Source of the DNA: a virus
IMG/VR virus record: IMGVR_UViG_3300030107_002709
Location: 1 to 64,000 of that record
DNA: 64,000 bases
Strand: one strand, 5' to 3'
Part shown: positions 1 to 64,000 of the stretch, piece by piece
Position numbering within the stretch: position 1 is the first letter of the stretch
Layout: each line of letters opens with the position of its first letter
Notes under the pieces: generated by a model
Told to the model about the DNA's origin: nothing
The model's database searches: none
The model's input: the letters and a program-made list of their open reading frames with translations, nothing else
Program-made: the position numbers and the translations under genes

Positions 1-679
1 CAGTAGCATCAACATTAAATATTAATTGATCACCTTGATAGGTAGTGATCGCTTGGTTAGCTGAACCTGACTGTGGTGTAAAGAACTTAGTAGTAGATGT
101 CCATCCACCAGGAGGATCACCAGTTAAATCAATAGCAGTACCATTACCAGCATTAGTTAGGTTTTCTGCTAACTTTATCTCAGTAGCACTGACACGAATA
201 ACATAGACAGTTTTATTGAGTGTTAGTCCACCAATAACATTATTAGCATCTCCACCACTAGGAATAAAAACAAGTTCTGTTCCTGTTGTTAGTACATCAT
301 TATAAGGAACCGTTAGAGTATCAGAACCAGCATTAAGTGCAGTTGGTATCCAAGTCTCTTGTAAATAATATGATGTAGTACCATTAGCAGTTACTTGGAA
401 CTTTCTTTCTGCTCTACTACTATTATTAGTCAGAGTACCACCACAATGCATCCAATCCATATTTTCAGGATCACTATTCTCTAGTCCATTGAAATAAGAA
501 ACTGGTTCTTCATTATTAGTCTGACCTGGCCACAAAGCACAGACAGGAACACCAGTCTTTGCAGTTCCTCCATGAAATCCTAGATCAGAAAAGACTTCCT
601 CTAATGCATCTAATACATCCAGTCTAGTCCATCCAGTCTGATCTGAATTTACATTTACTGTACCATAGTTTACTGCCAT
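1..679 (-). CDS. Virion structural / tail-fibre-associated protein, C-terminus cut by window edge
   Basis: An ATG at 679 opens a reading frame that stays open to base 1, giving 226 codons, and the C-terminus lies outside the window. It begins MAVNYGTVNVNSDQTGWTR and continues with a hydrophilic Gly/Asn/Thr-rich sequence that includes LDVLDALEEVF and DLGFHGGT. It follows directly after the stop of the 1211-aa fibre-like gene, and an AGGAG ribosome-binding site sits inside the end of that gene, so the two are probably translationally coupled. Composition and position in a run of giant fibre-like genes suggest a virion protein. No catalytic motif is visible and I do not recognise a specific family. 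Confidence 0.7.
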   Translation of the reverse strand, partial: MAVNYGTVNVNSDQTGWTRLDVLDALEEVFSDLGFHGGTAKTGVPVCALWPGQTNNEEPVSYFNGLENSDPENMDWMHCGGTLTNNSSRAERKFQVTANGTTSYYLQETWIPTALNAGSDTLTVPYNDVLTTGTELVFIPSGGDANNVIGGLTLNKTVYVIRVSATEIKLAENLTNAGNGTAIDLTGDPPGGWTSTTKFFTPQSGSANQAITTYQGDQLIFNVDAT

Positions 680-684
680 TGGAA

Positions 685-3600
685 CTACTCTCCTATTTTT
701 AGAACGGTTAGGGTCACTTGTATAGTGGCGGCTGAACCGCTTCTATTATTTATTGAAACATAAATGTTTTCGTCTCTTGGATTATTATTATTGAATCCCA
801 TAACACCAGGTGTTATAAGAACTTCTTGATTTGCTGCAGAAGTTCTAACCTCTGCTACTACACCACTACCTGGTGCTGGATCCGCACCTTCACTTCTATC
901 TTTATCAGTTTGTCTTGTAGCATCATCAACATACAATCTTATCCAAGCTTCATGAGATGAAGTAATCTTGTAAAGAACATACCCTTTGTGTCCTGTAATT
1001 GTTACTTCACCACGTGCATTATCAGCAATGCTAGTTGATGTTGCATTAACATCACCTATAGATGGAGCAGTTGATCCACCTGTTGAACTGATGACTCCAT
1101 TACCATCAATAGTAACAGTAGAACCATCAACCTTAACACCACCAAGAGTTCCACTAGCAGTAACACCAGCAGTAGGTAATGTATATGCTCCAGCGTTAGC
1201 ACTAAGAACACCAGTAGCAGCATCCATAGTAAGGTTAGCACCTACTTTAATACCACCAAGAACTGATGCTGATGCTTGAGGTATAGATGTTAAGTAACTT
1301 GCTAGGTCAGGTGGTGTGTATGTAAAGGTGCTACCAGTTAATGATATACCTCCACCACCACTAGCAGCAGCATTAGCTCCTACTGCATAGTCTTTACTGT
1401 TGATAGTAATTCTTTTGTTAGCACCATCCCATGCAACATCAGTTCCATTACTACCAATGAATTCTATACTGTTAACAGTTGGAGTTGTATCATCATCTGT
1501 TAGATCAATGAATGCATTAGTAGAACTTGTATTTCTACCAGTTAATGTGTAGGTTAATCCACCTCCTCCTCCACCACCACCAGTAACGGTAGCACTGAGG
1601 AATTTTGTACCACTATCATAGGCAAAAGTAATACCAGTATGAGTACCGTTGCTTATGGAAGACCATGTAGCATCCTTTGCCATATCATCGGTGTACTGAG
1701 TAACCGAAGTACCACCTTGCCTGAAGGTTATTGTATTAGCATCTGTCCTCTCAACACTAAGACCATCAGCACCAGCAAACTTGATTGAATTACTAATACC
1801 TCTAACAGAATCTTGTATCGTTAGATCAGTAGCATTAGGTCCAGCATTAATATCTGAACTCAAAGTATAGTTGTGAATACTTCCAAGTGATAGACCTAGA
1901 TTTATAGATTGGTTACTCCATGCATCAGTAGTAAGTGTTGATGTTAAACCACTACCAACATTAAGAGTAAACTTACCTGAATCTGTACCACTATTATCAA
2001 CCAACTTGATAATCTTTCTAGCACTATTCTCTGATGTAGTACCACTAGTATGTTCATTCGCAGAAAGAGTATATGTCTTCTCATAGTTACCCAACAAGGT
2101 ATCAAAATCAGAATTAGCTTCTGTTGTAGTAACTATTCTCTGACCTATCCAATCACTTCCATCAGAGTAATGCATTGCATTAATGTCACTAGCATATGCT
2201 ATCTGTCCTTCATGAGTTGAAGCAAGTGGATAGTTTGCTACACCAGAGTACACTGTTATACCAGAACCACTACCTCCTCCACCTCCACCAGCAGCATCAA
2301 CCCACTGTGAACTACTACCATCGTTGTAATAGATCTTTAACTGACCAGCGTTAGAGTTCCACCATAAGTCTCCAGCACTAGGTGCACCAGGTGCTGCATC
2401 ATTAATAGTAACGCTAGCTCCACCGCCGCCACCACCACCTGATAGAGTTGACCAAGATGTATTACCAGATCCATCACTGATAAGAACTTGGTTAGCACTA
2501 CCGTTATTTGGTGGGAATACAAAGGTTGTGTTACCAGATAATAAGGATGCTGCTGGAGATTTTAATGTTGTTTGGTATTGATTATTATTATCAGTAGATA
2601 AGTTTAACTCTGCAACAGAATTACCAGCAGAAACAGTCAGTCCACCAACAGTTATAGCAGTTGTAGTTGTACTACCACGACCAGTAACTGAAGAAAGAGT
2701 ATCAGTCTCAGTGTAAGATCCAGCCTGATTGACCCAACTTGTATTTCCCGATCCATCTGTGCGTAAAACTTGATCTACATTACCATGACTTGCAGGTAAC
2801 GTGAAGTTAATGTTACCACTGAAGTTAGCATGGGGTGGTGCTTTTACACTTACCTTATGTGCATTACTAACCTCACAATAGAGGTCGATAGATGCCACGT
2901 TTCCAGTGCCTGTTCTTATTGATAGAAGACCATCAGCAAGAGTGATACCACCCGTAGTACCATTACCACCAATGGTAGCAGAGTTATTTGATGTTGATCC
3001 CCTAGCAATAACATTAGCAAGGGTGCTGGTCTCCGTGTAAGATGTTAAATAATTACTAAGATCTGGTGGGGTGAATGAAAAGACTCCATTTGCACTGTTA
3101 TATGTTATGTTTCCGTTACCACTAGCAGCATTTGGTGCACCAACAGACAAAGCAGTTAGTGCTACATACCCACCAGAAGCATGATCACCCCATGCATATG
3201 CTGCATCCCAGTTAGTTATCTTAGTACCAGTAATATTATATGCAGCAGAAGCAACAAAGACTGGATCAGACTCTGCAGATGTTGAAGTTAGATATCCCTG
3301 TGTACTATGATCACCCCAACCATGAGCTTCATTCCAATCTGTTGAAGTACCACCAGTAGCAGTAACAACACCACTGACTGTAATTCCTGTCGCCGTAGTA
3401 GCTAATTTCTCTGCTGCAGAATGATATAACTTAACCTCTCCATCAGGAACAAACTTAGCAAGAAGGTCACTGGTTCCATTCTTTAATAAGTTAATATCAT
3501 GTGCACTCTCAATTGATAATGGATTACCAGCATTAGAATGTTTTATCTGACTCTTACTACCTGTATGAACAATAGTAAAATCAGATCCTGTACCAAGAAC

Positions 3601-4320
3601 TATGGACTGAGTATCTGATAAGACAATTCCACCAACTGTAAGTATTTGGTTAGTACTACTTCCTCTATCAGATACACTATCAAGTGTTTCATTAACAGCA
3701 AAAGATCCGAAACTAAGACCACCCGATCCATCAGTAACTATAGCTTGTCCAGACAGACCATCATTTGAAGGGTAGGTTAAACCAGAAGCTTCTAAAGTAT
3801 TTGATATAGTGGTTTTTAAATTTGTTACAGTAACCTTGGCTACATTATTCTGATATAGTTTTACAGTACCACCCACACCCTCAGATGCTTCAATCAGTGT
3901 AGAACTACTTGCTTGATTCTTTAAAGCAATAGCATCACTACAAATTTCTAAACCAGTTAAAGCAACTATCCTATTACCATCAGCAGTGGTGTGAGATATT
4001 GCTAGGTCATCACTAGCACCAAACAATGCAGCTGCACCATCACCCCATTTCAGTGAATCACCAGATGGACTCCATTGTACATTACTTGTTGAACCAGTGA
4101 ATGTTGATGTACCACCACTTACAAATCCAGCATCAAGAGTAAGTTGTACATTAGTAGTAGCACCTCTGTTTGTAACTGTTGCTAAATCATCTGTACCTGT
4201 ACTTGATACTCCAACAGATTCCCAAGCAACACCATCCCACGCCCAAGTCCTCCCACCTGTAGTATAGGTGAAACTACCATCAGTTAGTTGCCCTGCGGTT
4301 GAGGGAAAATTTATGGCCAT
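685..4320 (-). CDS. Large modular virion / tail-fibre-like protein (1211 aa)
   Basis: A long Ser/Thr/Gly/Asn-rich protein with low-complexity poly-Gly linkers and no enzymatic motif, typical of cyanomyovirus fibre or decoration proteins. Repeated modules are visible: pairs of W-x-x-AHGWGDH...GYLT-like units near residues 330-385, and a GDLWWNS..G.LKIYY..GSSSQWV unit near residues 650-680. Both also occur in the neighbouring 1850-aa protein. The last 120 residues look like a compact globular cap (W-I-R-L-Y, DPAPGSGV). The ATG at 4320 is preceded by GGAAGGAG and, further up, a GATAAATA late-promoter box. A role in host adsorption is inferred from composition and neighbours. Confidence 0.75.
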   Translation of the reverse strand: MAINFPSTAGQLTDGSFTYTTGGRTWAWDGVAWESVGVSSTGTDDLATVTNRGATTNVQLTLDAGFVSGGTSTFTGSTSNVQWSPSGDSLKWGDGAAALFGASDDLAISHTTADGNRIVALTGLEICSDAIALKNQASSSTLIEASEGVGGTVKLYQNNVAKVTVTNLKTTISNTLEASGLTYPSNDGLSGQAIVTDGSGGLSFGSFAVNETLDSVSDRGSSTNQILTVGGIVLSDTQSIVLGTGSDFTIVHTGSKSQIKHSNAGNPLSIESAHDINLLKNGTSDLLAKFVPDGEVKLYHSAAEKLATTATGITVSGVVTATGGTSTDWNEAHGWGDHSTQGYLTSTSAESDPVFVASAAYNITGTKITNWDAAYAWGDHASGGYVALTALSVGAPNAASGNGNITYNSANGVFSFTPPDLSNYLTSYTETSTLANVIARGSTSNNSATIGGNGTTGGITLADGLLSIRTGTGNVASIDLYCEVSNAHKVSVKAPPHANFSGNINFTLPASHGNVDQVLRTDGSGNTSWVNQAGSYTETDTLSSVTGRGSTTTTAITVGGLTVSAGNSVAELNLSTDNNNQYQTTLKSPAASLLSGNTTFVFPPNNGSANQVLISDGSGNTSWSTLSGGGGGGGASVTINDAAPGAPSAGDLWWNSNAGQLKIYYNDGSSSQWVDAAGGGGGGSGSGITVYSGVANYPLASTHEGQIAYASDINAMHYSDGSDWIGQRIVTTTEANSDFDTLLGNYEKTYTLSANEHTSGTTSENSARKIIKLVDNSGTDSGKFTLNVGSGLTSTLTTDAWSNQSINLGLSLGSIHNYTLSSDINAGPNATDLTIQDSVRGISNSIKFAGADGLSVERTDANTITFRQGGTSVTQYTDDMAKDATWSSISNGTHTGITFAYDSGTKFLSATVTGGGGGGGGLTYTLTGRNTSSTNAFIDLTDDDTTPTVNSIEFIGSNGTDVAWDGANKRITINSKDYAVGANAAASGGGGISLTGSTFTYTPPDLASYLTSIPQASASVLGGIKVGANLTMDAATGVLSANAGAYTLPTAGVTASGTLGGVKVDGSTVTIDGNGVISSTGGSTAPSIGDVNATSTSIADNARGEVTITGHKGYVLYKITSSHEAWIRLYVDDATRQTDKDRSEGADPAPGSGVVAEVRTSAANQEVLITPGVMGFNNNNPRDENIYVSINNRSGSAATIQVTLTVLKIGE

Positions 4321-4342
4321 GCTTAGATTACTCCTTCCAGTT

Positions 4343-4350
4343 TATTTATC
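4343..4350 (-). promoter_or_regulatory. Late-type promoter box GATAAATA
   Basis: On the minus strand the box reads GATAAATA, 23 bases upstream of the ATG at 4320. It differs at one base from the T4 late consensus TATAAATA recognised by gp55-programmed RNA polymerase. The position, between two giant structural genes, fits late expression. Confidence 0.55.
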
Positions 4351-7300
4351 CTATAGAGCTGCTATTCTTGTTTGGAAATCAGCGAAGTCAGTAGATGCTG
4401 CAACGACACTCTTCAATTCACTTAGTTTAATATAATCTGTCTGGGATAACGGTGGTGTTGCAGAAACCCACTGTGAAGAATCAGGATCTTGGTAGTAGAT
4501 CTTAAGTGTACCATCAGTTGAATCCCACCATAGATCACCATCAATTGCTGTTGCTGGAGCAGTATCATCAGTAGATACATTAGCACCACCGCCACCGCCA
4601 CCGCCTCCACCAGAACCACTGGAGACCTTCATGATGTAGCAGAGGGCATAGTATTTTGGTCTGATGTCTACATTGTTACCACTACCATTAGTTAAAACAG
4701 TAGCACCAGTAGTCTTAACATCAGATCCAAGACTTAAAGTTCTGTCTCCGATAGAAATACTAGTTGGATTGCTATCTACAGTTACACTAGAGTTAGAACT
4801 ACCAACAGATCCTGATACAGAAACAGATGGACTTGCACTACCTGTACTACCACTATGAGTGTGGCCACCAGCATTACCTGTGTTACCACCAACATTTCCA
4901 TAGAAACTATGACTGTGACCACCACCACTACTGATACTTATACCAGTACCAGAACTCCAAGTTGAACTAGTAGAAGCTCCAGAAACAACAGTAGTATCAG
5001 CTCCATGACTATCAGTATCAACACCTGTACCTCCAGAAGGTATAGCAGCCGTATGTTGATGGCCAGGATCACTTACACTGTGACCATGATTTCCACCACT
5101 ACCTGTGTTACCGCTAACACTACCACTCATAGAGTGAGAGTGAGAACCCTGACTAGATCCAGTACTGAAGTTGTGACTATGTGAACTAGATGATCCACTA
5201 CCACTCCAACTATGTGAGTGTCCACTATCACTTACGTCATGAGAGTGTCCATCATCTGTAACACTATGAGTATGAGATCCAACTGAAGTATGTGAGTGTC
5301 CAGGATCATTCAAACCATGAGCATGAGAAGGCATCTGATTAGTGGTCAGAGTTATTAAATCATTACCACCAGTATCATCAACAGAATATGTTTCACCTAC
5401 GTTACCAGTTCCTATAGAAGCACCAACAACAAATCTATCTCTTAGATCAGGAGTCTGTTGTCCATTCTGCACAGAACCATCACACAATGCCCAACCAGTT
5501 GGTATATTACTGATAGATCCAGACCAAATTATAATCATACCTTGCTCAACACCGCTAGGTGGTATCACCTGATCTGCTGCTTCCCACTTCAATGTAGAAC
5601 TATTGTACTGTAATATCTGACCAGAACCAGGTGATGCTGTTGAAACATCTGATAGATCATTAAGAGAACTAGCACTCAAACCAGTTAAATATCCAGCACT
5701 AGCATGGTTACCCCATCCATGTGCTGTAGTCCAATTAGTTGAGTTTCCACCAGTAGTAGTGATCTCACCACTAACTGTAATTCCAGATGTAGTAGTCTCA
5801 AATTTCTTTACTTTATTCCAGAACAACTCAACTGAACCTGAGTCATTGAAGATTGCTCTGTTACCACCACTCTCAGTAATTCTTAATGGATGTCCACCTG
5901 GACTACTAACAATATTAGCAGATCCACTATGACCAATCTGTAGATCCTGTCCAGCACCCATCTTAAGATAGATACTATCATCTACAGTAATATCATTGGT
6001 ACTAGAAATACCATGAGCAGTGATAGAAGTTGTAGTAGTGTTACCTCTTTGAGCAACATTATCAAGAGTGTCTGCAGCAGAAACAACAGCAGGAGTAAAT
6101 TCAAATACACCAGTGTTAGAATTATATGATAATCCACCACCAGCAGCTGCTGTTACAGTACTAACGGATAGATCTGTTAGGTTTATACCACCTCCACCAC
6201 TAGCAGTAAGGTCAGACGCTGGTTCATATAGATTTGTATTTGCATTCCACTTCAGTATCTGACCCTGTGAAGGAGCAGCAGAAGATACATCAGCAAGATC
6301 TTTTGTCTTAAATCCTTGTCCACTAATGGTTATAGAACCAACATCTAGAGCACTCGAAATCGTCACTCCAGTCGCAGTGGTTTCTAAACGCTTTGTTCCA
6401 TTATGGTAGAGCTCAACTGTACCACCATTAATAAACTGTGCTAATAGATCTCCACTAGCACCACCACCATTAGTAATCTTTGTTATACCACCAGTAGAAC
6501 CTATCAATAGATCAGAGTTAACAGTCCTCAATGATAGATCAACTGTGTTACCTACTATCTCATCTACTGTAGTATCATGATATATCTGTAAGGTCTGAGA
6601 AGGACCGAACCTTAACTTATGATTTGCACCTGAAAGATCCAATCCACCAGCAGTAATAACATTACTAGTAGTAGCACCATTAGTACTAACATCATGTAAG
6701 TCTGATGATGTTGGAGCTGAAGCAAGGTTGGTGAAGCTAACGACACCTTGACCATTTGTGGTCATGACTTGTCCTGGATTACCGTCAGCCGCAGGGTAGG
6801 TTAAACCACTAACCTTAAACGTACCATTATTACCATTATTAAATTCTACATTACCATTAGAATATATCCTAGAGTAAGTATTGATGCTAACGTATCCATT
6901 AGCAGTGGTGATGAACATATCACCTTCTTGACCCTTGATAGTTCCCTGTACACTAGTATCACTGTTTGCTCTGAATCTAATCTCTGAATGAGATCCAGTA
7001 TCAATAAGTGATAGAGCACCATTCAACGTACCATCATTAGATACATCAACACCACCAACAACAAGAGTATTGGTAGTCTGATTACCTCTATCTGTTACAT
7101 CATCTAAGTCATCACTACCTGATGCTCCACTTACACTAGATACACTAGTCGGAACCCATAGTCCATCACCATCACTCCATGCTAATACCTTACCATCAGC
7201 AGCACTATCAACTGAAGTAGATACATTTGTTAAAGTTCCTAGTGTAGATGGTACAGAAGGCTTACCAGTTAAAGAGTTCCATGTACCATCAAATAATGAT

Positions 7301-9903
7301 GGTGTGTTAGTTAAACTATTATAGTCTCCATTGAATACATCAGCAGGTGTAAAGGTAAACGTACCATTATTATCATAAGATAAACTACCACCACCTGAAG
7401 CAGGTGATCCTGTAGATACAGAGAAGGCAGTCAATCCACCTACAATTCCACCACCACCTGATAGATCAGATCCAGGAGCCCATTTGTTCTGTGCAGAACT
7501 CCACTTAAGAACCTGTCCATCTGAAGGAGAAGCATTAGATACATCAAACAGATCAGAAAGATTCTCAGTTAAAATATTTGTTAGATAACCCTGACTAGAA
7601 TGATTACCCCATTGATATGCAGCATTCCAGTTAGCAGTTTGAACATTAGTTATATTATATGCAGCAGAAGCAACAAAGACAGGATCAATCTCATTGTATG
7701 ACGTTAGATAAGGACTAAGATCTGGTGGTGCATATGTGAATATACCATTAGAAGGACTGTATGTTAATCCACCTGGTCCACTAGGATTTAATTGGTATAC
7801 AGAAAGTTGAGAGAAGTCTGCATTACCTCCACCACCTCCACCTTCACCTTCACCATGATCAGCTTGGGCTGCCCATTTAGTACCATCCCATTTAATTATA
7901 TGTCCTACTGCAAGTGTTCCAGTATCTACATCACTAAGATCACCTATACTTGCTTGACTTACTTGCTGTCCTAGTTGAATCCAAGTTCCATCCTGATACA
8001 TCTCAACTTGGTTTGAACTATTGTTATAAACCAGAGTACCATTGAGTACATTTAGTGCATCTCTTTCACTAGTTGTCTTACTAGGTAACTTAAGTGAATC
8101 TAATATACTAAGAGAAGATATATTACCAGCAGCAGATACAATATTATCGGTATTAATATAACCATCTACTTTAAACTCACCACCACCAGGTTCCCATAGT
8201 AATTGGTTAGTTCCAGCAAAACCACCACCAGAATTATACTGTATCGATCCTGTTACTCCACCAGCATTAGGAGTACCACCTCCACCTCCACCAGAGACAG
8301 AAGTAGTAGCAATACTTGTTATCCTTCCTGTTGGACTTACAGTAATAATAGGTATACTATTAGCACTACCATAAGTTCCACCAGATGCACCTGTTAACCC
8401 TGATAACTGATCTGCATTACCAGTGTATGCATTAGCATCTAATGTACCAGTTACAGTAAGACCAGCAAATGTAGGAGTAGCAGCAACACTTAAGTCTTGT
8501 GCAACAGAGAAAGTTAACTCATTATTATTTGTACCACCTCTAGTAAGAGTAACACCAGTACCAGCAGTTAATTTAAACTCCTCTGCATTAGAATTACTAT
8601 CAGTTAAACGAACAATCTTTGTGCTAGCTTGTGTATCATTCTCTACAGTCAGATAGTATAAAGTATCTGCAGAGTCAACAGTTAATTTCTTATTGGTATT
8701 ATCAAGGTTAACTGTAGTAGCACCAGTACCTACTACTTGTAGAATATCATTACTAGCAATAGTAACATTTACAGTAGCATCTCCTATTGCCCATCCTGCA
8801 TACAGCGAAGGTATCTGACCCCAAGTAGCTGTGTTACCATCTGATGTGAGGTATCTACCAGAATTACCTGCTTGAGCAGGTAACAATGCAGTGATTGCTG
8901 CTGACGCTGTGGTAGCACCAGTACCACCATATGCTATACCTATGGTATTAGCATTCCAAATACCAGATGTTAGTGCACCAACACTAGTAAGACTAGAACT
9001 TACTACAGTGTTACCAAGACCAGTAGAATCTATTACACTAATTCCATTGATCTTATATTCTTTACCTATAGATAGATCCCAATTCTCTGAAGACTTCCAA
9101 GCATCCTCACTATTATCCCAGAGAATAGTATGTTCTGTGTTCCCCTTTAATTTTATACCACCACCATCAGCTATACTATCTGAAGGGGCGAGGACATCAT
9201 TTAAAAATATGAACTTATCTGTTGTAGTAACAGTGGTAACATTAGAGTACGTTGTCGTTCCCTGTACTGTAAGATTACCTGATATTACAAGAGAATTAAA
9301 TGTTACAGAGTCAGTTGTTCCTACTGGTTGTCCAATCTGAATCTGATTCTCGGAATTAATGGTTACACCATTCGTTCCTGTATATGTTGTGTTTGTATCA
9401 GTTGCATTTACGGTGATCGTTCTACCGCTTTGAGTAATATTAGCAGCACCGCTACCAACAATAGATACATCTCCATCAGTATAGCCTGTACCATTAGCAC
9501 CTATCTTCGTTACTGTATCAGTGTCTGTGAAGTTACCATCAACAGTAATCCTAGATCCATCTCTAGTTAAAGCTATGTTTGAACCTGCAACAAGGACTAC
9601 TTCAGAGCTTGATCCTCCTGATCCACCTGCAGTTAACTTAATTACTTTATCCGTTACTGGATTAACTCCATCAACAGCAGACACTACGTAAGTCGTGTTG
9701 CTATCTGTTGTGGAAATACTAAACCACTCTAGTCCTGTAGATCCCCTTCCTAAAACTTGGCCTGATAATCCTGGGTTGCTATTAAGAATAATAGAACCAT
9801 CAATTTCTAAATTTTTAGTACTAGGTATCTTAAGACCTTCGACTGCAAGGGTAGGACCACTACCACCTTGATTGATGAGTTCGTTTACTCTAATTCTGGA
9901 CAT
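4351..9903 (-). CDS. Giant tail-fibre protein with tail-collar domain and His-rich tip (1850 aa)
   Basis: This is the largest gene in the window. Its N-terminal ~1440 residues are Ser/Thr/Gly/Asn-rich with recurring units (W-x-x-A-x-x-W-G-x-H...GYLT, LSDVS...G.ILKW, TLDNVA.RGN.TT). Around residues 1465-1540 it has a phage tail-collar-like signature (IPTGWALCDGS, then TPDLRDRFVVGA). A His-rich segment at about residues 1520-1685 carries many H-x-H pairs, and the collar closes with RPKYYALCYIMK near residue 1750. The C-terminus repeats a GDLWWDS..G.LKIYY unit found in the 1211-aa protein. By analogy with T4 fibre tips this is probably a receptor-binding fibre; that role is inferred. Confidence 0.82.
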   Translation of the reverse strand: MSRIRVNELINQGGSGPTLAVEGLKIPSTKNLEIDGSIILNSNPGLSGQVLGRGSTGLEWFSISTTDSNTTYVVSAVDGVNPVTDKVIKLTAGGSGGSSSEVVLVAGSNIALTRDGSRITVDGNFTDTDTVTKIGANGTGYTDGDVSIVGSGAANITQSGRTITVNATDTNTTYTGTNGVTINSENQIQIGQPVGTTDSVTFNSLVISGNLTVQGTTTYSNVTTVTTTDKFIFLNDVLAPSDSIADGGGIKLKGNTEHTILWDNSEDAWKSSENWDLSIGKEYKINGISVIDSTGLGNTVVSSSLTSVGALTSGIWNANTIGIAYGGTGATTASAAITALLPAQAGNSGRYLTSDGNTATWGQIPSLYAGWAIGDATVNVTIASNDILQVVGTGATTVNLDNTNKKLTVDSADTLYYLTVENDTQASTKIVRLTDSNSNAEEFKLTAGTGVTLTRGGTNNNELTFSVAQDLSVAATPTFAGLTVTGTLDANAYTGNADQLSGLTGASGGTYGSANSIPIITVSPTGRITSIATTSVSGGGGGGTPNAGGVTGSIQYNSGGGFAGTNQLLWEPGGGEFKVDGYINTDNIVSAAGNISSLSILDSLKLPSKTTSERDALNVLNGTLVYNNSSNQVEMYQDGTWIQLGQQVSQASIGDLSDVDTGTLAVGHIIKWDGTKWAAQADHGEGEGGGGGGNADFSQLSVYQLNPSGPGGLTYSPSNGIFTYAPPDLSPYLTSYNEIDPVFVASAAYNITNVQTANWNAAYQWGNHSSQGYLTNILTENLSDLFDVSNASPSDGQVLKWSSAQNKWAPGSDLSGGGGIVGGLTAFSVSTGSPASGGGSLSYDNNGTFTFTPADVFNGDYNSLTNTPSLFDGTWNSLTGKPSVPSTLGTLTNVSTSVDSAADGKVLAWSDGDGLWVPTSVSSVSGASGSDDLDDVTDRGNQTTNTLVVGGVDVSNDGTLNGALSLIDTGSHSEIRFRANSDTSVQGTIKGQEGDMFITTANGYVSINTYSRIYSNGNVEFNNGNNGTFKVSGLTYPAADGNPGQVMTTNGQGVVSFTNLASAPTSSDLHDVSTNGATTSNVITAGGLDLSGANHKLRFGPSQTLQIYHDTTVDEIVGNTVDLSLRTVNSDLLIGSTGGITKITNGGGASGDLLAQFINGGTVELYHNGTKRLETTATGVTISSALDVGSITISGQGFKTKDLADVSSAAPSQGQILKWNANTNLYEPASDLTASGGGGINLTDLSVSTVTAAAGGGLSYNSNTGVFEFTPAVVSAADTLDNVAQRGNTTTTSITAHGISSTNDITVDDSIYLKMGAGQDLQIGHSGSANIVSSPGGHPLRITESGGNRAIFNDSGSVELFWNKVKKFETTTSGITVSGEITTTGGNSTNWTTAHGWGNHASAGYLTGLSASSLNDLSDVSTASPGSGQILQYNSSTLKWEAADQVIPPSGVEQGMIIIWSGSISNIPTGWALCDGSVQNGQQTPDLRDRFVVGASIGTGNVGETYSVDDTGGNDLITLTTNQMPSHAHGLNDPGHSHTSVGSHTHSVTDDGHSHDVSDSGHSHSWSGSGSSSSHSHNFSTGSSQGSHSHSMSGSVSGNTGSGGNHGHSVSDPGHQHTAAIPSGGTGVDTDSHGADTTVVSGASTSSTWSSGTGISISSGGGHSHSFYGNVGGNTGNAGGHTHSGSTGSASPSVSVSGSVGSSNSSVTVDSNPTSISIGDRTLSLGSDVKTTGATVLTNGSGNNVDIRPKYYALCYIMKVSSGSGGGGGGGGGANVSTDDTAPATAIDGDLWWDSTDGTLKIYYQDPDSSQWVSATPPLSQTDYIKLSELKSVVAASTDFADFQTRIAAL

Positions 9904-9932
9904 TCTTCACCGCCTTATCACAGCATCAAAGG

Positions 9933-9940
9933 TATTTATC
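9933..9940 (-). promoter_or_regulatory. Late-type promoter box GATAAATA
   Basis: Minus-strand GATAAATA lies 30 bases upstream of the ATG of the 1850-aa fibre gene and touches the stop codon of the preceding gene. Its spacing matches the other late boxes in this window. Confidence 0.55.
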
Positions 9941-10556
9941 AACCAGACAATCGTGCCTTTATATCTTTACCTTTTTGGACATCAGATTTGAATGATTCAT
10001 AACATGAAAACACACTTGTATTATATCCTGACGGTAGGCTCTCGAATGTAATATCTAATGGTGAAGCAAATGTTGCTGGTAAATCTCTAACCCATTGTCT
10101 AAAAGTATCCCACTCATTATTCTTAAGACTTGTAATATATTCATAGTGATCCGTTGCTGTTAACAAATCATCTCTCATACTTCTAGCTTGTTTTCTTTCA
10201 GCAACAGTTCCCCATTCACCCCACTCAGTTAAGTATTCGGTATCTTCTTTATCCTGTTGTGCTTGTGTTGCTGCTGCTATTTCTGCTTCTATCTTATCAC
10301 ACTCAGTACGAGCCCACACATTATAATAATCTCTCAGTTCATTGGACATCTCAGTAGATGCTTCACGACCTTCAGGTTTAGTTGTCTTCCACTCAATACA
10401 ATTAACATTATTAACAGAATCGTAACGTACAGCCCATATATGCTCCCACTTATCTGTTGGTGCATTACTGGTAAAATCTCTGTCACCATATATCCTGTCG
10501 CCATACATGACTGTTCCATCAGTGGAAGATTCACCAACTAAAATAGAGAATTTCAT
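9939..10556 (-). CDS. Probable tail-fibre assembly chaperone-like protein (205 aa)
   Basis: The C-terminal half has the pattern R-x-x-RD-x-LL-x-x-TD...W-x-x-FRQWVRDLP (residues ~120-168). This resembles the phage tail assembly chaperone type in which a WxxYRxxLRDxP motif is preceded by RDxLLxxSD. Such proteins assist folding or trimerisation of tail fibres. The gene sits directly upstream of the 1850-aa fibre and downstream of another fibre gene, which supports that reading. The N-terminal part (MKFSILVGESSTDGTVMYGD) is unfamiliar. Its start overlaps the previous gene's stop by four bases (ATGA). The assignment is by motif resemblance only. Confidence 0.6.
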   Translation of the reverse strand: MKFSILVGESSTDGTVMYGDRIYGDRDFTSNAPTDKWEHIWAVRYDSVNNVNCIEWKTTKPEGREASTEMSNELRDYYNVWARTECDKIEAEIAAATQAQQDKEDTEYLTEWGEWGTVAERKQARSMRDDLLTATDHYEYITSLKNNEWDTFRQWVRDLPATFASPLDITFESLPSGYNTSVFSCYESFKSDVQKGKDIKARLSG

Positions 10557-10882
10557 TTACCGCCTTTAATGATACCTTTATTATTTAGAGTTTCTGCTAA
10601 GATAGCAGGTACAATTTCTTGTGCTTGTACCATAACCTTAGTCAATTCCTGTGTCTGTTCAACACTAACATTCCTAAAGCTCTCCACAGCAGCACCAGCC
10701 TGTCTTGCTTGACTAGATGCTTCAATGATAAGCATAGGTAACATACTAATAGAACAATCCCATTCATCAAGTTGTTCACCTGTCTGTGGATGAGTACCTC
10801 TTAACTGTATCCACCACTTACAATCCCATTTTTTACAAGGACCACCCACAAGTGGGCAGTAATCACCAGATTCTAATTTCAT
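10553..10882 (-). CDS. Conserved cysteine-containing phage protein of unknown function (109 aa)
   Basis: The N-terminal half holds spaced cysteines at about residues 8, 15, 20 and 42 (YCPLVGGPCKKWDCKWW, then W-D-C), which could bind a metal. A Tyr/Trp-rich patch and a LPMLIIEASSQAR helix follow, then a charged C-terminus. I recall similar short proteins near tail-fibre genes of marine myoviruses but no established function. It lies between two fibre genes, 6 bases after the 1080-aa gene's upstream neighbour in transcription order, and couples by ATGA to the chaperone-like gene. Confidence 0.6.
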   Translation of the reverse strand: MKLESGDYCPLVGGPCKKWDCKWWIQLRGTHPQTGEQLDEWDCSISMLPMLIIEASSQARQAGAAVESFRNVSVEQTQELTKVMVQAQEIVPAILAETLNNKGIIKGGK

Positions 10883-10888
10883 ATTAAG

Positions 10889-13800
10889 TTATGTCCTCGT
10901 ACATATTATAACATCAACGTACTGTACAGCCAAGTCTATAGTACCAGCAGTAAATCCAACAGAACCAGTCATAGCATTTGGGGTAAATGTTGAAGTGATA
11001 GCACGATTATCAGATATATTACTTTGAGCAAGAGATAGGTTTCCTTTTGCAAGTGATAGACCAGGCATACTATTTCCAGAAAAATCTATATTACCAGTAG
11101 CAGCAAGATTTCCTTTACCTGCATCCATAGATCCACTAATACCTGCAGTACCAGAGATGTTACCAGTACCATCTAAGTAATGTCCATGACCACTACCTCC
11201 ACCAGAACCAGCAGTTGAGACCATCACTTGAGTTGCTATAACATTTGCTCTACCATCATCGGTAGAGTTTCCTCTCCTTTGATATCTTCCTTCAATATAA
11301 TTATGTCCATGCCAAGGCATCTGAGAATTACTAATAGCATGAGATCTAGCATAAAGGTTACCTGGATATGCTTTCATGTTTCCAGCATTAATTGAGATGT
11401 TACCCATGCTTACATTAGGACTACCACTAATACCCATAGAAACACTAGCAGAACCACCAGATCCCCAGGTATGAGTTGGTGAACCATTGAGTTGCAAATC
11501 CATAGAGAGATTTCCAGAGGTATTATCAAAGCTGGATTGTACATTACCACTAATACCAAGGGTTGAAGAATCAATACTACCTCCTGTAGATTGTGCGTCA
11601 GCAAAAGCAGTAGTAAATGCTCTATTACCACCAACACCACCACCAGATCCACTCACAACTCTAAGTGCTTTATTGTTATGTGATGTAGACTTAACCCAAC
11701 CAACAGGTGCTGAAGCCTGTGCAAATAACATAGCAGTACCAGTAGGAATATCAACTCTACCTGCAGGAAGACTTATTGTTTTATCAGTTCCACCATTTCT
11801 TTGGAAAGTAAATGTACCAGCAGTAAAGAAAACATCATCAATATACCTACCATCAAGATTACAGTTTGGAGTTTGAGTACTATCACTCTTAAAAGCTTTT
11901 ATATTACCAGCACCACTATCCCATTGCAGTGAAGTAATTGCTACATCTTGAGCAGTATCAAGTTTATACCTACCATCCAAGTCAACAGTAATAGGGGTTT
12001 TTTGAGTACCATTACTACCTTCTACACCTCTGATAATAGTAAGTACACCATCACTAGTATTAAAAGTAGCAGACTGTGCATAATCTTGGTGTCTTATATA
12101 CCTATCATCAAGATCATAGGTGTAGCTATCTCCATTACTAACAGACAACATTAACTCACCGTCAGTAAAGGAGAAATTATCTACTCTAGTATCACTAGCA
12201 GTGATTGGTGCATACAATGTATCAAGATAATCATATAAAGCTTCTGTTTCAATATCTACATTAATATTATCATTCCTACCCAATCTCAATATTGGTCTTG
12301 ATATATGATATCCTGGTGGGTTACTAGTAGCAAGAGGCCATGAACCACTACTAACATAATTATTATCACCTTGACTTGTTATGTAACGTCCATCAAGATT
12401 AACTATTATAGATCCAGTTCCATCATTAGGAGTAAGAGTAAGGTTACCACTACCAGCACTCCAGTTAGCAGAAGTGATCTTAGCATCAGCAAGACCACCA
12501 GATGTAACGTACCTAGTATCAAGATACGCTTGTAGATTAGATACAGGAATATTAATATCCTGTAACGAATCAGTTCTCTCTATAGTTAATCCTCCAGTTA
12601 TAGCACTATAGTATGCGTTATCAACATAACTGTTACTATTATCAGAACTGATAGCAATGATGTTACCAGACTGAACCATTGTAGTAGATCCACTGGCTTG
12701 GAATGATATATCACCAGAAGCATATGCTCCTCCTGTAGTTCCTGGTCCAGTTATTCTCAACCGTGTGATAGTATCAGTGTCTGTATCAGTAGCAGCTATA
12801 GTAATATTACCATTAGATTCTCTAGTAACTGTTGCGTTAGCACCACCAATTATCTTTGCTTCCTTTACAGGATCTCCAAGAGCATCACCACCAGGTATCA
12901 ATCTAATAGAAGCACCACCAGAGGTAGTCTGTGTATCTAAATCATAGGTACTATCAGTATCAGTTCCTCCTCCACCACCGCTACCACCACCGCCAAGGGT
13001 TATAGTATTACCAGAACGTGCTATTGTTAAACTAGAACTAGAGTCAACAGCAATAGTTACTGAATCTTCACTTCCATCAACACCAAGAAGTTGTATCTTT
13101 TCACTGTATGAATCATTACCATCTGCTGCTGCTAAATCGTAAGTTGTATCTTGGAAACTAGAACCAAAATTTATAGTATTACCAGAACGTGTGATTGTAA
13201 TATCATTCTGCCCAACAATAGTTACATCATCAGTTATACCATCATTATCAGTCAGTCTTATCTTAGCCGTGTTTGTTGATCCACCAGCTTCACCAGTTAA
13301 ATCATATGTCTTTGGAGTAAATCCACCACTCGCAGGTAGATCTGACCAGAATATACTACTACCATCTGTCTTCAAAAATCTATTAGTCTGAGATCCAACA
13401 GCAGGAGCAAGTCCTAAGAATGCTGCTGATGCTGTGGTGTTACCAGTACCACCCTTATCAATAGGTATAGTACCACCAGCCCAAGTACCTGTAACATCAC
13501 CACTAAAGTTTCCATTCACTGCACCTATGTTACCAGTGAGTGTTAGAGCAGCAAAGGTAGGTGTAGATGTAGTTGCTATTTCCTGTGCTATAGAAAACTG
13601 TAGATCAGTAAGTGTTATACCTGTTCCAGCAGTGTATGTTGTATCAGTAGATCCTATCTGAATTGTTTGACCAGTCTGTGCTACTGTTGTAGCATCAACT
13701 CCTGTGAAAACTATATCACCAGATACTAAAGTACCGCCACTAGCTTGTAGTCTAGTAACGGTGTTATCATTAACAAATGCTGAGTCAATTATAATTTCAT

Positions 13801-14131
13801 TAACACTACGAGTAAGAGTTACATTACTACCAGCTCTGAATACTATCTGTTGCTGACCACCAACACCACTTTGTGTGAGATTAATAACCTTTTGATTTGC
13901 ATTAGGTCCATCACCAGCAGCAAGAGTTACGCTATCACTATCACCCCATATCAGTTCTGAGTTGTTCCCAGCTTTTAAAATTTGACCAGCAGTTCCTGTA
14001 GTGCCTCCATAAGCTTCTACAGGTCCACCAATCCTTAATGTTTTTCCAGCAGAAACTGTTAAACCCTCTGGGAATTCAACCGATCCAGTTCCTAACTGAT
14101 TGACTATTTGGTCAACTCTTGCTCTAGACAT
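10889..14131 (-). CDS. Tail-fibre-like protein with collar-like C-terminal region (1080 aa)
   Basis: The sequence is Thr/Gly/Asp/Asn-rich with repeated LDGRYI and DTDTTYDL-type units, typical of beta-structured trimeric fibres. Near residue 795 it has IPTGTAMLFAQASAPVGW followed by NNKALRVVSG, a form common in tail-collar and fibre C-termini. The last 250 residues contain many short GN-(I/L)-S repeats and a few H-x-H pairs (WHGHNY, GHGHY). The N-terminus (MSRARVDQIVNQLGTGSVEF) closely resembles that of the 1850-aa fibre (MSRIRVNELINQGGSG), so both probably attach to the virion through a shared N-terminal anchor. Adsorption role inferred. Confidence 0.78.
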   Translation of the reverse strand: MSRARVDQIVNQLGTGSVEFPEGLTVSAGKTLRIGGPVEAYGGTTGTAGQILKAGNNSELIWGDSDSVTLAAGDGPNANQKVINLTQSGVGGQQQIVFRAGSNVTLTRSVNEIIIDSAFVNDNTVTRLQASGGTLVSGDIVFTGVDATTVAQTGQTIQIGSTDTTYTAGTGITLTDLQFSIAQEIATTSTPTFAALTLTGNIGAVNGNFSGDVTGTWAGGTIPIDKGGTGNTTASAAFLGLAPAVGSQTNRFLKTDGSSIFWSDLPASGGFTPKTYDLTGEAGGSTNTAKIRLTDNDGITDDVTIVGQNDITITRSGNTINFGSSFQDTTYDLAAADGNDSYSEKIQLLGVDGSEDSVTIAVDSSSSLTIARSGNTITLGGGGSGGGGGTDTDSTYDLDTQTTSGGASIRLIPGGDALGDPVKEAKIIGGANATVTRESNGNITIAATDTDTDTITRLRITGPGTTGGAYASGDISFQASGSTTMVQSGNIIAISSDNSNSYVDNAYYSAITGGLTIERTDSLQDINIPVSNLQAYLDTRYVTSGGLADAKITSANWSAGSGNLTLTPNDGTGSIIVNLDGRYITSQGDNNYVSSGSWPLATSNPPGYHISRPILRLGRNDNINVDIETEALYDYLDTLYAPITASDTRVDNFSFTDGELMLSVSNGDSYTYDLDDRYIRHQDYAQSATFNTSDGVLTIIRGVEGSNGTQKTPITVDLDGRYKLDTAQDVAITSLQWDSGAGNIKAFKSDSTQTPNCNLDGRYIDDVFFTAGTFTFQRNGGTDKTISLPAGRVDIPTGTAMLFAQASAPVGWVKSTSHNNKALRVVSGSGGGVGGNRAFTTAFADAQSTGGSIDSSTLGISGNVQSSFDNTSGNLSMDLQLNGSPTHTWGSGGSASVSMGISGSPNVSMGNISINAGNMKAYPGNLYARSHAISNSQMPWHGHNYIEGRYQRRGNSTDDGRANVIATQVMVSTAGSGGGSGHGHYLDGTGNISGTAGISGSMDAGKGNLAATGNIDFSGNSMPGLSLAKGNLSLAQSNISDNRAITSTFTPNAMTGSVGFTAGTIDLAVQYVDVIICTRT

Positions 14132-14156
14132 ACCGTAGCCATAGTACTATCTTATG

Positions 14157-14164
14157 TATTTAGA
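14157..14164 (-). promoter_or_regulatory. Possible late promoter variant TCTAAATA
   Basis: Minus-strand TCTAAATA lies 26 bases upstream of the ATG of the 1080-aa fibre gene. It deviates from TATAAATA at two bases but keeps the AAATA core and the usual spacing, and it lies immediately downstream of a terminator. Confidence 0.4.
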
Positions 14165-14168
14165 CATT

Positions 14169-14192
14169 AAAAAACCCCCTCGAAGGGGGGTT
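14169..14192 (-). terminator. Rho-independent terminator after the 209-aa gene
   Basis: On the minus strand a run of C's, a loop containing TTCG and a run of G's form a five-base G/C stem followed by six T's. It lies 6 bases past the stop of the 209-aa gene and separates the membrane/accessory cluster from the fibre operon. Confidence 0.85.
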
Positions 14193-14197
14193 GTTTA

Positions 14198-14824
14198 TTA
14201 TTCACCGTCTCGATCATTAAGATCTTGTGCATGTTTATCTTTATCAATAACATCATCTAACTTATCTAAGTCTTTACCGACTCTGGTATCACCTAGACTA
14301 ACAACATTATCAGTGTAATGTATATCATTGGTAGTAAAGTCTAAGTTACCACTAAGATCAATGTCTCCTACAGTAACCCCACTTAGATTGTAATCCCATG
14401 ATGCATTGTTACATGCACTATAATCACCACCAGTGAAAGTTATGTTATCTCCCTCAGTGGTATCAATCTTAATATCAGCACCTGGTATAGTTGTAGGGAA
14501 CTGTAATATATCTGCTGGAACTTTATATCCACCAGTGTTTAGATCTATATCAGACTCTAAACTAAACTTATAACCATCAACTGTATTAACACCACCATCA
14601 GGATCTGGTATTGTAAAATTGTGTTCTGCATTTTTCCTGTAGTACTCAGTTGTGTTATCTGTACCACGAATAGGAGTAGTAACTAGCAACTCCTTAATAT
14701 TATTAAGTGTATCAACCAGTAGTGTAAGGTTCTCTTCATGCTTATTTTCTAACGAAGCAGTAAGTGCTTGACGAACCTCTCCTTCTGCAGCTTCTAGGTG
14801 CTTACGAATTTTTGAACAGGACAT
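14198..14824 (-). CDS. Unknown phage protein, possibly structural (208 aa)
   Basis: I place the start at the ATG at 14824 (MSCSKIRKHLEAAEGEVRQ) because the longer frame begins only at a TTG. The first ~55 residues form a charged amphipathic helix. The rest is Asp/Thr/Asn-rich with short beta-like repeats (SGVTVGDIDLSGNLDF, TTNDIHYTDNVVSLGD), a composition seen in virion proteins. It is the last gene before a strong terminator. No family recognised and no catalytic motif visible. Confidence 0.6.
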   Translation of the reverse strand: MSCSKIRKHLEAAEGEVRQALTASLENKHEENLTLLVDTLNNIKELLVTTPIRGTDNTTEYYRKNAEHNFTIPDPDGGVNTVDGYKFSLESDIDLNTGGYKVPADILQFPTTIPGADIKIDTTEGDNITFTGGDYSACNNASWDYNLSGVTVGDIDLSGNLDFTTNDIHYTDNVVSLGDTRVGKDLDKLDDVIDKDKHAQDLNDRDGE

Positions 14825-14868
14825 AGTATAGTAGTCTTTCTTATGGTATGTATTATAGCACAAGATGT

Positions 14869-15213
14869 TTAGTCTTGCAACGCTTCATCCTTTGAAGCTA
14901 TTTCCTTTGCTTTCTTATTGCTGTAGTATGCGATAGCAAGTATAGAAAGATACATGAGTGTATCATCTAGCATCACAAGGAAGAAGATGATAGACCCACC
15001 TATCCTTATCCAATCAGGAACAATTTCATTTAACTTCCTATTGATTCTACGAACCAGTCTTTCAAATGCAAAGTATATTAATACCAATGCAGTGACTGTA
15101 AACTCACTGTAAGGTACAACAAAATACAATGAAAAGAATATAAAACCTGGCCAGTAATGTCTTTCAGGTATCTTATTAACTAATGTTAGGTATTTCCGTA
15201 TCAGTTTTCTCAT
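14869..15213 (-). CDS. Small membrane protein, unknown function (114 aa)
   Basis: Hydrophobic segments at about residues 23-50 and 70-93 are separated by a basic loop (ERLVRRINRKLN), so this is probably an inner-membrane protein with two or three spanning helices. The N-terminus (MRKLIRKYLTLVNK) and the C-terminal tail (NKKAKEIASKDEALQD) are charged. It overlaps the upstream 87-aa gene by 38 bases. A holin or lysis role is conceivable for a small phage membrane protein, but nothing in the sequence proves it. Confidence 0.55.
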   Translation of the reverse strand: MRKLIRKYLTLVNKIPERHYWPGFIFFSLYFVVPYSEFTVTALVLIYFAFERLVRRINRKLNEIVPDWIRIGGSIIFFLVMLDDTLMYLSILAIAYYSNKKAKEIASKDEALQD

Positions 15214-15439
15214 CTAATATCTCAGGATATATTCTCTTATCATCAGACTCATATGGTGGTTGAATTGCAACCACAAATGTACTAAAGTCTGGTGGTTCTG
15301 TGCCCTTGATAGCAGCAGTACCAGTAGCCACCAAACCCACAGAGAGTGTTGAGGCAATCATTGCTGCTTCAGCGAACTCTAAAAGCTTGTAAATGAACAC
15401 GGGACTGTTTAATAAAGAAGTGCTGAGAGAACGGGGCAT
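15176..15439 (-). CDS. Small protein with one hydrophobic segment, behind a structured leader (87 aa)
   Basis: The ATG at 15439 gives MPRSLSTSLLNSP; the longer frame needs a TTG. Residues ~20-46 are hydrophobic and Ala/Gly-rich (AAMIASTLSVGLVATGTAAI), which suggests one membrane span or a signal-like segment, followed by an acidic, Pro-containing tail. No Shine-Dalgarno sequence is evident. Instead, the start codon lies in a perfect six-base stem (GGGCAT with ATGCCC) in a leader of about 95 bases. Function unknown. The overlap with the next gene suggests coupled translation. Confidence 0.5.
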   Translation of the reverse strand: MPRSLSTSLLNSPVFIYKLLEFAEAAMIASTLSVGLVATGTAAIKGTEPPDFSTFVVAIQPPYESDDKRIYPEILDEKTDTEIPNIS

Positions 15440-15537
15440 CTGCAAGGTTTCACCTATATGCCCAAATTTACCTCTAGGGAATCGCTTACACCTGAACCCC
15501 CAGAAATGGGGCTAGAGAACCGTTATCCCTCAACAAA
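15434..15537 (-). promoter_or_regulatory. Structured 5' leader sequestering a start codon (riboswitch-like element of unknown class)
   Basis: This non-coding stretch on the minus strand can fold into several helices. There is an outer AACGG/CCGTT pairing, a stem CTCTAG/CTAGAG enclosing a CCCCA/TGGGG hairpin, and GGGCAT (15458-15463) pairing with ATGCCC (15434-15439), which buries the ATG of the 87-aa gene. An AGGT/ACCT mini-hairpin lies inside the last stem. I could not match it to a known riboswitch or tRNA. A promoter-like sequence lies just upstream. It could also be a hairpin-rich spacer or a small RNA. Confidence 0.45.
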
Positions 15538-15540
15538 TAT

Positions 15541-15570
15541 AGTATAACACATAGATGGGCAGTGTGTCCA
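15541..15570 (-). promoter_or_regulatory. Sigma-70-like promoter for the structured leader
   Basis: On the minus strand TGGACA (15565-15570) and TATACT (15541-15546) are separated by 18 bases; each matches the -35 and -10 consensus at five of six positions. Transcription would start near 15534, just before the structured leader. Confidence 0.5.
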
Positions 15571-15583
15571 TCCATGTGCCACT

Positions 15584-15769
15584 TCAATAATCGTCCTCTT
15601 GCATCTCAATAAACTCTTTGTTCTGCCTACAGATACCATGTACATCAATCTCTTGATGTAAGTGAGCAGAGGTGTGAAGACCCTCTATCAGTAATAGTAC
15701 TGCTAGTAGCATCACTGGGGTGAACCATAACGGATTACCTATAACTTCACCTGCTGTTTCTTTTCTCAT
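15584..15769 (-). CDS. Small single-pass membrane protein, unknown function (61 aa)
   Basis: A hydrophobic stretch at residues ~14-29 (WFTPVMLLAVLLLIEG) is flanked by polar termini, consistent with one membrane span. The C-terminal half has spaced His/Cys residues (HTSAHLHQEIDVHGICR) that could bind a metal. The ATG overlaps the pebS stop codon (ATGA), so it is probably co-translated with pebS. I do not recognise a family. Confidence 0.5.
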   Translation of the reverse strand: MRKETAGEVIGNPLWFTPVMLLAVLLLIEGLHTSAHLHQEIDVHGICRQNKEFIEMQEDDY

Positions 15770-16392
15770 TCTGCGTAAGGGAAAAAGAACTCATCCATCA
15801 TTCTATTAGCATTCTCCTTACCAAAATTACCAGTAAGGTATCCTAATATAGGATCTAATCTCTTCATATAAGAATCAAAATCTTTATACTGTGTGGTGTC
15901 CTCACCAGTAGGTTGTGCCTTGTCTATCATCTCTCTATAGAGGGTCAGATAATACCTGAATGTTGGTACATATGTATCAACCTCATCCATGTTACAATAT
16001 CGCACAAAAATATTCTCCGAGAAGTGGTTACCCATCTCGAAGAATCTATAAGTCTTATCAGCTTTAGGTAGAGGGGGTACATTTAGTACATAGTTCTCTA
16101 CTGGATGCTGGAAATCGAATACGATGATAACTTTCTTGTGAAAGAACCCCATGAGATCCATCCCAAAGCAAGGAAGGTTGTGCCCTGTCTTAGGATACAT
16201 TACATTGTTATAGATATCAGTCTTATCACTCCTAATATCCACCTGTCTAGACTTGATAAAATGTGGTGCAGTATAATTATCTGCCGTCATGTTCAGATCA
16301 TCTTTATTGCACCAGTTACACCACCGAGATTCAAACTTGAACTCAGGGAATATATCATCCAGCGTTTTCTTGTAGTTCTTCCACAGATTCAT
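15766..16392 (-). CDS. pebS: Ferredoxin-dependent bilin reductase, probable phycoerythrobilin synthase PebS
   Basis: PebS reduces biliverdin IXa to phycoerythrobilin in two two-electron steps using ferredoxin, and the phage form replaces host PebA plus PebB. The sequence shows the family core YPKTG..LPCFGMDLMGF, KKVIIVFDFQHP, YRFFEMGNHFSENIFVRYC and GEDTT.Y.DFDSYM..LDP. It aligns well with my recollection of the Prochlorococcus phage P-SSM2 enzyme. D79 and D180 fall where I recall catalytic Asp105 and Asp206 of that protein, so both proton donors appear intact. I chose the ATG at 16392 (MNLWKNYKK); an upstream in-frame start would overlap the antitoxin-like gene further. Other phage bilin reductases (PcyX, PcyA) are the alternative. 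Confidence 0.9.
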   Translation of the reverse strand: MNLWKNYKKTLDDIFPEFKFESRWCNWCNKDDLNMTADNYTAPHFIKSRQVDIRSDKTDIYNNVMYPKTGHNLPCFGMDLMGFFHKKVIIVFDFQHPVENYVLNVPPLPKADKTYRFFEMGNHFSENIFVRYCNMDEVDTYVPTFRYYLTLYREMIDKAQPTGEDTTQYKDFDSYMKRLDPILGYLTGNFGKENANRMMDEFFFPYAE

Positions 16393-16561
16393 TATATTTA
16401 TCCCAAGGATGTATGTACTCAGAGCTACCAACAGCAGACTGAGGTACGGCTGCAATCACACGACCACTAGGTAGTCTGATTAGAAACTGTTCTCCTTCTT
16501 CAATTTTTGTTAAGTAACTATCGTAATCTTTTTCAAATTCTGCATGTGTAATTTCAATCAT
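16355..16561 (-). CDS. Phd/YefM-type antitoxin-like protein (68 aa)
   Basis: The first 45 residues (MIEITHAEFEKDYDSYL, then G-E-x-FLIRLPSGRVIAAVP) match the fold pattern of Phd/YefM antitoxins: a short strand, a helix, a GE-turn and a strand ending in V-x-VP. These proteins bind operator DNA and neutralise a toxin through their C-terminus. The C-terminal part here is acidic and short. The ATG at 16561 overlaps the glutaredoxin stop (ATGA). No toxin gene is adjacent: downstream is pebS. It could act alone as a repressor or block a host toxin; both are inferences. Confidence 0.55.
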   Translation of the reverse strand: MIEITHAEFEKDYDSYLTKIEEGEQFLIRLPSGRVIAAVPQSAVGSSEYIHPWDKYNESVEELQENAG

Positions 16562-16815
16562 ACTAAGCAGCAAATCTCATTGTTTTTCATGTATGTAATA
16601 GAGTCTTTACATCCACCAAGATGTACTCTTTCCTCATTTTTATCTAACTGTACTTGTGGGAAGGTAGCACCTTCTCCAAAGGTTTTATAGAATTGTTCTG
16701 ATGTAAAGTCAGTGTCTAACTCATACACAACATGTTCTAAGTTTGAAAGCTCACATACTGCCTTAAATTTCTGACAGTATGAGCATCCAGGCTTTGAATA
16801 TATGGTAAAGATCAT
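16558..16815 (-). CDS. Glutaredoxin
   Basis: A small thioredoxin-fold dithiol oxidoreductase. The redox motif CSYC is at residues 11-14, and the protein has the TFPQV cis-proline segment and a GGCKD region expected of glutaredoxins (85 aa is normal length). In T4-like phages such proteins (NrdC type) supply electrons to the phage ribonucleotide reductase, which is encoded about 5 kb away here. It is followed directly by the Phd-like gene and preceded by talC. Confidence 0.85.
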   Translation of the reverse strand: MIFTIYSKPGCSYCQKFKAVCELSNLEHVVYELDTDFTSEQFYKTFGEGATFPQVQLDKNEERVHLGGCKDSITYMKNNEICCLV

Positions 16816-16831
16816 TCCTAGTTGGTCTTTA

Positions 16832-17503
16832 TTACGGACTATTTAGGATAGCTTGACCCTCAATAGAGGCAGCATAATCCTTATCAAAGATATCTAACCC
16901 CTTATCTGTAAGGATATGATTGTACATTCCTTCAAAGACTTTGACTGGTATAGTACAGATGTGAGCACCATATTCAAATGCTCTACCTACATCTCTCACA
17001 CCTCTAATAGATGCGGCTAATATTTGTGTAGAATCCCATGATTGCTTCTCAAATACGTTAGCAATGTCTTTAATAAGACACAATCCACCGAAGGAATTAT
17101 CATCCACACGACCCACAAACGGTGAAACGTATGCAGCACCTGCTTTAGCAGCAAGAATTGCCTGTGATGGTGAGAATATAAGGGTAACATTGACTCTTAT
17201 ATTATTCTCAGCAAGTTCCTTACAAGCCATCAATCCATCTGGTGTACAAGGTACTTTAATGGTAGCACATTTAGGGAATTTCTTCGCTAATCTCTTACCT
17301 TCAGAGACCATGTTCTCTTTGCTACCAATGACTTCCATACTGATGTCGGTAAGACCAATCTCTTTGATCTCTTGGTAGACTTCTTCGTGGTTTCTACCAC
17401 TCTTTCTGATCAATGATGGGTTAGTAGTTAAACCATCAATTAAACCAGTCTTAAAATGTTTACGGACTTCATCCGTTATCGCTGTATCTAAAAATAATTT
17501 CAT
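16832..17503 (-). CDS. talC: Transaldolase TalC
   Basis: TalC acts in the non-oxidative pentose phosphate pathway. In cyanophages it is thought to push host carbon flow towards NADPH and ribose-5-phosphate for nucleotide synthesis. The protein has the family's LFLDTA N-terminus, DGLTTNPSLI at residues ~23-32, the Schiff-base lysine in IKVP (K83), and the NVTLIFSPSQA and SPFVGR segments. Its 223 residues match the short TalC/fructose-6-phosphate aldolase-like class rather than long host TalB. It sits just upstream of the glutaredoxin gene in transcription order. Confidence 0.95.
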   Translation of the reverse strand: MKLFLDTAITDEVRKHFKTGLIDGLTTNPSLIRKSGRNHEEVYQEIKEIGLTDISMEVIGSKENMVSEGKRLAKKFPKCATIKVPCTPDGLMACKELAENNIRVNVTLIFSPSQAILAAKAGAAYVSPFVGRVDDNSFGGLCLIKDIANVFEKQSWDSTQILAASIRGVRDVGRAFEYGAHICTIPVKVFEGMYNHILTDKGLDIFDKDYAASIEGQAILNSP

Positions 17504-17509
17504 TGTAAT

Positions 17510-17809
17510 TTAATCTCTTTGTCTCCAGTCATCAGACCTCTCGTTATGGAACCATTCTACCACATCTTCGGGAGATCCGAAACCCCTTACGTGATGAGTT
17601 GAATCGGGGTCTCCTATGTTCAACTCATTCAGAAAAGAATCAGTAGGGTCAGTACTGATTCTTCTAGCAGTGTTTAACATACCTCTTGCTGCGGTGTTTG
17701 CTTTTGCTAATTTCTCTGCCCAGATCATATCTTCTAGACTAACTTCAACTCCAGCACCTATGTCCTTACATATTGCTGTTAACCTCAATCGGTATTGTGT
17801 TGATAGCAT
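17510..17809 (-). CDS. Conserved cyanophage protein of unknown function (99 aa)
   Basis: A soluble, mostly helical protein. Its N-terminal half (residues ~10-55) is rich in Ala/Lys/Glu helices (EDMIWAEKLAKANTAARGML). The C-terminal half is acidic and ends in a Trp-containing segment (VVEWFHNERSDDWRQRD). No motif is recognised. It ends seven bases before talC and is probably in the same transcript. Confidence 0.55.
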   Translation of the reverse strand: MLSTQYRLRLTAICKDIGAGVEVSLEDMIWAEKLAKANTAARGMLNTARRISTDPTDSFLNELNIGDPDSTHHVRGFGSPEDVVEWFHNERSDDWRQRD

Positions 17810-17834
17810 AAGGTATCCTTAGTAGTTACTGTAT

Positions 17835-18041
17835 TTAACCGTTTAAAGCTTCCATTCGTAGGAATTGTTCATTCAGATTATAGTACAATTTATAGTTAGT
17901 TGTGGTCACATAGTACCCAACTATGTCGTTTCCATCACAATGGTATCCGTAACCCTTAAGGGTCTCATTAACACCATCAATTCTGAAGGTTTTACCTCCA
18001 TTTTCTAGATAGTTATGGAACTTTTCATCAAGGTTAATCAT
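17835..18041 (-). CDS. Hypothetical protein (68 aa)
   Basis: A small Tyr/Asn-rich soluble protein (GYGYHCDGNDIVGYYVTTTNYKLYYN) with a probable beta-sheet core. The ATG overlaps the stop of the upstream 2OG oxygenase gene by four bases, which supports translation. No family recognised. Confidence 0.5.
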   Translation of the reverse strand: MINLDEKFHNYLENGGKTFRIDGVNETLKGYGYHCDGNDIVGYYVTTTNYKLYYNLNEQFLRMEALNG

Positions 18042-18604
18042 GACTTTACAAACTGGTTGTGTGTGGGGGTATTCATACTAGCCTGCTTCATAAAATTAGC
18101 AGCAGCACATGTTCTTTTACCAATAGTAATAGGAACTGAATGTTCAGTAATAGATGGAAACATTACTAATAAACCTTCATGTACTGGTATCTCTAACTTG
18201 TCTTCAATAATTAATGGAGCAGCATCGTTATTAATATCTATGTAATAAACACATGAGAAATCTGATGGAAAATGATCGTGTTTCTCTGTCTTATCACCTT
18301 TTTCATATTGAGCTACCCAAAAATTATAAGTAATATAATTTACTGGTTTTTGATAGTAATTCTGAGAGAAAGAACTACAAGCAGTCTCCATTATCCCTAT
18401 CAATTCATCAAAAACAGATGTTTTTTTATGAGTAAGCCAGTCACTTCTCCAAGCTTTAACATTGGTCTTGGTTCCTTCAGGATTATCTTTTCTCCATTGT
18501 AAAACCTCTCTCAATAACTTAGAATTTAATTCCTTATAACCATCTAGGACAGTTGTAAAAATAGGAATATCTTTTTGTACATACTGTAGGGAAACTTGAG
18601 GCAT
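18038..18604 (-). CDS. 2OG-Fe(II) oxygenase-like protein, tandem copy B (188 aa)
   Basis: A jelly-roll oxygenase of the group that includes many short cyanophage 2-oxoglutarate-dependent enzymes. A metal-binding region is visible (HDHFPSDFSCVYYID), a distal His lies in TEHSVP, and a basic residue follows (GKR) that would hold 2-oxoglutarate. It is a paralog of the gene immediately upstream, sharing the framework PIFTT..D.Y and (K/R)AWRS.W.THK. Substrate unknown: such enzymes can hydroxylate protein, nucleic acid or small molecules. Start and upstream stop overlap as TAATG. Confidence 0.72.
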   Translation of the reverse strand: MPQVSLQYVQKDIPIFTTVLDGYKELNSKLLREVLQWRKDNPEGTKTNVKAWRSDWLTHKKTSVFDELIGIMETACSSFSQNYYQKPVNYITYNFWVAQYEKGDKTEKHDHFPSDFSCVYYIDINNDAAPLIIEDKLEIPVHEGLLVMFPSITEHSVPITIGKRTCAAANFMKQASMNTPTHNQFVKS

Positions 18605-19269
18605 TAATCGTATCTACCACCCTTCTGTCTAGTATAGAAATCTTTCTTCTCACCGTAAGTATCATCTCGTAGTTTTTTAAATCCTTTACTCTTGAATCTT
18701 TCCTCTGGTAGCTGCCCTGATGGAGGCGGCTGATATATATCAATTGCTTTCTTAATAAAATTACCAGAAGCAGCCATCCTTCTACCTTTATTTGCTGGTA
18801 CTTTATGATCTAAATGAGCAGGAAATATAACTAACAAACCATTCTCAGGTTGTATTGTCTCACCCTCAATAATTAAAGGTGAACATCCTTCTTCACAATC
18901 AACATAATACACACAAGAGAACTCAGAAGGAAAATGATTATGTTCCATAGTCTCATCCCCATCATCATAGTCCATCACCCAAAAATTAAAGGTCTCAAAC
19001 TTAGCGTCAGGTTCATTGTAATAAGCATCAGCAACATAATCAACAGCAGACACCATTATTTTTACTAAAGGATCAAATACTTTTGTTATCTTATGGGTGA
19101 ACCAATGACTTCTCCAAGCTCTAACATTACTCTCAATCCCTTGAGGATTTTGCTTTCGCATTTCAAGTATATGCTTCTTTACATGATAATTAATTGATTG
19201 ATAATCATCAATTATGGTAGTAAATATTGGAGTCTTTTTCTCTACAAATCGTGCGTCAATTTTAGGCAT
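18604..19269 (-). CDS. 2OG-Fe(II) oxygenase-like protein, tandem copy A (221 aa)
   Basis: Same family as its downstream neighbour. The metal-binding segment is HNHFPSEFSCVYYVD (around residues 112-126), with a distal His in LDHKVP and a following GRR. Compared with copy B it has an extra ~35-residue basic C-terminal tail (DFYTRQKGGRYD). Tandem duplication followed by divergence is the simplest origin. Substrate not predictable from sequence. It overlaps the GIY-YIG-like gene by eight bases. Confidence 0.72.
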   Translation of the reverse strand: MPKIDARFVEKKTPIFTTIIDDYQSINYHVKKHILEMRKQNPQGIESNVRAWRSHWFTHKITKVFDPLVKIMVSAVDYVADAYYNEPDAKFETFNFWVMDYDDGDETMEHNHFPSEFSCVYYVDCEEGCSPLIIEGETIQPENGLLVIFPAHLDHKVPANKGRRMAASGNFIKKAIDIYQPPPSGQLPEERFKSKGFKKLRDDTYGEKKDFYTRQKGGRYD

Positions 19270-19693
19270 AATCTTTTCTGTAGTACCGTCCTAGTATGTT
19301 ACTATTGTAGTATGCTGGTGTCCCATCATCCAAGGTCTCTTGCAAGACATTATTAAGAAACAATTGTTTAGTTTCCTCATAATTTACCTTTCCTTTTGTT
19401 GGATGTGTTGAAAGGATTTGTCTCTTGAATGCTGAGTTCCCAAGTAGTTTTCTATCTGCTTTAAGTTCGTCAGAGCTTCCGTAGTATTTTTTCCAGTCAC
19501 TCTCAGACGTAACCCTTCTCTTACCACCTCTAGGTTTACGCTTTGACCAGAAATATTTTCTTCCGATGTATTGCCTACCCGATTGCAAATTAGTAATCCT
19601 GTAGACAAAACCGAACTGGTCGCCAATACTGTCAGTAAGGAAAGGTTCACCCTCATATAACCAGGGGTTTTCATAAACTCCCTCTTCAGCCAT
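19262..19693 (-). CDS. GIY-YIG-like nuclease (143 aa)
   Basis: The N-terminal catalytic signature of the GIY-YIG superfamily is recognisable: F-V-Y at residues 29-31, then YIG at 42-44, followed by the catalytic-type Arg (R45), and later YYGSSDEL. Members make single-strand nicks or double-strand cuts and include homing endonucleases and repair or restriction enzymes. A C-terminal YYNSNI segment could contribute the conserved Asn. It sits directly downstream of a DNA methyltransferase. Whether it is a homing-type enzyme, a host-DNA nuclease or a partner of the methylase cannot be decided here. Confidence 0.65.
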   Translation of the reverse strand: MAEEGVYENPWLYEGEPFLTDSIGDQFGFVYRITNLQSGRQYIGRKYFWSKRKPRGGKRRVTSESDWKKYYGSSDELKADRKLLGNSAFKRQILSTHPTKGKVNYEETKQLFLNNVLQETLDDGTPAYYNSNILGRYYRKDYA

Positions 19694-19721
19694 TTCATAA
19701 TTTTTATATCTCTAGCCATAT

Positions 19722-20684
19722 TTATCCTACTAATCTTTCCTCTGTATGAGCACCACACTCGACTAGTGCAGCTTGTGCTATCTTTAGAGCATCATCACTA
19801 ACATCACAGACAGTACAGTCACGATCAAGATTAAATGCTGCTACAGCAGTGGTTCCAGACCCACAAAAAGGGTCAAAAACTGTCCCATCTTTAGGACATG
19901 ATGACTTGATGATCCTTTCCAATAACTTTACGGGTTTCTGGGTAGGATACTTACGCTTATTCTTCTCTGATCTAGAGATGAAATGTATATCATCCCAGAA
20001 ATTTTGAATAGGAGACCCCTTAGACTCAGATAGATAGATCTTCTTGTATGGTAGGTTGTTACCATAATGAATCAGACCTTGAGCATCAAGCTCTTTAGTC
20101 TTATCGAAGTCAAATCTCCACCCATACTCAGGATCATACATCTTATACTGATACTTATGACCTGGTCTAGACTTCTCACCAGTCAGTTTGCCTAGTGCAT
20201 AGAAACCTTTCTCATCCTTATTCTTAAATGAGTTGGCTTCATAGGTAGGATCTAGTGGTTGGTACTGCACATCAAAATATGGGTCACCTTTACGGAAAGT
20301 CATGATAGAATCAACGATGTTGCCCCATCCCTTCTTAATGTTATTCTTTGGACCTGACCTCTTCCATGATATATTGGTGTAAAACTTACTTCTAACCTCT
20401 TTAGTAAGGTCACCTAGTACCAGTGCATTACTATCAAAGTTATTGTGGCAGTACAACCAACCATTTGGTTTCAGTGCTGCATAACAGTCTTGTATTACGG
20501 TAGCATACCACTCAATATATGCATCAGTTGACTCCCATTTATCATCAAAGGAGACCTTCTTGTCCTCTTCAAACATGAAGAACTCCCTATCGAGACCGAA
20601 GGGAGGGTCGATGTATATTAGGTCGTATTTTTCGCCATAATTATTGAGGTTTTCAACCCTCTCTTTTCTCAATTTGATCGTCAT
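19722..20684 (-). CDS. Site-specific DNA methyltransferase, beta-type motif order (320 aa)
   Basis: Motif IV DPPF is at residues 26-29 and the SAM-binding motif I DPFCGSGTT near residues 271-280. DPPx before FxGxG is the order of beta-class N6-adenine or N4-cytosine methyltransferases. KYPTQKPVKLLERII just before motif I is typical. It would methylate phage DNA to evade host restriction or mark it for regulation; recognition site not predictable. It is followed by a GIY-YIG-like nuclease. A second methylase (Dam-like) is encoded at about 42.5 kb. Confidence 0.88.
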   Translation of the reverse strand: MTIKLRKERVENLNNYGEKYDLIYIDPPFGLDREFFMFEEDKKVSFDDKWESTDAYIEWYATVIQDCYAALKPNGWLYCHNNFDSNALVLGDLTKEVRSKFYTNISWKRSGPKNNIKKGWGNIVDSIMTFRKGDPYFDVQYQPLDPTYEANSFKNKDEKGFYALGKLTGEKSRPGHKYQYKMYDPEYGWRFDFDKTKELDAQGLIHYGNNLPYKKIYLSESKGSPIQNFWDDIHFISRSEKNKRKYPTQKPVKLLERIIKSSCPKDGTVFDPFCGSGTTAVAAFNLDRDCTVCDVSDDALKIAQAALVECGAHTEERLVG

Positions 20685-20708
20685 AATAATTTTCCCACGG
20701 ATCGGGTA

Positions 20709-20957
20709 TTAAATTCCTTGGTCTTTCTGGTTCTGGAAGAACTCCTTCAGGCTCGACTGGCAGTTGGGTGGTTCTGGGTCTTTGATACCCTTCTTCCTCT
20801 TCCAGTCGTTGTGCATCGCTTGCATCAACCAACTCTGAGATAGACTCTTCGGTCCATTCATCAGCAATTCTCTGTTCAGTTTGCCGTGAGCTTTCATACC
20901 GAGGTATTCTTCTCTCCACGACTCGTCTCGTGGTTCGGGTTCTGTACTTTGAGTCAT
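20709..20957 (-). CDS. Conserved small cyanophage protein (82 aa)
   Basis: A hydrophilic, helical protein containing EEYLGMKAHGKLNRELL and KSLSQSWLMQAMHNDW, a type I recall next to nrdB in cyanomyoviruses but without known function. Its ATG overlaps the nrdB stop (ATGA), which favours this frame over the alternative overlapping frame at 20653-20991. Confidence 0.55.
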   Translation of the reverse strand: MTQSTEPEPRDESWREEYLGMKAHGKLNRELLMNGPKSLSQSWLMQAMHNDWKRKKGIKDPEPPNCQSSLKEFFQNQKDQGI

Positions 20958-22084
20958 AATTTGAAATCAGCGAAAGTATCTTTCTTAACATCTTGTTTTA
21001 TACTCCCTATCATATAGCTTTCAACCTCTGTCTCCTGTGGTGCTACTTGGAGTCCTTTAGAAGACAACCAGTGTGCAGTCCAAGGGAGTGGATTATTGGC
21101 TAGCGGTGTATCGTATATAGGTTTCAACCCCATCGATTTTAACCTACGGTTAGCAGTCCATTCAACATACTTCTGTAATAATACATCATTAAGTCCAATT
21201 ATGCTACCATCCTTAAACAAATACTCTGCCCACTCCTTTTCTTCTTGAACACACTCCCTAAACATTTGGTAAACATTCTCTTCTTCTTCCTTAGCAATCT
21301 CTACCATGTCTGGATCGTCACCTTCATTCCACTTGTTTAGTATATTGTTCGTGACTCCCATGTGTTGTGACTCATCACGAGCAATAAGGGAGATAATCTT
21401 TGCTGATCCTTCAAGTAACTTGAGCTCACCAAAGGCAAAGCTGCAAGCGAAAGAGACATAAAAGCGAATACCTTCAAGAATGTATACATTAGCAACTGCC
21501 CTATAAAGTTTACGTTTAAGATCCTTCAGTGTCCACTCAGCATTAGGATGTTCTTTCCATCCATCCTTCCATAAGTTACTTTGTCCATATTCCTGTGCAT
21601 AATTAATGAAATCATCATATGCTTTAGTCACTGACTGAGCACGTGCAAGTATCTTATCATCATCAAGAATAGTATCAAAGACCTCAGATGGATCTGGATA
21701 TACATTTTTAATGATGTGAGTGTATGACCTACTATGAATCATCTCCATAGTCTGCCATATATTCATACAACCTTCAAGCTCAGGTAGTGAACAGTATGGA
21801 GCAAAAGCCATACCAGGAGCACGACCTTGTACACTGTCCAAGAGGATTTGATACTTGAGATTGCTAGTAAATATGTGTTTCTGTGCTGCATTTAAAGTCT
21901 GATAATCTGCCCGATCTTTCTGGAGTGATACCTCTTCAGGTCTCCAGAAAAATCCTAATTGTGTCTGTGTTAGCTTGTCGAAGATAGGATATTTAAACTT
22001 ATCATATCTTTGTACTCCTAAAGGAGGACCAAAGAACATCTGTCCTTTGGTAGTATCAACTTTCTTCGTATTGAAGACGGTCAT
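20954..22084 (-). CDS. nrdB: Class Ia ribonucleotide reductase small subunit NrdB
   Basis: NrdB generates the tyrosyl radical needed by NrdA to make deoxyribonucleotides. The ligand/radical segment EMIHSRSYTHII gives E114, H117 and radical Y121 in the canonical E-x2-H-x3-Y spacing. A second ligand pair is in ARDESQHMG. The C-terminal tail (FADFKL) is the hydrophobic peptide that docks onto NrdA. I place the start at the ATG at 22084 (MTVFNTKK), 13 bases after the nrdA stop, because an earlier start would overlap nrdA. Length 376 aa is normal for the family. Confidence 0.93.
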   Translation of the reverse strand: MTVFNTKKVDTTKGQMFFGPPLGVQRYDKFKYPIFDKLTQTQLGFFWRPEEVSLQKDRADYQTLNAAQKHIFTSNLKYQILLDSVQGRAPGMAFAPYCSLPELEGCMNIWQTMEMIHSRSYTHIIKNVYPDPSEVFDTILDDDKILARAQSVTKAYDDFINYAQEYGQSNLWKDGWKEHPNAEWTLKDLKRKLYRAVANVYILEGIRFYVSFACSFAFGELKLLEGSAKIISLIARDESQHMGVTNNILNKWNEGDDPDMVEIAKEEEENVYQMFRECVQEEKEWAEYLFKDGSIIGLNDVLLQKYVEWTANRRLKSMGLKPIYDTPLANNPLPWTAHWLSSKGLQVAPQETEVESYMIGSIKQDVKKDTFADFKL

Positions 22085-22097
22085 ACCACTGATTCCA

Positions 22098-24413
22098 TCA
22101 GATTTTGCAGCTATCACAGTCTTCCTCCTCGGTAGCAAATATGTCGTCTAGAAGATTTTGAACTGATTCTTTATTTGAATCCAGATCAACCTCATCTGTT
22201 TTACTATCATATGTATTCTGGTAGTAAGATGTCTTCCAACCATATTTGTAAGTTGTTAGCAAATCTTGAGCCATCACTGAGGTAGGAACCTCATTGTTCT
22301 CAAACTGTTGAGGATTATAACTCCAATTACCACTGATTGCTTGGTCAAAGAACTTCTGCATCACTGCTACTATATTAACATAACCAGCATTAGAAGGCAT
22401 ATCCCAAAGGAGCGTGTAATTATTCTTAAGGGTGGCAATGTTAGGTACGATCTGTTTAAGTGGTCCCTTCTTAGACTTCTTCGTTGAGATATAATCTCTG
22501 GGTGGTTCAATACCATTTGTAGCATTAGAGACAACAGATGAGGACTCTGAAGGCATCTGTGCCGATAGAGTGCTATGTCTGAGTCCGTGAATTCTGATAG
22601 ACTCTCTAAGTTCTTCCCAGTCATAGTTAAGTTTGTTGGGTACAATTTCATCTACATCTTTTTTGTAAGTATCTATGGGTAGATAACCATCAAAATACTT
22701 TGTTTGACTGAATCCATCACAAGATCCTTTCTCTTCAGCAATCTTATTAGATGCTTTGAGTAGATTGTATTGGAATGCTTCAGTCAAGTCATGAACTAAC
22801 TTCCATGCTTCTGGATCCTCATACTTAACACCATTCTTAGCAAGATAATGTGCTAAACCAATGTATCCTATACCAAGAGAACGTCTAGCAAGGGTGCTCT
22901 TACGTGCTGCTTCCACTGGATACTTCTGATAATCAATTAACTCTTCTAGAGCTCGTACAGATAGATCACAAAGCTCTTCCATCTCCTCTAAGTTACGTAG
23001 TTTACCCACGTTAACAGCAGATAAAATACACAATGCTATCTCACCACCACCATCGATATGTTGAATAGGATCTGTAGGTAGAGTGATCTCCTGACAGAGA
23101 TTACTCATGTATACTTTATCCTTAAAGGATGAATGAGTGTTACAATGGTCAATATTCATGATGTAAATACGACCAGTCTCTGCTCTCTCCTTTAAGAGGT
23201 CGAGAATAAGCTCTTGTGCTCCAATGGTACTTCTTGGGACGGTTGGGTCGGACTCGAATTGAGTATAGAGTTCGTCAAAGGTATCGCCACCAAAAGCGTC
23301 ATAGAGCCCAGGAACATCATGAGGGCTGAATAGGCTAATAGTACCGTTCGTGATAAATCGCTCATAGAATAATTTAGATAATTGTATGCTGTAGTCTAAC
23401 TTTCTGACTCGGTTGTCTTCTGTTCCTTTGTTGTTTTTGAGGACGAGGATGTCTTCGATTTCTTGATGCCAGATAGGAAAGTGGACAGTAGCTGACCCTC
23501 CTCTGATGCCGTTTTGCGTACAGCATCTAACAGTACTCTCGAATTTTTTAAGGAAGGGGACCACACCTGTGTGTTGAACTTCTCCACCACGGATTTTGCT
23601 GTTGATGCCCCTGATTCTGCCTGCGTTAATACCGATACCAGCCCTCTGTGCGACATATTTGCCAATAGCCATGTCGCTGCTAAAGATACTATCGAGGGTG
23701 TCATCAATATCAACCAGAACACAAGATGCAAATTGACGAATAGGTGTTCTGACTCCTGCAATGACTGGTGTTGGGATGTTGATGTAGTGTCTGCTGATTG
23801 CGTTGTAGTATCTTCGGACATAATCCAGTCTCGTTTCTAAGGGATAGCTTTGAAAGAGAGTAGTAGCAATCATTATATACATGTACTGCGGTGTCTCATA
23901 CACCTCATTAGTACTACGATCTTGTACAAGATACTTATCTGCTACTTGTCTAAGACCAGCGTATGTAAACAATAGATCACGATCATGATCTATCCACGAA
24001 TCAATTTTATCCCACTCTTCTTTGGTGTATTTAGATAATATGCTACCATCGTATACACCTTTTGTTACACACGCTGTAGCATGATCAAATAGATGGGGGT
24101 ATCCCTTTGGCCATTGAGAACCAAACACCTGCTTTCTAAGTCCATACAGAAGCAATCTAGCAGCAGCAAATTGATAATTAGGTTGCTCTAAACTAATCAG
24201 ATCACTCGCAGATCTAACAAGAATTTCTTGAATATCTTGTGTCTCTATTCCATCATAGAATTGTAGACCAGAATTCATTTCTATTTGGGATGCACTAACA
24301 CCACTACCAAGACCTTCACAAGCGTCTGCTACTACTCTATGAATCTTTTCAAGGTTTAACCCCTCTATAGCACCATCACGCTTATGTACTTTAATGTCTG
24401 TTCCGTTGCTCAT
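22098..24413 (-). CDS. nrdA: Ribonucleotide reductase large subunit NrdA
   Basis: The catalytic subunit reducing ribonucleotides. It has an N-terminal ATP-cone-like start (KVHKRDGAIEGLNLEKIHRV), the finger-loop region of class I enzymes and a C-terminal redox pair CDSC that would be re-reduced by the phage glutaredoxin. The first ATG is at 24413 (MSNGTDIKVHKRDG); the longer frame begins at TTG. The start overlaps the gp61 stop (ATGA). About 771 aa is typical for phage NrdA. Together with NrdB, MazG and TalC it supports nucleotide supply during replication. Confidence 0.95.
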   Translation of the reverse strand: MSNGTDIKVHKRDGAIEGLNLEKIHRVVADACEGLGSGVSASQIEMNSGLQFYDGIETQDIQEILVRSASDLISLEQPNYQFAAARLLLYGLRKQVFGSQWPKGYPHLFDHATACVTKGVYDGSILSKYTKEEWDKIDSWIDHDRDLLFTYAGLRQVADKYLVQDRSTNEVYETPQYMYIMIATTLFQSYPLETRLDYVRRYYNAISRHYINIPTPVIAGVRTPIRQFASCVLVDIDDTLDSIFSSDMAIGKYVAQRAGIGINAGRIRGINSKIRGGEVQHTGVVPFLKKFESTVRCCTQNGIRGGSATVHFPIWHQEIEDILVLKNNKGTEDNRVRKLDYSIQLSKLFYERFITNGTISLFSPHDVPGLYDAFGGDTFDELYTQFESDPTVPRSTIGAQELILDLLKERAETGRIYIMNIDHCNTHSSFKDKVYMSNLCQEITLPTDPIQHIDGGGEIALCILSAVNVGKLRNLEEMEELCDLSVRALEELIDYQKYPVEAARKSTLARRSLGIGYIGLAHYLAKNGVKYEDPEAWKLVHDLTEAFQYNLLKASNKIAEEKGSCDGFSQTKYFDGYLPIDTYKKDVDEIVPNKLNYDWEELRESIRIHGLRHSTLSAQMPSESSSVVSNATNGIEPPRDYISTKKSKKGPLKQIVPNIATLKNNYTLLWDMPSNAGYVNIVAVMQKFFDQAISGNWSYNPQQFENNEVPTSVMAQDLLTTYKYGWKTSYYQNTYDSKTDEVDLDSNKESVQNLLDDIFATEEEDCDSCKI

Positions 24414-25396
24414 ACTTTTTTCCAATCGTTAAGTCTAAGGTTTGCTTCTAGTCCGTAGTATACATTAGATTCTACCACGGTTTGTACGTTATGTCCAGCT
24501 AAGAACATATCATTGATGTCCTTCTCCTGTATATTCTTAGGCCATATTACGACCTTATCTCCTCTGTCCACGGATCGGGAGATTCTACTGACGATTTCTC
24601 TGTTGCGTGGTTCATTATCATAAACCCAAATATAATCGCTCCAACTATACGTCCGAGGATCAACATCGGAGCCAGCCATAGCAACCGAGTTTTTAAGAAA
24701 TGTCGCATCGAATGGTCCTTCTGTAATGTAAACTGGTTTATCCTTATTAATCCTATCCAATCCAAAGATCTTAGGTCTGCTCTCATCAAGCATGATCGTG
24801 ATATACCTCATCTTTGCCGTAGGGGCTAACGATCTTCCTTGATACCCAAAGAGCTTACCATCACTGTCTTTGAATGGTATAATTATTCTCGGACTATCTT
24901 TTCTTGCTGTATCATATGTCTTCTTCTGCTTGTTTGTCCAAGCTTTAAACTTAGGACAATAGTAGAAGTAATCTAGGCATTTGATCTGCCTATCTTCTAA
25001 ATATTTTCTTGCTGGATGTGAGGTATTTAGCTCTGAAATCTTCTCTAAATCAATTGTATTGAAAGTAGGATTTTTGAACTTAAATTTTGGTTCGGGTGTG
25101 AATGTACGTGACCCAGTTTTGTCTCCACTACGAAACTTCTCCATGATATATCGGTCATGGAGTAATGGATCCTGATCCTTCAGAAAATTTGATAGTGTTC
25201 TACCTACACCACAATTGTGACACTTGTAAACATAATCATTCTTTATCTGAAAGATGTATCCCCTAGCTTTATTCTTATGCTTTTTAGAGTCTCCACAGTA
25301 AGGACACCTAAAATTATAAAGACCTCTCTTCTTATTTGAAAAGAGGTTAAGCCTGTGAGATACTAGTGTTATGTACTGTTCGTCTAGTACGGACAT
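24410..25396 (-). CDS. 61: DNA primase (T4 gp61-like)
   Basis: Synthesises RNA primers for lagging-strand replication together with the gp41 helicase. A zinc-binding domain is visible at residues 31-62 (CPYC ... CHNC), followed by a TOPRIM-like region near residues 205-260 (VYITEGPFDATFL, then WVYDNEP) with the conserved Glu and Asp residues. Length 328 aa fits T4 gp61. It is followed by nrdA with an ATGA overlap. A short inverted repeat lies just upstream of its ATG. Confidence 0.9.
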   Translation of the reverse strand: MSVLDEQYITLVSHRLNLFSNKKRGLYNFRCPYCGDSKKHKNKARGYIFQIKNDYVYKCHNCGVGRTLSNFLKDQDPLLHDRYIMEKFRSGDKTGSRTFTPEPKFKFKNPTFNTIDLEKISELNTSHPARKYLEDRQIKCLDYFYYCPKFKAWTNKQKKTYDTARKDSPRIIIPFKDSDGKLFGYQGRSLAPTAKMRYITIMLDESRPKIFGLDRINKDKPVYITEGPFDATFLKNSVAMAGSDVDPRTYSWSDYIWVYDNEPRNREIVSRISRSVDRGDKVVIWPKNIQEKDINDMFLAGHNVQTVVESNVYYGLEANLRLNDWKKV

Positions 25397-25436
25397 CCAA
25401 TACCTTTATAGTACTCACTACTATACTAGAAAAATT

Positions 25437-25808
25437 CTATTTCGTCAACTCTGCTTGTGACGGTTGAAATGCTGGTCCAATAATTTTTTGTCCGATTGGA
25501 CTAACGATGAAAGATATAATAGAAAGAGCACCAAAAATAGTCCACATTTTCTTTTCCATGACCCTAAGACGGTCATCAACCTTTCGTATATCTCTTTCAC
25601 AACCCCTCTTTATATCTAGTGCTTGACGGTTTACTTCACGATGGACTGACTCGATCTTCTCAAAGAGAACACCATCAATCCTATCTTGCTTGTCCAACTT
25701 TTCATTGTGGACGGCAAGAAGGTTTCCCATCTTAACTGAATTGTCTTGGAGAGTATCAACTACTTTCTCCAGCCGCTCTATTATAGCAGCGTTGATACTC
25801 TCAGCCAT
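25437..25808 (-). CDS. Coiled-coil protein with C-terminal membrane segment (123 aa)
   Basis: Residues 1-88 form a long charged heptad-like helix (LEKVVDTLQDN ... VDDRLRVMEKKM). A single hydrophobic segment follows at ~89-106 (WTIFGALSIISFIVSPIG) and a short polar tail. This layout resembles haemolysin XhlA-like or tail-associated membrane proteins of phages. Function unknown: a lysis accessory or membrane-tethering role is possible. The start overlaps the upstream gene's stop by one base. Confidence 0.55.
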   Translation of the reverse strand: MAESINAAIIERLEKVVDTLQDNSVKMGNLLAVHNEKLDKQDRIDGVLFEKIESVHREVNRQALDIKRGCERDIRKVDDRLRVMEKKMWTIFGALSIISFIVSPIGQKIIGPAFQPSQAELTK

Positions 25809-26530
25809 TAGGTGTTGCGAATTGCGAAATCCAGAGCAGACTGGAAGGTTGACGCATCCTTATTCAACATAAATCTATACTGCTGTTGTTGCTCGTCACC
25901 CAATTGAGCATAGGCAGCTGCTATCTTCTTAGCAGAGAAGTTATCTAAATTCTGTTCGGACTTATCAGCAAAAGTAATCTTAGCAAATTCTGTTTCTCCT
26001 CTAGGATTAAGTTCTGATGTCGCTACTTGTAATGCTACATCTAAAGCATCTTGTGTCGCTGTACTTTCAGTCATAATGTTATCACCTGTGTGTTCCACTT
26101 CATTCTTTTGTAATTTTTTAGTTTGACTAGAAGCTTTCTTCTTGAAGTCAGATAGACGAGCCTTCATAAGGATGTCCATTTCCTTAGACTTGTCTTGCAT
26201 TCCTTTCTTAGCTTGGTCTTTCTTTTTTTGAAGTTGCTTCTGCCTCTTCAATTTTTTCATTTGACCAATCTGCTTTTGAGCACGTTCTGTTTCAGTAGGT
26301 GCTGCTTCAGAAATAGTTGTTTCTAGATCTTCTTTCATTTTCTTACGCTTTTGTATACGAGAGAGCATAGTTTTAGCACCTTTAGTGCGACCATCTACCA
26401 TATCCTGATTCGCTTTTTTATATTTGCGAGCAGATTTAGCATTAACAAATACGAACGCTGGAGGCATACTAAGAGCAGCACCATCGCCAGCCATCATCTC
26501 TTTTATATTAGATTGAGTTGACGTAGACAT
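25808..26530 (-). CDS. Lys/Gln-rich probable virion or core protein (240 aa)
   Basis: A very basic, helix-rich central region (residues ~40-140) is dominated by Lys, Gln and Met, and a more acidic C-terminal third contains AKKIAAAYAQLGDEQQQQYRF. The composition is similar to internal or scaffold proteins of T4-like phages, but no family is recognised. A late-type box AATAAATA lies 17 bases upstream of the ATG, which supports late expression. Confidence 0.55.
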   Translation of the reverse strand: MSTSTQSNIKEMMAGDGAALSMPPAFVFVNAKSARKYKKANQDMVDGRTKGAKTMLSRIQKRKKMKEDLETTISEAAPTETERAQKQIGQMKKLKRQKQLQKKKDQAKKGMQDKSKEMDILMKARLSDFKKKASSQTKKLQKNEVEHTGDNIMTESTATQDALDVALQVATSELNPRGETEFAKITFADKSEQNLDNFSAKKIAAAYAQLGDEQQQQYRFMLNKDASTFQSALDFAIRNT

Positions 26531-26859
26531 TCTTGATCAATATCAGTATTTATTGTAGGTGGTAGTCTATCCAGAAAACACATAAAAGCTTTCAGTATAG
26601 ACCAATGTGATGCATCTATCTTAAAGAATAGCAACGGTGTTGCTGCATCACCAAATGCATTATATAGTATTATAATATGATTTAGGATCAAATGAACCTT
26701 GAAATCTCCACTAGTTTCATATCTCCTCAGAAGTCTCTTAATATATTTGAAGCGTTTTAAATCTTCTTCAAAGTCTTCGTAGGTTACTGAGAGTGGGTTA
26801 TCATAATTTTTAATAGCAAACATTAACCAGTTGTCCTGGTTCAATTCATCAAAATTCAT
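26503..26859 (-). CDS. Conserved hypothetical protein (118 aa)
   Basis: A mostly helical, Leu/Asp-rich soluble protein (YEDFEEDLKRFKYIKRLLRRY, then LILNHIIILYNAFGDAA). I recall similar short proteins near virion genes in cyanomyoviruses, without assigned function. It overlaps the start of the Lys-rich gene by 28 bases and begins 6 bases after the Ig-domain gene ends. Confidence 0.6.
   Translation of the reverse strand: MNFDELNQDNWLMFAIKNYDNPLSVTYEDFEEDLKRFKYIKRLLRRYETSGDFKVHLILNHIIILYNAFGDAATPLLFFKIDASHWSILKAFMCFLDRLPPTINTDIDQECLRQLNLI
26547..26554 (-). promoter_or_regulatory. Late-type promoter box AATAAATA
   Basis: Minus-strand AATAAATA lies 17 bases upstream of the ATG at 26530, inside the end of the 118-aa gene. 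It matches seven of eight positions of the T4 late consensus. Confidence 0.45.
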
Positions 26860-26864
26860 TTACA

Positions 26865-27662
26865 TTAGCTAACGAATGTTAGTGTAGCAGCACCATTAGT
26901 AATTACTTCAACACCACCAATGGAGTTGTTAACTTTAACTCTGAACTTATCTCCAGTCTCATCAGCAGTTTGACCAGTGAGTGCAAGAGATGCAGAAGTT
27001 GCACCTGATACATCTGTCCATTCTCCACCAGTAACATCAAGTTTTTGCCACTGATAGGTAAGAGATGCTCCAGCTCCTGTAGAAGATGCAGCAACAGTAA
27101 ATGTTGCATCACCACTAGAGGTATTCTGGTTAGCAGGTTGAGTATCAATTGTAATCAAGGAAGTAATATCACCAGCAATTGTATCATCAGTGAAGTCTCC
27201 ACTGAATGCAGTACCATCTTTGTAAGATGTAATCAATTCTGACTTATGACGAGTGGAACCAGCAGCATCTGTATATGTCCTGTATGCCCACCATCCAGGA
27301 CTAGAGATACCACGTGCTTTGTTCTCACTAAGTTGTGCTTCTGCCTGACTTACACCAACAATACTAGTTGTAGATGCAGCAGAAGTACCACCACTCAATA
27401 GGAAATCAGCCAATGCCTTGGGTGCAGTACGTCTTTGTACTTTATTTGCTGCTAGTGTAGCATTGGTACTACCAGCATATGCTTTACCGAGGGTAATAGT
27501 ATTACCTACGACTGCCTTAGTATAGTACTGAACTCCGTCCAGAACTATAATGTCTCCAGCAACGATAGTATCTGCGTTACCTTTAGTAACAGTTGTTGTG
27601 CCATTTTCAACTGCAACGGTAGCAGTAAAATCAGCACTGTCTATAGATCCAAGTATGGGCAT
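26865..27662 (-). CDS. Structural protein with C-terminal Ig-like domain (265 aa)
   Basis: Residues ~170-263 form an immunoglobulin-like beta-sandwich: TIDTQPANQNTSSGDATF, the core Trp in LTYQWQK, and a D-x-G-D-x-FRVKV strand. Such domains occur on capsid and tail proteins and are thought to promote weak binding to cell-surface glycans. The N-terminal 100 residues are beta-rich and include a GDIIVLDGV strand, probably a virion-attachment domain. A perfect TATAAATA late promoter lies 50 bases upstream. Confidence 0.78.
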   Translation of the reverse strand: MPILGSIDSADFTATVAVENGTTTVTKGNADTIVAGDIIVLDGVQYYTKAVVGNTITLGKAYAGSTNATLAANKVQRRTAPKALADFLLSGGTSAASTTSIVGVSQAEAQLSENKARGISSPGWWAYRTYTDAAGSTRHKSELITSYKDGTAFSGDFTDDTIAGDITSLITIDTQPANQNTSSGDATFTVAASSTGAGASLTYQWQKLDVTGGEWTDVSGATSASLALTGQTADETGDKFRVKVNNSIGGVEVITNGAATLTFVS

Positions 27663-27700
27663 GACTTAATTCCTATTGATTTACAATTAATTTCCTGAAG

Positions 27701-28294
27701 TTATTTATAATATTTGAGAGCTGCTTCATAATAGTCACCTATATTATGGTCAGCAACTCCATCAAAACGAGTATCTTTCTCGTCCTCTAGTTTGATAACT
27801 GGATGAGTGTGTACATAGCCAGCGAGCCAAGGAGGAGTCCCTGGAACAATGTCATCACCATGCACAAACCGAAGATGTTCAAGATCTTTGATCCTCTTTC
27901 TAAGCTTACGTCCACCTGGTCTAGGTGAACCAGCAGTTACAAGTGCAATATTCTTATTGCCTGACTCCCATAACAAGTCTGCAATAAGTGTTGCGGTAGC
28001 TCCACCAAGAGAATGACCTGCAATAACAAGCTTTCTCTTAGGATCCAAACCTTCATATGCTACCACTAGTTCTGCTAGTGTCCTGTTAGCATTGTTCTTG
28101 AATCCTCTGTGACAATCGTCACGTTTAATAAGAAACTTCAGATTGGTTACCCAGTCTGTAGTCTCATTAGTTCCTTCAACTGCAAGAATGGTATGACCTT
28201 CCACCTTCCTACTAACTAGGAAGTCTTGCTTATGTGGATACACATCTCTACAGCACTTAAGTGCTTCGAGTATTGCCTCTTTTGCTAAAGTCAT
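27701..28294 (-). CDS. Class 3 lipase / alpha-beta hydrolase (197 aa)
   Basis: The nucleophile elbow GHSLGG places the catalytic Ser at residue 95; D147 or D148 in VHGDDIVP and H183 in VADHNIGDY complete a Lipase_3-type triad in the right order. It would hydrolyse ester bonds in lipids or other acyl esters. No signal peptide is seen. A GATAAATA late box lies upstream and a structural gene follows, so the enzyme could be packaged in the virion or act late at the envelope; both are inferences. Confidence 0.85.
   Translation of the reverse strand: MTLAKEAILEALKCCRDVYPHKQDFLVSRKVEGHTILAVEGTNETTDWVTNLKFLIKRDDCHRGFKNNANRTLAELVVAYEGLDPKRKLVIAGHSLGGATATLIADLLWESGNKNIALVTAGSPRPGGRKLRKRIKDLEHLRFVHGDDIVPGTPPWLAGYVHTHPVIKLEDEKDTRFDGVADHNIGDYYEAALKYYK
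27712..27719 (-). promoter_or_regulatory. Late promoter TATAAATA
   Basis: A perfect T4-type late consensus on the minus strand, 50 bases upstream of the Ig-domain protein's ATG and within the last codons of the lipase gene. Confidence 0.65.
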
Positions 28295-28314
28295 GATAAA
28301 AACTCAATTAATAT

Positions 28315-28322
28315 TATTTATC
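28315..28322 (-). promoter_or_regulatory. Late-type promoter box GATAAATA
   Basis: Minus-strand GATAAATA lies 21 bases upstream of the lipase ATG. It overlaps the stop codon of the -1 extension frame of the preceding gene. Confidence 0.55.
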
Positions 28323-28467
28323 CCTTCACGTATATATCTGGTCCTTTCTTTGGGTTCTTCTGATCTTTACCATCGTCAATACGAGGCATGATCTCAACTG
28401 TCTTCTTCTTTTTAGACTTGCCTTCTTCTAGACCCCATCTATCATGTGCAAGCCCTTCTACTTTTTT
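28318..28467 (-). other. -1 frame extension with A AAA AAG slippery heptamer
   Basis: The 183-aa gene ends AGA AAA AAG TAG, so its last two codons form the slippery heptamer A AAA AAG (28461-28467), identical to that of E. coli dnaX. A -1 slip continues into an open frame of 47 codons starting VEGLAHDRWGLEEGKSKKKK and ending at TAA 28318-28320. That frame has no usable start codon of its own near its beginning. Five bases after the heptamer, GGGCTTGC can pair with GCAAGTCT (eight pairs including two G-U), a plausible stimulatory stem. The fused product would be 230 aa. Confidence 0.6.
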
Positions 28468-29009
28468 CTAGAATAACTCATTATTTTATCGATGGTCTTC
28501 TGCTTCTTAGACTCACATGCTGCTTCTTCTTCAACTACTGTGCCTTCTCTCTCTGCAGCTGCTTTCTCCCATCTCTCTTTAGTTATAGTGAAAGTAGTCT
28601 GAGTCATTTCACTAAGTTCTGTAAGAATCTCTTCTAACTTAGCTTCTAATTCTTCTCTAGTTGCCTTCTTCTCAACTTCAACCTCTTCTCTCTTAATAGC
28701 AGTCTGCAAATGCTTTATCTCAGCACCATGTGACTGCTTAATCTTTGTGCTATCAGGTGCACCAGCATTAGCCTTAGGATCCTTTGTACTATCATCATCA
28801 GTGTTAACCACTTTAATAGTAGGGATAGTTTCCTTATCAAATTCAGGCTTAGGTATAGTACCTATTGGTGTTTCAATAGTAGCAGGTTCCTCTTTGATGG
28901 TGGTTCCTTGGAAGGTATTTCCATCCATCCACTGTGCATATGATTCGATTAGTGCTTTAGAATAATCATCATTATGTTGCACTGATGTTGTAGGTGCTTG
29001 CTTGTCCAT
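28458..29009 (-). CDS. Acidic coiled-coil protein, 0-frame product of a probable frameshift gene (183 aa)
   Basis: The N-terminal ~85 residues are Thr/Pro/Asp-rich and probably disordered. Residues ~95-175 form a charged coiled coil (EVEVEKKATREELEAKLEEIL). The product ends SYSRKK at TAG 28458, but a slippery heptamer directly at the stop allows a 47-residue extension. A perfect TATAAATA late box lies 28 bases upstream of the ATG, so it is probably a virion or assembly protein. Function not recognised. Confidence 0.65.
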   Translation of the reverse strand: MDKQAPTTSVQHNDDYSKALIESYAQWMDGNTFQGTTIKEEPATIETPIGTIPKPEFDKETIPTIKVVNTDDDSTKDPKANAGAPDSTKIKQSHGAEIKHLQTAIKREEVEVEKKATREELEAKLEEILTELSEMTQTTFTITKERWEKAAAEREGTVVEEEAACESKKQKTIDKIMSYSRKK

Positions 29010-29253
29010 GAGTAAAAAAGGCTGTTCTTCTTGGTTTATTTATACTTTCATTGACTTCTCTTATGTCCCTCACCCAAGCTCTAAACATTTCATGGGCTTC
29101 GGAAACACAAATAACATAGTTCGGTCCAGTGCGGATTATCTTCCCCTTGATACCAGTGTTAACATTCATCACAGTCTGTCCCTCAGTGAAGCATTCCTTC
29201 TGTCTGAAGTTCTGTCTTACTGCTTGATTTTTAATATCTCTAAATGTTTTCAC
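28972..29253 (-). CDS. Small conserved protein, possible SH3-like fold (93 aa)
   Basis: Starts with GTG at 29253, overlapping the stop of the adenylyltransferase-like gene as GTGA. The middle (GQTVMNVNTGIKGKIIRTGPNYVIC) reads like a small SH3/KOW-type beta barrel, followed by a Trp-containing helix (FRAWVRDIREVNE). No catalytic motif. It closes the operon that begins with the 540-aa protein. Confidence 0.55.
   Translation of the reverse strand: MKTFRDIKNQAVRQNFRQKECFTEGQTVMNVNTGIKGKIIRTGPNYVICVSEAHEMFRAWVRDIREVNESINKPRRTAFFTHGQASTYNISAT
29037..29044 (-). promoter_or_regulatory. Late promoter TATAAATA
   Basis: Perfect late consensus on the minus strand, 28 bases upstream of the ATG of the coiled-coil frameshift gene and inside the 93-aa gene. 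Confidence 0.6.
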
Positions 29254-29822
29254 AGTCCAAGTCCTTTACGAACATCTGCCATCAATTCTAAAGCATCATC
29301 TGTATTTAGTAGATCACCAATACCTCCTAAAAAATCTCTAGTCTTTGTATTTTTAGCAGCATCTCTCATTAAAGAAGCAGACAAACCAGATGTACCATCA
29401 GAATCAGGATCTCTTTCTAAACCAGTTGAATCAATTGTTACTGTATCAAAAGCATAGTATGCCTTACCTTCTCCAGTCTCTTTCCTATTCCACTTGACAT
29501 TAAATGCAAAATCTTTTGTCCTATCACTACCACATACTATAACAACATCAGTATAATTCTCCATCATAAGATGTTGTAGAACAAATGGTAGGGTTCTTAA
29601 TTGCTTATCAGATTTTATATTATTAACATACTCAGGAAACATCTTCTTTATCCAACCAAGCTTTGTAAGATGGTCTAATGGATCCTTAGCTTTACCTTGT
29701 GACCACGTAGGCCAAATCATAAAGTCTTCATGACCAGCAAGTTTCTTAAGCTGATCCAACATTTTTTTATGCCCTAGATGTGGAGGATTTAACCTACCAA
29801 ATACAATCCAAACTCTTTTCAT
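29250..29822 (-). CDS. Adenylyl/cytidylyltransferase-like protein with HxGH motif (190 aa)
   Basis: The N-terminus MKRVWIVFGRLNPPHLGHKK carries the HxGH signature (H15, H18) of the nucleotidylyltransferase superfamily. GLSASLMR further on corresponds to the second nucleotide-binding motif (ISSTxxR type). VIVCGSDR in between is the conserved central strand. Family members make NAD (NMN adenylyltransferase), CDP-glycerol or coenzyme A intermediates. The substrate here is unknown. The start is the ATG at 29822, overlapping the ligase-like gene's stop (ATGA); the longer frame begins with TTG. Confidence 0.75.
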   Translation of the reverse strand: MKRVWIVFGRLNPPHLGHKKMLDQLKKLAGHEDFMIWPTWSQGKAKDPLDHLTKLGWIKKMFPEYVNNIKSDKQLRTLPFVLQHLMMENYTDVVIVCGSDRTKDFAFNVKWNRKETGEGKAYYAFDTVTIDSTGLERDPDSDGTSGLSASLMRDAAKNTKTRDFLGGIGDLLNTDDALELMADVRKGLGL

Positions 29823-31015
29823 GACCAACCCTTGAGTGAGACATCAAAGTTAGCCTGACTAAACACTAACCTCTTAATCAATTTAGTAGCTTTACCATTT
29901 TTAATAGCAACATACCCTTCCTGTGCAGTCATCTCAAGACCTTCATCAGTCCTGATATAAGTACCAAACTTCTCACCCTTCTCAAGCTTAGTAACAAATA
30001 TTTCTTTAGCATCCTGGATAGTCTTATATAACTTCACCGTATTATCAAACTGAGATCCATGAGCATCTATAAAATCACGACCATTGTATAACTTAGCAAG
30101 TTTTGCTGCTTTAGTTTTTGGTTGCTTTACTTTATCTGCTGCCTTCTTACACTCACCACTAAAGTAATCCTTAAAATCAGAAGTAAAACTATTTCCTACT
30201 TGCTTACCTTCTCGAACATACTTATTAAAATACTGCTTAAGCTTAACACCAATGGTAAGTTGATCGTTCTCTGCTATCTGCTTTGCTACACCATCTAAGA
30301 AAGGACCACATTTATTAACAAGAGAGTTACTAGAATTTTTTAAATTAATCAACTTCTGTTTCTCTTCAGATGTTAATAAAATATCTTTTCCTAGTGTGTC
30401 TATCTCTGCACTGATAACAAATACATTCTTATCCTTCTTTAATTTAGATGGATCAAATCCAAAAGAAGCATGAAGCCTCTCAATACTATTACCAGTATAT
30501 GTGGTATGAAATACCACTCCTATCTTTGCTTCATTGGCTAAATCAAAATCACTGTCTTCTTGTGGTATAGCATATGTTATTGTATTTGGTTTGAATGTAA
30601 TTGACCTCTTACCATCCACCATTTCTATTTTCTTATCATCTGTAAACAACAAGTCTCCCTGTACTACTCCTTCAATTCCTATAGAAGGAAGATACTTTAA
30701 AGCATCCTTTAACTTAGAAGTAAGACCAGGAGCATGACCATGATTGTTGTCTATATCTTCATCAGTATAATTAATCTTTGCATCCTTATTAAAGATAGAC
30801 TTAGTACCAACAAAGAAGTTATCTGTTCCTGGATACTGTCCACAGAATATAGCAGGTGCACCATCCCACTTTGTAGTCATCTTAAAATTACTAGTACCCT
30901 TACCAGTAAAGGTTCTAGCCAATGAATCTAAAAATTTAAAAGCATCTTTAGCACCCTCTTTCCCATCAAGGAGAATGCTATCTTCTAAATGTTCTAGGTG
31001 AGTGTTCTTAGACAT
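29819..31015 (-). CDS. Ligase-like covalent nucleotidyltransferase candidate (398 aa)
   Basis: TTKWDGAPAIF (K49-D51-G52) looks like motif I KxDG of ATP- or NAD-dependent nucleic-acid ligases. Further candidates follow in the right order: GVVQGDLLF near 116-124 (motif III position, but Asp instead of the usual Glu), IGVVFHTTY near 165-173 (IIIa), EGYVAI at 366-371 (motif IV) and K-L-I-K-R at 378-382 (motif V). The spacing between IIIa and IV is far larger than in classic ligases, so an inserted or alternative domain is present. It could be a divergent RNA or DNA ligase or a non-catalytic relative. Confidence 0.5.
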   Translation of the reverse strand: MSKNTHLEHLEDSILLDGKEGAKDAFKFLDSLARTFTGKGTSNFKMTTKWDGAPAIFCGQYPGTDNFFVGTKSIFNKDAKINYTDEDIDNNHGHAPGLTSKLKDALKYLPSIGIEGVVQGDLLFTDDKKIEMVDGKRSITFKPNTITYAIPQEDSDFDLANEAKIGVVFHTTYTGNSIERLHASFGFDPSKLKKDKNVFVISAEIDTLGKDILLTSEEKQKLINLKNSSNSLVNKCGPFLDGVAKQIAENDQLTIGVKLKQYFNKYVREGKQVGNSFTSDFKDYFSGECKKAADKVKQPKTKAAKLAKLYNGRDFIDAHGSQFDNTVKLYKTIQDAKEIFVTKLEKGEKFGTYIRTDEGLEMTAQEGYVAIKNGKATKLIKRLVFSQANFDVSLKGWS

Positions 31016-32637
31016 TAGTATATCTTAGCGAATGGACCATATCTCAATCCCATCTTCTGAGCGATGAAGACCATATCAGTAACAAACTTATCCCTATCTT
31101 TCCTAGACAGAGAGAAGAAAGCATCAAGCCAAGTAATCTGCATTAACTTAGAGTTAGCAACCTGTGGTTGAATAGAGAATAAAAACAATAGATTATCATA
31201 TATCTCTTGGAATGATCTAACGCCACCAAAACTTACTCCTGCATTAGCAACTCTTTTTATTCTGTCCAACCACTTCTTCTCATAATCTAAGAACTCAGAA
31301 GCTTGTTGAGGATATGCTGAACTATTTCCTACAAATTTCCTTGAAGATCCATACTGTTTAAAAAGATCTTCAACATACTCAACCGTTGCTTTACCTAATC
31401 TAGCAGCACCAGCAGCTTTATCTGATGGTTCATATTTTAAACCACTAAACTTTTGACTATCATTCGCTTTAATCTGGAACTTATATTTTGTTGTACCATC
31501 ACCCTGCACAACCAATGATGTGTCTTGAGTAGAGAGAGTTATAACACCCTTCTTTTCTTTCTTAGTACAGTCACATAATGTACTAAGATAATGATACTCA
31601 GTAGTCTTCATTTGATTAAGACCCATGAATTTATCAACACTATTCCAATGAAGATTAACCTCAGACCAGAGTGCTTCATCACCACTAACCTTCTTTAAAG
31701 ATATTCCCCATATCTGTTTCTTTCTCCACAAATCCCTCATGATAGCATTGAACTGTAAGAGTTGTGGATCAACTCTATCTCTCAGTCTGGCCCTCATATT
31801 AGTCCTATGCTTCTCATCAGTATGTTCCTCAAGATGTTTTATCCATTTGTCCTCATTATTAATCAACCAGATATCAGCAGGGTTCCAGTTATCTTTCTTA
31901 CCTTTAGATGCCCAACCCTTACCTGCAACATATCCACTAACCCATTGCATAAAAGTTCCTTCTCTATCAAAGACAGTAAAATCTCCTTTACTACACTTCT
32001 TTAATAAAGTTTGATTCTGTTTCCAAAAATTCTCATACCAATCATCTGTAACCTGATCCAACTTACATACATCCTTCCACAGTTTTTTCATATACTTACT
32101 TACTGTCGGATCTGCCTTTAATTTTTCCCAATTATCCCAGGATTCATTATGTCTTATTGCTCTCTCAAAAACAAACAACGATCCAAGTTCTTGAGCTCTG
32201 GTCATAGCCGCAGCATTTACCTGTTCCTCTGGTAACCTCGTTGAAATTACCTGAACCTTTTGTTGTTTCCCTGTATCAAGAACAAATCCCATAGTAAACA
32301 CAGGATCTGAACCTGATATCTTTATGTTTTTAGGATCTGGTTCCCATTTCTTTTTCTCTATGTTCCATTTCTTTGCTTGAAGATTCTTACATTCTCTTTG
32401 AACTTTCTGAACACCTGCAACATTAGTACATATTTGAATAGCACCACCTTTAGCAGGTACTTTTGATTTACTTCCACTAGGCCACTGTGATCCCATAGGT
32501 CTAGGTCCTTTTGCTCCTTTATCCTGAATAAGCCATGTTGATGCCTTACCAAAGACATCAGCCATTTGATCTCTATGAGTCTTTTTCTTAATGTAAGCTA
32601 AGAAATCGTTTTGGATATCGAAACCTATTTTGGCCAT
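31015..32637 (-). CDS. Large conserved phage protein of unknown function, possibly nuclease-like (540 aa)
   Basis: A soluble, Lys/Trp-rich protein and the first gene of the ligase-like/adenylyltransferase-like operon. WNPADIWL at residues 251-258 followed by ISLKK at 312-316 resembles the D...(S/E)xK arrangement seen in some PD-(D/E)XK nucleases, but this is a motif impression only. No membrane segment. The ATG follows a terminator stem directly, and the stem's 3' arm (TAGAGGGGG) supplies the only Shine-Dalgarno-like sequence. It abuts the next gene, sharing bases of stop and start (TAATG). Confidence 0.55.
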   Translation of the reverse strand: MAKIGFDIQNDFLAYIKKKTHRDQMADVFGKASTWLIQDKGAKGPRPMGSQWPSGSKSKVPAKGGAIQICTNVAGVQKVQRECKNLQAKKWNIEKKKWEPDPKNIKISGSDPVFTMGFVLDTGKQQKVQVISTRLPEEQVNAAAMTRAQELGSLFVFERAIRHNESWDNWEKLKADPTVSKYMKKLWKDVCKLDQVTDDWYENFWKQNQTLLKKCSKGDFTVFDREGTFMQWVSGYVAGKGWASKGKKDNWNPADIWLINNEDKWIKHLEEHTDEKHRTNMRARLRDRVDPQLLQFNAIMRDLWRKKQIWGISLKKVSGDEALWSEVNLHWNSVDKFMGLNQMKTTEYHYLSTLCDCTKKEKKGVITLSTQDTSLVVQGDGTTKYKFQIKANDSQKFSGLKYEPSDKAAGAARLGKATVEYVEDLFKQYGSSRKFVGNSSAYPQQASEFLDYEKKWLDRIKRVANAGVSFGGVRSFQEIYDNLLFLFSIQPQVANSKLMQITWLDAFFSLSRKDRDKFVTDMVFIAQKMGLRYGPFAKIY

Positions 32638-32671
32638 AAAAAAATCCCCCTCTAGTTATTTAGAGGGGGAT
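32638..32671 (-). terminator. Rho-independent terminator after mazG, overlapping the next gene's ribosome-binding site
   Basis: On the minus strand ATCCCCCTCTA pairs perfectly with TAGAGGGGGAT (11 base pairs, six-base loop), followed by seven T's and then directly the ATG of the 540-aa gene. It ends the replication operon after mazG. Confidence 0.88.
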
Positions 32672-32675
32672 GGTC

Positions 32676-33086
32676 TTAGATATCACCTTCCTTTCGGTTC
32701 TCCGATTTGAATATATCAAACTCACCATCTGGGTATCGTGCTGCTAACTTCATCATGTTAGTGACTACGATAGTCTGGAAGTCTAAATCTAATGCATTAC
32801 AAGCTTGTGCAATGTACCAGAACACATCACCTAATTCTTTTAAAAGATGTACCTTAGTATCTTCTGTAAGTTCCTTACCTTGGAAAGCAATCTTCTTTAC
32901 TATCTCTGTGAACTCTCCACCTTCTGCACTGATACCAACAGCAGCAGTAAGGAGTCTAGGAATATCAACACCCTTAGATTCTAAGTCTTTAATTCTATTG
33001 ATGAACTCATCTGTACTCTTAGAAGGGTGGCTTGTAGTACCATCGACAAACTCTAGGTACTTATCATAATCAACTGATTGTGTCAT
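32676..33086 (-). CDS. mazG: MazG-like nucleotide pyrophosphohydrolase
   Basis: Hydrolyses nucleoside triphosphates or related nucleotides to monophosphates. The metal-binding pattern E-x2-E ... E-x2-D is complete (E55/E58 in AEGGEF and E84/D87 in KELGDVFWYIA), with the usual helical MazG fold. Cyanophage MazG was once proposed to lower ppGpp, and preferences for dGTP/dCTP have been discussed; the sequence cannot decide. It is the last gene of the replication operon before a strong terminator. Confidence 0.9.
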   Translation of the reverse strand: MTQSVDYDKYLEFVDGTTSHPSKSTDEFINRIKDLESKGVDIPRLLTAAVGISAEGGEFTEIVKKIAFQGKELTEDTKVHLLKELGDVFWYIAQACNALDLDFQTIVVTNMMKLAARYPDGEFDIFKSENRKEGDI

Positions 33087-33328
33087 TGTGGATCTGAATA
33101 ACGGTGTTCTTGTGAGTGATAGGTATCAGCATTAGGTGCTGGATCTATCTTTATAACCTCATCCCAGTGTGTACGATACACTAGGATATTGCATTGACTT
33201 ACGCCATGCATTTTACCTGGATCTTCCCATTGTCTCACACACAATGTGAAGTATGGTGCGTGTTTATCATAGAAGTTAACGAAACCTCTATCTCCTCGGA
33301 ACTCAACTATGTCTCCGTGTTTAAACAT
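33083..33328 (-). CDS. Small conserved cyanophage protein, possible SH3-like fold (81 aa)
   Basis: The N-terminus [19 protein letters not shown] suggests a small SH3/KOW-like beta barrel, followed by a Trp and a His-rich tail (YHSQEHRYSDPQ). It overlaps gp41 at its start and mazG at its end, consistent with translational coupling. No family recognised. Confidence 0.55.
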   Translation of the reverse strand: MFKHGDIVEFRGDRGFVNFYDKHAPYFTLCVRQWEDPGKMHGVSQCNILVYRTHWDEVIKIDPAPNADTYHSQEHRYSDPQ

Positions 33329-34721
33329 TCCATTCAGCGAATTTACTAAGGCGTTCTTGGTTGTTTTTTATTGCGTCAAAAGCATTAACGTCTGGATCTT
33401 CTTCCTTCTGATTCATTATTTCAGAAGTAGATTCTGCAACATCAAATAACTTCATCTTCGCTCTATCTATACCCACAACAAACTTACGATTTGAAGTAGG
33501 ATCATTATACCTGTTCTTCAACTGCTTAACCATTATTCTACCTTCCTGTTCCAGTTCCTCGCTAGAAATGAGAGCGAACATAAGATCAGCAGTAGCAGGG
33601 AGTCCAAAGGATTCTGAAGTGTCAGTGAGGTCAGGATCACTAGACCCAAAACCAGAACGAGTAGTTTGAGTAGCACTAACAATCGGTAGGTCAAACTCGA
33701 CAGCAAGACCCCGAAGCTCTTCAGCAATCGCTTTAACATAAGTATAAGAGTTAACAATGTGACCTTTATATCTTACACTAGCACAAATGTTAAGGTAATC
33801 TATAAAGATTATATCAGGTTTGAATGATTTCTTAAGTTTTAGTTCATTAAGTAATGCTCTAAAATGTCCAGCATGAGCTGAAGCAGTAGGATATTCCTTA
33901 ATGATAATCTTTCCTTTAGTCTTCTTCTCAAGATCAGCGATCTTAGATTTAAACATCATCTGAGGTAGATCAACAATATCTTTGATGTTAACATTCAAAC
34001 AGTTAGCATCAATACGCTCTGCAATCTTTTCCTCAGACATCTCCATCGTAACATAGAGAACATTCTTACTTCTCAACAAGCAAGCACTAGCCATGTGACA
34101 CATGAATAGAGACTTACCAACACCTGTACCAGCAAGTGCTATGTTAAGAGTCTTATTAGGAAGACCACCCTTAGTGATGTAATTAAACTTCTCTAAGTCA
34201 AATGGTATCTTCTCTTCTTCTCTATGATAGAACTCATATCTATTATCAGCAGACTCGATGTAATCATGTCCTACATGCTCATCAAATGATACACCTAAAG
34301 CTTCCTGTAGAATACTAGGGATAGCATCCTTAGATAACTTTTCATCATTACCATCAGCAATCTTAACTGACTTAAGTAATGCATTATAGATTGCTTTATC
34401 CTGACACCACTTCTCAGTAGAATCAGATAACCAATCAGCATCAACCCACTCATCGTTAAGATCATCCAATCTAATCAAAGCATTTTTATAGGTCTCATCT
34501 GTAAGATCAGTCCTATTACCAAGATTAATTTTCAGAACTTCTTTAGTAGGAGTCTTATCATACTTAGATGAAAAGTCTTGTATCTCTTCAAAGAGAACTA
34601 CATCGACAGCATCCTGAAAATACTCCGAATCAAGATGAGGTACTACCTTACGATAATACTCCTCATTACATAGAAGGTTCCGAAGGATAGTATTTTCTAT
34701 CCTTTCAGTTGCCATAACCAT
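33321..34721 (-). CDS. 41: Replicative DNA helicase (T4 gp41-like)
   Basis: A hexameric DnaB-type 5'-3' helicase that unwinds DNA ahead of the polymerase and recruits primase. Walker A GTGVGKS is at residues 198-204 and a Walker B-type DIIFIDYLN near residue 300; ATQTTRSG fits the motif-3 region of RecA-like helicases. The N-terminal helical domain resembles that of T4 gp41, and 466 aa is the normal length. It overlaps the uvsX stop. ATG at 34721 or 34715 are both possible starts. Confidence 0.95.
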
Positions 34722-35718
34722 ACTCCGTTCTTGCTGCTTCCTCTAACTGAGCCATCACTTCGTCTGTGAAGTACTTCTCAGGACTAGCAAGAACAGATTT
34801 AGGGTAAACAGAAGTTTCACCGAACTTGATACGGTTGCCCACCCTTGTAAAGACGTTGTACTTCTCACCCAATTCAATGAGTCCGTAGTACTTGTCCAGT
34901 CCACGTTCATCGAAGTATAATCTAGTAGCAACTTTGGAACCCTCCTTAGATAATCGAGATTTCTTGGCTTCGCACTTAATGATGTTACCCACTAGGTCTG
35001 TACCTTCCTTCTCTTTAGATTTGGTCAAATATATTATAGTAGATGCAGCATACTTTAGTCCAGCTCCACCACCCATTTCTTTTTGTGGCACATAGGATCC
35101 GATCACATCATATGTGTGATTCGTAACAATCATAGGAACTTTCGCCTGTCCAAGCTTCAAGGTTAATACCCTGAAAGCACCCTTGATTAACTGTGATTTG
35201 GTCATGTCTCTGACCTGTTTATCATTAGAGATGTCTTCCATCTCCTTTGATGTACTCAGCATACCAAGAGAATCCAAAACAAACATCAATGGTTGACGCT
35301 GATCTTTTGGTTCTTTTAAATACTTATCAAGGATCCTAGTAGCTTGTGTTCTAAACTCTTCAATAGTAGCAACAGGAAAGATTACCATACGTTTGGAATC
35401 TATACCTCTGCTCTCGATCATATCCTTGGAGATAGCAGATTCAGACTCAAAATAAATAACCCCACCATCACTGTGCTGATTAAGAAAGTTACGTACAACA
35501 CTAAGGGCAAAGAAAGTTTTTCCTGTTGAAGATTCCCCTGCAAGTGCCGTAACCTTGTTGGATGGAATACCACCAAACAAAGATCCACTAACGACAGCGT
35601 TGAAAATATGGCTACCTGTATCAACAAAACTGGATGTATCTCCTGCAGCGACTCCATCACTGACGATACTTGCATACTCATTACCACTCTCCTTAATTAC
35701 TGTATCTAAGAACCCCAT
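34705..35718 (-). CDS. uvsX: Recombinase UvsX (RecA-like)
   Basis: Catalyses strand invasion in recombination-dependent replication and repair. Walker A GESSTGKT is at residues 61-68, a Walker B-like strand in LMFVLDSLG, and the loop region contains [18 protein letters not shown]. Length 337 aa is slightly shorter than T4 UvsX. It works with UvsY and UvsW, both encoded in this window. The start overlaps the end of the 59-aa gene. Confidence 0.95.
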
Positions 35719-35885
35719 TTAGTGACCTCACTTTCATACATGTTAACATAGTCATGACCATCACTGGCCATCATTAGAGCATACTGTCTTGCAGTATCAC
35801 GCTCTTCAAATACTCTTACCTGTTCAGGTTCAAGTGCCTCAACCATATCATCCTGATAGGTTACTGTCCATACGGTTTTACTCAT
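35706..35885 (-). CDS. Small conserved cyanophage protein (59 aa)
   Basis: [18 protein letters not shown], followed by a helix [16 protein letters not shown] and an acidic end. The ATG overlaps the gp43 stop (ATGA) and the stop overlaps uvsX, so the frame fits between two core genes with no gap. It resembles short beta-alpha proteins with a helix for residue-range marking, but the function is unknown. Confidence 0.6.
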
Positions 35886-38374
35886 GCGAAGAAACTCCCT
35901 ATTGTAACAACTTTTTTACTGTTCCACCCTATACATTCTAGCACATTTTCGAGTGGTTTCAAGAAACTCTTTTCAAATTGTTTCTTGTGATCGATATACT
36001 TCTCCATATTAAACTCCTTTGGAATCTCATTGAAGAAGGAAATACAATCCTCCCTAAAAGGATTGGGTGTCTTAAGATAAATGAATTTTATCTTCTCACC
36101 CTCCTGTATTAGAGGATACTTGTTCTCTATCTTATTCTTTTTAACATAATGGTTATAAAGCAGAGCACCCCTTACGTGGATGGGGGTTCCTTTTTGATAG
36201 ATGTCGGTTCTTGAAAAGTATTTTTCAACTCCGTTACATCCTCTTGGGAAAGCAATGTTTTCGTAGGGCTGCTCTCTTGTCTCTGCTCTGACACCATCGA
36301 TAAATGAGACAAGTTCATCATTTGTTTTGCCGATAATAATCTTAAAAGCTGCATACAATTTATCCCTGAAATATTGTGGTGTAGATGACCTAGCAGTCTC
36401 AAGTCCCATGATCTTCATCTTGGGTTCTTTGTATCTAACACCCTCTGAGTCCCACACGTTTAATATGTATCGCTTCTTAGCAGTCCATATACCACGGTCA
36501 GCGATGTTCTCTCTCTTCATTATCATTTTCTGTTCATACGCCGAGACATACGAAGCCAGTTCCTGGTAAGAGTTCTCGATAAACGGTTCGAGCTGATCCT
36601 TACAGATCTTGTCCAGGAGCTCAACAATCTTAATCTTATTATCAGACTTATGAGCAAAAAATTTATCAACAAGAGGTCCGAGATTAAGATATATTGAGTC
36701 GGTGTCAGATGCAATGACGTAATCAACTTTATCTGTAGAGAGTAGTTTATTTAGATAAAGATTGATCTTGTTCTCTATCCAGCGAATAGATACCTGCCCA
36801 GAAAGAGTGATTGCTTCTGCATTAGCAAGCTTATAGTACCTGAAGTGCTCATTGCCGATAGCACCATAAGCACTATTAAGTGAGATCTTCTTGGCCATCT
36901 GTATGTTATTACATCTGGCGATCTCCTTTGTAATCTCATTGGATGGATTCTTTTCATACTCTTTCTTTGCTTCAATCATCTTCTTCTTGAAGATGACTCT
37001 CTCATTGTACATCTTATCCATGAGTTCTGGTAAGAACCCACGTACATCCTTCCTGTACTGTGCTCCATTAGCACACACAGCAAACTCACCATCAATCTCT
37101 ACCTCTTGATTTAAGATCCCCTCAACGCTCGAACTGGGATGTCCAGTCTCCCAGAGGGTCTCTGGTGAGATGTTATATTGCATAATAAGATGAGGGTACA
37201 GGCTATTGAGGTCAAAATTAACAACCCAATCATAGAATCCTGTCTTCGGTTCCTTAACATACGCCCCCGCATATTTTTCTGATTTGTTTGCACTCTCTTT
37301 CTTAGGTGGAATTGCTATCTTCCTCTTAAGAAGTTCAACGTATATGTAATTATCCCACATACGTACCTGACTAAACACATCTTCATAATTGACCTTAGCA
37401 TCATACGCCATAGTAAATGCTAAGTCAAGTAGTTTCATCTTATCATCAAGTTGATCTACTAACCTAACGTCATGGATGTTGTAATCAATAAACTTCTGCC
37501 AATCATTCTGATAGAACTCTTTGAATGTATCATACTCAGAGTGATCTAACTTTCTTGATCCAAGCTCAACCATGCAGATGTGATCAAGTCTATACGATTC
37601 TTGGTTAGTGTAAGTAAATTTCCTGTATAGTTCGAGGTAATCCAGAGTAGAAATTCCTGGAAGATCGTAAGCGATTTGCTTTCTCCCTTTGATATAAATT
37701 TCACGTCTAGATATAAGCCTCCACGGGCTAAGATAACGAGAATACTTCTCACCAAGTATCCTAGAAATACGACCAGCGATATAGGGAATATCAAAAAGTT
37801 GTACGTTCCAACCTGTAATAACATCAGGAAAATTCTCATTCCAATACTCCAAGAATGCTGATAACATAGACTGTTCAGTTTTGAAGTGAAGGTAGTCTAC
37901 ATCTTCATGCTTATTATCAAATGATCTAGCACCAAAGACAGTAATGCGACCAGTAAAGGAGTCCTTAATACTGATCGCTAGTATCTCTTGGTCTGCTGCT
38001 TCAATATCAGGAAACCCATTCTCAGCAGCAGTTTCAATATCTATGTTGAATACCCTAATGGTTTTAGGATCAAACTTTATATGTTCATCAGGATATTCCT
38101 CTGCGATATACTGATAAAGGTATCTTGTGTTACCATACACTTCCATGTTAGCAACATCTCTATACCTCATTATAGTTTCCTTTGCACCTGCAATGGAACC
38201 TTGCTTCATAGGCTCTACACACTTCCCCTCAAGGGTTCTCCATTTAGAGAAGTTAGATGTTGGGAGATATAAAGTAGGGTTAAATGGAACCCTATCTTTA
38301 AATGCCTTACCTCCCTCATAACCACGGACAAGAAGGTTCTGACCTGCTTGCTCAACATTGGTGTAAAATTTCAT
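35882..38374 (-). CDS. 43: DNA polymerase (T4 gp43-like, family B)
   Basis: The replicative polymerase with proofreading exonuclease. Exo I is FNIDIET (D112, E114), motif A DLNSLYPHL near residue 392, motif B KKISLNSAYGAIGN, and motif C SDTDSIY near residue 555. The C-terminus ends VVTIGSFFA, a hydrophobic clamp-binding tail. At 830 aa it is an intact single polypeptide, somewhat shorter than T4 gp43 (898 aa), as in other cyanomyoviruses. It is followed by uvsX and gp41. Confidence 0.96.
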   Translation of the reverse strand: MKFYTNVEQAGQNLLVRGYEGGKAFKDRVPFNPTLYLPTSNFSKWRTLEGKCVEPMKQGSIAGAKETIMRYRDVANMEVYGNTRYLYQYIAEEYPDEHIKFDPKTIRVFNIDIETAAENGFPDIEAADQEILAISIKDSFTGRITVFGARSFDNKHEDVDYLHFKTEQSMLSAFLEYWNENFPDVITGWNVQLFDIPYIAGRISRILGEKYSRYLSPWRLISRREIYIKGRKQIAYDLPGISTLDYLELYRKFTYTNQESYRLDHICMVELGSRKLDHSEYDTFKEFYQNDWQKFIDYNIHDVRLVDQLDDKMKLLDLAFTMAYDAKVNYEDVFSQVRMWDNYIYVELLKRKIAIPPKKESANKSEKYAGAYVKEPKTGFYDWVVNFDLNSLYPHLIMQYNISPETLWETGHPSSSVEGILNQEVEIDGEFAVCANGAQYRKDVRGFLPELMDKMYNERVIFKKKMIEAKKEYEKNPSNEITKEIARCNNIQMAKKISLNSAYGAIGNEHFRYYKLANAEAITLSGQVSIRWIENKINLYLNKLLSTDKVDYVIASDTDSIYLNLGPLVDKFFAHKSDNKIKIVELLDKICKDQLEPFIENSYQELASYVSAYEQKMIMKRENIADRGIWTAKKRYILNVWDSEGVRYKEPKMKIMGLETARSSTPQYFRDKLYAAFKIIIGKTNDELVSFIDGVRAETREQPYENIAFPRGCNGVEKYFSRTDIYQKGTPIHVRGALLYNHYVKKNKIENKYPLIQEGEKIKFIYLKTPNPFREDCISFFNEIPKEFNMEKYIDHKKQFEKSFLKPLENVLECIGWNSKKVVTIGSFFA

Positions 38375-38616
38375 TCAGTAAGTAGTTCTTTTGCTTCTGC
38401 TGTATTTAAAGCTTCATCTGTTGGTGTAACCATCACTATTATATCAGTAGATCTAACAACTAGTTGAAAGTCTGCTGAATACTTTGGCCACCTCTCACCA
38501 TCTAAGGTAATAGGATCCTCTAGAATACAATCTGGTTGACCATATTCTGCCTCTGGTATCTCTGATACATCAGCAAGAATCCAAGGTTCGTTATTCAGTC
38601 GTAGTAGTTTCTTCAT
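38371..38616 (-). CDS. Small Sm-like family protein, copy 3 (81 aa)
   Basis: MKKLLRLNNEPWILADVSEI and EDPITL give the same strand-turn-strand start as the two upstream genes, suggesting a divergent member of one family. The ADFQLVVRSTDIIVMVTPTDE segment would be the later strands. It overlaps the upstream gene by 26 bases and the gp43 start by four. Function unknown. Confidence 0.55.
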   Translation of the reverse strand: MKKLLRLNNEPWILADVSEIPEAEYGQPDCILEDPITLDGERWPKYSADFQLVVRSTDIIVMVTPTDEALNTAEAKELLTE

Positions 38617-38938
38617 TAGTTTCTTCTATTGGTTCACTGTCTGCTAAAATCTTCTGTTCATATGCTTGTTGGACTGCAGGCTTAGCACTACTAATTATAC
38701 CAATCATCTCAAACCCAACATTAAACTGTCTATCATCTGTAAATGGATTCCACTTCTTGAAGTTAATATTATAACCTTCTTCAGTTTCATTTACAACATG
38801 CAATGTATAAGGATCTGTGAATGCTAAACAGATAGGTTTCTCTCCTTTCTCCTTTGATTCTTGATCATGGAACACTTCTCCAACATCACAAATAACTTGC
38901 TCGTTGGAATACTTCATGTTAATAACTTGTATAGTCAT
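38591..38938 (-). CDS. Small Sm-like family protein, copy 2 (115 aa)
   Basis: It is paralogous to the preceding 132-aa gene: both have a short first strand, a D/S-P-x-x-(L/I) segment, and a W-N-P-F motif (FKKWNPFTDDRQFNV) followed by a strand and a helix ending in Y-x-x-K. The C-terminus is a Glu/Thr-rich tail. A similar layout is known in many cyanomyoviruses and has been compared to Lsm/Hfq-like folds; I infer the fold from pattern only. ATGA overlap with the upstream gene. Confidence 0.6.
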   Translation of the reverse strand: MTIQVINMKYSNEQVICDVGEVFHDQESKEKGEKPICLAFTDPYTLHVVNETEEGYNINFKKWNPFTDDRQFNVGFEMIGIISSAKPAVQQAYEQKILADSEPIEETNEETTTTE

Positions 38939-39333
38939 ACTGTTTCTTTGTTTTCGGTGTACATAATTGTTAATGCTTCATCAACATATTCATAGTCTTT
39001 TACATGAAATTCTTCGAGATATATCTTTTCGATATCTTCCCTAACATCATTCATACTAACAAGACTATAAAGATTCAAACGAAACTGTTGATGTTTTGCG
39101 AAAGGATTCCAAGGAGAAAAAGTACATTTTAATTCAGGTTCATTAGTCTGAAATTTCTGAGTAGTTGGAATACCTCTAGAGACTGTAATGACTTGAGGAT
39201 GGGACATAATATACCCTAATGTTCTACCCGAATTGGGATCTTGAGTAACTGCCTGATTGTGTGCATTTCTTATCTCATGAACCTCAGCTACTATTCGTTC
39301 TCCTGTATTAAGAACTATAAGTTTGATGCTCAT
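38935..39333 (-). CDS. Small Sm-like family protein, copy 1 (132 aa)
   Basis: Starts MSIKLIVLNTGERIVAEV, a beta-hairpin with a T-G-E turn common to Sm-like barrels, then DPNSGRTLG and FSPWNPFAKHQQFRLNLYSLVSM. The W-N-P-F motif is shared with the next gene. It is the first gene after the terminator behind hsp20. An RNA-binding or clamp-like role is possible but unproven. Confidence 0.6.
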   Translation of the reverse strand: MSIKLIVLNTGERIVAEVHEIRNAHNQAVTQDPNSGRTLGYIMSHPQVITVSRGIPTTQKFQTNEPELKCTFSPWNPFAKHQQFRLNLYSLVSMNDVREDIEKIYLEEFHVKDYEYVDEALTIMYTENKETV

Positions 39334-39360
39334 ACTCTAATGGATGTATCTAGACATTAT

Positions 39361-39394
39361 AAAGGGGAACTCGACAAAAGTCAAGCTCCCCTTT
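39361..39394 (-). terminator. Rho-independent terminator after hsp20
   Basis: On the minus strand a 15-base stem with two G-U pairs (AAAGGGGAGCTTGAC with GTCGAGTTCCCCTTT) closes a TTTT loop. It lies about 25 bases past the hsp20 stop, though the T-run after it is short. Confidence 0.75.
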
Positions 39395-39421
39395 AATTCA
39401 TAACAAAATACCACTACTCCA

Positions 39422-39865
39422 CTAAGAGACCTGAGCCTCTAACTTTTCTCTGGCAGCACCTGTGCCGAACCAGAATTTCTTTTGCTGATTCTCTGGAAGA
39501 ACCTTAGTAAGATTCACAACCAGTAATCCATCCTTATACTCAACATTCTCAACTTCAATAGAATCTCCTAGTTGCCAACTCCTATCAAATGATCTTGTAG
39601 CAATACCCTTATGGGTATAGGATCTCTCATCCTTTTCTTCTGCAGCTGCTTTAACTGTTAAGATGTTTTGTTCGGTGGTAACTTCGATATCTTCTCTTGA
39701 AAATCCAGCAAGAGCGATTTCCAGAACGGTTCTACCATCTCCCCCATGAAAAACATTATAGGGTGGGTAATTTTGTCCAGCTTCTGCCAGTCTTTCGAGT
39801 CTGTTGAATGTTTCATCGAATCCTAATTGAAATGGGCTATAGGTATCCCAGTATGATCTACGCAT
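39422..39865 (-). CDS. hsp20: Small heat-shock protein Hsp20
   Basis: An ATP-independent holdase with an alpha-crystallin domain at residues ~35-125, including the GFSREDIEVTTEQNILTV strand pattern and the VEYKDGLLVVNL end of the domain. I place the start at the ATG at 39865 (MRRSYWDTYSPFQL) because a near-perfect AAGGAGG site lies nine bases upstream; an upstream in-frame start lacks one. Length 147 aa is normal. Cyanophage Hsp20 has been suggested to aid capsid or photosystem protein folding. A UUCG-capped hairpin lies in its leader. Confidence 0.93.
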   Translation of the reverse strand: MRRSYWDTYSPFQLGFDETFNRLERLAEAGQNYPPYNVFHGGDGRTVLEIALAGFSREDIEVTTEQNILTVKAAAEEKDERSYTHKGIATRSFDRSWQLGDSIEVENVEYKDGLLVVNLTKVLPENQQKKFWFGTGAAREKLEAQVS

Positions 39866-39894
39866 GGTGTCCTCCTTGAAGCGACTAATTGAAT

Positions 39895-39913
39895 GTGACC
39901 CCGAAGGCATCAC
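39895..39913 (-). other. Leader hairpin upstream of hsp20
   Basis: On the minus strand GTGATGCC-TTCG-GGGTCAC forms a stem with GC closing base pairs next to a UUCG tetraloop and one bulged position, about 30 bases upstream of the hsp20 start codon. It may stabilise the mRNA or attenuate transcription; no T-run follows. Confidence 0.45.
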
Positions 39914-39978
39914 ACTACTATTTAAGCAGTGGTGGACTGAATTTACCATGTGGTAAACCAGAAAACTGAGTACGGATG

Positions 39979-40395
39979 TTACGGTTTCTTCTTACCAATA
40001 TTATATTTGGACTCTAAAGTCCATTCACCTTTCTCTTTAAAAGATATAACTTTAATTTGATTTAATGGTGCAAGATCTCCAACATTATCCTGATTAATGA
40101 TTGTAACCAATCCCCAATCAGATAACAACTGTGTTATACGATTTCTACGCTGAACATCATTCTCTGTGATGTTTGTGTTCTTACCATCAAGTGCGAAGAG
40201 TTCCTTGAAGTGAACTATGTAATACTTTCCTTGCTTATGCAAGATGTGACACGACTGATATATCTTTCTTTCTTTTCTAGAAGCAACTCCAATTCGTGTT
40301 AATGTTTCACGAACCTTTAGGAAATCATCTGGTTCTTTGAGACCTACCTCAATCATATCAGACTGTTTCCACTGGATCTCAGTATCAACGGACAT
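39979..40395 (-). CDS. regA: Translational repressor RegA
   Basis: RegA binds ribosome-binding sites of early mRNAs, including replication genes, and shuts down their translation. The sequence shows the family start (I-E-V-G-L-K-E-P-D-DFLKVRETLTRIG), KIYQSCHILHKQGKYYIVHFKELF and the DVQRRNRITQLL helix. 138 aa is close to T4 RegA (122 aa). It overlaps the gp62 stop by one base, preserving the classic gp62-regA neighbourhood. Confidence 0.92.
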   Translation of the reverse strand: MSVDTEIQWKQSDMIEVGLKEPDDFLKVRETLTRIGVASRKERKIYQSCHILHKQGKYYIVHFKELFALDGKNTNITENDVQRRNRITQLLSDWGLVTIINQDNVGDLAPLNQIKVISFKEKGEWTLESKYNIGKKKP

Positions 40396-40781
40396 TATTT
40401 TCCACCTTTATGCAATGATCTTTTTATATGTTCGAGTTGATCTGTTGATAATACCCTGATTGCTTCTAGAGCCTTGGTATAACTATACCCATAATACTCA
40501 CGAACTTCATCAAGATAATCAATCGACTCTTTCTTAGACCAAGGAGAAAATCTCTTTCTAGGTCTCAGACTATTTATATAAAAGTCGTATTGCATACGCT
40601 TAGATATATGCCAATTCATATTCATCTCATTAGCAAACAATACAGTGTCTGTAAAAGATGCTAGGCACTTATTAATAATCCATGTAGGATATGAGTTCTC
40701 CAAAGATGGATCTTCATCCATCATATTCTTTTTACTTTGGTTGATACTATACAACCATGCACTTAGTTTGGGCTTGCTCAT
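40395..40781 (-). CDS. 62: Clamp loader small subunit (T4 gp62-like)
   Basis: Partner of gp44 in the ATP-driven loader of the gp45 clamp. The 128-aa sequence is shorter than T4 gp62 (187 aa) as usual in cyanophages, and contains YPTWIINKCLA and MQYDFYINSLRPRKRFSPW, features I associate with gp62. It lies directly before regA but is separated from gp44 by six inserted genes. Its start overlaps the purN end. Confidence 0.85.
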   Translation of the reverse strand: MSKPKLSAWLYSINQSKKNMMDEDPSLENSYPTWIINKCLASFTDTVLFANEMNMNWHISKRMQYDFYINSLRPRKRFSPWSKKESIDYLDEVREYYGYSYTKALEAIRVLSTDQLEHIKRSLHKGGK

Positions 40782-41301
40782 ATGCTAAATCATTAATTAC
40801 TAAAGGAAGCAGTCTATATTCTGCTCGTTGGATACGTTGAGTCAAGGTCTCGACAGTATCATCAGGACAAATAGGAACCCTTGATTGATTTATTATAGCA
40901 CCACCGTCAAGTTCCTCGTTAACATAGTGGACAGTACATCCACTCTCTCTATCACCTGATTCTAATGCTTGTTCTACTGCATGTAAACCCTTGTACTTAG
41001 GAAGTAATGATGGGTGTACATTAATGATAGGACATGGGAACTCAGATGGTTTCTTAAGCACCCTCATATAACCTGCTAATACAACAAGATCAACCCTCCA
41101 AGCTTTGAAGAGTTGAATCATTTGATCTTCATCTTTATGTGCTACCCTACAATGAGGGATTCCAAACTTTGCTGCTCTCGCTACAGCACCACATTTCTTT
41201 GTATTGTGTATCATTAACACAATCTCATGTTTCATCTGAGGGTATCGTATAATGTTCTCGAAGTTAGTTCCTTCTCCAGAACACATGACTCCTAATCTCA
41301 T
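40747..41301 (-). CDS. purN: Phosphoribosylglycinamide formyltransferase PurN
   Basis: Transfers a formyl group from 10-formyltetrahydrofolate to GAR in purine synthesis. Catalytic residues are in INVHPSLLP (Asn and His) and EELDGGAII (Asp), with the CSGEGTNFENI substrate-binding start. The ATG at 41301 (MRLGVMCSGEG) overlaps the previous stop as TAATG; a longer frame upstream is not convincing. 184 aa is normal. An auxiliary gene of several cyanomyoviruses, supporting nucleotide supply. Confidence 0.93.
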   Translation of the reverse strand: MRLGVMCSGEGTNFENIIRYPQMKHEIVLMIHNTKKCGAVARAAKFGIPHCRVAHKDEDQMIQLFKAWRVDLVVLAGYMRVLKKPSEFPCPIINVHPSLLPKYKGLHAVEQALESGDRESGCTVHYVNEELDGGAIINQSRVPICPDDTVETLTQRIQRAEYRLLPLVINDLAYEQAQTKCMVV

Positions 41302-41597
41302 TAGTAATGATCCTCCAATCCTTCTACGGGTGTAGGTTTCCAATCCTTACCATAATATTTCTCTAAGATATTATGGTGTGGTGCATCTGTACCAACCTTC
41401 GGTGTCTTAGGTGGTGGCGGTGGAAACATCTCTAGTTGTATCTCAGGGATGGAGAATGTATCACCATCCTTTCTATGATGACAAACATAGAATGATCCAT
41501 CCTCTTTTTGATATAAGAAGTCTGCCTCATGTGAACTTAGCAGAAGCATCTTAGTAATTTTATCACCTTTTTCAATCATAGACATCATAAGGTCCAT
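41301..41597 (-). CDS. Hypothetical protein with Pro-rich segment (98 aa)
   Basis: Contains SHEADFLYQKEDGSFYVCHHRKDGDTF, a likely small beta domain, followed by MFPPPPPKTPK and an aromatic C-terminus. Several in-frame ATGs compete (41636, 41597, 41579); I chose 41597 because a purine-rich stretch precedes it. Function unknown. Confidence 0.5.
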   Translation of the reverse strand: MDLMMSMIEKGDKITKMLLLSSHEADFLYQKEDGSFYVCHHRKDGDTFSIPEIQLEMFPPPPPKTPKVGTDAPHHNILEKYYGKDWKPTPVEGLEDHY

Positions 41598-41802
41598 TAA
41601 GTTTTCTTTGATGTTCTCTCTCATCAAGAACCTCATTGATTAAATCTTTGAGTTCCTCTTTGAGTTTTGGTTCAATCAAAGTTAATGGTGTAGGATTAAA
41701 TGGTGGATAGATTGGTTCACCATTTTCATCACGTGGGTATATGTTATCTGTACAACCTTCGGTTGCCTCACCACTCATACCCTGAGTGTCTATTTTTCCC
41801 AT
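41572..41802 (-). CDS. Hypothetical protein (76 aa)
   Basis: Starts MGKIDTQGMSGEATEG, has a Pro/Asn-rich middle (YPPFNPTPLTLIEPKLK) and an acidic helical C-terminus (LKDLINEVLDEREHQRK). It overlaps the upstream 54-aa gene by 13 bases, consistent with coupling. No family recognised. Confidence 0.5.
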   Translation of the reverse strand: MGKIDTQGMSGEATEGCTDNIYPRDENGEPIYPPFNPTPLTLIEPKLKEELKDLINEVLDEREHQRKLNGPYDVYD

Positions 41803-41954
41803 GTGATTAACTCCTTATACTTATGGTATAATTTGCCACATTTTGGTTCAGTGTCACGAGACTTCCACAATTGCTGTATGATCTCTCGCATGTCATCTAT
41901 AGGGACAACAACAGATAGAGGTTCTTTTTCCTCAGTGATAATAACTTCAGCCAT
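41790..41954 (-). CDS. Small conserved hypothetical protein (54 aa)
   Basis: ATG at 41954 overlaps the stop of the 47-aa gene (TAATG). The sequence MAEVIITEEKEPLSVVV, IDDMREIIQQLWKSRD and KCGKLYHKYKELITWEK looks like a short strand plus two helices. It is too short for family assignment; support comes from the tight packing of the gene chain. Confidence 0.5.
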   Translation of the reverse strand: MAEVIITEEKEPLSVVVPIDDMREIIQQLWKSRDTEPKCGKLYHKYKELITWEK

Positions 41955-42097
41955 TAGTTGAAAACTGCGTTAACAGACATAACTTTTGCATTAGGATTTC
42001 TAGCCAGTGCTACTTGCCTAGCTTCCTCATAATTTCTAGCGATCACAGTCTCACTAAAGACTGTTCCAGCGACATAGAGTTTGACTTCACACTTCAT
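41954..42097 (-). CDS. Small conserved hypothetical protein (47 aa)
   Basis: ATG at 42097 lies inside the end of the Dam gene. The product MKCEVKLYVAGTVFSETVI, ARNYEEARQVALARNPNAK and VMSVNAVFN has a strand-helix-strand layout like other tiny cyanophage proteins that read 'V-x-A-x-x-Y-E-E-A'. No function known. Confidence 0.55.
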   Translation of the reverse strand: MKCEVKLYVAGTVFSETVIARNYEEARQVALARNPNAKVMSVNAVFN

Positions 42098-42932
42098 AAT
42101 TTGTAAGGACTAGTTCCTTCCTTGATGCTTGATCTTTATTATAGCATCCTACAGACCTCATGGTGTAAGTATGTGCAAATTCTCCAACTGTCCACTCTTT
42201 GAAACGATCCTTAACAATCTGGTCAGAGTTGTAAGATATTAACATGTTGGAAGTATACTCATCACAATCCTTAGCGAACTTATCATGATCAAACTTCTTA
42301 TGCATACCACCCTTTCTACCATATAGATTATCTTTAATATCATATGGTGGATCCATGTATACAAAGTGACCCTTCTTATCCCAATCATTAACTAACAAGC
42401 TTTCATAAGAATGACTGGTTATTATCCAACTCTCAATGAGTTCTTGATACTCGCTAAGTCGCTTAATCCCTCTAAGGGAGAAGTTGGATTCACTGGCTTG
42501 TTCTGAGAACGAGGAAGACTCAGTAAGACCACTAAAGGAACACTTATTAACGATATAAAAAGCGATGGCACGAGCAATTTCCGATTCTTCTGGATCATTA
42601 ATAACCTCCTTCATTGATTGAAATAAACATCTAGCAGAATCTGGATTGCAATGAACTCCTTTCAAGTTCTCCAGTTCCTTCTGCATCTCTGAACCATTAT
42701 GTTGTAACTGACACCAGAAGTTATACAATGGTTCATATAAATCATTAACCCACACCTTAATGTGAGGATATCTCTTTGTTACTTCTAATGCTACAGAACC
42801 ACCACCTATAAATGGTTCACGATATTCACCATAGTTTTTAAGATCAGGAAAGAACTGGAACAGTTTAGATAGTGCTCTAGACTTACCACCTGGATATCTT
42901 AAAGGTGTCTTTAAAGATTTACTTGTAATCAT
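42087..42932 (-). CDS. dam: DNA adenine methylase (Dam-like)
   Basis: Methylates N6 of adenine, in this family usually in GATC. It has the alpha-class order: N-terminal PLRYPGGKSRA and FIGGGSVAL (SAM binding), then DPPYD near residues 194-198, and YNSDQIVKDRF. Length 281 aa is like D12-class enzymes. Start at ATG 42932, overlapping the gp44 stop (ATGA); the longer frame begins with GTG. It differs in class from the methyltransferase at 20 kb. Confidence 0.92.
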   Translation of the reverse strand: MITSKSLKTPLRYPGGKSRALSKLFQFFPDLKNYGEYREPFIGGGSVALEVTKRYPHIKVWVNDLYEPLYNFWCQLQHNGSEMQKELENLKGVHCNPDSARCLFQSMKEVINDPEESEIARAIAFYIVNKCSFSGLTESSSFSEQASESNFSLRGIKRLSEYQELIESWIITSHSYESLLVNDWDKKGHFVYMDPPYDIKDNLYGRKGGMHKKFDHDKFAKDCDEYTSNMLISYNSDQIVKDRFKEWTVGEFAHTYTMRSVGCYNKDQASRKELVLTNYEV

Positions 42933-43873
42933 TTCCACTCCACTCCTAACATAATCTCAGTTAAACATGCTAGAGTATTAATCTCTTGGTCAGCAACGAA
43001 CTGAATCTGATATTGATACTTTGCTATGATGATAACAATGTTTGGTATGGATCTACCAGTAGCATGTTCATACATTGTATCATAGATCCTTCTCATAATG
43101 TGATGGGGATCATGATCCATATGTTGAGTTACCCACTCCTTGACCAACTTATAATTACGATCCTTCATTGCTCTAATGAGATCATACACACCTATGTCTG
43201 CTATATCTGTTAGGATATCTGCCTCTATCTTACCCTTGGCTGCATGTCTCTGTGTCTCATTAAGTAACCTTCTCCAGTCAGGATAATATCTCTTAATCAG
43301 TTTAGCAGTAACCTTATCACTAGACTCAACAGACTCACTCTTAAGGATCTCTCTGAGTCTCTCAAAGAACTGAGAACTTAGTTCTGTCTTCTCAGCATTA
43401 TTAATCTTAAAATCAATAACAGTACATCTTGATTTGATAGGATCAATCAAACGATTAACGAAGTTACAAGTAAAGATAAACCTACAGTTCTTATGATACT
43501 CCTCTATTGCTGCTCTAAGGATCATCTGGACATCAGAAGTCATATTGTCTGCCTCATCCAGTATGACCACCTTGTGAGTCTTTGTAGAGGTCAATGAGAC
43601 TGTAGTAGCAAATTGCTTTACTCTAGTTCGGATAGTATCAATCGATCTACCCTCATCCGATCCGTTAATAATAATGTAAGAAGCACCTAACTGATCACAC
43701 AAAGCTCGAGCTACTGTGGTCTTGCCTATACCAGCACTACCAGACAATAAAAGGTTAGGGATCTCACCTTGATCTAGGAAACCAAGGAAAGATCTCTTTA
43801 AACCATCTGGTAGGATACAATCATTAATAGTCTTGGGTCGATATTTCTCAACCCAAAGGAATTCATTCTTCAT
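42929..43873 (-). CDS. 44: Clamp loader large subunit (T4 gp44-like)
   Basis: AAA+ ATPase that opens gp45 and loads it onto DNA with gp62. Walker A GSAGIGKT is at residues 45-52, Walker B LDEADNM near 105-111, and the arginine-finger SRC motif follows near residue 149. The N-terminal FLWVEKYRPKTINDC is the family start. 314 aa matches T4 gp44 (319 aa). It is followed by dam instead of gp62. Confidence 0.95.
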   Translation of the reverse strand: MKNEFLWVEKYRPKTINDCILPDGLKRSFLGFLDQGEIPNLLLSGSAGIGKTTVARALCDQLGASYIIINGSDEGRSIDTIRTRVKQFATTVSLTSTKTHKVVILDEADNMTSDVQMILRAAIEEYHKNCRFIFTCNFVNRLIDPIKSRCTVIDFKINNAEKTELSSQFFERLREILKSESVESSDKVTAKLIKRYYPDWRRLLNETQRHAAKGKIEADILTDIADIGVYDLIRAMKDRNYKLVKEWVTQHMDHDPHHIMRRIYDTMYEHATGRSIPNIVIIIAKYQYQIQFVADQEINTLACLTEIMLGVEWK

Positions 43874-44054
43874 CAGGTCTCATTTCAATAACACCACTTG
43901 ATCTCATCTCATGGTATCGATTACGAATCTGGTCTTTAAACCAGGCGGATCTATTACTAGCAAGATCATACTTAACAAGCTCATCCAATATCTTAAGAAG
44001 ATCTGCTTCCTGTTTAGTGAATGATATGTTTATTATTAATTTCTTTTCACTCAT
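43863..44054 (-). CDS. Small ribbon-helix-helix-like protein (63 aa)
   Basis: KLIINISFTKQEADLLKILDELVKYDL followed by ASNRSAWFKDQIRN resembles a strand and two helices of ribbon-helix-helix DNA-binding proteins, with 'SNRSAWFK' at the second helix. It is wedged between gp45 and gp44 with ATGA-type overlaps. DNA-binding regulation is possible but not shown. Confidence 0.55.
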   Translation of the reverse strand: MSEKKLIINISFTKQEADLLKILDELVKYDLASNRSAWFKDQIRNRYHEMRSSGVIEMRPDEE

Positions 44055-44746
44055 TGTGGTTCTAAAGCAACGTAATACTTTAAGTTAACATCTTGAGATC
44101 CCTCCCAATCACTAACCACCCACTCAGATAAAAGATGTTCTGATACAGATACCCTATAAGATGCTTTAGGATATACACGTAAGTTATCAACCTTCATATT
44201 AAGATCATACTCACCTGTAGTAGTAGCATTAGGAAGATCAAATCTACATGAGTTACTAGTATCCATCTCCTTATCAGAGAAGTTAATGAAAGAAGAAGTA
44301 CCATCACTACAGAATGATAGATCCCTAAAACCAAACTTACCTGAGATATTCAATCCCTTATTAAGTAAGGACTTGTCCAGATCAAACCCCATGTTTGAAC
44401 CAGGAAATCTAACAGACTTATCAGGAGCTACCTTAAGGGTAATCTCTGGATCACTGTAATAATATTTGATTGCTATGTTATTACCACGAAGAACAACATA
44501 GTCCTCGTTACCAAACTCTAGTGTTGGATCATCTAAGATTCTTAAACCAGATAGAAACTGACTTAAGTCATAGATTGCAAAGTCTTGTGGGAAGTATTCC
44601 TCACACTCATACTCTGCTAGGATGTTCTCTGCATTAGAGATAGTCTTAATGATGTTCCCCTTCTTGAATACTATAGAGGAATTAATTGTTGCGAAGTTCT
44701 CAAGGACTGAGAACGTCAGTTCTGATAAATGTACTTTACTTGTCAT
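44051..44746 (-). CDS. 45: Sliding clamp (T4 gp45-like)
   Basis: Trimeric clamp that gives processivity to gp43 and acts as the mobile activator of late transcription with gp55. Clear family features are the start (VHLSELTFSVLENFATIN), the FAIYDLSQFLSGLRIL strand and the C-terminal LKYYVALEP. 231 aa matches T4 gp45 (228 aa). Its presence with gp55 explains how the late boxes in this window would be activated. Confidence 0.94.
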   Translation of the reverse strand: MTSKVHLSELTFSVLENFATINSSIVFKKGNIIKTISNAENILAEYECEEYFPQDFAIYDLSQFLSGLRILDDPTLEFGNEDYVVLRGNNIAIKYYYSDPEITLKVAPDKSVRFPGSNMGFDLDKSLLNKGLNISGKFGFRDLSFCSDGTSSFINFSDKEMDTSNSCRFDLPNATTTGEYDLNMKVDNLRVYPKASYRVSVSEHLLSEWVVSDWEGSQDVNLKYYVALEPQ

Positions 44747-45053
44747 AATCTACGGTAAATGCAGTAGCTCCAGTTTGTGCCTTTTGGTATGCAGCAGTCT
44801 TATCATTGAAGTGAAGAAGTAACACAGCATAATGAATAATCTTGATGATGTCCTTTCTGCTTGTACCCTTCCTATCATACCGTGAAGCATATTTCAATAT
44901 GTTAGACCTACAGAATGCTTCTGCGTCACCTACTGAGTCAATCAGGTCAAGTGTTTGAACATTACCTGCTGAGTAGTGACCCCTGTATGTCTGACTGATA
45001 TAATCCGAGACCTCTTTCAGGATCTCACTTTCATTGTATTTCAACGGTTCCAT
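44736..45053 (-). CDS. DUF3310-like protein (105 aa)
   Basis: The sequence (Y-I-S-Q-T-Y-RGHYSAGNVQTLDLI, then AFCRSNILKYASRYDRKG and DIIKIIHYAVLLL) has the layout of the short phage family containing GN-x-x-KY-x-x-R-x-x-x-KG (DUF3310, sometimes called nucleotide kinase-like). Function not established. It directly precedes gp45, overlapping it by 11 bases. Confidence 0.65.
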   Translation of the reverse strand: MEPLKYNESEILKEVSDYISQTYRGHYSAGNVQTLDLIDSVGDAEAFCRSNILKYASRYDRKGTSRKDIIKIIHYAVLLLHFNDKTAAYQKAQTGATAFTVDYDK

Positions 45054-45217
45054 ACGTATTGTATCTTATCATGATAACATTCAAATTCGATTCCGTCAAG
45101 ACTTTTTAGCTTAATTTTATGTAAAGGACTGGAAGGAGCTCCCACCCCTTCCAAAATCATTCCAGACCTACCATCAGTCAAGGTAGCCCAATGTCCTAGG
45201 TATCCGTTTTTACTCAT
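45041..45217 (-). CDS. Small hypothetical protein (58 aa)
   Basis: ATG at 45217 overlaps the stop of the upstream gene (ATGA), and the end overlaps the next start. The product MSKNGYLGHWATLTDGRSGMI, LEGVGAPSSPLHKIKLKS and LDGIEFECYHDKIQYVW reads like a compact beta protein, possibly SH3-like. No family recognised. Confidence 0.5.
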   Translation of the reverse strand: MSKNGYLGHWATLTDGRSGMILEGVGAPSSPLHKIKLKSLDGIEFECYHDKIQYVWNR

Positions 45218-45648
45218 AGTAGTGCCTCCAAACCTTCGTTTACTAAACCTTTAGTTTTTATACTATCGTAAATCAATACAGCTGATTTCATCTTAGTAAC
45301 ATATTGTTTTCCTACTCTAACTCTCTTCTTTAATTGATCTACACTTGCTACAATAATACTATCATCAATAGTATTGTGGACAACAAGGTAATCAAACTCC
45401 TTACATGTATAATCTCCTGTACCTTTGTTTCTCTTTCTTCTGAGATCAAGTGTATTAGGATTATACCTCTTCAACATGGGTGAGAATCTTTTGACTTGTA
45501 TCTTTTTCTTATTCTTGTTAACCATGAAATCCCACCCATAATCTAAAGTTGGTTGAATCAATTGGTATGATTCATCTTCAATGAATTCATACCATTTCTT
45601 CTGGAAGTGACACTCACTTGCGATTCCCCTTAATCTATGCGGTCTCAT
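45214..45648 (-). CDS. Possible PD-(D/E)XK nuclease-like protein (144 aa)
   Basis: DYGWDFMV (D36, D40) followed after a Lys-rich turn by IQVKRFSP (Q51, K53) fits the D...(E/Q)xK arrangement of small Holliday-resolvase-like nucleases, and YLVVHN continues as the next core strand. The preceding helix (FQKKWYEFIEDES) would carry the first acidic residue. It is basic overall, as DNA-binding proteins often are. Its start overlaps the cobS-like stop. The catalytic assignment is a motif reading only. Confidence 0.5.
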   Translation of the reverse strand: MRPHRLRGIASECHFQKKWYEFIEDESYQLIQPTLDYGWDFMVNKNKKKIQVKRFSPMLKRYNPNTLDLRRKRNKGTGDYTCKEFDYLVVHNTIDDSIIVASVDQLKKRVRVGKQYVTKMKSAVLIYDSIKTKGLVNEGLEALL

Positions 45649-46732
45649 CGTTTGACTCCTCCTCTAGATCTACTTTAGCATCAATCTTATCATATAGATC
45701 AACAAAGGACTGCTTAGTCTCTTCATCAAATCTATTTACACATACTTGGATCGCTTTAACACGATTGTTCCAGATTGCAAAGGCACGAATGATGTGTACC
45801 AATCTACGTGTTGAGATAACCTCATCGATACCACCATCACGGAATGTTCTACGGATGATATCAGACCAGTTAGCAAGATTCTCGCAGAACTCTTCATCAA
45901 GTACACCTAAGTTAGCAGATACTTTCTCAAGGATCTTTTGCTCAGTCTTAGGAGTAGGATACTCTTGCTCAAAGGTTAAGGCGAATCGCTCAAGGAAGGC
46001 TTCGTTGAGCACGTTAGTTCCAATAAAACGTCCATCATCTGAACCCTTACCTTTTGTGTTTGCTGTTGCGATGATGTTGAATCCTGATTTTGGTCGAACG
46101 AACCTCCCAACCTTTTTAAGGAAAACACCTTTTCCTTCAAGGATTGATTGAAGGCAGAGGATCTTGTTTGAGGCAAGGTCGATTTCGTCAAGGAGCAAGA
46201 CAGCTCCTCTGTTGAGAGCTTGAATAACTGGACCATCGTGCCAGACGGTTGCACCGTCAACAAGACGGAACCCACCAATGAGATCATCTTCATCTGTTTC
46301 TATTGTAATATTTACTCTAACCAATTCTCTTCCTAACTGAGCACATGCTTGCTCTACACTAAGTGTCTTACCATTACCAGATAGTCCAGTAATGAATGTA
46401 GGATAGAACATCTTGGAACTGATGATTTTCTTTACATCAGAGAAGTTACCAAAAGGTACATAGTTTGGATCTTTCTGTGGAACTAGATTCTGCTCTATTG
46501 CTGGTGTTGCTGGTAGTCCCTCATAGACTCTCTCCAACTTCTCAGCAACAGTAAGGTTCCACTTACCTAGACCTGTTTTAAAATCTTTTAAACGCTTACT
46601 AACAGTTTGATAACCTAGATCAAAGTGAGCAGAAGCTTGACGTAACTGAGATGCATTGATCTCTGTTCCGAATTTTTCTTGTAAGTAACCCTTAATATCT
46701 TCTGTGGTTACTGGTGATGGAGCGAAAGGCAT
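45635..46732 (-). CDS. cobS: CobS-like AAA+ ATPase (MoxR type)
   Basis: Annotated in cyanophages as the CobS subunit of aerobic cobaltochelatase, which inserts cobalt during cobalamin synthesis. Walker A GLSGNGKT is at residues 116-123, Walker B LLLDEID at 179-185, and TANTKGKGSDDGRFIGTN carries sensor 1. The N-terminal ~100 residues are a helical domain with QLRQASAHFDLGYQTVSKRL. 365 aa is close to CobS. No CobN is present in the window, and its neighbour is a CobT-like protein, so a MoxR-VWA remodelling role is possible instead. Confidence 0.9.
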   Translation of the reverse strand: MPFAPSPVTTEDIKGYLQEKFGTEINASQLRQASAHFDLGYQTVSKRLKDFKTGLGKWNLTVAEKLERVYEGLPATPAIEQNLVPQKDPNYVPFGNFSDVKKIISSKMFYPTFITGLSGNGKTLSVEQACAQLGRELVRVNITIETDEDDLIGGFRLVDGATVWHDGPVIQALNRGAVLLLDEIDLASNKILCLQSILEGKGVFLKKVGRFVRPKSGFNIIATANTKGKGSDDGRFIGTNVLNEAFLERFALTFEQEYPTPKTEQKILEKVSANLGVLDEEFCENLANWSDIIRRTFRDGGIDEVISTRRLVHIIRAFAIWNNRVKAIQVCVNRFDEETKQSFVDLYDKIDAKVDLEEESNDETA

Positions 46733-46801
46733 TGGATTTTGTTCTGTATGTTATAAGTATAATGGATTGTTTGGATTTGTGGGGGAAGGGAGGACAGTTT
46801 G

Positions 46802-49027
46802 TTAACTGACCATCCCTATGAATGAACTTAGGATCTTCTTGTTGTTTGACTTACTTCCTAGCATCTTCTTGAATGCTCTGGAAATATCACCCTTCTTAGC
46901 ACCTTCCTTAACTTCAAACTCAACCTCATTTTCTAAAGCTTTATCCTGAAGGGCATAGAGTTCAGTGAATCCCATAGGATTAGGGATAACAACTGCCTTA
47001 TCCTTTCTCCATTGCTTTTGTATATCATAGTAGTTTGAAGTACTGTAACGATGTACAAAGTTTTGTAAGTGTCCACCAGGAAGGATTCTAAACCCTACTA
47101 TGTTAACACCAGGATTACGATCTTTAACTTGAGTTATCAAAGTCGTTGTTACTTCTGTATAAGAGTCACGGAATTGAGGATAGACTCTACCAGTCTTACG
47201 ATCACGTAAAGCATTTGCCTCACCCATTCTTGAGCAAGATATTCTCTCTTCATCTCCATCGTAACTATAAGTTTTTCTACCATAAGTTATCATGCTACTC
47301 TCACCATCAGTAAGAATGCATACATTAACTTTCTCTAGATCATTCTCTTGCTTGAATGTTGGTATGATGCTATTGAGTGAAACAATTGCTTCATTCAATG
47401 GAGTACCTGATAATTCTAATCCTACTGTTGGTGAATAGAAACTATTTCTATGACCTTGATAAAGCCAAGCTTCTCTCCAAACATTGATGCACTGTCTCTC
47501 ATAGTTACGTGCATTACTACGAGATGAGATAAGGTTAACCATGTTGAAGTTATTACTATCAACATAGATTTCTCCTATTACAGGTTGAGATTCCTCATTG
47601 TCTCTTTCCCATCTGTAATTACCAGGTTGAGTATTAGGGTTGTTTTTAATTCTATTAACTATTCTCCACTCATTTGTGAAAGCATATACTTCAAATGGTA
47701 TCTGAACTTTCTTGCAGAAGGCAGTAAGATTTAATAGCTGCTTAACAGTTGAATAGATTGTAGGAGCCATAGATCCAGACCAATCTAAAACAAATAAGAG
47801 ACCATGATTCTTACCATCAGGTAAGATTGTTATCTTCTTGAAAAGGTCTTCGTTATATTTGTAAGTGTGTAACCTTGCTGTGTCCAGTACTCCAGTCCTA
47901 GAAGTAGCAGCACGAGCATAAGCACTGGCAGACTTTCTGCACTCAAATTCTTTAACAAGATAGTTTACCTCCTTTTGTGATTGCTTGCGGAACTTACGAT
48001 ACTCTGCATCAGGTGAACTGTAAACAAAAGATTCTACATTACCTTTATGTTCTGGTACATTCTTAGATACAAAATCCTTAAGGTGTTCAGCACTTTCTAC
48101 GAAGTCTTTTCTACCAGAATCTATCCAGTCATGTACTTCAGTCCAGTCAACAACAATATTATCTATGTTAAGGTTTTTAGGTAACTCAACATAAGATATT
48201 GTACGACTGTTATAATTGTTTGCATTTAATTTTTTGGTTTGCTCATCAAATGCTTTCTGTGTACGTGATTGCTCTGAGTTGTGATCACCACCTCTAGTAG
48301 ATCCTTCTGTAATATCATCATCACCTTCACCTTCCTCTTCATCATCACCACTTCCATCAGAAGAAGTTTGATCAGTCTCTTCAGTTTCAGGTGTTGGTTC
48401 TGACTGCTGATTCTCTAACTCACCAGTTCCTTCTTTAGATGAATTGTTAGGTAGAGATTCTTTTGCAGCATTCTCTTCCATCTGCTTCTGATAAGCATAT
48501 ACTTCCTTTGCAAGCTCAATAACTTCTTCAAATGTTTCTGTAGATTCTGCTTTAAGAACAAAGACCATCTCTTCTGCTGTGAATGGAATCATAGCAGTAG
48601 CACCAACCTTAGCATTAAGGTTGATACGGTCAATCAAAAGGAAAGTTTTTAAATTCTCACCACCAATCTCAAAGAAATCTCTATCATCAAGCTCTGCATA
48701 ACCTCTAGCAAAAGTCTTAGTGAGACCAGGATACTTACGCTTCATCAATTTCTCGATGCGTACATCCTCAATCACATTGATGTAATCTTTAGGGCAGTCT
48801 GCATCTTGTGTCCAATCATAGTTGGGTGTATATAATGCATGTCCTACCTCGTGACCTACTAGAAGATCATACACAGTGTTTGTAGCGAAGTCCCACTGTG
48901 GTAGTTCAAGTACTCTCCTCTGTACATCAAATGATGCTGTTGTACAAGTGCTGTTATGCTCTACTATAAGGTTCTCAGTAGCAAGCAATCTTGCAAGGTT
49001 TCCTTTGATTTCGTGCTGTAGAGTCAT
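46802..49027 (-). CDS. CobT-like protein with HExxH metallopeptidase motif and VWA domain (741 aa)
   Basis: The C-terminal part (~405-650) is a von Willebrand A domain with the metal-ion-dependent DWSGSM site near residue 412 and the ILTDGESS strand. An acidic linker (~195-240) precedes it. The N-terminal region contains HEVGHALYTP (H59, E60, H63), an HExxH zinc-peptidase motif, plus a later EDVRIEKL that could give the third ligand. Cyanophages usually carry this as 'CobT' or 'peptidase'. It pairs with the CobS-like ATPase just downstream. The peptidase motif argues for a function beyond cobalt chelation. Confidence 0.8.
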   Translation of the reverse strand: MTLQHEIKGNLARLLATENLIVEHNSTCTTASFDVQRRVLELPQWDFATNTVYDLLVGHEVGHALYTPNYDWTQDADCPKDYINVIEDVRIEKLMKRKYPGLTKTFARGYAELDDRDFFEIGGENLKTFLLIDRINLNAKVGATAMIPFTAEEMVFVLKAESTETFEEVIELAKEVYAYQKQMEENAAKESLPNNSSKEGTGELENQQSEPTPETEETDQTSSDGSGDDEEEGEGDDDITEGSTRGGDHNSEQSRTQKAFDEQTKKLNANNYNSRTISYVELPKNLNIDNIVVDWTEVHDWIDSGRKDFVESAEHLKDFVSKNVPEHKGNVESFVYSSPDAEYRKFRKQSQKEVNYLVKEFECRKSASAYARAATSRTGVLDTARLHTYKYNEDLFKKITILPDGKNHGLLFVLDWSGSMAPTIYSTVKQLLNLTAFCKKVQIPFEVYAFTNEWRIVNRIKNNPNTQPGNYRWERDNEESQPVIGEIYVDSNNFNMVNLISSRSNARNYERQCINVWREAWLYQGHRNSFYSPTVGLELSGTPLNEAIVSLNSIIPTFKQENDLEKVNVCILTDGESSMITYGRKTYSYDGDEERISCSRMGEANALRDRKTGRVYPQFRDSYTEVTTTLITQVKDRNPGVNIVGFRILPGGHLQNFVHRYSTSNYYDIQKQWRKDKAVVIPNPMGFTELYALQDKALENEVEFEVKEGAKKGDISRAFKKMLGSKSNNKKILSSFIGMVS

Positions 49028-49049
49028 GCTGTTCGTGTCTTATGTACCT

Positions 49050-49077
49050 ATAATACATCATATTAGGGACACTTCAA
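49050..49077 (-). promoter_or_regulatory. Possible sigma-70-like promoter upstream of the cobT-like gene
   Basis: Minus-strand TTGAAG (49072-49077) and TATTAT (49050-49055) are separated by 16 bases, 20-50 bases ahead of the ATG at 49027. The -35 lies inside the arm of a seven-base-pair inverted repeat (GGACACT/AGTGTCC, 49067-49089). Confidence 0.4.
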
Positions 49078-49089
49078 CCAACAGTGTCC
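49067..49089 (-). other. Inverted repeat between the 2OG oxygenase and cobT-like genes
   Basis: GGACACT and AGTGTCC form a perfect seven-base stem with a nine-base loop just after the stop of the oxygenase gene. It has no T-run on either side, so it may be an operator or a weak transcriptional barrier rather than a classic terminator. Confidence 0.5.
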
Positions 49090-49094
49090 ACTTT

Positions 49095-49730
49095 CTAGAC
49101 CGTCACATTACCAGCAATAGTGATCCTGTTCTCATCAGAACTATGGTATGGGTTAACCCCATGATGGATCCTAGAAGGGAATAGTATGATAGCACCTTCT
49201 GCTCCCTTGTCAACAGCCACGTTCTGTACGTACACACCACCATAATGAGTAGGATGTATAAAGTATGGGCATCCTGGAAAAGATTCTTTAGAAGTATTCC
49301 TATGGAAAGGAAGACTTCTTTCTTCTTCTAAAGTAAATGGTATCTTATGAAAGATAATATAACTATAGATCCCATAGTGATTGTGTGGTGGATTATATAG
49401 GTTCTTTGAAGTAATGTTAACCCAAGGGTCATCCATCTTTAGATTCTCAAAACCTATATGTGGATGCATGACCTTAGCCATCTCTGTCTCATACTCATCA
49501 GTATAATCCTTATACTGAACCCTATAAGCATTAGCAAGACCTACAACATATGGTCTCAGTAAACTAGAAGCTTCTGGTATATTAAAACAATCATCCTGTA
49601 CACCAGCAGTAGCAGCTTGGTTGCTCCTATCAGAATTGATAATAATATCATCTAATTCTTTTCTGTGTTCAGGAGTCAAATGTGTCTGCACATAACCAGA
49701 ACAAAAAAATGGTTGAAAATTAATATTCAT
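49095..49730 (-). CDS. 2OG-Fe(II) oxygenase-like protein (211 aa)
   Basis: The core NPPHNHYGIYSYIIF provides the first metal-binding His region, IHHGVNPYHSS the distal His, and ENRITIAGNV the Arg that would hold 2-oxoglutarate, in the layout of the short phage 2OG-Fe(II) oxygenases. It is a different subgroup from the tandem pair at 18-19 kb. Substrate unknown. The start overlaps the end of gp46. Confidence 0.72.
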   Translation of the reverse strand: MNINFQPFFCSGYVQTHLTPEHRKELDDIIINSDRSNQAATAGVQDDCFNIPEASSLLRPYVVGLANAYRVQYKDYTDEYETEMAKVMHPHIGFENLKMDDPWVNITSKNLYNPPHNHYGIYSYIIFHKIPFTLEEERSLPFHRNTSKESFPGCPYFIHPTHYGGVYVQNVAVDKGAEGAIILFPSRIHHGVNPYHSSDENRITIAGNVTV

Positions 49731-51435
49731 TGATCATGCTATAGTTCTTAGGTTTCTCTACAGTAAGAGTTCTTTCAAACTTATCAGTCATAGATTCCTT
49801 ATGAGATATCACAAATACATTTGTGCTATCATCGAAATTACGTAAGATCCAACCAAGGTCAGAAGAACCAGATTGATCAAGCGAGCCGTCAAAGATTTCA
49901 TCGAGTATAAGAAGATTAGTGTCTACGCTATTCTTAAGCTTAGCAACGCTACGCCAAGTAAGCAACAGTGCTATATCAATACGTGCCTTTTCTCCTTCAC
50001 TGAATGACTCGTATGAAAACACATCTCTATATCTAGACTTAATAGTCTCATCAAAGTTCTCATCTAAAGTAAAGTTAACATAAAAATCCATACCTTGAAG
50101 ATACTGATTGATCAGTTTATTCATTGTAGGAAGGTATGTCTTAATGATTCTAGTCTTAATACCACTGTCCTTTAATAACTGACCAGCAACATGTAATGTA
50201 TCTTTATCCTTCTTAGTAGAAGCGATAGACTGTTTAGTAGTATTACCAGTTTCTATAAGACTCTTAAGTTTCTCAAACTCTGCTTTTTTATTTGCAGAGT
50301 CCTTAGTAAGATCATCTATCTCATTCTCAATATCTTTAATAGTATTTCTTACGGTATTAATTTGAAAATTGAATTGACTAATCTTTGAATTGATATCAAT
50401 AACCTTACCACTGAGTTCAGTAAATTTGGTTTCTCTATTCTCCTCATCTATGATAGCAACTTCTAATTCTTTAAACCCACCCTCAAGCTCACCTATCTCA
50501 GTGTTACCTTCTTCTATCTTTACTGCTCTAAATTCTTCAGATAGATCCTGTGTGCAAGTAGGGCATACATGATTGTCTTGAAAGAACTTATGCTCCTTAT
50601 GACAATTCTTAATCTTCTGTGATACCTTTGTTCTAAATGAATAAAGTTTCTTTAACTTCTTAGATACATCTGCTAGTTCCTGTAGTTCTAATTGTAATCT
50701 AGCAGCTTCTATATTCTGAACCTCTATTGCATCCAAAGAAACTTTCTCATCTGCATTAAGTTCTACTATCTTTTCTTTCTTTCTATCAATCTCACTCTGT
50801 GTCTTCTTCTCTATCTCATACATATAATTCTTTTGAAGTTCAATCCTCTGTCTCTGTATTTCAAATTGACCTTCTAAGCTCAACAGTTCTTCTTTATTCT
50901 CTCTAACCTTAACACGTAAAACATCATTCATAACAGAGAAGATTTGGATGTCTAAGATATCCTCAATAATCTCTCTACGTTGTGCACCAGGTAATCGCAT
51001 GAAAGGAACAAACGTAGATGATCCAAGTATCACAACCTGTGTGAATGACTTGTACGACATTCGTAATATATTCTGTTCTAGATTCTTCTGTTGTATTGCT
51101 ACTGTATGATCCTGATCTAAAGGTTGACCATTCATATAGATGATAAACTTGTTAGGTTTAATACCACGTACAACTGTATACTTATTGTTACCAATGTGAA
51201 ACTCTACCTCGGCAATACAATCCTTCTCATTGATACTATTAACCAATGCAGACTTACTAATCTTACGGAATCCTCTCCCAAACAAAGCAAAGGTCAACGC
51301 ATCTAAGATGGTTGACTTACCTGCACCGTTATGTCCAACGATAAGATTAGTTTTAGCTCTAGTTAAATCAATTTCAGAATAGGTATTCCCAGTACTAAGG
51401 AAATTCTTCCATCGAACCTTTTCAAATATAATCAT
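49720..51435 (-). CDS. 46: Recombination nuclease large subunit (T4 gp46, Rad50/SbcC-like)
   Basis: Forms the Mre11-Rad50-type complex with gp47 to resect DNA ends for recombination-dependent replication. Walker A GHNGAGKS is at residues 34-41. Coiled coils flank a zinc hook CPTC near residue 290. The C-terminal signature FSEGEKARIDIALL and Walker B LLILDEIFDGSLD complete the ABC ATPase. 571 aa is close to T4 gp46 (560 aa). Confidence 0.95.
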   Translation of the reverse strand: MIIFEKVRWKNFLSTGNTYSEIDLTRAKTNLIVGHNGAGKSTILDALTFALFGRGFRKISKSALVNSINEKDCIAEVEFHIGNNKYTVVRGIKPNKFIIYMNGQPLDQDHTVAIQQKNLEQNILRMSYKSFTQVVILGSSTFVPFMRLPGAQRREIIEDILDIQIFSVMNDVLRVKVRENKEELLSLEGQFEIQRQRIELQKNYMYEIEKKTQSEIDRKKEKIVELNADEKVSLDAIEVQNIEAARLQLELQELADVSKKLKKLYSFRTKVSQKIKNCHKEHKFFQDNHVCPTCTQDLSEEFRAVKIEEGNTEIGELEGGFKELEVAIIDEENRETKFTELSGKVIDINSKISQFNFQINTVRNTIKDIENEIDDLTKDSANKKAEFEKLKSLIETGNTTKQSIASTKKDKDTLHVAGQLLKDSGIKTRIIKTYLPTMNKLINQYLQGMDFYVNFTLDENFDETIKSRYRDVFSYESFSEGEKARIDIALLLTWRSVAKLKNSVDTNLLILDEIFDGSLDQSGSSDLGWILRNFDDSTNVFVISHKESMTDKFERTLTVEKPKNYSMINEY

Positions 51436-51704
51436 AAAATACGTGGTGGAATAATCAAATCATCTTTGGAGTAGACAACGTAATTTGTTTCTTGATGGTC
51501 ACAAGCTTTCATTATAGCATCTCCGTCAACTTCCTCAACATCAAGTTCAGGAGTTGCTGGATCATTTATCTCATCAACAAGAAAAACATATCTCTCAGCA
51601 TCTTCCTCTGCCTCAAACATAGGCACAATCTGTTCCATGTCATCTCCAGTTACAGAGAAGACTTGTTGTGGTTGACCAGCTAGAGTGAGGATAAACATGT
51701 TCAT
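51432..51704 (-). CDS. DUF3110-like small protein (90 aa)
   Basis: Sits between gp47 and gp46, as in other cyanomyoviruses. MFILTLAGQPQQVFSVTG, DAERYVFLVDEIND and LDVEEVDGDAIMKAC give the layout I associate with the cyanobacterial DUF3110 family. Start at ATG 51704, which overlaps the gp47 stop (ATGA), rather than 12 bases upstream. Function unknown. Confidence 0.65.
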   Translation of the reverse strand: MNMFILTLAGQPQQVFSVTGDDMEQIVPMFEAEEDAERYVFLVDEINDPATPELDVEEVDGDAIMKACDHQETNYVVYSKDDLIIPPRIL

Positions 51705-52741
51705 ACGACCTCGCATGACTCTATGTATAGAGATTGCATCAGTTTCTTTAGATCGGTTTTGTCTACTGCTATCTCTGCTTCATCAATATATTCATTGAGA
51801 AGAGTTAGAGTATCCTTAACATTAATCTCAACATCTTCATCTAAGTCAGTGTCTACAAGGGTTTCTACGATCTTAACGTCATGAACTCCCGACTGGTATA
51901 GTCTATCTAAAATAGAATCAAACTGTGAGTAATTAGTCTTCTCTTCTACGATCAATTTTATAAACTGATCAGCATACCTTTCAGTATCAAACTCACTATA
52001 ATCATGCTCGACATCATTATAGTATATCTTACTAAAGATTTCATATGGGTTCTTAATGAACCTCAACCTATCAGTCTCTGTATCATAGATATGAAATCCT
52101 CTCTGATCCTTGTAATCATTCCAGAACATCTGATATGGATTACCTAAGTACTGGACATTATTCCTCTTAGATCTATGATGGAAGTGACCTGACCATACAC
52201 GATCAAATCTATTAAACTCTTTTATAGTACGTCCACCATCAAAATGCATACCAGGTGTAACCTCAAACCCATCTATCTCTAGATGTCCAGCACATATATC
52301 AGCATTACTATTGTTTATAAACCATTCAGATCTATCTACATTAGCAGTATTAATCCAAGGTAACAATAGAAAGTTCTTACTATCAAAGTGGATCTCATGT
52401 GGTTCACTGTAGATCTTAATATTCTCGTACTGTTCCAACAACAACTCAGGGGAATTGATATGACTACTGTTCTTATAGTATGTCGTATGATTCCCTAGAA
52501 TCATGTGTACATCATATGCTCTAAGTCTGTCGAAATAGTTAGTCTTAATCCTTGCAAAAGTATTAAAATCCAAAGACTTTCTGTTATCAAATGTATCACC
52601 CAGATCAAGGACTGTAGTGATGCCCTCTCGTTCAAGAGTAGGGAAAAATATCTCATCATAAAATCGTTGGAAAAAATTCCAGAATGGTAATGAACCCTTG
52701 CGACCATCTAGGTGCTGGTCTGTGATGATAGCAAGCTTCAT
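51701..52741 (-). CDS. 47: Recombination nuclease small subunit (T4 gp47, Mre11/SbcD-like)
   Basis: A metallophosphoesterase nuclease partner of gp46. Phosphodiesterase motifs appear in order: TDQHLDG (residues 7-13), LDLGDTFDN (~45-53), LGNHTTYY (~81-88) and SGHFHHRS (~186-193). 346 aa matches T4 gp47 (339 aa). It overlaps the upstream 59-aa gene by ATGA. Confidence 0.95.
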   Translation of the reverse strand: MKLAIITDQHLDGRKGSLPFWNFFQRFYDEIFFPTLEREGITTVLDLGDTFDNRKSLDFNTFARIKTNYFDRLRAYDVHMILGNHTTYYKNSSHINSPELLLEQYENIKIYSEPHEIHFDSKNFLLLPWINTANVDRSEWFINNSNADICAGHLEIDGFEVTPGMHFDGGRTIKEFNRFDRVWSGHFHHRSKRNNVQYLGNPYQMFWNDYKDQRGFHIYDTETDRLRFIKNPYEIFSKIYYNDVEHDYSEFDTERYADQFIKLIVEEKTNYSQFDSILDRLYQSGVHDVKIVETLVDTDLDEDVEINVKDTLTLLNEYIDEAEIAVDKTDLKKLMQSLYIESCEVV

Positions 52742-52917
52742 TTTTTAGTAGTATTGCTACGTGTTCTGTTTATAATTGAAATAAATTTATCACCAGCAAA
52801 TGCTCCAGCAAGACACACATCAATCTCATCACCATCTACCCAGTTCATATCACCATTCATTTTGGTATGAAGCATGGCTTCTTGGATCTTGTCTATAACT
52901 TCTTGTGTTAATTTCAT
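52738..52917 (-). CDS. Small conserved cyanophage protein (59 aa)
   Basis: ATG at 52917; the product MKLTQEVIDKIQEAMLHTKM, NGDMNWVDGDEIDVCLAGAF and AGDKFISIINRTRS is a helix plus beta hairpin, a short family I recall next to gp47 in cyanomyoviruses. Stop overlaps the gp47 start (ATGA). Function unknown. Confidence 0.6.
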   Translation of the reverse strand: MKLTQEVIDKIQEAMLHTKMNGDMNWVDGDEIDVCLAGAFAGDKFISIINRTRSNTTKK

Positions 52918-52990
52918 ATGAAGCTCGTGTTGCTGGATATTGTTGTCTTAGTTTTTGTACTACTGCTAGTTGTACTTCTAGTAAATTCAT
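52850..52990 (-). CDS. Doubtful small ORF (46 aa)
   Basis: ATG at 52990 overlaps the stop of the upstream 58-aa gene (ATGA), and the frame runs MNLLEVQLAVVQKLRQQYPA and on to TGA, overlapping the next gene by 68 bases. The start position is attractive but the deep overlap makes it uncertain. Confidence 0.3.
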   Translation of the reverse strand: MNLLEVQLAVVQKLRQQYPATRASYEINTRSYRQDPRSHASYQNEW

Positions 52991-53163
52991 CTGCCCTCTC
53001 TTGATCTATTTCTAATAGTGATATGATTACCTTCAATAGCAAACTCTAAGTAATCTGTATGATCCCATTCAAGTTCTTCATATAGATGATTGAGTTTATC
53101 CATATCATCCCACAAGTCGGTAGGAGTAGGCTCCCCCCAAAAAGGATTATCGTCAGGATTCAT
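52987..53163 (-). CDS. Small acidic hypothetical protein (58 aa)
   Basis: ATG at 53163 overlaps the gp55 stop (ATGA). The product begins MNPDDNPFWGEPTPTDLWDD, continues with the acidic helix LNHLYEELEWDHTDYLEF and ends in a strand EGNHITIRNRS. It is likely a genuine conserved small gene of the gp55 transcript; its function is not known. Confidence 0.55.
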   Translation of the reverse strand: MNPDDNPFWGEPTPTDLWDDMDKLNHLYEELEWDHTDYLEFAIEGNHITIRNRSREGR

Positions 53164-53648
53164 CTGTTCATTTTGATTTCGATGTTTTCTTTAATACTGT
53201 TCATATCAGACTTAGAAGCATTTAGACCTACAACACCAGTATCATCAACATGCATTACTGTAGCAGAGTCAGAATGATCTAGGATCTTTTGTTTGATCTC
53301 TAGTTGCTTCTTCTCTTTTTGGATACGTCTCAAGAAAGCATAGTATATGATCTGAGTGAAGTAAGCAAAAGGATTAGAAGATTTCTCAGGATCAAAGTTA
53401 TCGATATACTGTAAGCAATTCTCAATACCATCACATATCATGTCTTCCCTAAAAGGGTAGTTCACAAAGTTTGGTTTGTAGGATAGGTGTGTAGCAATCT
53501 TAAGGAAGCACTCACCTATGTAATTAGGTACTCGTGGTTTGTCCTTCTCGTGCTCACGTGAATAAATGACTCTCTCACGATAGATAGTCATTGCTTCTAG
53601 GAGTTCTTTGTTATTTACATAGTACTCAGTTTTTGCTCTCTTGGCCAT
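53160..53648 (-). CDS. 55: Late transcription sigma factor (T4 gp55-like)
   Basis: A small sigma-like protein that directs host RNA polymerase to TATAAATA late promoters together with the gp45 clamp. Features are a basic N-terminus (MAKRAKTEYYVNNKELLEAM), the ENCLQYIDNFDPEKSSNPFAY-type region-2 segment and FAYFTQIIYYAFLRRIQKEKK. 162 aa is close to T4 gp55 (185 aa). An extended -10 sigma-70-like promoter lies just upstream, so its own expression would precede the late phase. Confidence 0.92.
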   Translation of the reverse strand: MAKRAKTEYYVNNKELLEAMTIYRERVIYSREHEKDKPRVPNYIGECFLKIATHLSYKPNFVNYPFREDMICDGIENCLQYIDNFDPEKSSNPFAYFTQIIYYAFLRRIQKEKKQLEIKQKILDHSDSATVMHVDDTGVVGLNASKSDMNSIKENIEIKMNR

Positions 53649-53669
53649 ATCGTTCTAAATCCTGTAAGA

Positions 53670-53698
53670 AGTATAGCATACTCTGTTGCATTACGCAA
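53670..53698 (-). promoter_or_regulatory. Sigma-70-like promoter for gp55
   Basis: On the minus strand an extended -10 TGCTATACT (-10 core 53670-53675) lies 17 bases after TTGCGT (53693-53698), 22 bases before the gp55 ATG. The -35 is weak but the extended -10 compensates. The whole 53649-53775 gap otherwise contains only a small CACC/GGTG hairpin. Confidence 0.5.
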
Positions 53699-53775
53699 TG
53701 TTTAAGATTCGTAACAATGCTTGACGGCGATCCATAAACCCAGTACAATTCACCTTGTGGTGGTTCAAAGGAATG

Positions 53776-54195
53776 CTAGCTAGTTTTAAAGATCTTCTCT
53801 AGTAACTTTCTAGCTTCGGGAACGGATCCTACATATCCAGGAATTATTTTATTTGGATCACCTATAGCTTTGCCTTCACTAATATGTTTATTGAGTTGTT
53901 TTGCTTTCTTATCTTCAGAAATACATTTCAAATAGAAAGCTTTAATCTTTGGATCACACTCAGTCATAGTTAGTATATGTTTTTTGGGAATAAAAAACGA
54001 GTCATCAAAAGTTGAGTGCATCCATTCAGTAAGACCAAAACCTTGAACCTGAAGCTTCTTATGTTTATGTCTTACCATCTCTACTTTCATAGGTTCAAAA
54101 ATTAGGACGACCTCATCTTCAGGACAATTAGATATCCTACAGATGATCTCTTCCCCAGAGACAAACTTAATAGTAGCAAAGAATTCGTCTTCCAT
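53776..54195 (-). CDS. Conserved cyanophage protein, possible Sm-like N-terminal domain (139 aa)
   Basis: Starts MEDEFFATIKFVSGEEIICRI, the same strand-turn-strand pattern with S-G-E as the small proteins at 38.4-39.3 kb. It has a Trp/Phe-rich middle (GLTEWMHSTFDDSFFIPKK) and a Lys-rich helical C-terminus ending ARKLLEKIFKTS. One-base overlap with uvsW upstream. It may be a fifth member of that family fused to a helical tail; function unknown. Confidence 0.55.
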   Translation of the reverse strand: MEDEFFATIKFVSGEEIICRISNCPEDEVVLIFEPMKVEMVRHKHKKLQVQGFGLTEWMHSTFDDSFFIPKKHILTMTECDPKIKAFYLKCISEDKKAKQLNKHISEGKAIGDPNKIIPGYVGSVPEARKLLEKIFKTS

Positions 54196-55649
54196 TATTG
54201 TAGATTTATTCTGATGACTTCATATTTAAAGTTCTCCCCTTTATAGATGTTAACTCTTTCGTCTAGATGTTTAAGTGTGTAGTTCCTACCACCTATATCA
54301 TCTGCAATATCATATAAGGTTGCTAGTTCTTTACCTTCCCCCTTCCTAAGTACTCTACCAATGGATTGTAAATTTCTAATACGTGATTTACTGGGAGATG
54401 CGAAGATGATATTATGAAGCCGCTTAATATTAATCCCAGTACTAAAAGTGCCGTATGACGCAATGATAACCGCATTGTCTTCAAGCTCCGTAATCTGTCT
54501 AACCTCCTCACGATCCTGAACATCAGTACCGCCGTGAACAAAAAATAGTTTCCGATCAGAATCTATAGAATTATTTATCAATTCGTGCAACGGTTCACCA
54601 TGCTTTTCGATATAATTAAACAAGACAAGCGTGTTACCATCTAAGTCTCTTACCAAATTCTTGATGAGGTTATTACGACCTTTGTGACTGACCAAGTAAT
54701 CAATCTCATCTTGGTATGTCTCGAAACCCTGAGCTGGGTGTTTACAAAACAGGATTTTGATCCTAAACTTAGAAAGGTATCCAGACTTGATTAGATCATC
54801 TGTCTTGGTTACTTGCTCACATGAACCAAAGAGTCCTTCCAGTACCCACTTGTGGGTCTGAGTACCATCCAAGGTTCCAGTGAAACCAAACCTATACTTG
54901 GCGTTATGGAGTTTGGTCATTATACTTGTTAATGACTTGGCTTTAAATAGATGAGCCTCATCTCCAATAACACAGTCTATATCATCAAAGTACCTCTTAG
55001 GAAACTTATGAATCGATTGCCAAGTTGATATAATAACATCTTTATTCGTATTCTTATCCTTACCACTGTAAATCTTATGAACATGAGACTCAGCATCCCA
55101 ACCATATTCAATAAAGTCGTTGACCATCTGCTCAACCAGACTAGTAGTGGGAACGATGATCAGCGTTTTCTTGCTGGAAGCGGTGTAGTATCTGACGAGG
55201 GAGTAGATCATAAGAGATTTACCCGAACCAGTAGGAGATAAGAAAAGCTTTCTATTATGTTTAAGAGCCTCGTACACTGCCTTGTATTGGTAGGGACGGG
55301 GTTTTATTTTGGATATTTTATCCATGAATGTCTTAACACCACGAGGTGAAACAAAATCATTTACCTCTCTAACCTTACCGTATGTCTCGTTACCTAGGTG
55401 TTGAATATTATACTGATGCTCTCCAGCCCACTCTTCTAACTGATCTAGTAGACCATGATATAGTTCTCCTGTAGCAGGTGAATACAAATGGATCATACCA
55501 TCCCAGTACTTATATCTGGGATTTCTTTTTAGGAACTTTGCTTCAGGTACTTCAAATGAAAAGTAATCTGCAAGCTCATGGTGGACATGCTGATCCCCAT
55601 GAACCTTTATGAATACCTCATTCTTTTTTTGTACCAAAATACTAGTCAT
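54195..55649 (-). CDS. uvsW: Recombination helicase UvsW
   Basis: SF2 DNA/RNA helicase that unwinds R-loops and branched DNA and switches replication to recombination-dependent mode. Walker A PTGSGKS is at residues 139-145, motif II GDEAH near residue 228, motif III GFTGTLDG and motif VI QSIGRVLRKGE. 484 aa is close to T4 UvsW (502 aa). Start at ATG 55649, overlapping the uvsY stop; the longer frame begins with TTG. Confidence 0.95.
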   Translation of the reverse strand: MTSILVQKKNEVFIKVHGDQHVHHELADYFSFEVPEAKFLKRNPRYKYWDGMIHLYSPATGELYHGLLDQLEEWAGEHQYNIQHLGNETYGKVREVNDFVSPRGVKTFMDKISKIKPRPYQYKAVYEALKHNRKLFLSPTGSGKSLMIYSLVRYYTASSKKTLIIVPTTSLVEQMVNDFIEYGWDAESHVHKIYSGKDKNTNKDVIISTWQSIHKFPKRYFDDIDCVIGDEAHLFKAKSLTSIMTKLHNAKYRFGFTGTLDGTQTHKWVLEGLFGSCEQVTKTDDLIKSGYLSKFRIKILFCKHPAQGFETYQDEIDYLVSHKGRNNLIKNLVRDLDGNTLVLFNYIEKHGEPLHELINNSIDSDRKLFFVHGGTDVQDREEVRQITELEDNAVIIASYGTFSTGINIKRLHNIIFASPSKSRIRNLQSIGRVLRKGEGKELATLYDIADDIGGRNYTLKHLDERVNIYKGENFKYEVIRINLQ

Positions 55650-56125
55650 CAATCAGTACCGTTAATGAACTTTTCCCATTCGATTGCTGACTTGATCTGG
55701 AAACCTCTATTAGATACTTGCTTCATTACACAGTCAAGAAAATAAAGCATCTGCTCAATATACTTTACCTTAGCCTCGACATTGATAACATCACTGTCTG
55801 CCTCGATATAAGTTTTCATTTTATCTTGAGTAGATATCCTACCACCAAAAGGTTTCTCAGCATATACTTTAGCATCTGCCTCGCCACCGTAATATTCTTT
55901 TTTCTCCTTGACTATCCTACGAACCTCAAACTCTAAAGACGTTTTGATCTGTTGTAAGTCAATGTAATGGTTTAAATATTTATTGTGCTGAAAAGGGATC
56001 TCTAATGCTAACTTCCCTAAGTCAGTACTGTAAGCTTTATCTTTAAATTGGAAGTCTACTTCACTATCGACTTCCCATTCAGATCTAATTGTATCAAAGC
56101 GATTACGAAGAGTTTCAAAGTTCAT
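55649..56125 (-). CDS. uvsY: Recombination mediator UvsY
   Basis: Loads UvsX on gp32-covered single-stranded DNA. The helical, charged sequence with DLQQIKTSLEFEVRRIVKEKKEYYGGEAD and a C-terminal IKSAIEWEKF fits the family, and the position next to uvsW is diagnostic. 158 aa is close to T4 UvsY (137 aa). Its start overlaps the end of the tail-tube-fold gene. Confidence 0.9.
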   Translation of the reverse strand: MNFETLRNRFDTIRSEWEVDSEVDFQFKDKAYSTDLGKLALEIPFQHNKYLNHYIDLQQIKTSLEFEVRRIVKEKKEYYGGEADAKVYAEKPFGGRISTQDKMKTYIEADSDVINVEAKVKYIEQMLYFLDCVMKQVSNRGFQIKSAIEWEKFINGTD

Positions 56126-56633
56126 TTAATGATGGGTCTGTTATAGTATAGAAATGATACTTAAAAGTAACATCTGCAGTCAAATATTCCTGTTGGTCTA
56201 ATGATGCATCAAAGTCCACTCCTGTAAGAGCGACTGGAAATAGTCCTGTAAAATTAACAATAAAGTTTGTGTTGAAATTTGAAGTGGTAACTAACAACTG
56301 ACCTCTACTGTACTCTGGATTATCTGGAACTGCTTCACTAGAACCAGCATTACCATTACCACGAATCCATTTATGGATTGAGTTGTAGTTAACTAGAGAC
56401 TCATCTATGATGAACCTCACCTGAAAATCTCCAAAGCTAACTCCACCACCAGGTATGATAGGTAGATCACGGAACCTTGAAGGTACTTCTGTAACAGGCA
56501 TTTGAATGTCTGGTATATTCGCTGCCTGACAAAAGAAATCCACCCCTTTAAAAAGTTCCAATTCTAATTGGAAACCAAGAGGTGAAAGATAGTTTCTGTT
56601 TGTTAGTTGCTCTTTATACCAATCAGAGGCCAC
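56115..56633 (-). CDS. Tail-tube-fold protein (gp19-like, possible gp3-type tail completion protein)
   Basis: The sequence SPLGFQLELELFKGVDFFCQ, then IPGGGVSFGDFQVRFIIDESL and YNSIHKWIRG resembles the beta-barrel fold of gp19-family tail-tube proteins. Cyanomyovirus maps usually place the tail completion gene gp3 here, between gp23 and uvsY, so it may be that gene or a baseplate-tube junction protein. Start set at GTG 56633 because GGGAAG lies at good spacing; TTG 56639 is the alternative. 172 aa. Confidence 0.65.
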   Translation of the reverse strand: MASDWYKEQLTNRNYLSPLGFQLELELFKGVDFFCQAANIPDIQMPVTEVPSRFRDLPIIPGGGVSFGDFQVRFIIDESLVNYNSIHKWIRGNGNAGSSEAVPDNPEYSRGQLLVTTSNFNTNFIVNFTGLFPVALTGVDFDASLDQQEYLTADVTFKYHFYTITDPSLNEL

Positions 56634-56655
56634 GGTCAACTTCCCAAGCTATACT

Positions 56656-56841
56656 TTATTTAGTATACCACCAATACGGACCTTCTCCAGGTCCACCAGT
56701 GTAGTCATCATCATCATCGTCATCCCATGTGATGTTTATATTGGGTGGTTTTTTCTTCTTCCAACTATTAACTGCAATAACTGAAGCAATGGTAGCAGCA
56801 GATACTATAGGTGAAGCGAAGAGTAGTATCTTCTGTAACAT
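56656..56841 (-). CDS. Small membrane protein with acidic tail (61 aa)
   Basis: The first 25 residues (MLQKILLFASPIVSAATIASVIAV) are hydrophobic and could be a membrane anchor. The rest is basic (SWKKKKPPN) and then strongly acidic with a run of Asp and a Gly/Trp-rich end. Start overlaps the previous stop by one base (TAATG). Function unknown; its place next to tail genes may indicate a lysis or assembly accessory. Confidence 0.5.
   Translation of the reverse strand: MLQKILLFASPIVSAATIASVIAVNSWKKKKPPNINITWDDDDDDDYTGGPGEGPYWWYTK
56657..56664 (-). promoter_or_regulatory. Possible late promoter variant ACTAAATA
   Basis: Minus-strand ACTAAATA lies 24 bases upstream of the tail-tube-fold gene. 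It keeps the AAATA core of late promoters but differs from TATAAATA in the first two positions. Confidence 0.4.
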
Positions 56842-57005
56842 TAGTAATGATATTCGTCTAGTATGTCCAATGCACTATTTAGAGCTTGCTGTGCTGACCA
56901 CCTTTCTTTGGGTGTCCAGTTTGGCCAAGCCATTTTATTATCTATATCTCTTTTAAGTTTCAACAACCTAGCCGTCATATCAACTTTGGATAGTCTTCCA
57001 TTCAT
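56841..57005 (-). CDS. Small conserved hypothetical protein (54 aa)
   Basis: ATG at 57005 overlaps the stop of the 45-aa gene. The product MNGRLSKVDMTARLLKLKRD, IDNKMAWPNWTPKERWSAQQ and ALNSALDILDEYHY is a helix-loop-helix with a Trp-Pro turn, a type I recall downstream of gp23 in cyanomyoviruses. Function unknown. Confidence 0.6.
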   Translation of the reverse strand: MNGRLSKVDMTARLLKLKRDIDNKMAWPNWTPKERWSAQQALNSALDILDEYHY

Positions 57006-57142
57006 TATGTAGAAGGCAAGGGTTCGTGTGCTTTCATAGTTGCATATGCATTGTTGTAATATGGTGTATGTGTATCACCAGCTTTTTCAAGTTGGTATAC
57101 TATAGAAGACCAAATAAGGTACTGCATGTAACTCTTTTGCAT
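57005..57142 (-). CDS. Small hypothetical protein (45 aa)
   Basis: ATG at 57142 opens MQKSYMQYLIWSSIVYQLEK, then AGDTHTPYYNNAYATMKAHE and LPST before TAA. It starts downstream of the gp23 terminator and couples to the next tiny gene by TAATG. Small size limits confidence. Confidence 0.5.
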   Translation of the reverse strand: MQKSYMQYLIWSSIVYQLEKAGDTHTPYYNNAYATMKAHEPLPST

Positions 57143-57178
57143 AATATATTATAACATGTATTCAAGTATATAGGCAAT

Positions 57179-57203
57179 AAAAAAGCACCCTTTCGGGTGC
57201 TTT
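57179..57203 (-). terminator. Strong Rho-independent terminator after gp23
   Basis: Minus-strand GCACCC-GAAA-GGGTGC followed by TTTTTT, 23 bases after the gp23 stop. A matching AAA/TTT flank extends the stem to nine pairs. It would stop the very abundant capsid transcript. Confidence 0.92.
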
Positions 57204-57225
57204 GTATGAGTATCGTAACCTCGAT

Positions 57226-58632
57226 TTACATGAGGTTAGTAACTTGTACACGTCTGTAGTACATGTTAGCATTAGCGGTAAGTGTCTCACCATCAGGTGT
57301 TCCACTGTATAAACCGTTAGTTGTAACGAATGGGTTTGAAACCATACCATAACGTGTCTTGAATCCAATTTTTGGTTGGAAGTTGTTAGGATCAATACTG
57401 CGAACCATTTGTAGAGGTACATATGGGCAATAGAATAATCCAGCGTCATAAGGAGAAGTTCCCTTATAACCAACAACATAGTAGTGCTTATCAGATAGAT
57501 TAGCAGCATAAGGGTCAACGTAGACCTTAATGCGTCCGTTGATTGTACCAACTAGAAGATTTCCAGTATCATCAACTTCACCAATGGAAGGACCACCAGC
57601 ACCAGTTAAACCAGAACTATAGTCAAGTACACCAGCCATTGCTAGAGCACTAGCAACGTCAGCAGAACACATCAAGAAGTTACCCTTTCCTCTACGAGTC
57701 TCTTGTGCGATTGCGTTACAATCTCTCTCGATTTGGAATAGGAGTCCCTTGAATTTCTCAACTGACCATCTACCGTTTGAATCAACGTCTAGATCGAATA
57801 TACCAGCAGTTGCTACGTTATTAGCAGCACCTTTCTTAGCAACGCTATAGACTCTACGAACAACCTCACGGTTGATTTCAGCAAGCACTTCAGAAGATAG
57901 GATGTTAGCAAGTTCTTGCTCGGCATCTAATCCATGAATAGCTTTCAAGTCTTGAGCTAGTTCTAAGGTATACTCTGCCTTGAGGGCTCTGGACTTAGCA
58001 GTCACAGAAGTCTTCTCAATGCTGAATGACATCTCACGGAATAGGTTTCCTGTGTCACCCATTGTTTCTAGGTCTTCCCTAGACATTCCGTCTTGAACCT
58101 CATAGGTTCCAGGTGATGCATCATTCAACAGTGCAGGGTTGTTACCCTCAGAGTCTCCACCAACACCAGCACCTGTTCTAGGTGTGTATGCTCCTTTGGT
58201 AGCCTCTCCAGCAGCAGAGAATCCTGTGTCTGGTTCGTTGAATAGTGCCTCTTCGCCTCCTTGGTTCTCGTAGCGAGATCTCATTGCAAAGATCAATCCA
58301 GTAGGTCCAGACATAGGCTGAACACCACAGATATCATATGCAACTAGGTTAGGCATTGAACGGCGAATCAAGCTGATGAGAACTGGGTCGAAACCAGCTA
58401 GTCCAGCTGTATTGCTGTTACCGAGTGCTGATCCAGCAGGGGATACAGTACTTGCACCGAGAGCGTTCACGGCGACTTCGTTTAACATTCCCTTCTCTTC
58501 ACGAAGGAATCTTTCTTGGTTTTCTAACAGAACTGCGGTAACCGCTTTCTTATAATTGTCTTTGATGGTAGAACTACCTTCGTGACTAAGAACAGGATCC
58601 CACTTCTCTGTTAGGGCTTTTGCATTAAACAT
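57226..58632 (-). CDS. 23: Major capsid protein (T4 gp23-like)
   Basis: Forms the hexamers of the prolate or isometric head and is matured by gp21 cleavage. The sequence has the cyanomyovirus hallmarks: MFNAKALTEKWDPVL, LISLIRRSMPNLVAYDICGVQPM, TGLIFAMRSRYENQGGEEAL and C-terminal RVQTNLM-type end (RRVQVTNLM). 468 aa is typical for cyanophages (T4: 521). It follows gp22 and is terminated by a strong hairpin. Confidence 0.96.
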   Translation of the reverse strand: MFNAKALTEKWDPVLSHEGSSTIKDNYKKAVTAVLLENQERFLREEKGMLNEVAVNALGASTVSPAGSALGNSNTAGLAGFDPVLISLIRRSMPNLVAYDICGVQPMSGPTGLIFAMRSRYENQGGEEALFNEPDTGFSAAGEATKGAYTPRTGAGVGGDSEGNNPALLNDASPGTYEVQDGMSREDLETMGDTGNLFREMSFSIEKTSVTAKSRALKAEYTLELAQDLKAIHGLDAEQELANILSSEVLAEINREVVRRVYSVAKKGAANNVATAGIFDLDVDSNGRWSVEKFKGLLFQIERDCNAIAQETRRGKGNFLMCSADVASALAMAGVLDYSSGLTGAGGPSIGEVDDTGNLLVGTINGRIKVYVDPYAANLSDKHYYVVGYKGTSPYDAGLFYCPYVPLQMVRSIDPNNFQPKIGFKTRYGMVSNPFVTTNGLYSGTPDGETLTANANMYYRRVQVTNLM

Positions 58633-58671
58633 GCGATTATACCTCTATGAGAATATCGTTAATTGTTGTGT

Positions 58672-59832
58672 TTATTCCCAACGACTAAGAGCATCCACAT
58701 AAGCGTTCATAGCTGGTGTGTTTGCAACTTCCTCGACAGGAGTTTCATCTGCTGCAGATGCTACTTTAGGAGCATCTCCTTTGAAGTAGCTTTCCTTGAG
58801 AGTATTGATCTTCTTGGAATATTCTTCCTCTGAAGTAAATTCAATTCCTTCTGCAAGTGCAGCTAGTTTGTCTTTCTGAGTATCCACCAATCCTTCTGAC
58901 ACAGTGTTCAGAATAACTTTCTTTGTGTTCTCATCCAGACGGGTTTGAAGTTTCACATTAGACTTGACCTGTTCGTCAAGGCGTTCTTCCATTTTACGAA
59001 TTTGTTCAGCCATACCTTCTACCACATCGACTTTCTCATCGGGGATAGAAATGTAGTGCTCTTCAAAGAGATTCTTCAGACCTGCAATGAAGTCTTCTGT
59101 AATCTCATTCTTTATACCACGGTCTAGGGCGATTTGGTTCTCTTCAACCCATCTACCGATGGCGTAGTTAACTGTGCCATTAACTTCCTCTGCAAGTTCT
59201 GCCTTAGCAGACTCAACTTTCTCAGCAGATTCTTTAGCAAAGTGTTCTACAAGCTTTGTATGCTCTTCTGCAAGTTTTGACTTGATAGCAGCCTCGAAGA
59301 TTGTCTTGGCTTTCTCAGCAAACTCTTCAGAGAGTTCTGTACCTTCAAGGAGAGCTTTAACATCGTCAGCTACGTCAACTTCCTCGAATGAAGGCTTAAT
59401 TGGGTATTGTACGTCAGGTCCAGAAGTAGTACCATAAGCAGCAGCAGTACCTACAGAAGGTGTTGCTCCTTGATCACCAGCATCATTTATATTTGCGGTT
59501 TGTGCTGTACCATCTGATTGTGCTCCTTTGGCTCCAACGGGGGCAGCAGCCTTAGCACCTGGATTATCTTCACCTGCATCATTTCCATCAGGTCTTGGTC
59601 CACCATTGTCGGTTATTGACTGACCTGCAGTAGCAGCATCTGTCCCAACACTAGGTTGTGGATCTTTGTGGGAATCCCTCTTGGGTTCACCTGTTACCGC
59701 ACCAGGTGCTGGTGGGTTTGATGGAAGAACAGCCGCAGAAACACTAGGCATTGGATCTTGTCCAGCCTCAGAAAGAACTTTTTCATTCTCACTAACGAAT
59801 TCCGCAAACTTTTCGTTTAACATATCTGACAT
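58672..59832 (-). CDS. 22: Prohead scaffold core protein (T4 gp22-like)
   Basis: Internal scaffold, degraded by gp21 after head assembly. N-terminal ~35 residues are helical, then a long Pro/Gly/Ala-rich linker (~30-125), followed by a very acidic Lys/Glu/Ala coiled-coil region (residues ~130-330), typical of gp22. Start at ATG 59832 (MSDMLNEKFAEFVSENEKV), which has a GGGG-rich ribosome-binding site; the longer frame upstream lacks support. A perfect late promoter lies 39 bases upstream. 386 aa is longer than T4 gp22 (269 aa) but usual in cyanophages. Confidence 0.9.
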   Translation of the reverse strand: MSDMLNEKFAEFVSENEKVLSEAGQDPMPSVSAAVLPSNPPAPGAVTGEPKRDSHKDPQPSVGTDAATAGQSITDNGGPRPDGNDAGEDNPGAKAAAPVGAKGAQSDGTAQTANINDAGDQGATPSVGTAAAYGTTSGPDVQYPIKPSFEEVDVADDVKALLEGTELSEEFAEKAKTIFEAAIKSKLAEEHTKLVEHFAKESAEKVESAKAELAEEVNGTVNYAIGRWVEENQIALDRGIKNEITEDFIAGLKNLFEEHYISIPDEKVDVVEGMAEQIRKMEERLDEQVKSNVKLQTRLDENTKKVILNTVSEGLVDTQKDKLAALAEGIEFTSEEEYSKKINTLKESYFKGDAPKVASAADETPVEEVANTPAMNAYVDALSRWE

Positions 59833-59870
59833 TTGAGTTTCCCCTAAGATTCGTACAATAAGTCTAAGTT

Positions 59871-59878
59871 TATTTATA
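59871..59878 (-). promoter_or_regulatory. Late promoter TATAAATA
   Basis: Perfect T4-type late consensus on the minus strand, 39 bases upstream of the gp22 start and just past the gp21 coding end. It would drive gp22-gp23. Confidence 0.7.
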
Positions 59879-59881
59879 GAT

Positions 59882-60526
59882 TTATAATCCTGAAAGGAAA
59901 TGTTCAAACACTTTAAGTGTCCTTTCCTCAAGATTTTTGTGAGTAGACTTGCTCACATAACTCTGGTATTTAGCAACTTCGGTCTCCTTAAGAATACCGT
60001 TGTTCCAAACCCACTCTTTACCTTCCATGATACCATTAACAAATGCATCAGGTGCGGAAGGATCAGCAACTATATCTGCTGCTGTTGCTAACATGAAGTC
60101 ATCCATTACATAATTAGCATCTTCTTGTTTGTTGATGCTACCCATTCCTCTAGATGATACACCCAATTGAACACCCTCTCCTAAAAGAGACTTAGCGATC
60201 TTACCCATTGGTGTGTCTAAGATCTGGGCTTTTCCGATGAAGTTAGAACCTTCAGCAGTAAGCGATGTGATTCTGTGGGAAACACGGTCAAGGTTAACAG
60301 TAGGACCATCAGGATGACCCAACTCACCAAGAGCACGTTTTGTTTTAACGTATTCTTCATTATATCTACCTACTTCAGTTTCAAGAACTTTGAAAGGGTA
60401 TATTCTACCATTTCTATTCTTAAGTTCTGCTTGTAGGAAAACACCTTCGATGTATAATTTTTTATCATCGCCTTTACCTTCAGTGATGACTTTTACATCT
60501 TCAATCTGTTCCGTTATCAGTTTCAT
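59882..60526 (-). CDS. 21: Prohead core protease (T4 gp21-like)
   Basis: Serine protease of the herpesvirus/phage prohead type that cleaves scaffold and capsid proteins. The catalytic His is in ELGHPDG (H71) and the Ser in LGVSSRGMGS (S124 or S125). GVFLQAELKNRNGRIYP is the conserved start region. 214 aa matches T4 gp21 (212 aa). It overlaps the upstream core-peptide gene by 26 bases. Confidence 0.95.
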   Translation of the reverse strand: MKLITEQIEDVKVITEGKGDDKKLYIEGVFLQAELKNRNGRIYPFKVLETEVGRYNEEYVKTKRALGELGHPDGPTVNLDRVSHRITSLTAEGSNFIGKAQILDTPMGKIAKSLLGEGVQLGVSSRGMGSINKQEDANYVMDDFMLATAADIVADPSAPDAFVNGIMEGKEWVWNNGILKETEVAKYQSYVSKSTHKNLEERTLKVFEHFLSGL

Positions 60527-60713
60527 TGGATGGCTCCTCTACCTGTGGTTCATCAAAAAAAGTCTTGGCCACGACTTGCTTGTAGCTTTTAATTGCATCA
60601 GCAGCACGTGAGAATAATATATCATTAACAGCATCCAATGCATCAGCTCTTTTGCCGTCTTTGATTGTATCAACTACTGAAAGAACTTCAGCGTTGGGAT
60701 TCGATTGTTCCAT
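60501..60713 (-). CDS. Prohead core peptide (T4 gp67/gp68-like)
   Basis: A short, charged, helical protein between portal and protease, exactly where T4 has gp67 and gp68. The sequence (VLSVVDTIKDGKRADALDAV then LFSRAADAIKSYKQVVAKTFF) ends in an acidic tail (EPQVEEPSNETDNGTD). 70 aa. It would be part of the internal scaffold. Confidence 0.75.
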   Translation of the reverse strand: MEQSNPNAEVLSVVDTIKDGKRADALDAVNDILFSRAADAIKSYKQVVAKTFFDEPQVEEPSNETDNGTD

Positions 60714-60722
60714 GACTATCTT

Positions 60723-62402
60723 TTATTTAGTATTACTAGTGGTTTTGGCTGGAGCAGGTTTAAGCTTAGCTTGTTGCTTAGCCAATTCCATGTCTCTCTT
60801 TTGATCATCTTCAGCATTTTGTGCCTCGATCTCAGGAGCGAAAGCATCGTTCTGACGATCCATTGTATCGAATGTATTAACATCGATTGGATCCATTACG
60901 ATACCCATATCAATCTCCTTCCTCATCTGCTTATCTTGTTCCTTAATATCTGCTTCTTTGTGACCAAGAATATTACGGCGAATATAATCAACAGAATAAT
61001 ATTTACCCACATAAGGATCCATCTGTGTTACTAGAGCAATCCTTTGGGTTTCCATCTCAAGCTCTTTTAATTCATTGAAATGATTGTCGTGTATGTAATC
61101 ATACTGGATATGCTCTTGCATATCATCCCAATCTTCAGGAGCAATAACTCCTTTAAGAATTAGTTGAGTCTTAAGAATATCTTGGAAGAGGAAACTAAAT
61201 CTTTTGCGTAGTCTTCCAATGAACTTAGTAAACTTGAGTTCGTCTCTAAGAACTTCCGTAGTCTTACCGAGATTAAAACCTTTGTTATCGTCAGTAAGGC
61301 GAGATGGTGGAAGGTTAAGTGAGTTATATAACTTCTTCTTAAAGTATTCAACGTCTTTAAGTTCACCAAGGTTTTGTCCTCCAGGTAAAGTAGTAATTTC
61401 AGTTCCACGACCACCTTCTCTACGAGGTAACCAGAAATCCTCAAGCATACTCATATGCTTTTTATCATCTCTGATCTCACCTGTCTGTGCATCATAGACA
61501 AGCTTGTTCCTGTAGCGAGACATTACATCACGTAGATATTGTTCCGCTTTAACCTTTGGAAGGTTACCTACATCGATGTAAAATATTCTTCTTTCTGGTG
61601 CACGAGATAAACGATAGATGACCAGAGCATCCTCAATCATTCTAAGTTGATTGAGAGACTTAATTCCTTTATGCAAGAAACTAAGATGCATCCTTCTGTT
61701 CATGTCCATCAATCCAGAATGGCTAAATGTAACAGAATCGTATGCTAATCTAATTCCTTGGTTACCAGCAAAATCTCCAGTACCAATTAATGAAGACTGT
61801 CTACCGAAACCTTGTGGGTTGTAGATATAATAATCTACGTAGTCTCCCCACTCATGTTCAAGGGCAGTACCACGTACAGTTGTTGGATCTTCTACCTTCT
61901 TAATTTTTTGTCTGACCCTTCTTATTTTCATTGGGTCAATGTAGCGAAGCTCAGTAATTCCTTCTGTTGGTTTCGCTAAATCTATTACTTTGTGGTAATA
62001 TGCCCTACCATCTACATACCAATTACGTATAATTTCATGGGCTTTCATATCAAAACCGAGAAGACGCTTGATGTAATCAAACTCTTCTCGGATCCTTTTC
62101 TTTACGGAAGCTCCCACTTCCAAATTTGTTAAATCAATTTGTACACAGGTATCGTTAAGGTCATTAACCACAAACTCGTTAACAATATCATCAACAGCTG
62201 AATCACATTCTGGGTGGAGGGACATATCCCTATACCTTTTTATGAGATCAAACTCGTTTCTTGCCTGTGCATCAGTTTCAACATATGTGCCAAAATAACC
62301 ACCTGCTGCTACGGCAACTCCGTCTTCAGCATTTGGAGGAACGGGAGATTGACCCTTCCGTTCCCCTTTCTTGTTAATTTGGAATCCAAATAGTTGACTC
62401 AT
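60723..62402 (-). CDS. 20: Portal protein (T4 gp20-like)
   Basis: Dodecameric head vertex through which DNA is packaged and the tail attaches. Recognisable segments are LIKRYRDMSLHPECDSAVDDIVNE, VIYRLSRAPERRIFYIDVGNLPK and PSRLTDDNKGFNLGKTTEV, all strongly conserved in cyanomyovirus gp20 (a common marker gene). 559 aa is close to T4 gp20 (524 aa). A perfect late promoter precedes it. Confidence 0.96.
   Translation of the reverse strand: MSQLFGFQINKKGERKGQSPVPPNAEDGVAVAAGGYFGTYVETDAQARNEFDLIKRYRDMSLHPECDSAVDDIVNEFVVNDLNDTCVQIDLTNLEVGASVKKRIREEFDYIKRLLGFDMKAHEIIRNWYVDGRAYYHKVIDLAKPTEGITELRYIDPMKIRRVRQKIKKVEDPTTVRGTALEHEWGDYVDYYIYNPQGFGRQSSLIGTGDFAGNQGIRLAYDSVTFSHSGLMDMNRRMHLSFLHKGIKSLNQLRMIEDALVIYRLSRAPERRIFYIDVGNLPKVKAEQYLRDVMSRYRNKLVYDAQTGEIRDDKKHMSMLEDFWLPRREGGRGTEITTLPGGQNLGELKDVEYFKKKLYNSLNLPPSRLTDDNKGFNLGKTTEVLRDELKFTKFIGRLRKRFSFLFQDILKTQLILKGVIAPEDWDDMQEHIQYDYIHDNHFNELKELEMETQRIALVTQMDPYVGKYYSVDYIRRNILGHKEADIKEQDKQMRKEIDMGIVMDPIDVNTFDTMDRQNDAFAPEIEAQNAEDDQKRDMELAKQQAKLKPAPAKTTSNTK
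60724..60731 (-). promoter_or_regulatory. Possible late promoter variant ACTAAATA
   Basis: Minus-strand ACTAAATA overlaps the gp20 stop, 11 bases upstream of the core-peptide ATG. The close spacing and two mismatches make it less certain than the other late boxes. Confidence 0.3.
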
Positions 62403-62428
62403 TATATTATTCGTCTAACCAACTATAC

Positions 62429-62436
62429 TATTTATA
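62429..62436 (-). promoter_or_regulatory. Late promoter TATAAATA
   Basis: Perfect late consensus on the minus strand, 27 bases upstream of the gp20 start, in the short gap after gp19. Confidence 0.7.
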
Positions 62437-62440
62437 CCAG

Positions 62441-63064
62441 TTAAACCGAGACGGTTTCTTTGATATCTGGAGGAGATGACTCCGCAGATGCCTTAGCTTC
62501 TGCTGTCCAGTATGATAGTTGGAACTCAACTGAGAATTCAGAAACCTGATCATTGCTATCGTAAGCTAGATCGATTTGTGAAACACTAGTTGGGAATGCA
62601 TGCCAGAGTGTATACTCTCTGATACCACCACCAGAAATAGTACCAGTAGTTGCATTCTTTTCAAGTTGTATAACTGAAAGGTTAGCCATGTAACCCTCAG
62701 AACTACTTGTTGGTCTGAATAATGGAGATGCATTATTTTCATGAGAGTTGATCTTAGCCAACCACTCTTCAAAATAAGCACGAATCTTCATGTCTTCATC
62801 ATTGATGAATGTTGCAGACCATGTATCGAAGGTGCGATCACCTGCGATTTTTACTGTGCGTCCTCTAAATGGGACTTCTATTACACCCAAGTTAGATGCA
62901 GGGAGTGCTGCAGACTTACAAAGAATGTTTACTAGATCCTTATCTAGAACTCCTTTTCCTTGATCAAGCTCACTAGGCCAGTTAACACTGACCTGATACA
63001 TATTGGGTTTAACACCCTGTTTGATCTTATTAAGGAACTGTGATACGTTTGAATTAATAGCCAT
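62441..63064 (-). CDS. 19: Tail tube protein (T4 gp19-like)
   Basis: Subunit of the inner tail tube. N-terminal FLNKIKQGVKPNMYQVSVNWP, the GVIEVPFRGRTVKIAGDRTF strand pair and DTWSATFINDEDMKIRAYFEEW are strong gp19 family features. 207 aa is slightly longer than T4 gp19 (163 aa). It lies between sheath and portal genes, in T4 order. Confidence 0.94.
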   Translation of the reverse strand: MAINSNVSQFLNKIKQGVKPNMYQVSVNWPSELDQGKGVLDKDLVNILCKSAALPASNLGVIEVPFRGRTVKIAGDRTFDTWSATFINDEDMKIRAYFEEWLAKINSHENNASPLFRPTSSSEGYMANLSVIQLEKNATTGTISGGGIREYTLWHAFPTSVSQIDLAYDSNDQVSEFSVEFQLSYWTAEAKASAESSPPDIKETVSV

Positions 63065-63099
63065 TTTAAATTACCTTCCTACGAGTTTGTGGTTATGGA

Positions 63100-64000
63100 T
63101 TAAGAACGACCTACGACTTCGCTGAAGGAAACTCCAGATCTCGTAGCGACAAATGATAATGTAATGTAGTTGATAGAGCGTGTAGGCTTGATGTAAACCT
63201 CGGCAACAAATTCATTACGGTCAATAACACTAGGTGTATTATTTGACTCATCACATACTACTTGGAAGTCTGTAACACCCCTTCCAGCTTGTACCTCAGA
63301 AAGGTAAGAAGAAAGTGCATTATTGAAACCAGCTCTTGTAGTCTCATCATTTTGTTCAAATATAACTGCCTTAGCAAGTGCTTCTGCTCTCTCCTCAATA
63401 TTGATGAAGAGTCTACGAACATTAATTCTGTCGAATGCAGAAGGTGAAGATAGTGCAGTCTTATCACCAAATAGTGTGATGCCTTGACCAGGGAAAGAAA
63501 CAATTGGGTTGATTCTATTCTGATAAAGTTCATCTCTATCTGCTGAAGTTGGGTTGTATGCTAGTTTAATAGCATTACGTACTCCACCTCGTGTAAGTCC
63601 TGCAGGTGAGAACCAGTCATCAAGTGTTGTAGAAGTTGCAACACATAGACCAGCAACATCTCCGTTGCAAGGAACATAACGATACTTATCATTGAAACGA
63701 TCATAGAAATACTTATAACCGCTATCAAATACTGCGTATGAAGAAGAACTTAATGTTGAGAAGAAGTTAACTGTGTTATCCTTCTGATCTTTCCTTGAAA
63801 GAGCAACAGTTCCAGAAACCTGAGCACCTTTGTGTGCAGAAACGAATGCGATAGCATCTTTTCTTAGGTTAGCAGTAGTGATACATGCAGCAGCTTTCAA
63901 CTTAGAATCTGCTTCAGTTCCCATTGAACCACCCATAAGGATGAAGTTAACATCAACTGTCTCTGTATCATTAAACTCTTGAAGACCTGTACTAAACTCT
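63100..64000 (-). CDS. 18: Tail sheath protein (T4 gp18-like), N-terminus outside the window
   Basis: The frame is open to base 64000, so the N-terminal part is missing; 300 codons are seen including the stop. Contractile-sheath features include the KGAQVSGTVALSRKDQKDNT-type insertion, FGDKTALSSPSAFDRINVRRLF and the C-terminal SINYITLSFVATRSGVSF. In transcription order it directly precedes gp19, gp20, matching T4. The visible Met codon at 63936 is internal, not the start. Confidence 0.93.
   Translation of the reverse strand, partial: EFSTGLQEFNDTETVDVNFILMGGSMGTEADSKLKAAACITTANLRKDAIAFVSAHKGAQVSGTVALSRKDQKDNTVNFFSTLSSSSYAVFDSGYKYFYDRFNDKYRYVPCNGDVAGLCVATSTTLDDWFSPAGLTRGGVRNAIKLAYNPTSADRDELYQNRINPIVSFPGQGITLFGDKTALSSPSAFDRINVRRLFINIEERAEALAKAVIFEQNDETTRAGFNNALSSYLSEVQAGRGVTDFQVVCDESNNTPSVIDRNEFVAEVYIKPTRSINYITLSFVATRSGVSFSEVVGRS

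Follow-up and report, generated by a model that had tools for sequence, protein, structure and literature searches.

Three adjoining genes of the window (the whole stretch of 64,000 nt of viral DNA that was analysed) form an allelic cassette. These genes, A, B and C, are the unit, without the adjoining 93-aa gene D, and a promoter motif predicts that the unit is expressed late. The unit suggests an undescribed cut-and-protect weapon in marine T4-like phages. On the reading that we prefer, with a probability of about 0.38, A-B-C would be a late nuclease cassette with built-in protection, partly virion-borne, in which B and C repair self-inflicted damage.

Organization of the locus and allelic replacement

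The window comes from the record of a T4-like (Kyanoviridae-type) virus. All four ORFs claimed in the preliminary description were found on the minus strand, with the end-to-start overlaps reported there: TAATG between A and B, ATGA between B and C (with C read from the ATG at 29822) and GTGA between C and D. This ATG is the likely start of C and gives 190 aa, against 192 aa from TTG. The features of the locus are as follows.

31015..32637, minus strand: A (540 aa), nuclease-like protein of the exchangeable 'slot'; phrog_1462, T4-GC 419
29819..31015, minus strand: B (398 aa), DUF6267 (Pfam PF19782, E = 2.6e-118)
29250..29828, minus strand: C, predicted HxGH nucleotidyltransferase, NMNAT-like, with GRLNPPHLGH ... 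LSASLMR
28972..29253, minus strand: D (93 aa), adjoins the cassette, outside it
32644..32671, minus strand: hairpin (11 bp) followed by a T-run, immediately upstream of the A start codon
32656..32664, minus strand: TCTAAATAA, a late promoter core of T4 type within the loop of the hairpin
29250..32650, minus strand: span of the allelic cassette, from DNA identity to the loci L018 and L034

The borders of the cassette are sharp, as identity to L018 and L034 falls at about 32,650 and returns at about 29,250. Between sister phages with flanks 96 to 100% identical, identity was 51% for A, 89% for B and 66% for C. C co-varies with A, though it lies on the opposite side of B. Routine separation of the genes had been named as evidence against an operon. 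It is seen for A, often absent or substituted by another gene, but not for B with C at the genome level.

B has uvsX, gp41 and DNA polymerase as neighbours. Hundreds of cyanophage and pelagiphage-type records contain genes of the unit, labelled 'hypothetical', and no paper in the literature searched names DUF6267.

A late promoter motif in the hairpin loop

The terminator said to precede the operon is a strong hairpin with a T-run (32671-32644), but it is not a terminator alone: its loop carries a T4-type late-promoter core, so that A-B-C is predicted also to start there. The core, TCTAAATAA, sits 27 nt upstream of the A start codon, and the 3' arm of the hairpin doubles as a Shine-Dalgarno-like stretch of A. 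The late motif published for cyanophages is NATAAATA (PMC2984593). T4-type late promoter motifs were present in 45 of 54 stretches upstream of the unit versus 1 of 81 for the neighbouring replication genes.

Protein A and the slot that it occupies

The WNPADIW...SLKK pattern described in A is real, with D255 and S313-L314-K315 invariant in 24 relatives, down to 16 to 20% identity. Tested as a PD-(D/E)XK site, the invariant D255 and SLK315 have S in place of D/E and an insertion of ~55 aa. A structure model of A gave no significant PDB fold match, a PDB sequence search with the A profile gave no match, and PADLOC models did not match the window's own A. A Pol-beta-type identity of A was set aside, as all the fold-search matches were non-significant.

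The gene at A's position is repeatedly exchanged for one encoding an unrelated protein, while B remains 93 to 99% identical. Of 16 slot clusters, 9 have a D...(S/E)xK motif, which was defined only after inspection of the sequences; among background proteins it was present in 2 of 97. It is invariant within multi-member clusters, and the nine types that carry it are mutually unrelated. The slot protein of locus L048 matches PADLOC REase_II (type II restriction/nicking endonucleases) at 2.3e-12, and homologues of this type directly precede B in the cultured phages S-8S56, S-CAM3, S-CAM9 and S-PRM1. Some slot occupants are not nuclease-like; a methylase-like gene occupies the slot in L051 and L052 only. 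In most loci the slot gene is start/stop-coupled to B, and there are cases in which A is lost or degraded and B is kept.

Protein B

The KxDG, late EG..V and lysine candidates reported in B are genuine (K49-D51-G52, E366 and K378, invariant in 69 to 74 aligned members); K49, D51, G52, D121, E366-G367 and K378 were 100% invariant in 74 sequences. Their order is that of motifs I, III, IV and V of the ligase superfamily, the acid of motif III being D (D121) where E is usual. Local hhalign anchored KxDG and GE/GD of B to ligase motifs, and from the comparison with RNA and DNA ligases the motif register alone was used. These alignments were non-significant, a negative that is uninformative for B since, of the true-ligase control pairs, RNL_105 with T4 Rnl2 was clearly detected and RNL_105 with DNL_163 was missed. 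The model of B (pLDDT 78.5) has an RNA ligase as its first named non-family match in BFVD (E = 0.016, probability 0.63); a fold search against PDB gave ligases at E of about 1 only, and a PDB sequence search with the B profile gave no match. B is probably a ligase-fold nucleotidyltransferase, because KxDG, the invariant D, EGxV and K are kept in every member tested, and the weak fold matches are in line with this.

Protein C and its association with B

The HxGH signature claimed for C was confirmed. Both GRxxPxHxGH and (I/L)SxSxxR are present, and all of 11 sequences keep R12, P15, P16, H20, S150 and R155, whereas most relatives have T for the first H of HxGH. C is closest to NMNAT/NadR models, and the best TIGR00482 scores (23 bits for the window's C and 29 bits for that of S-PM2) do not reach the cut-off of 112. 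A PDB sequence search with C gave nothing useful. From its motifs C is predicted to be an NMNAT-like nucleotidyltransferase. B and C were found together in all 16 B-bearing genomes searched, and in S-PM2 they are fused.

The nuclease-like, ligase-like and nucleotide-transfer chemistries proposed for the operon are supported at the level of motif and family, most firmly for C, then for B and then for A.

Capsid-targeting N-termini

A T4-like capsid-targeting N-terminus was present in 23 of 61 B proteins, 7 of 41 C proteins and 3 of 64 slot proteins, versus 6 of 620 background proteins; it is absent from all three proteins, A to C, of the window. In many relatives the head appears to contain B or C, and in some cases A. 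A cytidylyltransferase has been detected in the virion of S-CREM2 (PMC10665884).

A possible mechanism

A would nick or cut DNA, and other phages would use different restriction-like nucleases in its position. B would work on the cut product (a nick or 5'-phosphate end) and not on the nuclease, so that the same B could serve any nuclease present, and C would supply or regenerate the nucleotide cofactor or substrate of B. On infection of the next cell, the packaged proteins would come in together with the phage DNA. There A would attack DNA of the host or of competing phages, and B and C would protect or reseal that of their own phage. What we infer is catalysis by A, B and C, what A acts on, protection by B and C, and packaging in the window's phage. 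Against this mechanism, such nicks could also be repaired by the host's ligase, the model of A has no significant fold match, and the window's copies lack the capsid-targeting N-terminus.

It is less likely than not that the cassette represents a new class of phage conflict system ('restriction-repair'). In such a system an interchangeable restriction-like nickase or nuclease, late and often virion-delivered, would be joined to two proteins that heal self-cuts: a ligase-fold enzyme, which stays constant, and an NMNAT-like one. Healing by B and C would then make immunity independent of nuclease specificity and the nucleases freely exchangeable.

Comparison with known systems

Like type II restriction-modification systems and phage nicking endonucleases, the slot has many unrelated restriction-like nucleases, exchanged as an allelic unit, and one slot type matches models of type II enzymes. 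The logic of self-protection is also similar, but would depend on repair instead of methylation. Unlike in restriction-modification, the constant partner is the ligase-like B, unchanged when the nuclease is replaced, and no cognate methyltransferase was found among A to D or in the A-B-C order of relatives.

T4 internal proteins (IPI, IPII and IPIII) and Alt share with the unit late expression, diverse cargo and, on many B and some C relatives though not on the window's copies, a capsid-targeting-like N-terminus. However, the internal proteins, among which IPI inhibits restriction, are of small size and Alt is an ADP-ribosyltransferase, whereas the cargo here would be nuclease, ligase-fold and NMNAT-like proteins.

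As in T4 Rnl1 and Rnl2 and DNA ligases, KxDG of B is followed by an acidic residue, then by EGxV and then by K, and B has weak fold matches to phage RNA ligases. It differs from T4 RNA and DNA ligases in having D for E in motif III, a helical insertion before motif IV and no OB-fold or C-terminal domain after motif V, and it lacks a sequence-level match to any solved ligase. C resembles phage NMNAT and NAD-salvage genes (KVP40 NadM, NARP2-type pathways) as an HxGH nucleotidyltransferase nearest to NMNAT/NadR models, but scores far below NMNAT cut-offs and is coupled or fused to a ligase-like protein, with no NAMPT partner seen in the unit.

A cut-and-protect role would account for the ability of the commonest ocean myoviruses to compete, or to take over their hosts, although they lack the nucleases with which T4 degrades host DNA. 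It would also be a principle of protection that needs neither methylation nor a matched immunity protein, and one from which new sequence-specific nickases and ligases could be drawn.

Alternative explanations

With A-B-C, two old questions about cyanophages become testable, that of the absent DNA ligase and that of the absent genes for host-DNA degradation. B might be the missing cyanomyovirus ligase, with C recycling NMN to NAD and A acting as a processing nuclease in replication or repair. The Kyanoviridae genomes searched gave no match to families of ATP-type DNA, NAD-type DNA or RNA ligases, g30 and rnh are reported absent (PMC2984593), B lies beside replication genes and B and C are always paired. 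This explanation is nevertheless unlikely: the late promoter sets the unit apart from the adjacent replication genes, swapping between sister phages is not expected of a replication nuclease and relatives have capsid-targeting-like N-termini. As EniLVp02 and XaC1 each carry both DUF6267 and a recognised ligase, B as a simple gp30 substitute was rejected as a full account. Less likely again is that A is an undescribed nuclease replacing denA/denB in host-DNA degradation, with B and C protecting the phage genome ends on entry. In its favour, denA, denB and ndd are absent (PMC2984593) and for P-HM2, which carries A-B-C, degradation of host DNA has been reported from 1.5 h onward (PMC5082946). Yet A is missing from many family members, general degradation needs no allelic swapping and, with late transcription, only injected protein could act early on host DNA.

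The role in repair or in counter-defence against NAD depletion that was first proposed is possible, but found no specific support; late transcription, the swappable slot, allelic replacement and the capsid-targeting N-termini point elsewhere. In its injected form, a kit of the T4 internal-protein type, B would repair host-cut RNA or DNA, C would restore NAD and A would hit host defence or plasmid DNA. We rank this between the two preceding alternatives. The N-termini and the NMNAT-like C would fit it, as would the diversity of T4 internal proteins, in which the targeting sequence alone is conserved (PMC3012670). Against it, B is constant across nuclease types, whereas counter-defence proteins usually track their target. 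RNA repair was rejected as the main reading because the unit has no end-healing partner (no kinase, phosphatase or other such Pfam domain in A to D), and NAD counter-defence because the unit has no salvage partner and C varies with A. The least likely alternative is that the site before B is a mere recombination hotspot with slot genes functionally unlinked to B. Highly conserved flanking genes could mediate exchange, and the occupants that are not nuclease-like would be accounted for, but not the start/stop coupling, the nuclease-type motif shared by nine unrelated clusters or the co-variation of C, beyond B, with A.

The 93-aa gene D

The 93-aa partner included in the operon does not move together with A, B and C. 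D is 99% identical in genomes where A-B-C differ and 56% identical in L019, which differs in the flanks but not in the cassette, and it was rejected as a fourth member. In other cyanophages, C has D as its C-terminal domain, and for this reason the phrog_4808 label of D, 'ribonucleotide reductase alpha subunit', is regarded as an annotation error.

Gene content and late-type promoter motifs

The four open reading frames of the preliminary description, with their start/stop overlaps, are present on the minus strand of the window. The source is a 132,963-base IMG/VR virus record, and a gp41-type helicase, UvsX, B-family DNA polymerase and MazG are encoded nearby.

32664 (-): late-type motif TCTAAATAA, in the loop of a hairpin before A
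31015-32637 (-): A, 540-aa nuclease-like protein (phrog_1462)
29819-31015 (-): B, 398-aa ligase-like protein (Pfam DUF6267, E 2.6e-118)
29250-29828 (-): C, HxGH nucleotidyltransferase (CTP_transf_like and cytidyltransferase phrogs)
28972-29253 (-): D, 93-aa protein (matching a 91-aa phrog)

Prochlorococcus phage P-HM2 has the matching order T4-GC 419 - 71 - 190 - 534, and A-B-C order is also kept in Vibrio phage EniLVp02. B matches occur in 467 phage records, nearly all from cyanophages, and no mention of DUF6267 was found in the literature searched. DUF6267 was also encountered on archaeal and bacterial MAG contigs (L123-L131); as most carry phage-type neighbours, these are probably stretches of phage DNA that were binned into the MAGs.

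The published cyanomyovirus late promoter is NATAAATA (PMC2984593). Of 54 distinct stretches upstream of the gene directly before B (the slot, occupied by A in the window), 45 have NTAAATA within 60 bases of that gene, where 5 would be expected. The motif precedes UvsX, gp41 and MazG in 1 of 81 cases and the downstream 183-aa, lipase and 265-aa genes in 22 of 23; in loci lacking the nuclease it precedes B itself in 5 of the 8 examined. The 3' arm of the hairpin before A contains the Shine-Dalgarno-like stretch of A. From this motif, A-B-C are candidates for late expression. The minus strand of the window (754-62436) has 19 NTAAATA sites 10 to 80 bases before ORF starts, which together make up a candidate map of the phage's late promoters. 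One gene with a late-type motif upstream (27701-28294) encodes a class 3 lipase-type α/β hydrolase (Lipase_3, 5e-20), here in a phage.

A-B-C is an allelic cassette

We are confident that A-B-C is a coupled, three-gene allelic unit with a swappable slot behind a late-type promoter motif. Compared with the metagenomic relative L018, amino acid identity is 100, 99, 100 and 99% for UvsX, gp41, the 81-aa gene and MazG, falls to 51, 89 and 66% for A, B and C, and returns to 99, 96 and 99% for D, the 183-aa gene and the lipase; relative L034 shows a similar pattern. DNA identity drops at the start of A (~32,650) and is regained at the stop of C (~29,250). Synonymous divergence from L018 is 0.02 to 0.10 in the flanks and 1.47, 0.34 and 0.45 in A, B and C (dN/dS 0.30, 0.20 and 0.56). 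Relative L019 is the reverse case, with diverged flanks (gp41 74, MazG 50 and D 56%) and a cassette matching the second allele group. The allele groups of C coincide with those of A. Therefore A, B and C move as one and D does not, so that the 93-aa gene, proposed as a fourth operon partner, is set apart from them (99% identical in L018, where A is 51%). The database name of D (S-PM2p144 in S-PM2; phrog_4808), 'ribonucleotide reductase alpha subunit', is ruled out; D corresponds to the C-terminal domain of C in P-SSM4 and S-RIM2.

A probable nuclease slot before B

In the wider set, unrelated genes replace one another directly before B, with B and gp41 almost unchanged. Slot proteins are unrelated within pairs of loci whose B proteins are 99% (L043/L044) or 97% (L058/L059) identical, and likewise where B and gp41 share 93 and 96% (L046/L048), 96 and 99% (L060/L056) or 99 and 97% (L073/L045). 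The slot neighbours form 16 BLAST clusters. D-h-x-h...(S/E)xK occurs in 9 of these versus 2 of 97 dereplicated other proteins (0.5 expected after shuffling), although the pattern was drawn up after the sequences were seen, making the p-value indicative only, and the strict match in cluster 0 is fortuitous (true spacing ~55). Independent support comes from an invariant D and SLK in the family of A (E150, D255 and S313-L314-K315 among 19 invariant columns), cluster 1 (D204, S218-L219-K220) and cluster 2 (D216, S225-L226-K227). For the L048 slot protein, PADLOC gave a match to models of type II restriction and nicking endonucleases (2.3e-12), and homologues of this protein lie 30 to 50 bases upstream of B in cultured S-8S56, S-CAM3, S-CAM9 and S-PRM1. 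The slot is thus likely to be a nuclease slot.

The genes had been expected to stay together. For A this does not hold: besides its replacement, A is absent before B in S-PM2 and in pieces in S-SKS1, where B is at another site of the genome. B is therefore retained when A changes or goes. Since one B serves unrelated nucleases, we infer that its target is what the cut leaves behind, not the nuclease itself. In S-SKS1 (69000-79000, L194) the remnants of A, one with an internal TAA, lie between MazG and C, and B is intact elsewhere. In L055, slot nuclease and B are separated by a GIY-YIG-like ORF of the homing endonuclease type (3320-3961; 214 aa); in the sister locus L048 an ORF of equal length follows B (7244-7885).

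B and C

K49, D51, G52, A53, P54, D121, E366, G367, V369 and K378 of B are invariant in the alignment (69 to 74 sequences with letters at each site), including ~300-aa short forms from other regions of other genomes. Their succession, KxDG - GD - (HT) - EGxV - K, follows ligase motifs I, III, IIIa, IV and V, although motif III has D where ligases have E. The AlphaFold model (pLDDT 78.5) had no significant PDB match, ligases being among the weak ones. Outside its own family in BFVD, the first named match (E 0.016, probability 0.63) was an RNA ligase, from Agrobacterium phage Atu_ph07; more RNA ligases came after it with weaker scores. Hhalign E-values against ligases were not significant; local alignments with DNA ligases pair KxDG of B with their KxDG and GD with their GE. 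No OB or C-terminal domain was found beyond motif V. B, proposed to be ligase-like, is probably a ligase-type nucleotidyltransferase and likely has a ligase fold. At the start of a helical insertion (~residues 188-238; window 30301-30450), DNA is just 76% identical between allele types, the rest of B being conserved; this patch might contact A or C.

The C motifs GRxNPPxxGH and SASxxR are kept from the window to other cyanophages and are looser in a Vibrio phage. Among curated subfamilies C comes closest to NMN/NaMN adenylyltransferases, every match being far under cut-off. C, suggested to make NAD or another adenylated cofactor, is likely NMNAT-like. Each of the 16 genomes with B that were searched also has C, and in S-PM2 the two are fused (591 aa; BFVD A0A0M6VVW4). 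Neither was found in T4 or KVP40, and PBECO4 has C without B. In this and other jumbo coliphages the C-type gene (L087 5483-6534 in PBECO4) overlaps a DNA methyltransferase gene, with no DUF6267. EniLVp02_0207 (L088 7050-7934), labelled 'DNA helicase', has a C-type HxGH domain at residues 123-295, and C proteins of 596 to 650 aa in pelagiphages HTVC008M and Melnitz-3 (L085 8377-10164; L089 7592-9541) carry a DUF5824 domain.

Possible roles

A capsid-targeting-like N-terminal pattern picks just 2 of 65 ORFs in two T4 stretches, beginning MKTYQEFIAEAS and MKTYQEFIAEAR, which we take to be internal proteins III and II. Among distinct B proteins, 23 of 61 carry it (for example, MKFKEFLTEATKENKNVHLEH), as do 7 of 41 C and 3 of 64 slot proteins, versus 6 of 620 others. 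It is absent from A, B and C of the window. S-CREM2 virions yielded a cytidylyltransferase by mass spectrometry (3 peptides; contamination allowed for by the authors; PMC10665884). ORF154, the candidate C counterpart, has no A or B annotated beside it. Delivery of cassette proteins in the virion is speculative.

The proposed trio of cutting, sealing and nucleotide transfer is likely at motif and family level (nuclease slot, ligase-fold B, NMNAT-like C), but its repair-type role is speculative, as is A-B-C acting as a cut-and-repair weapon. The following are leads, not proof. Searches of Kyanoviridae genomes gave no match to PF01068, PF01653 or PF09414, the ATP-type DNA ligase, NAD-type DNA ligase and RNA ligase families. 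In the literature, g30 and rnh as well as denA, denB and ndd are noted as missing from cyanomyoviruses (PMC2984593). P-HM2, which carries A-B-C, is reported to degrade host DNA from 1.5 h (PMC5082946).
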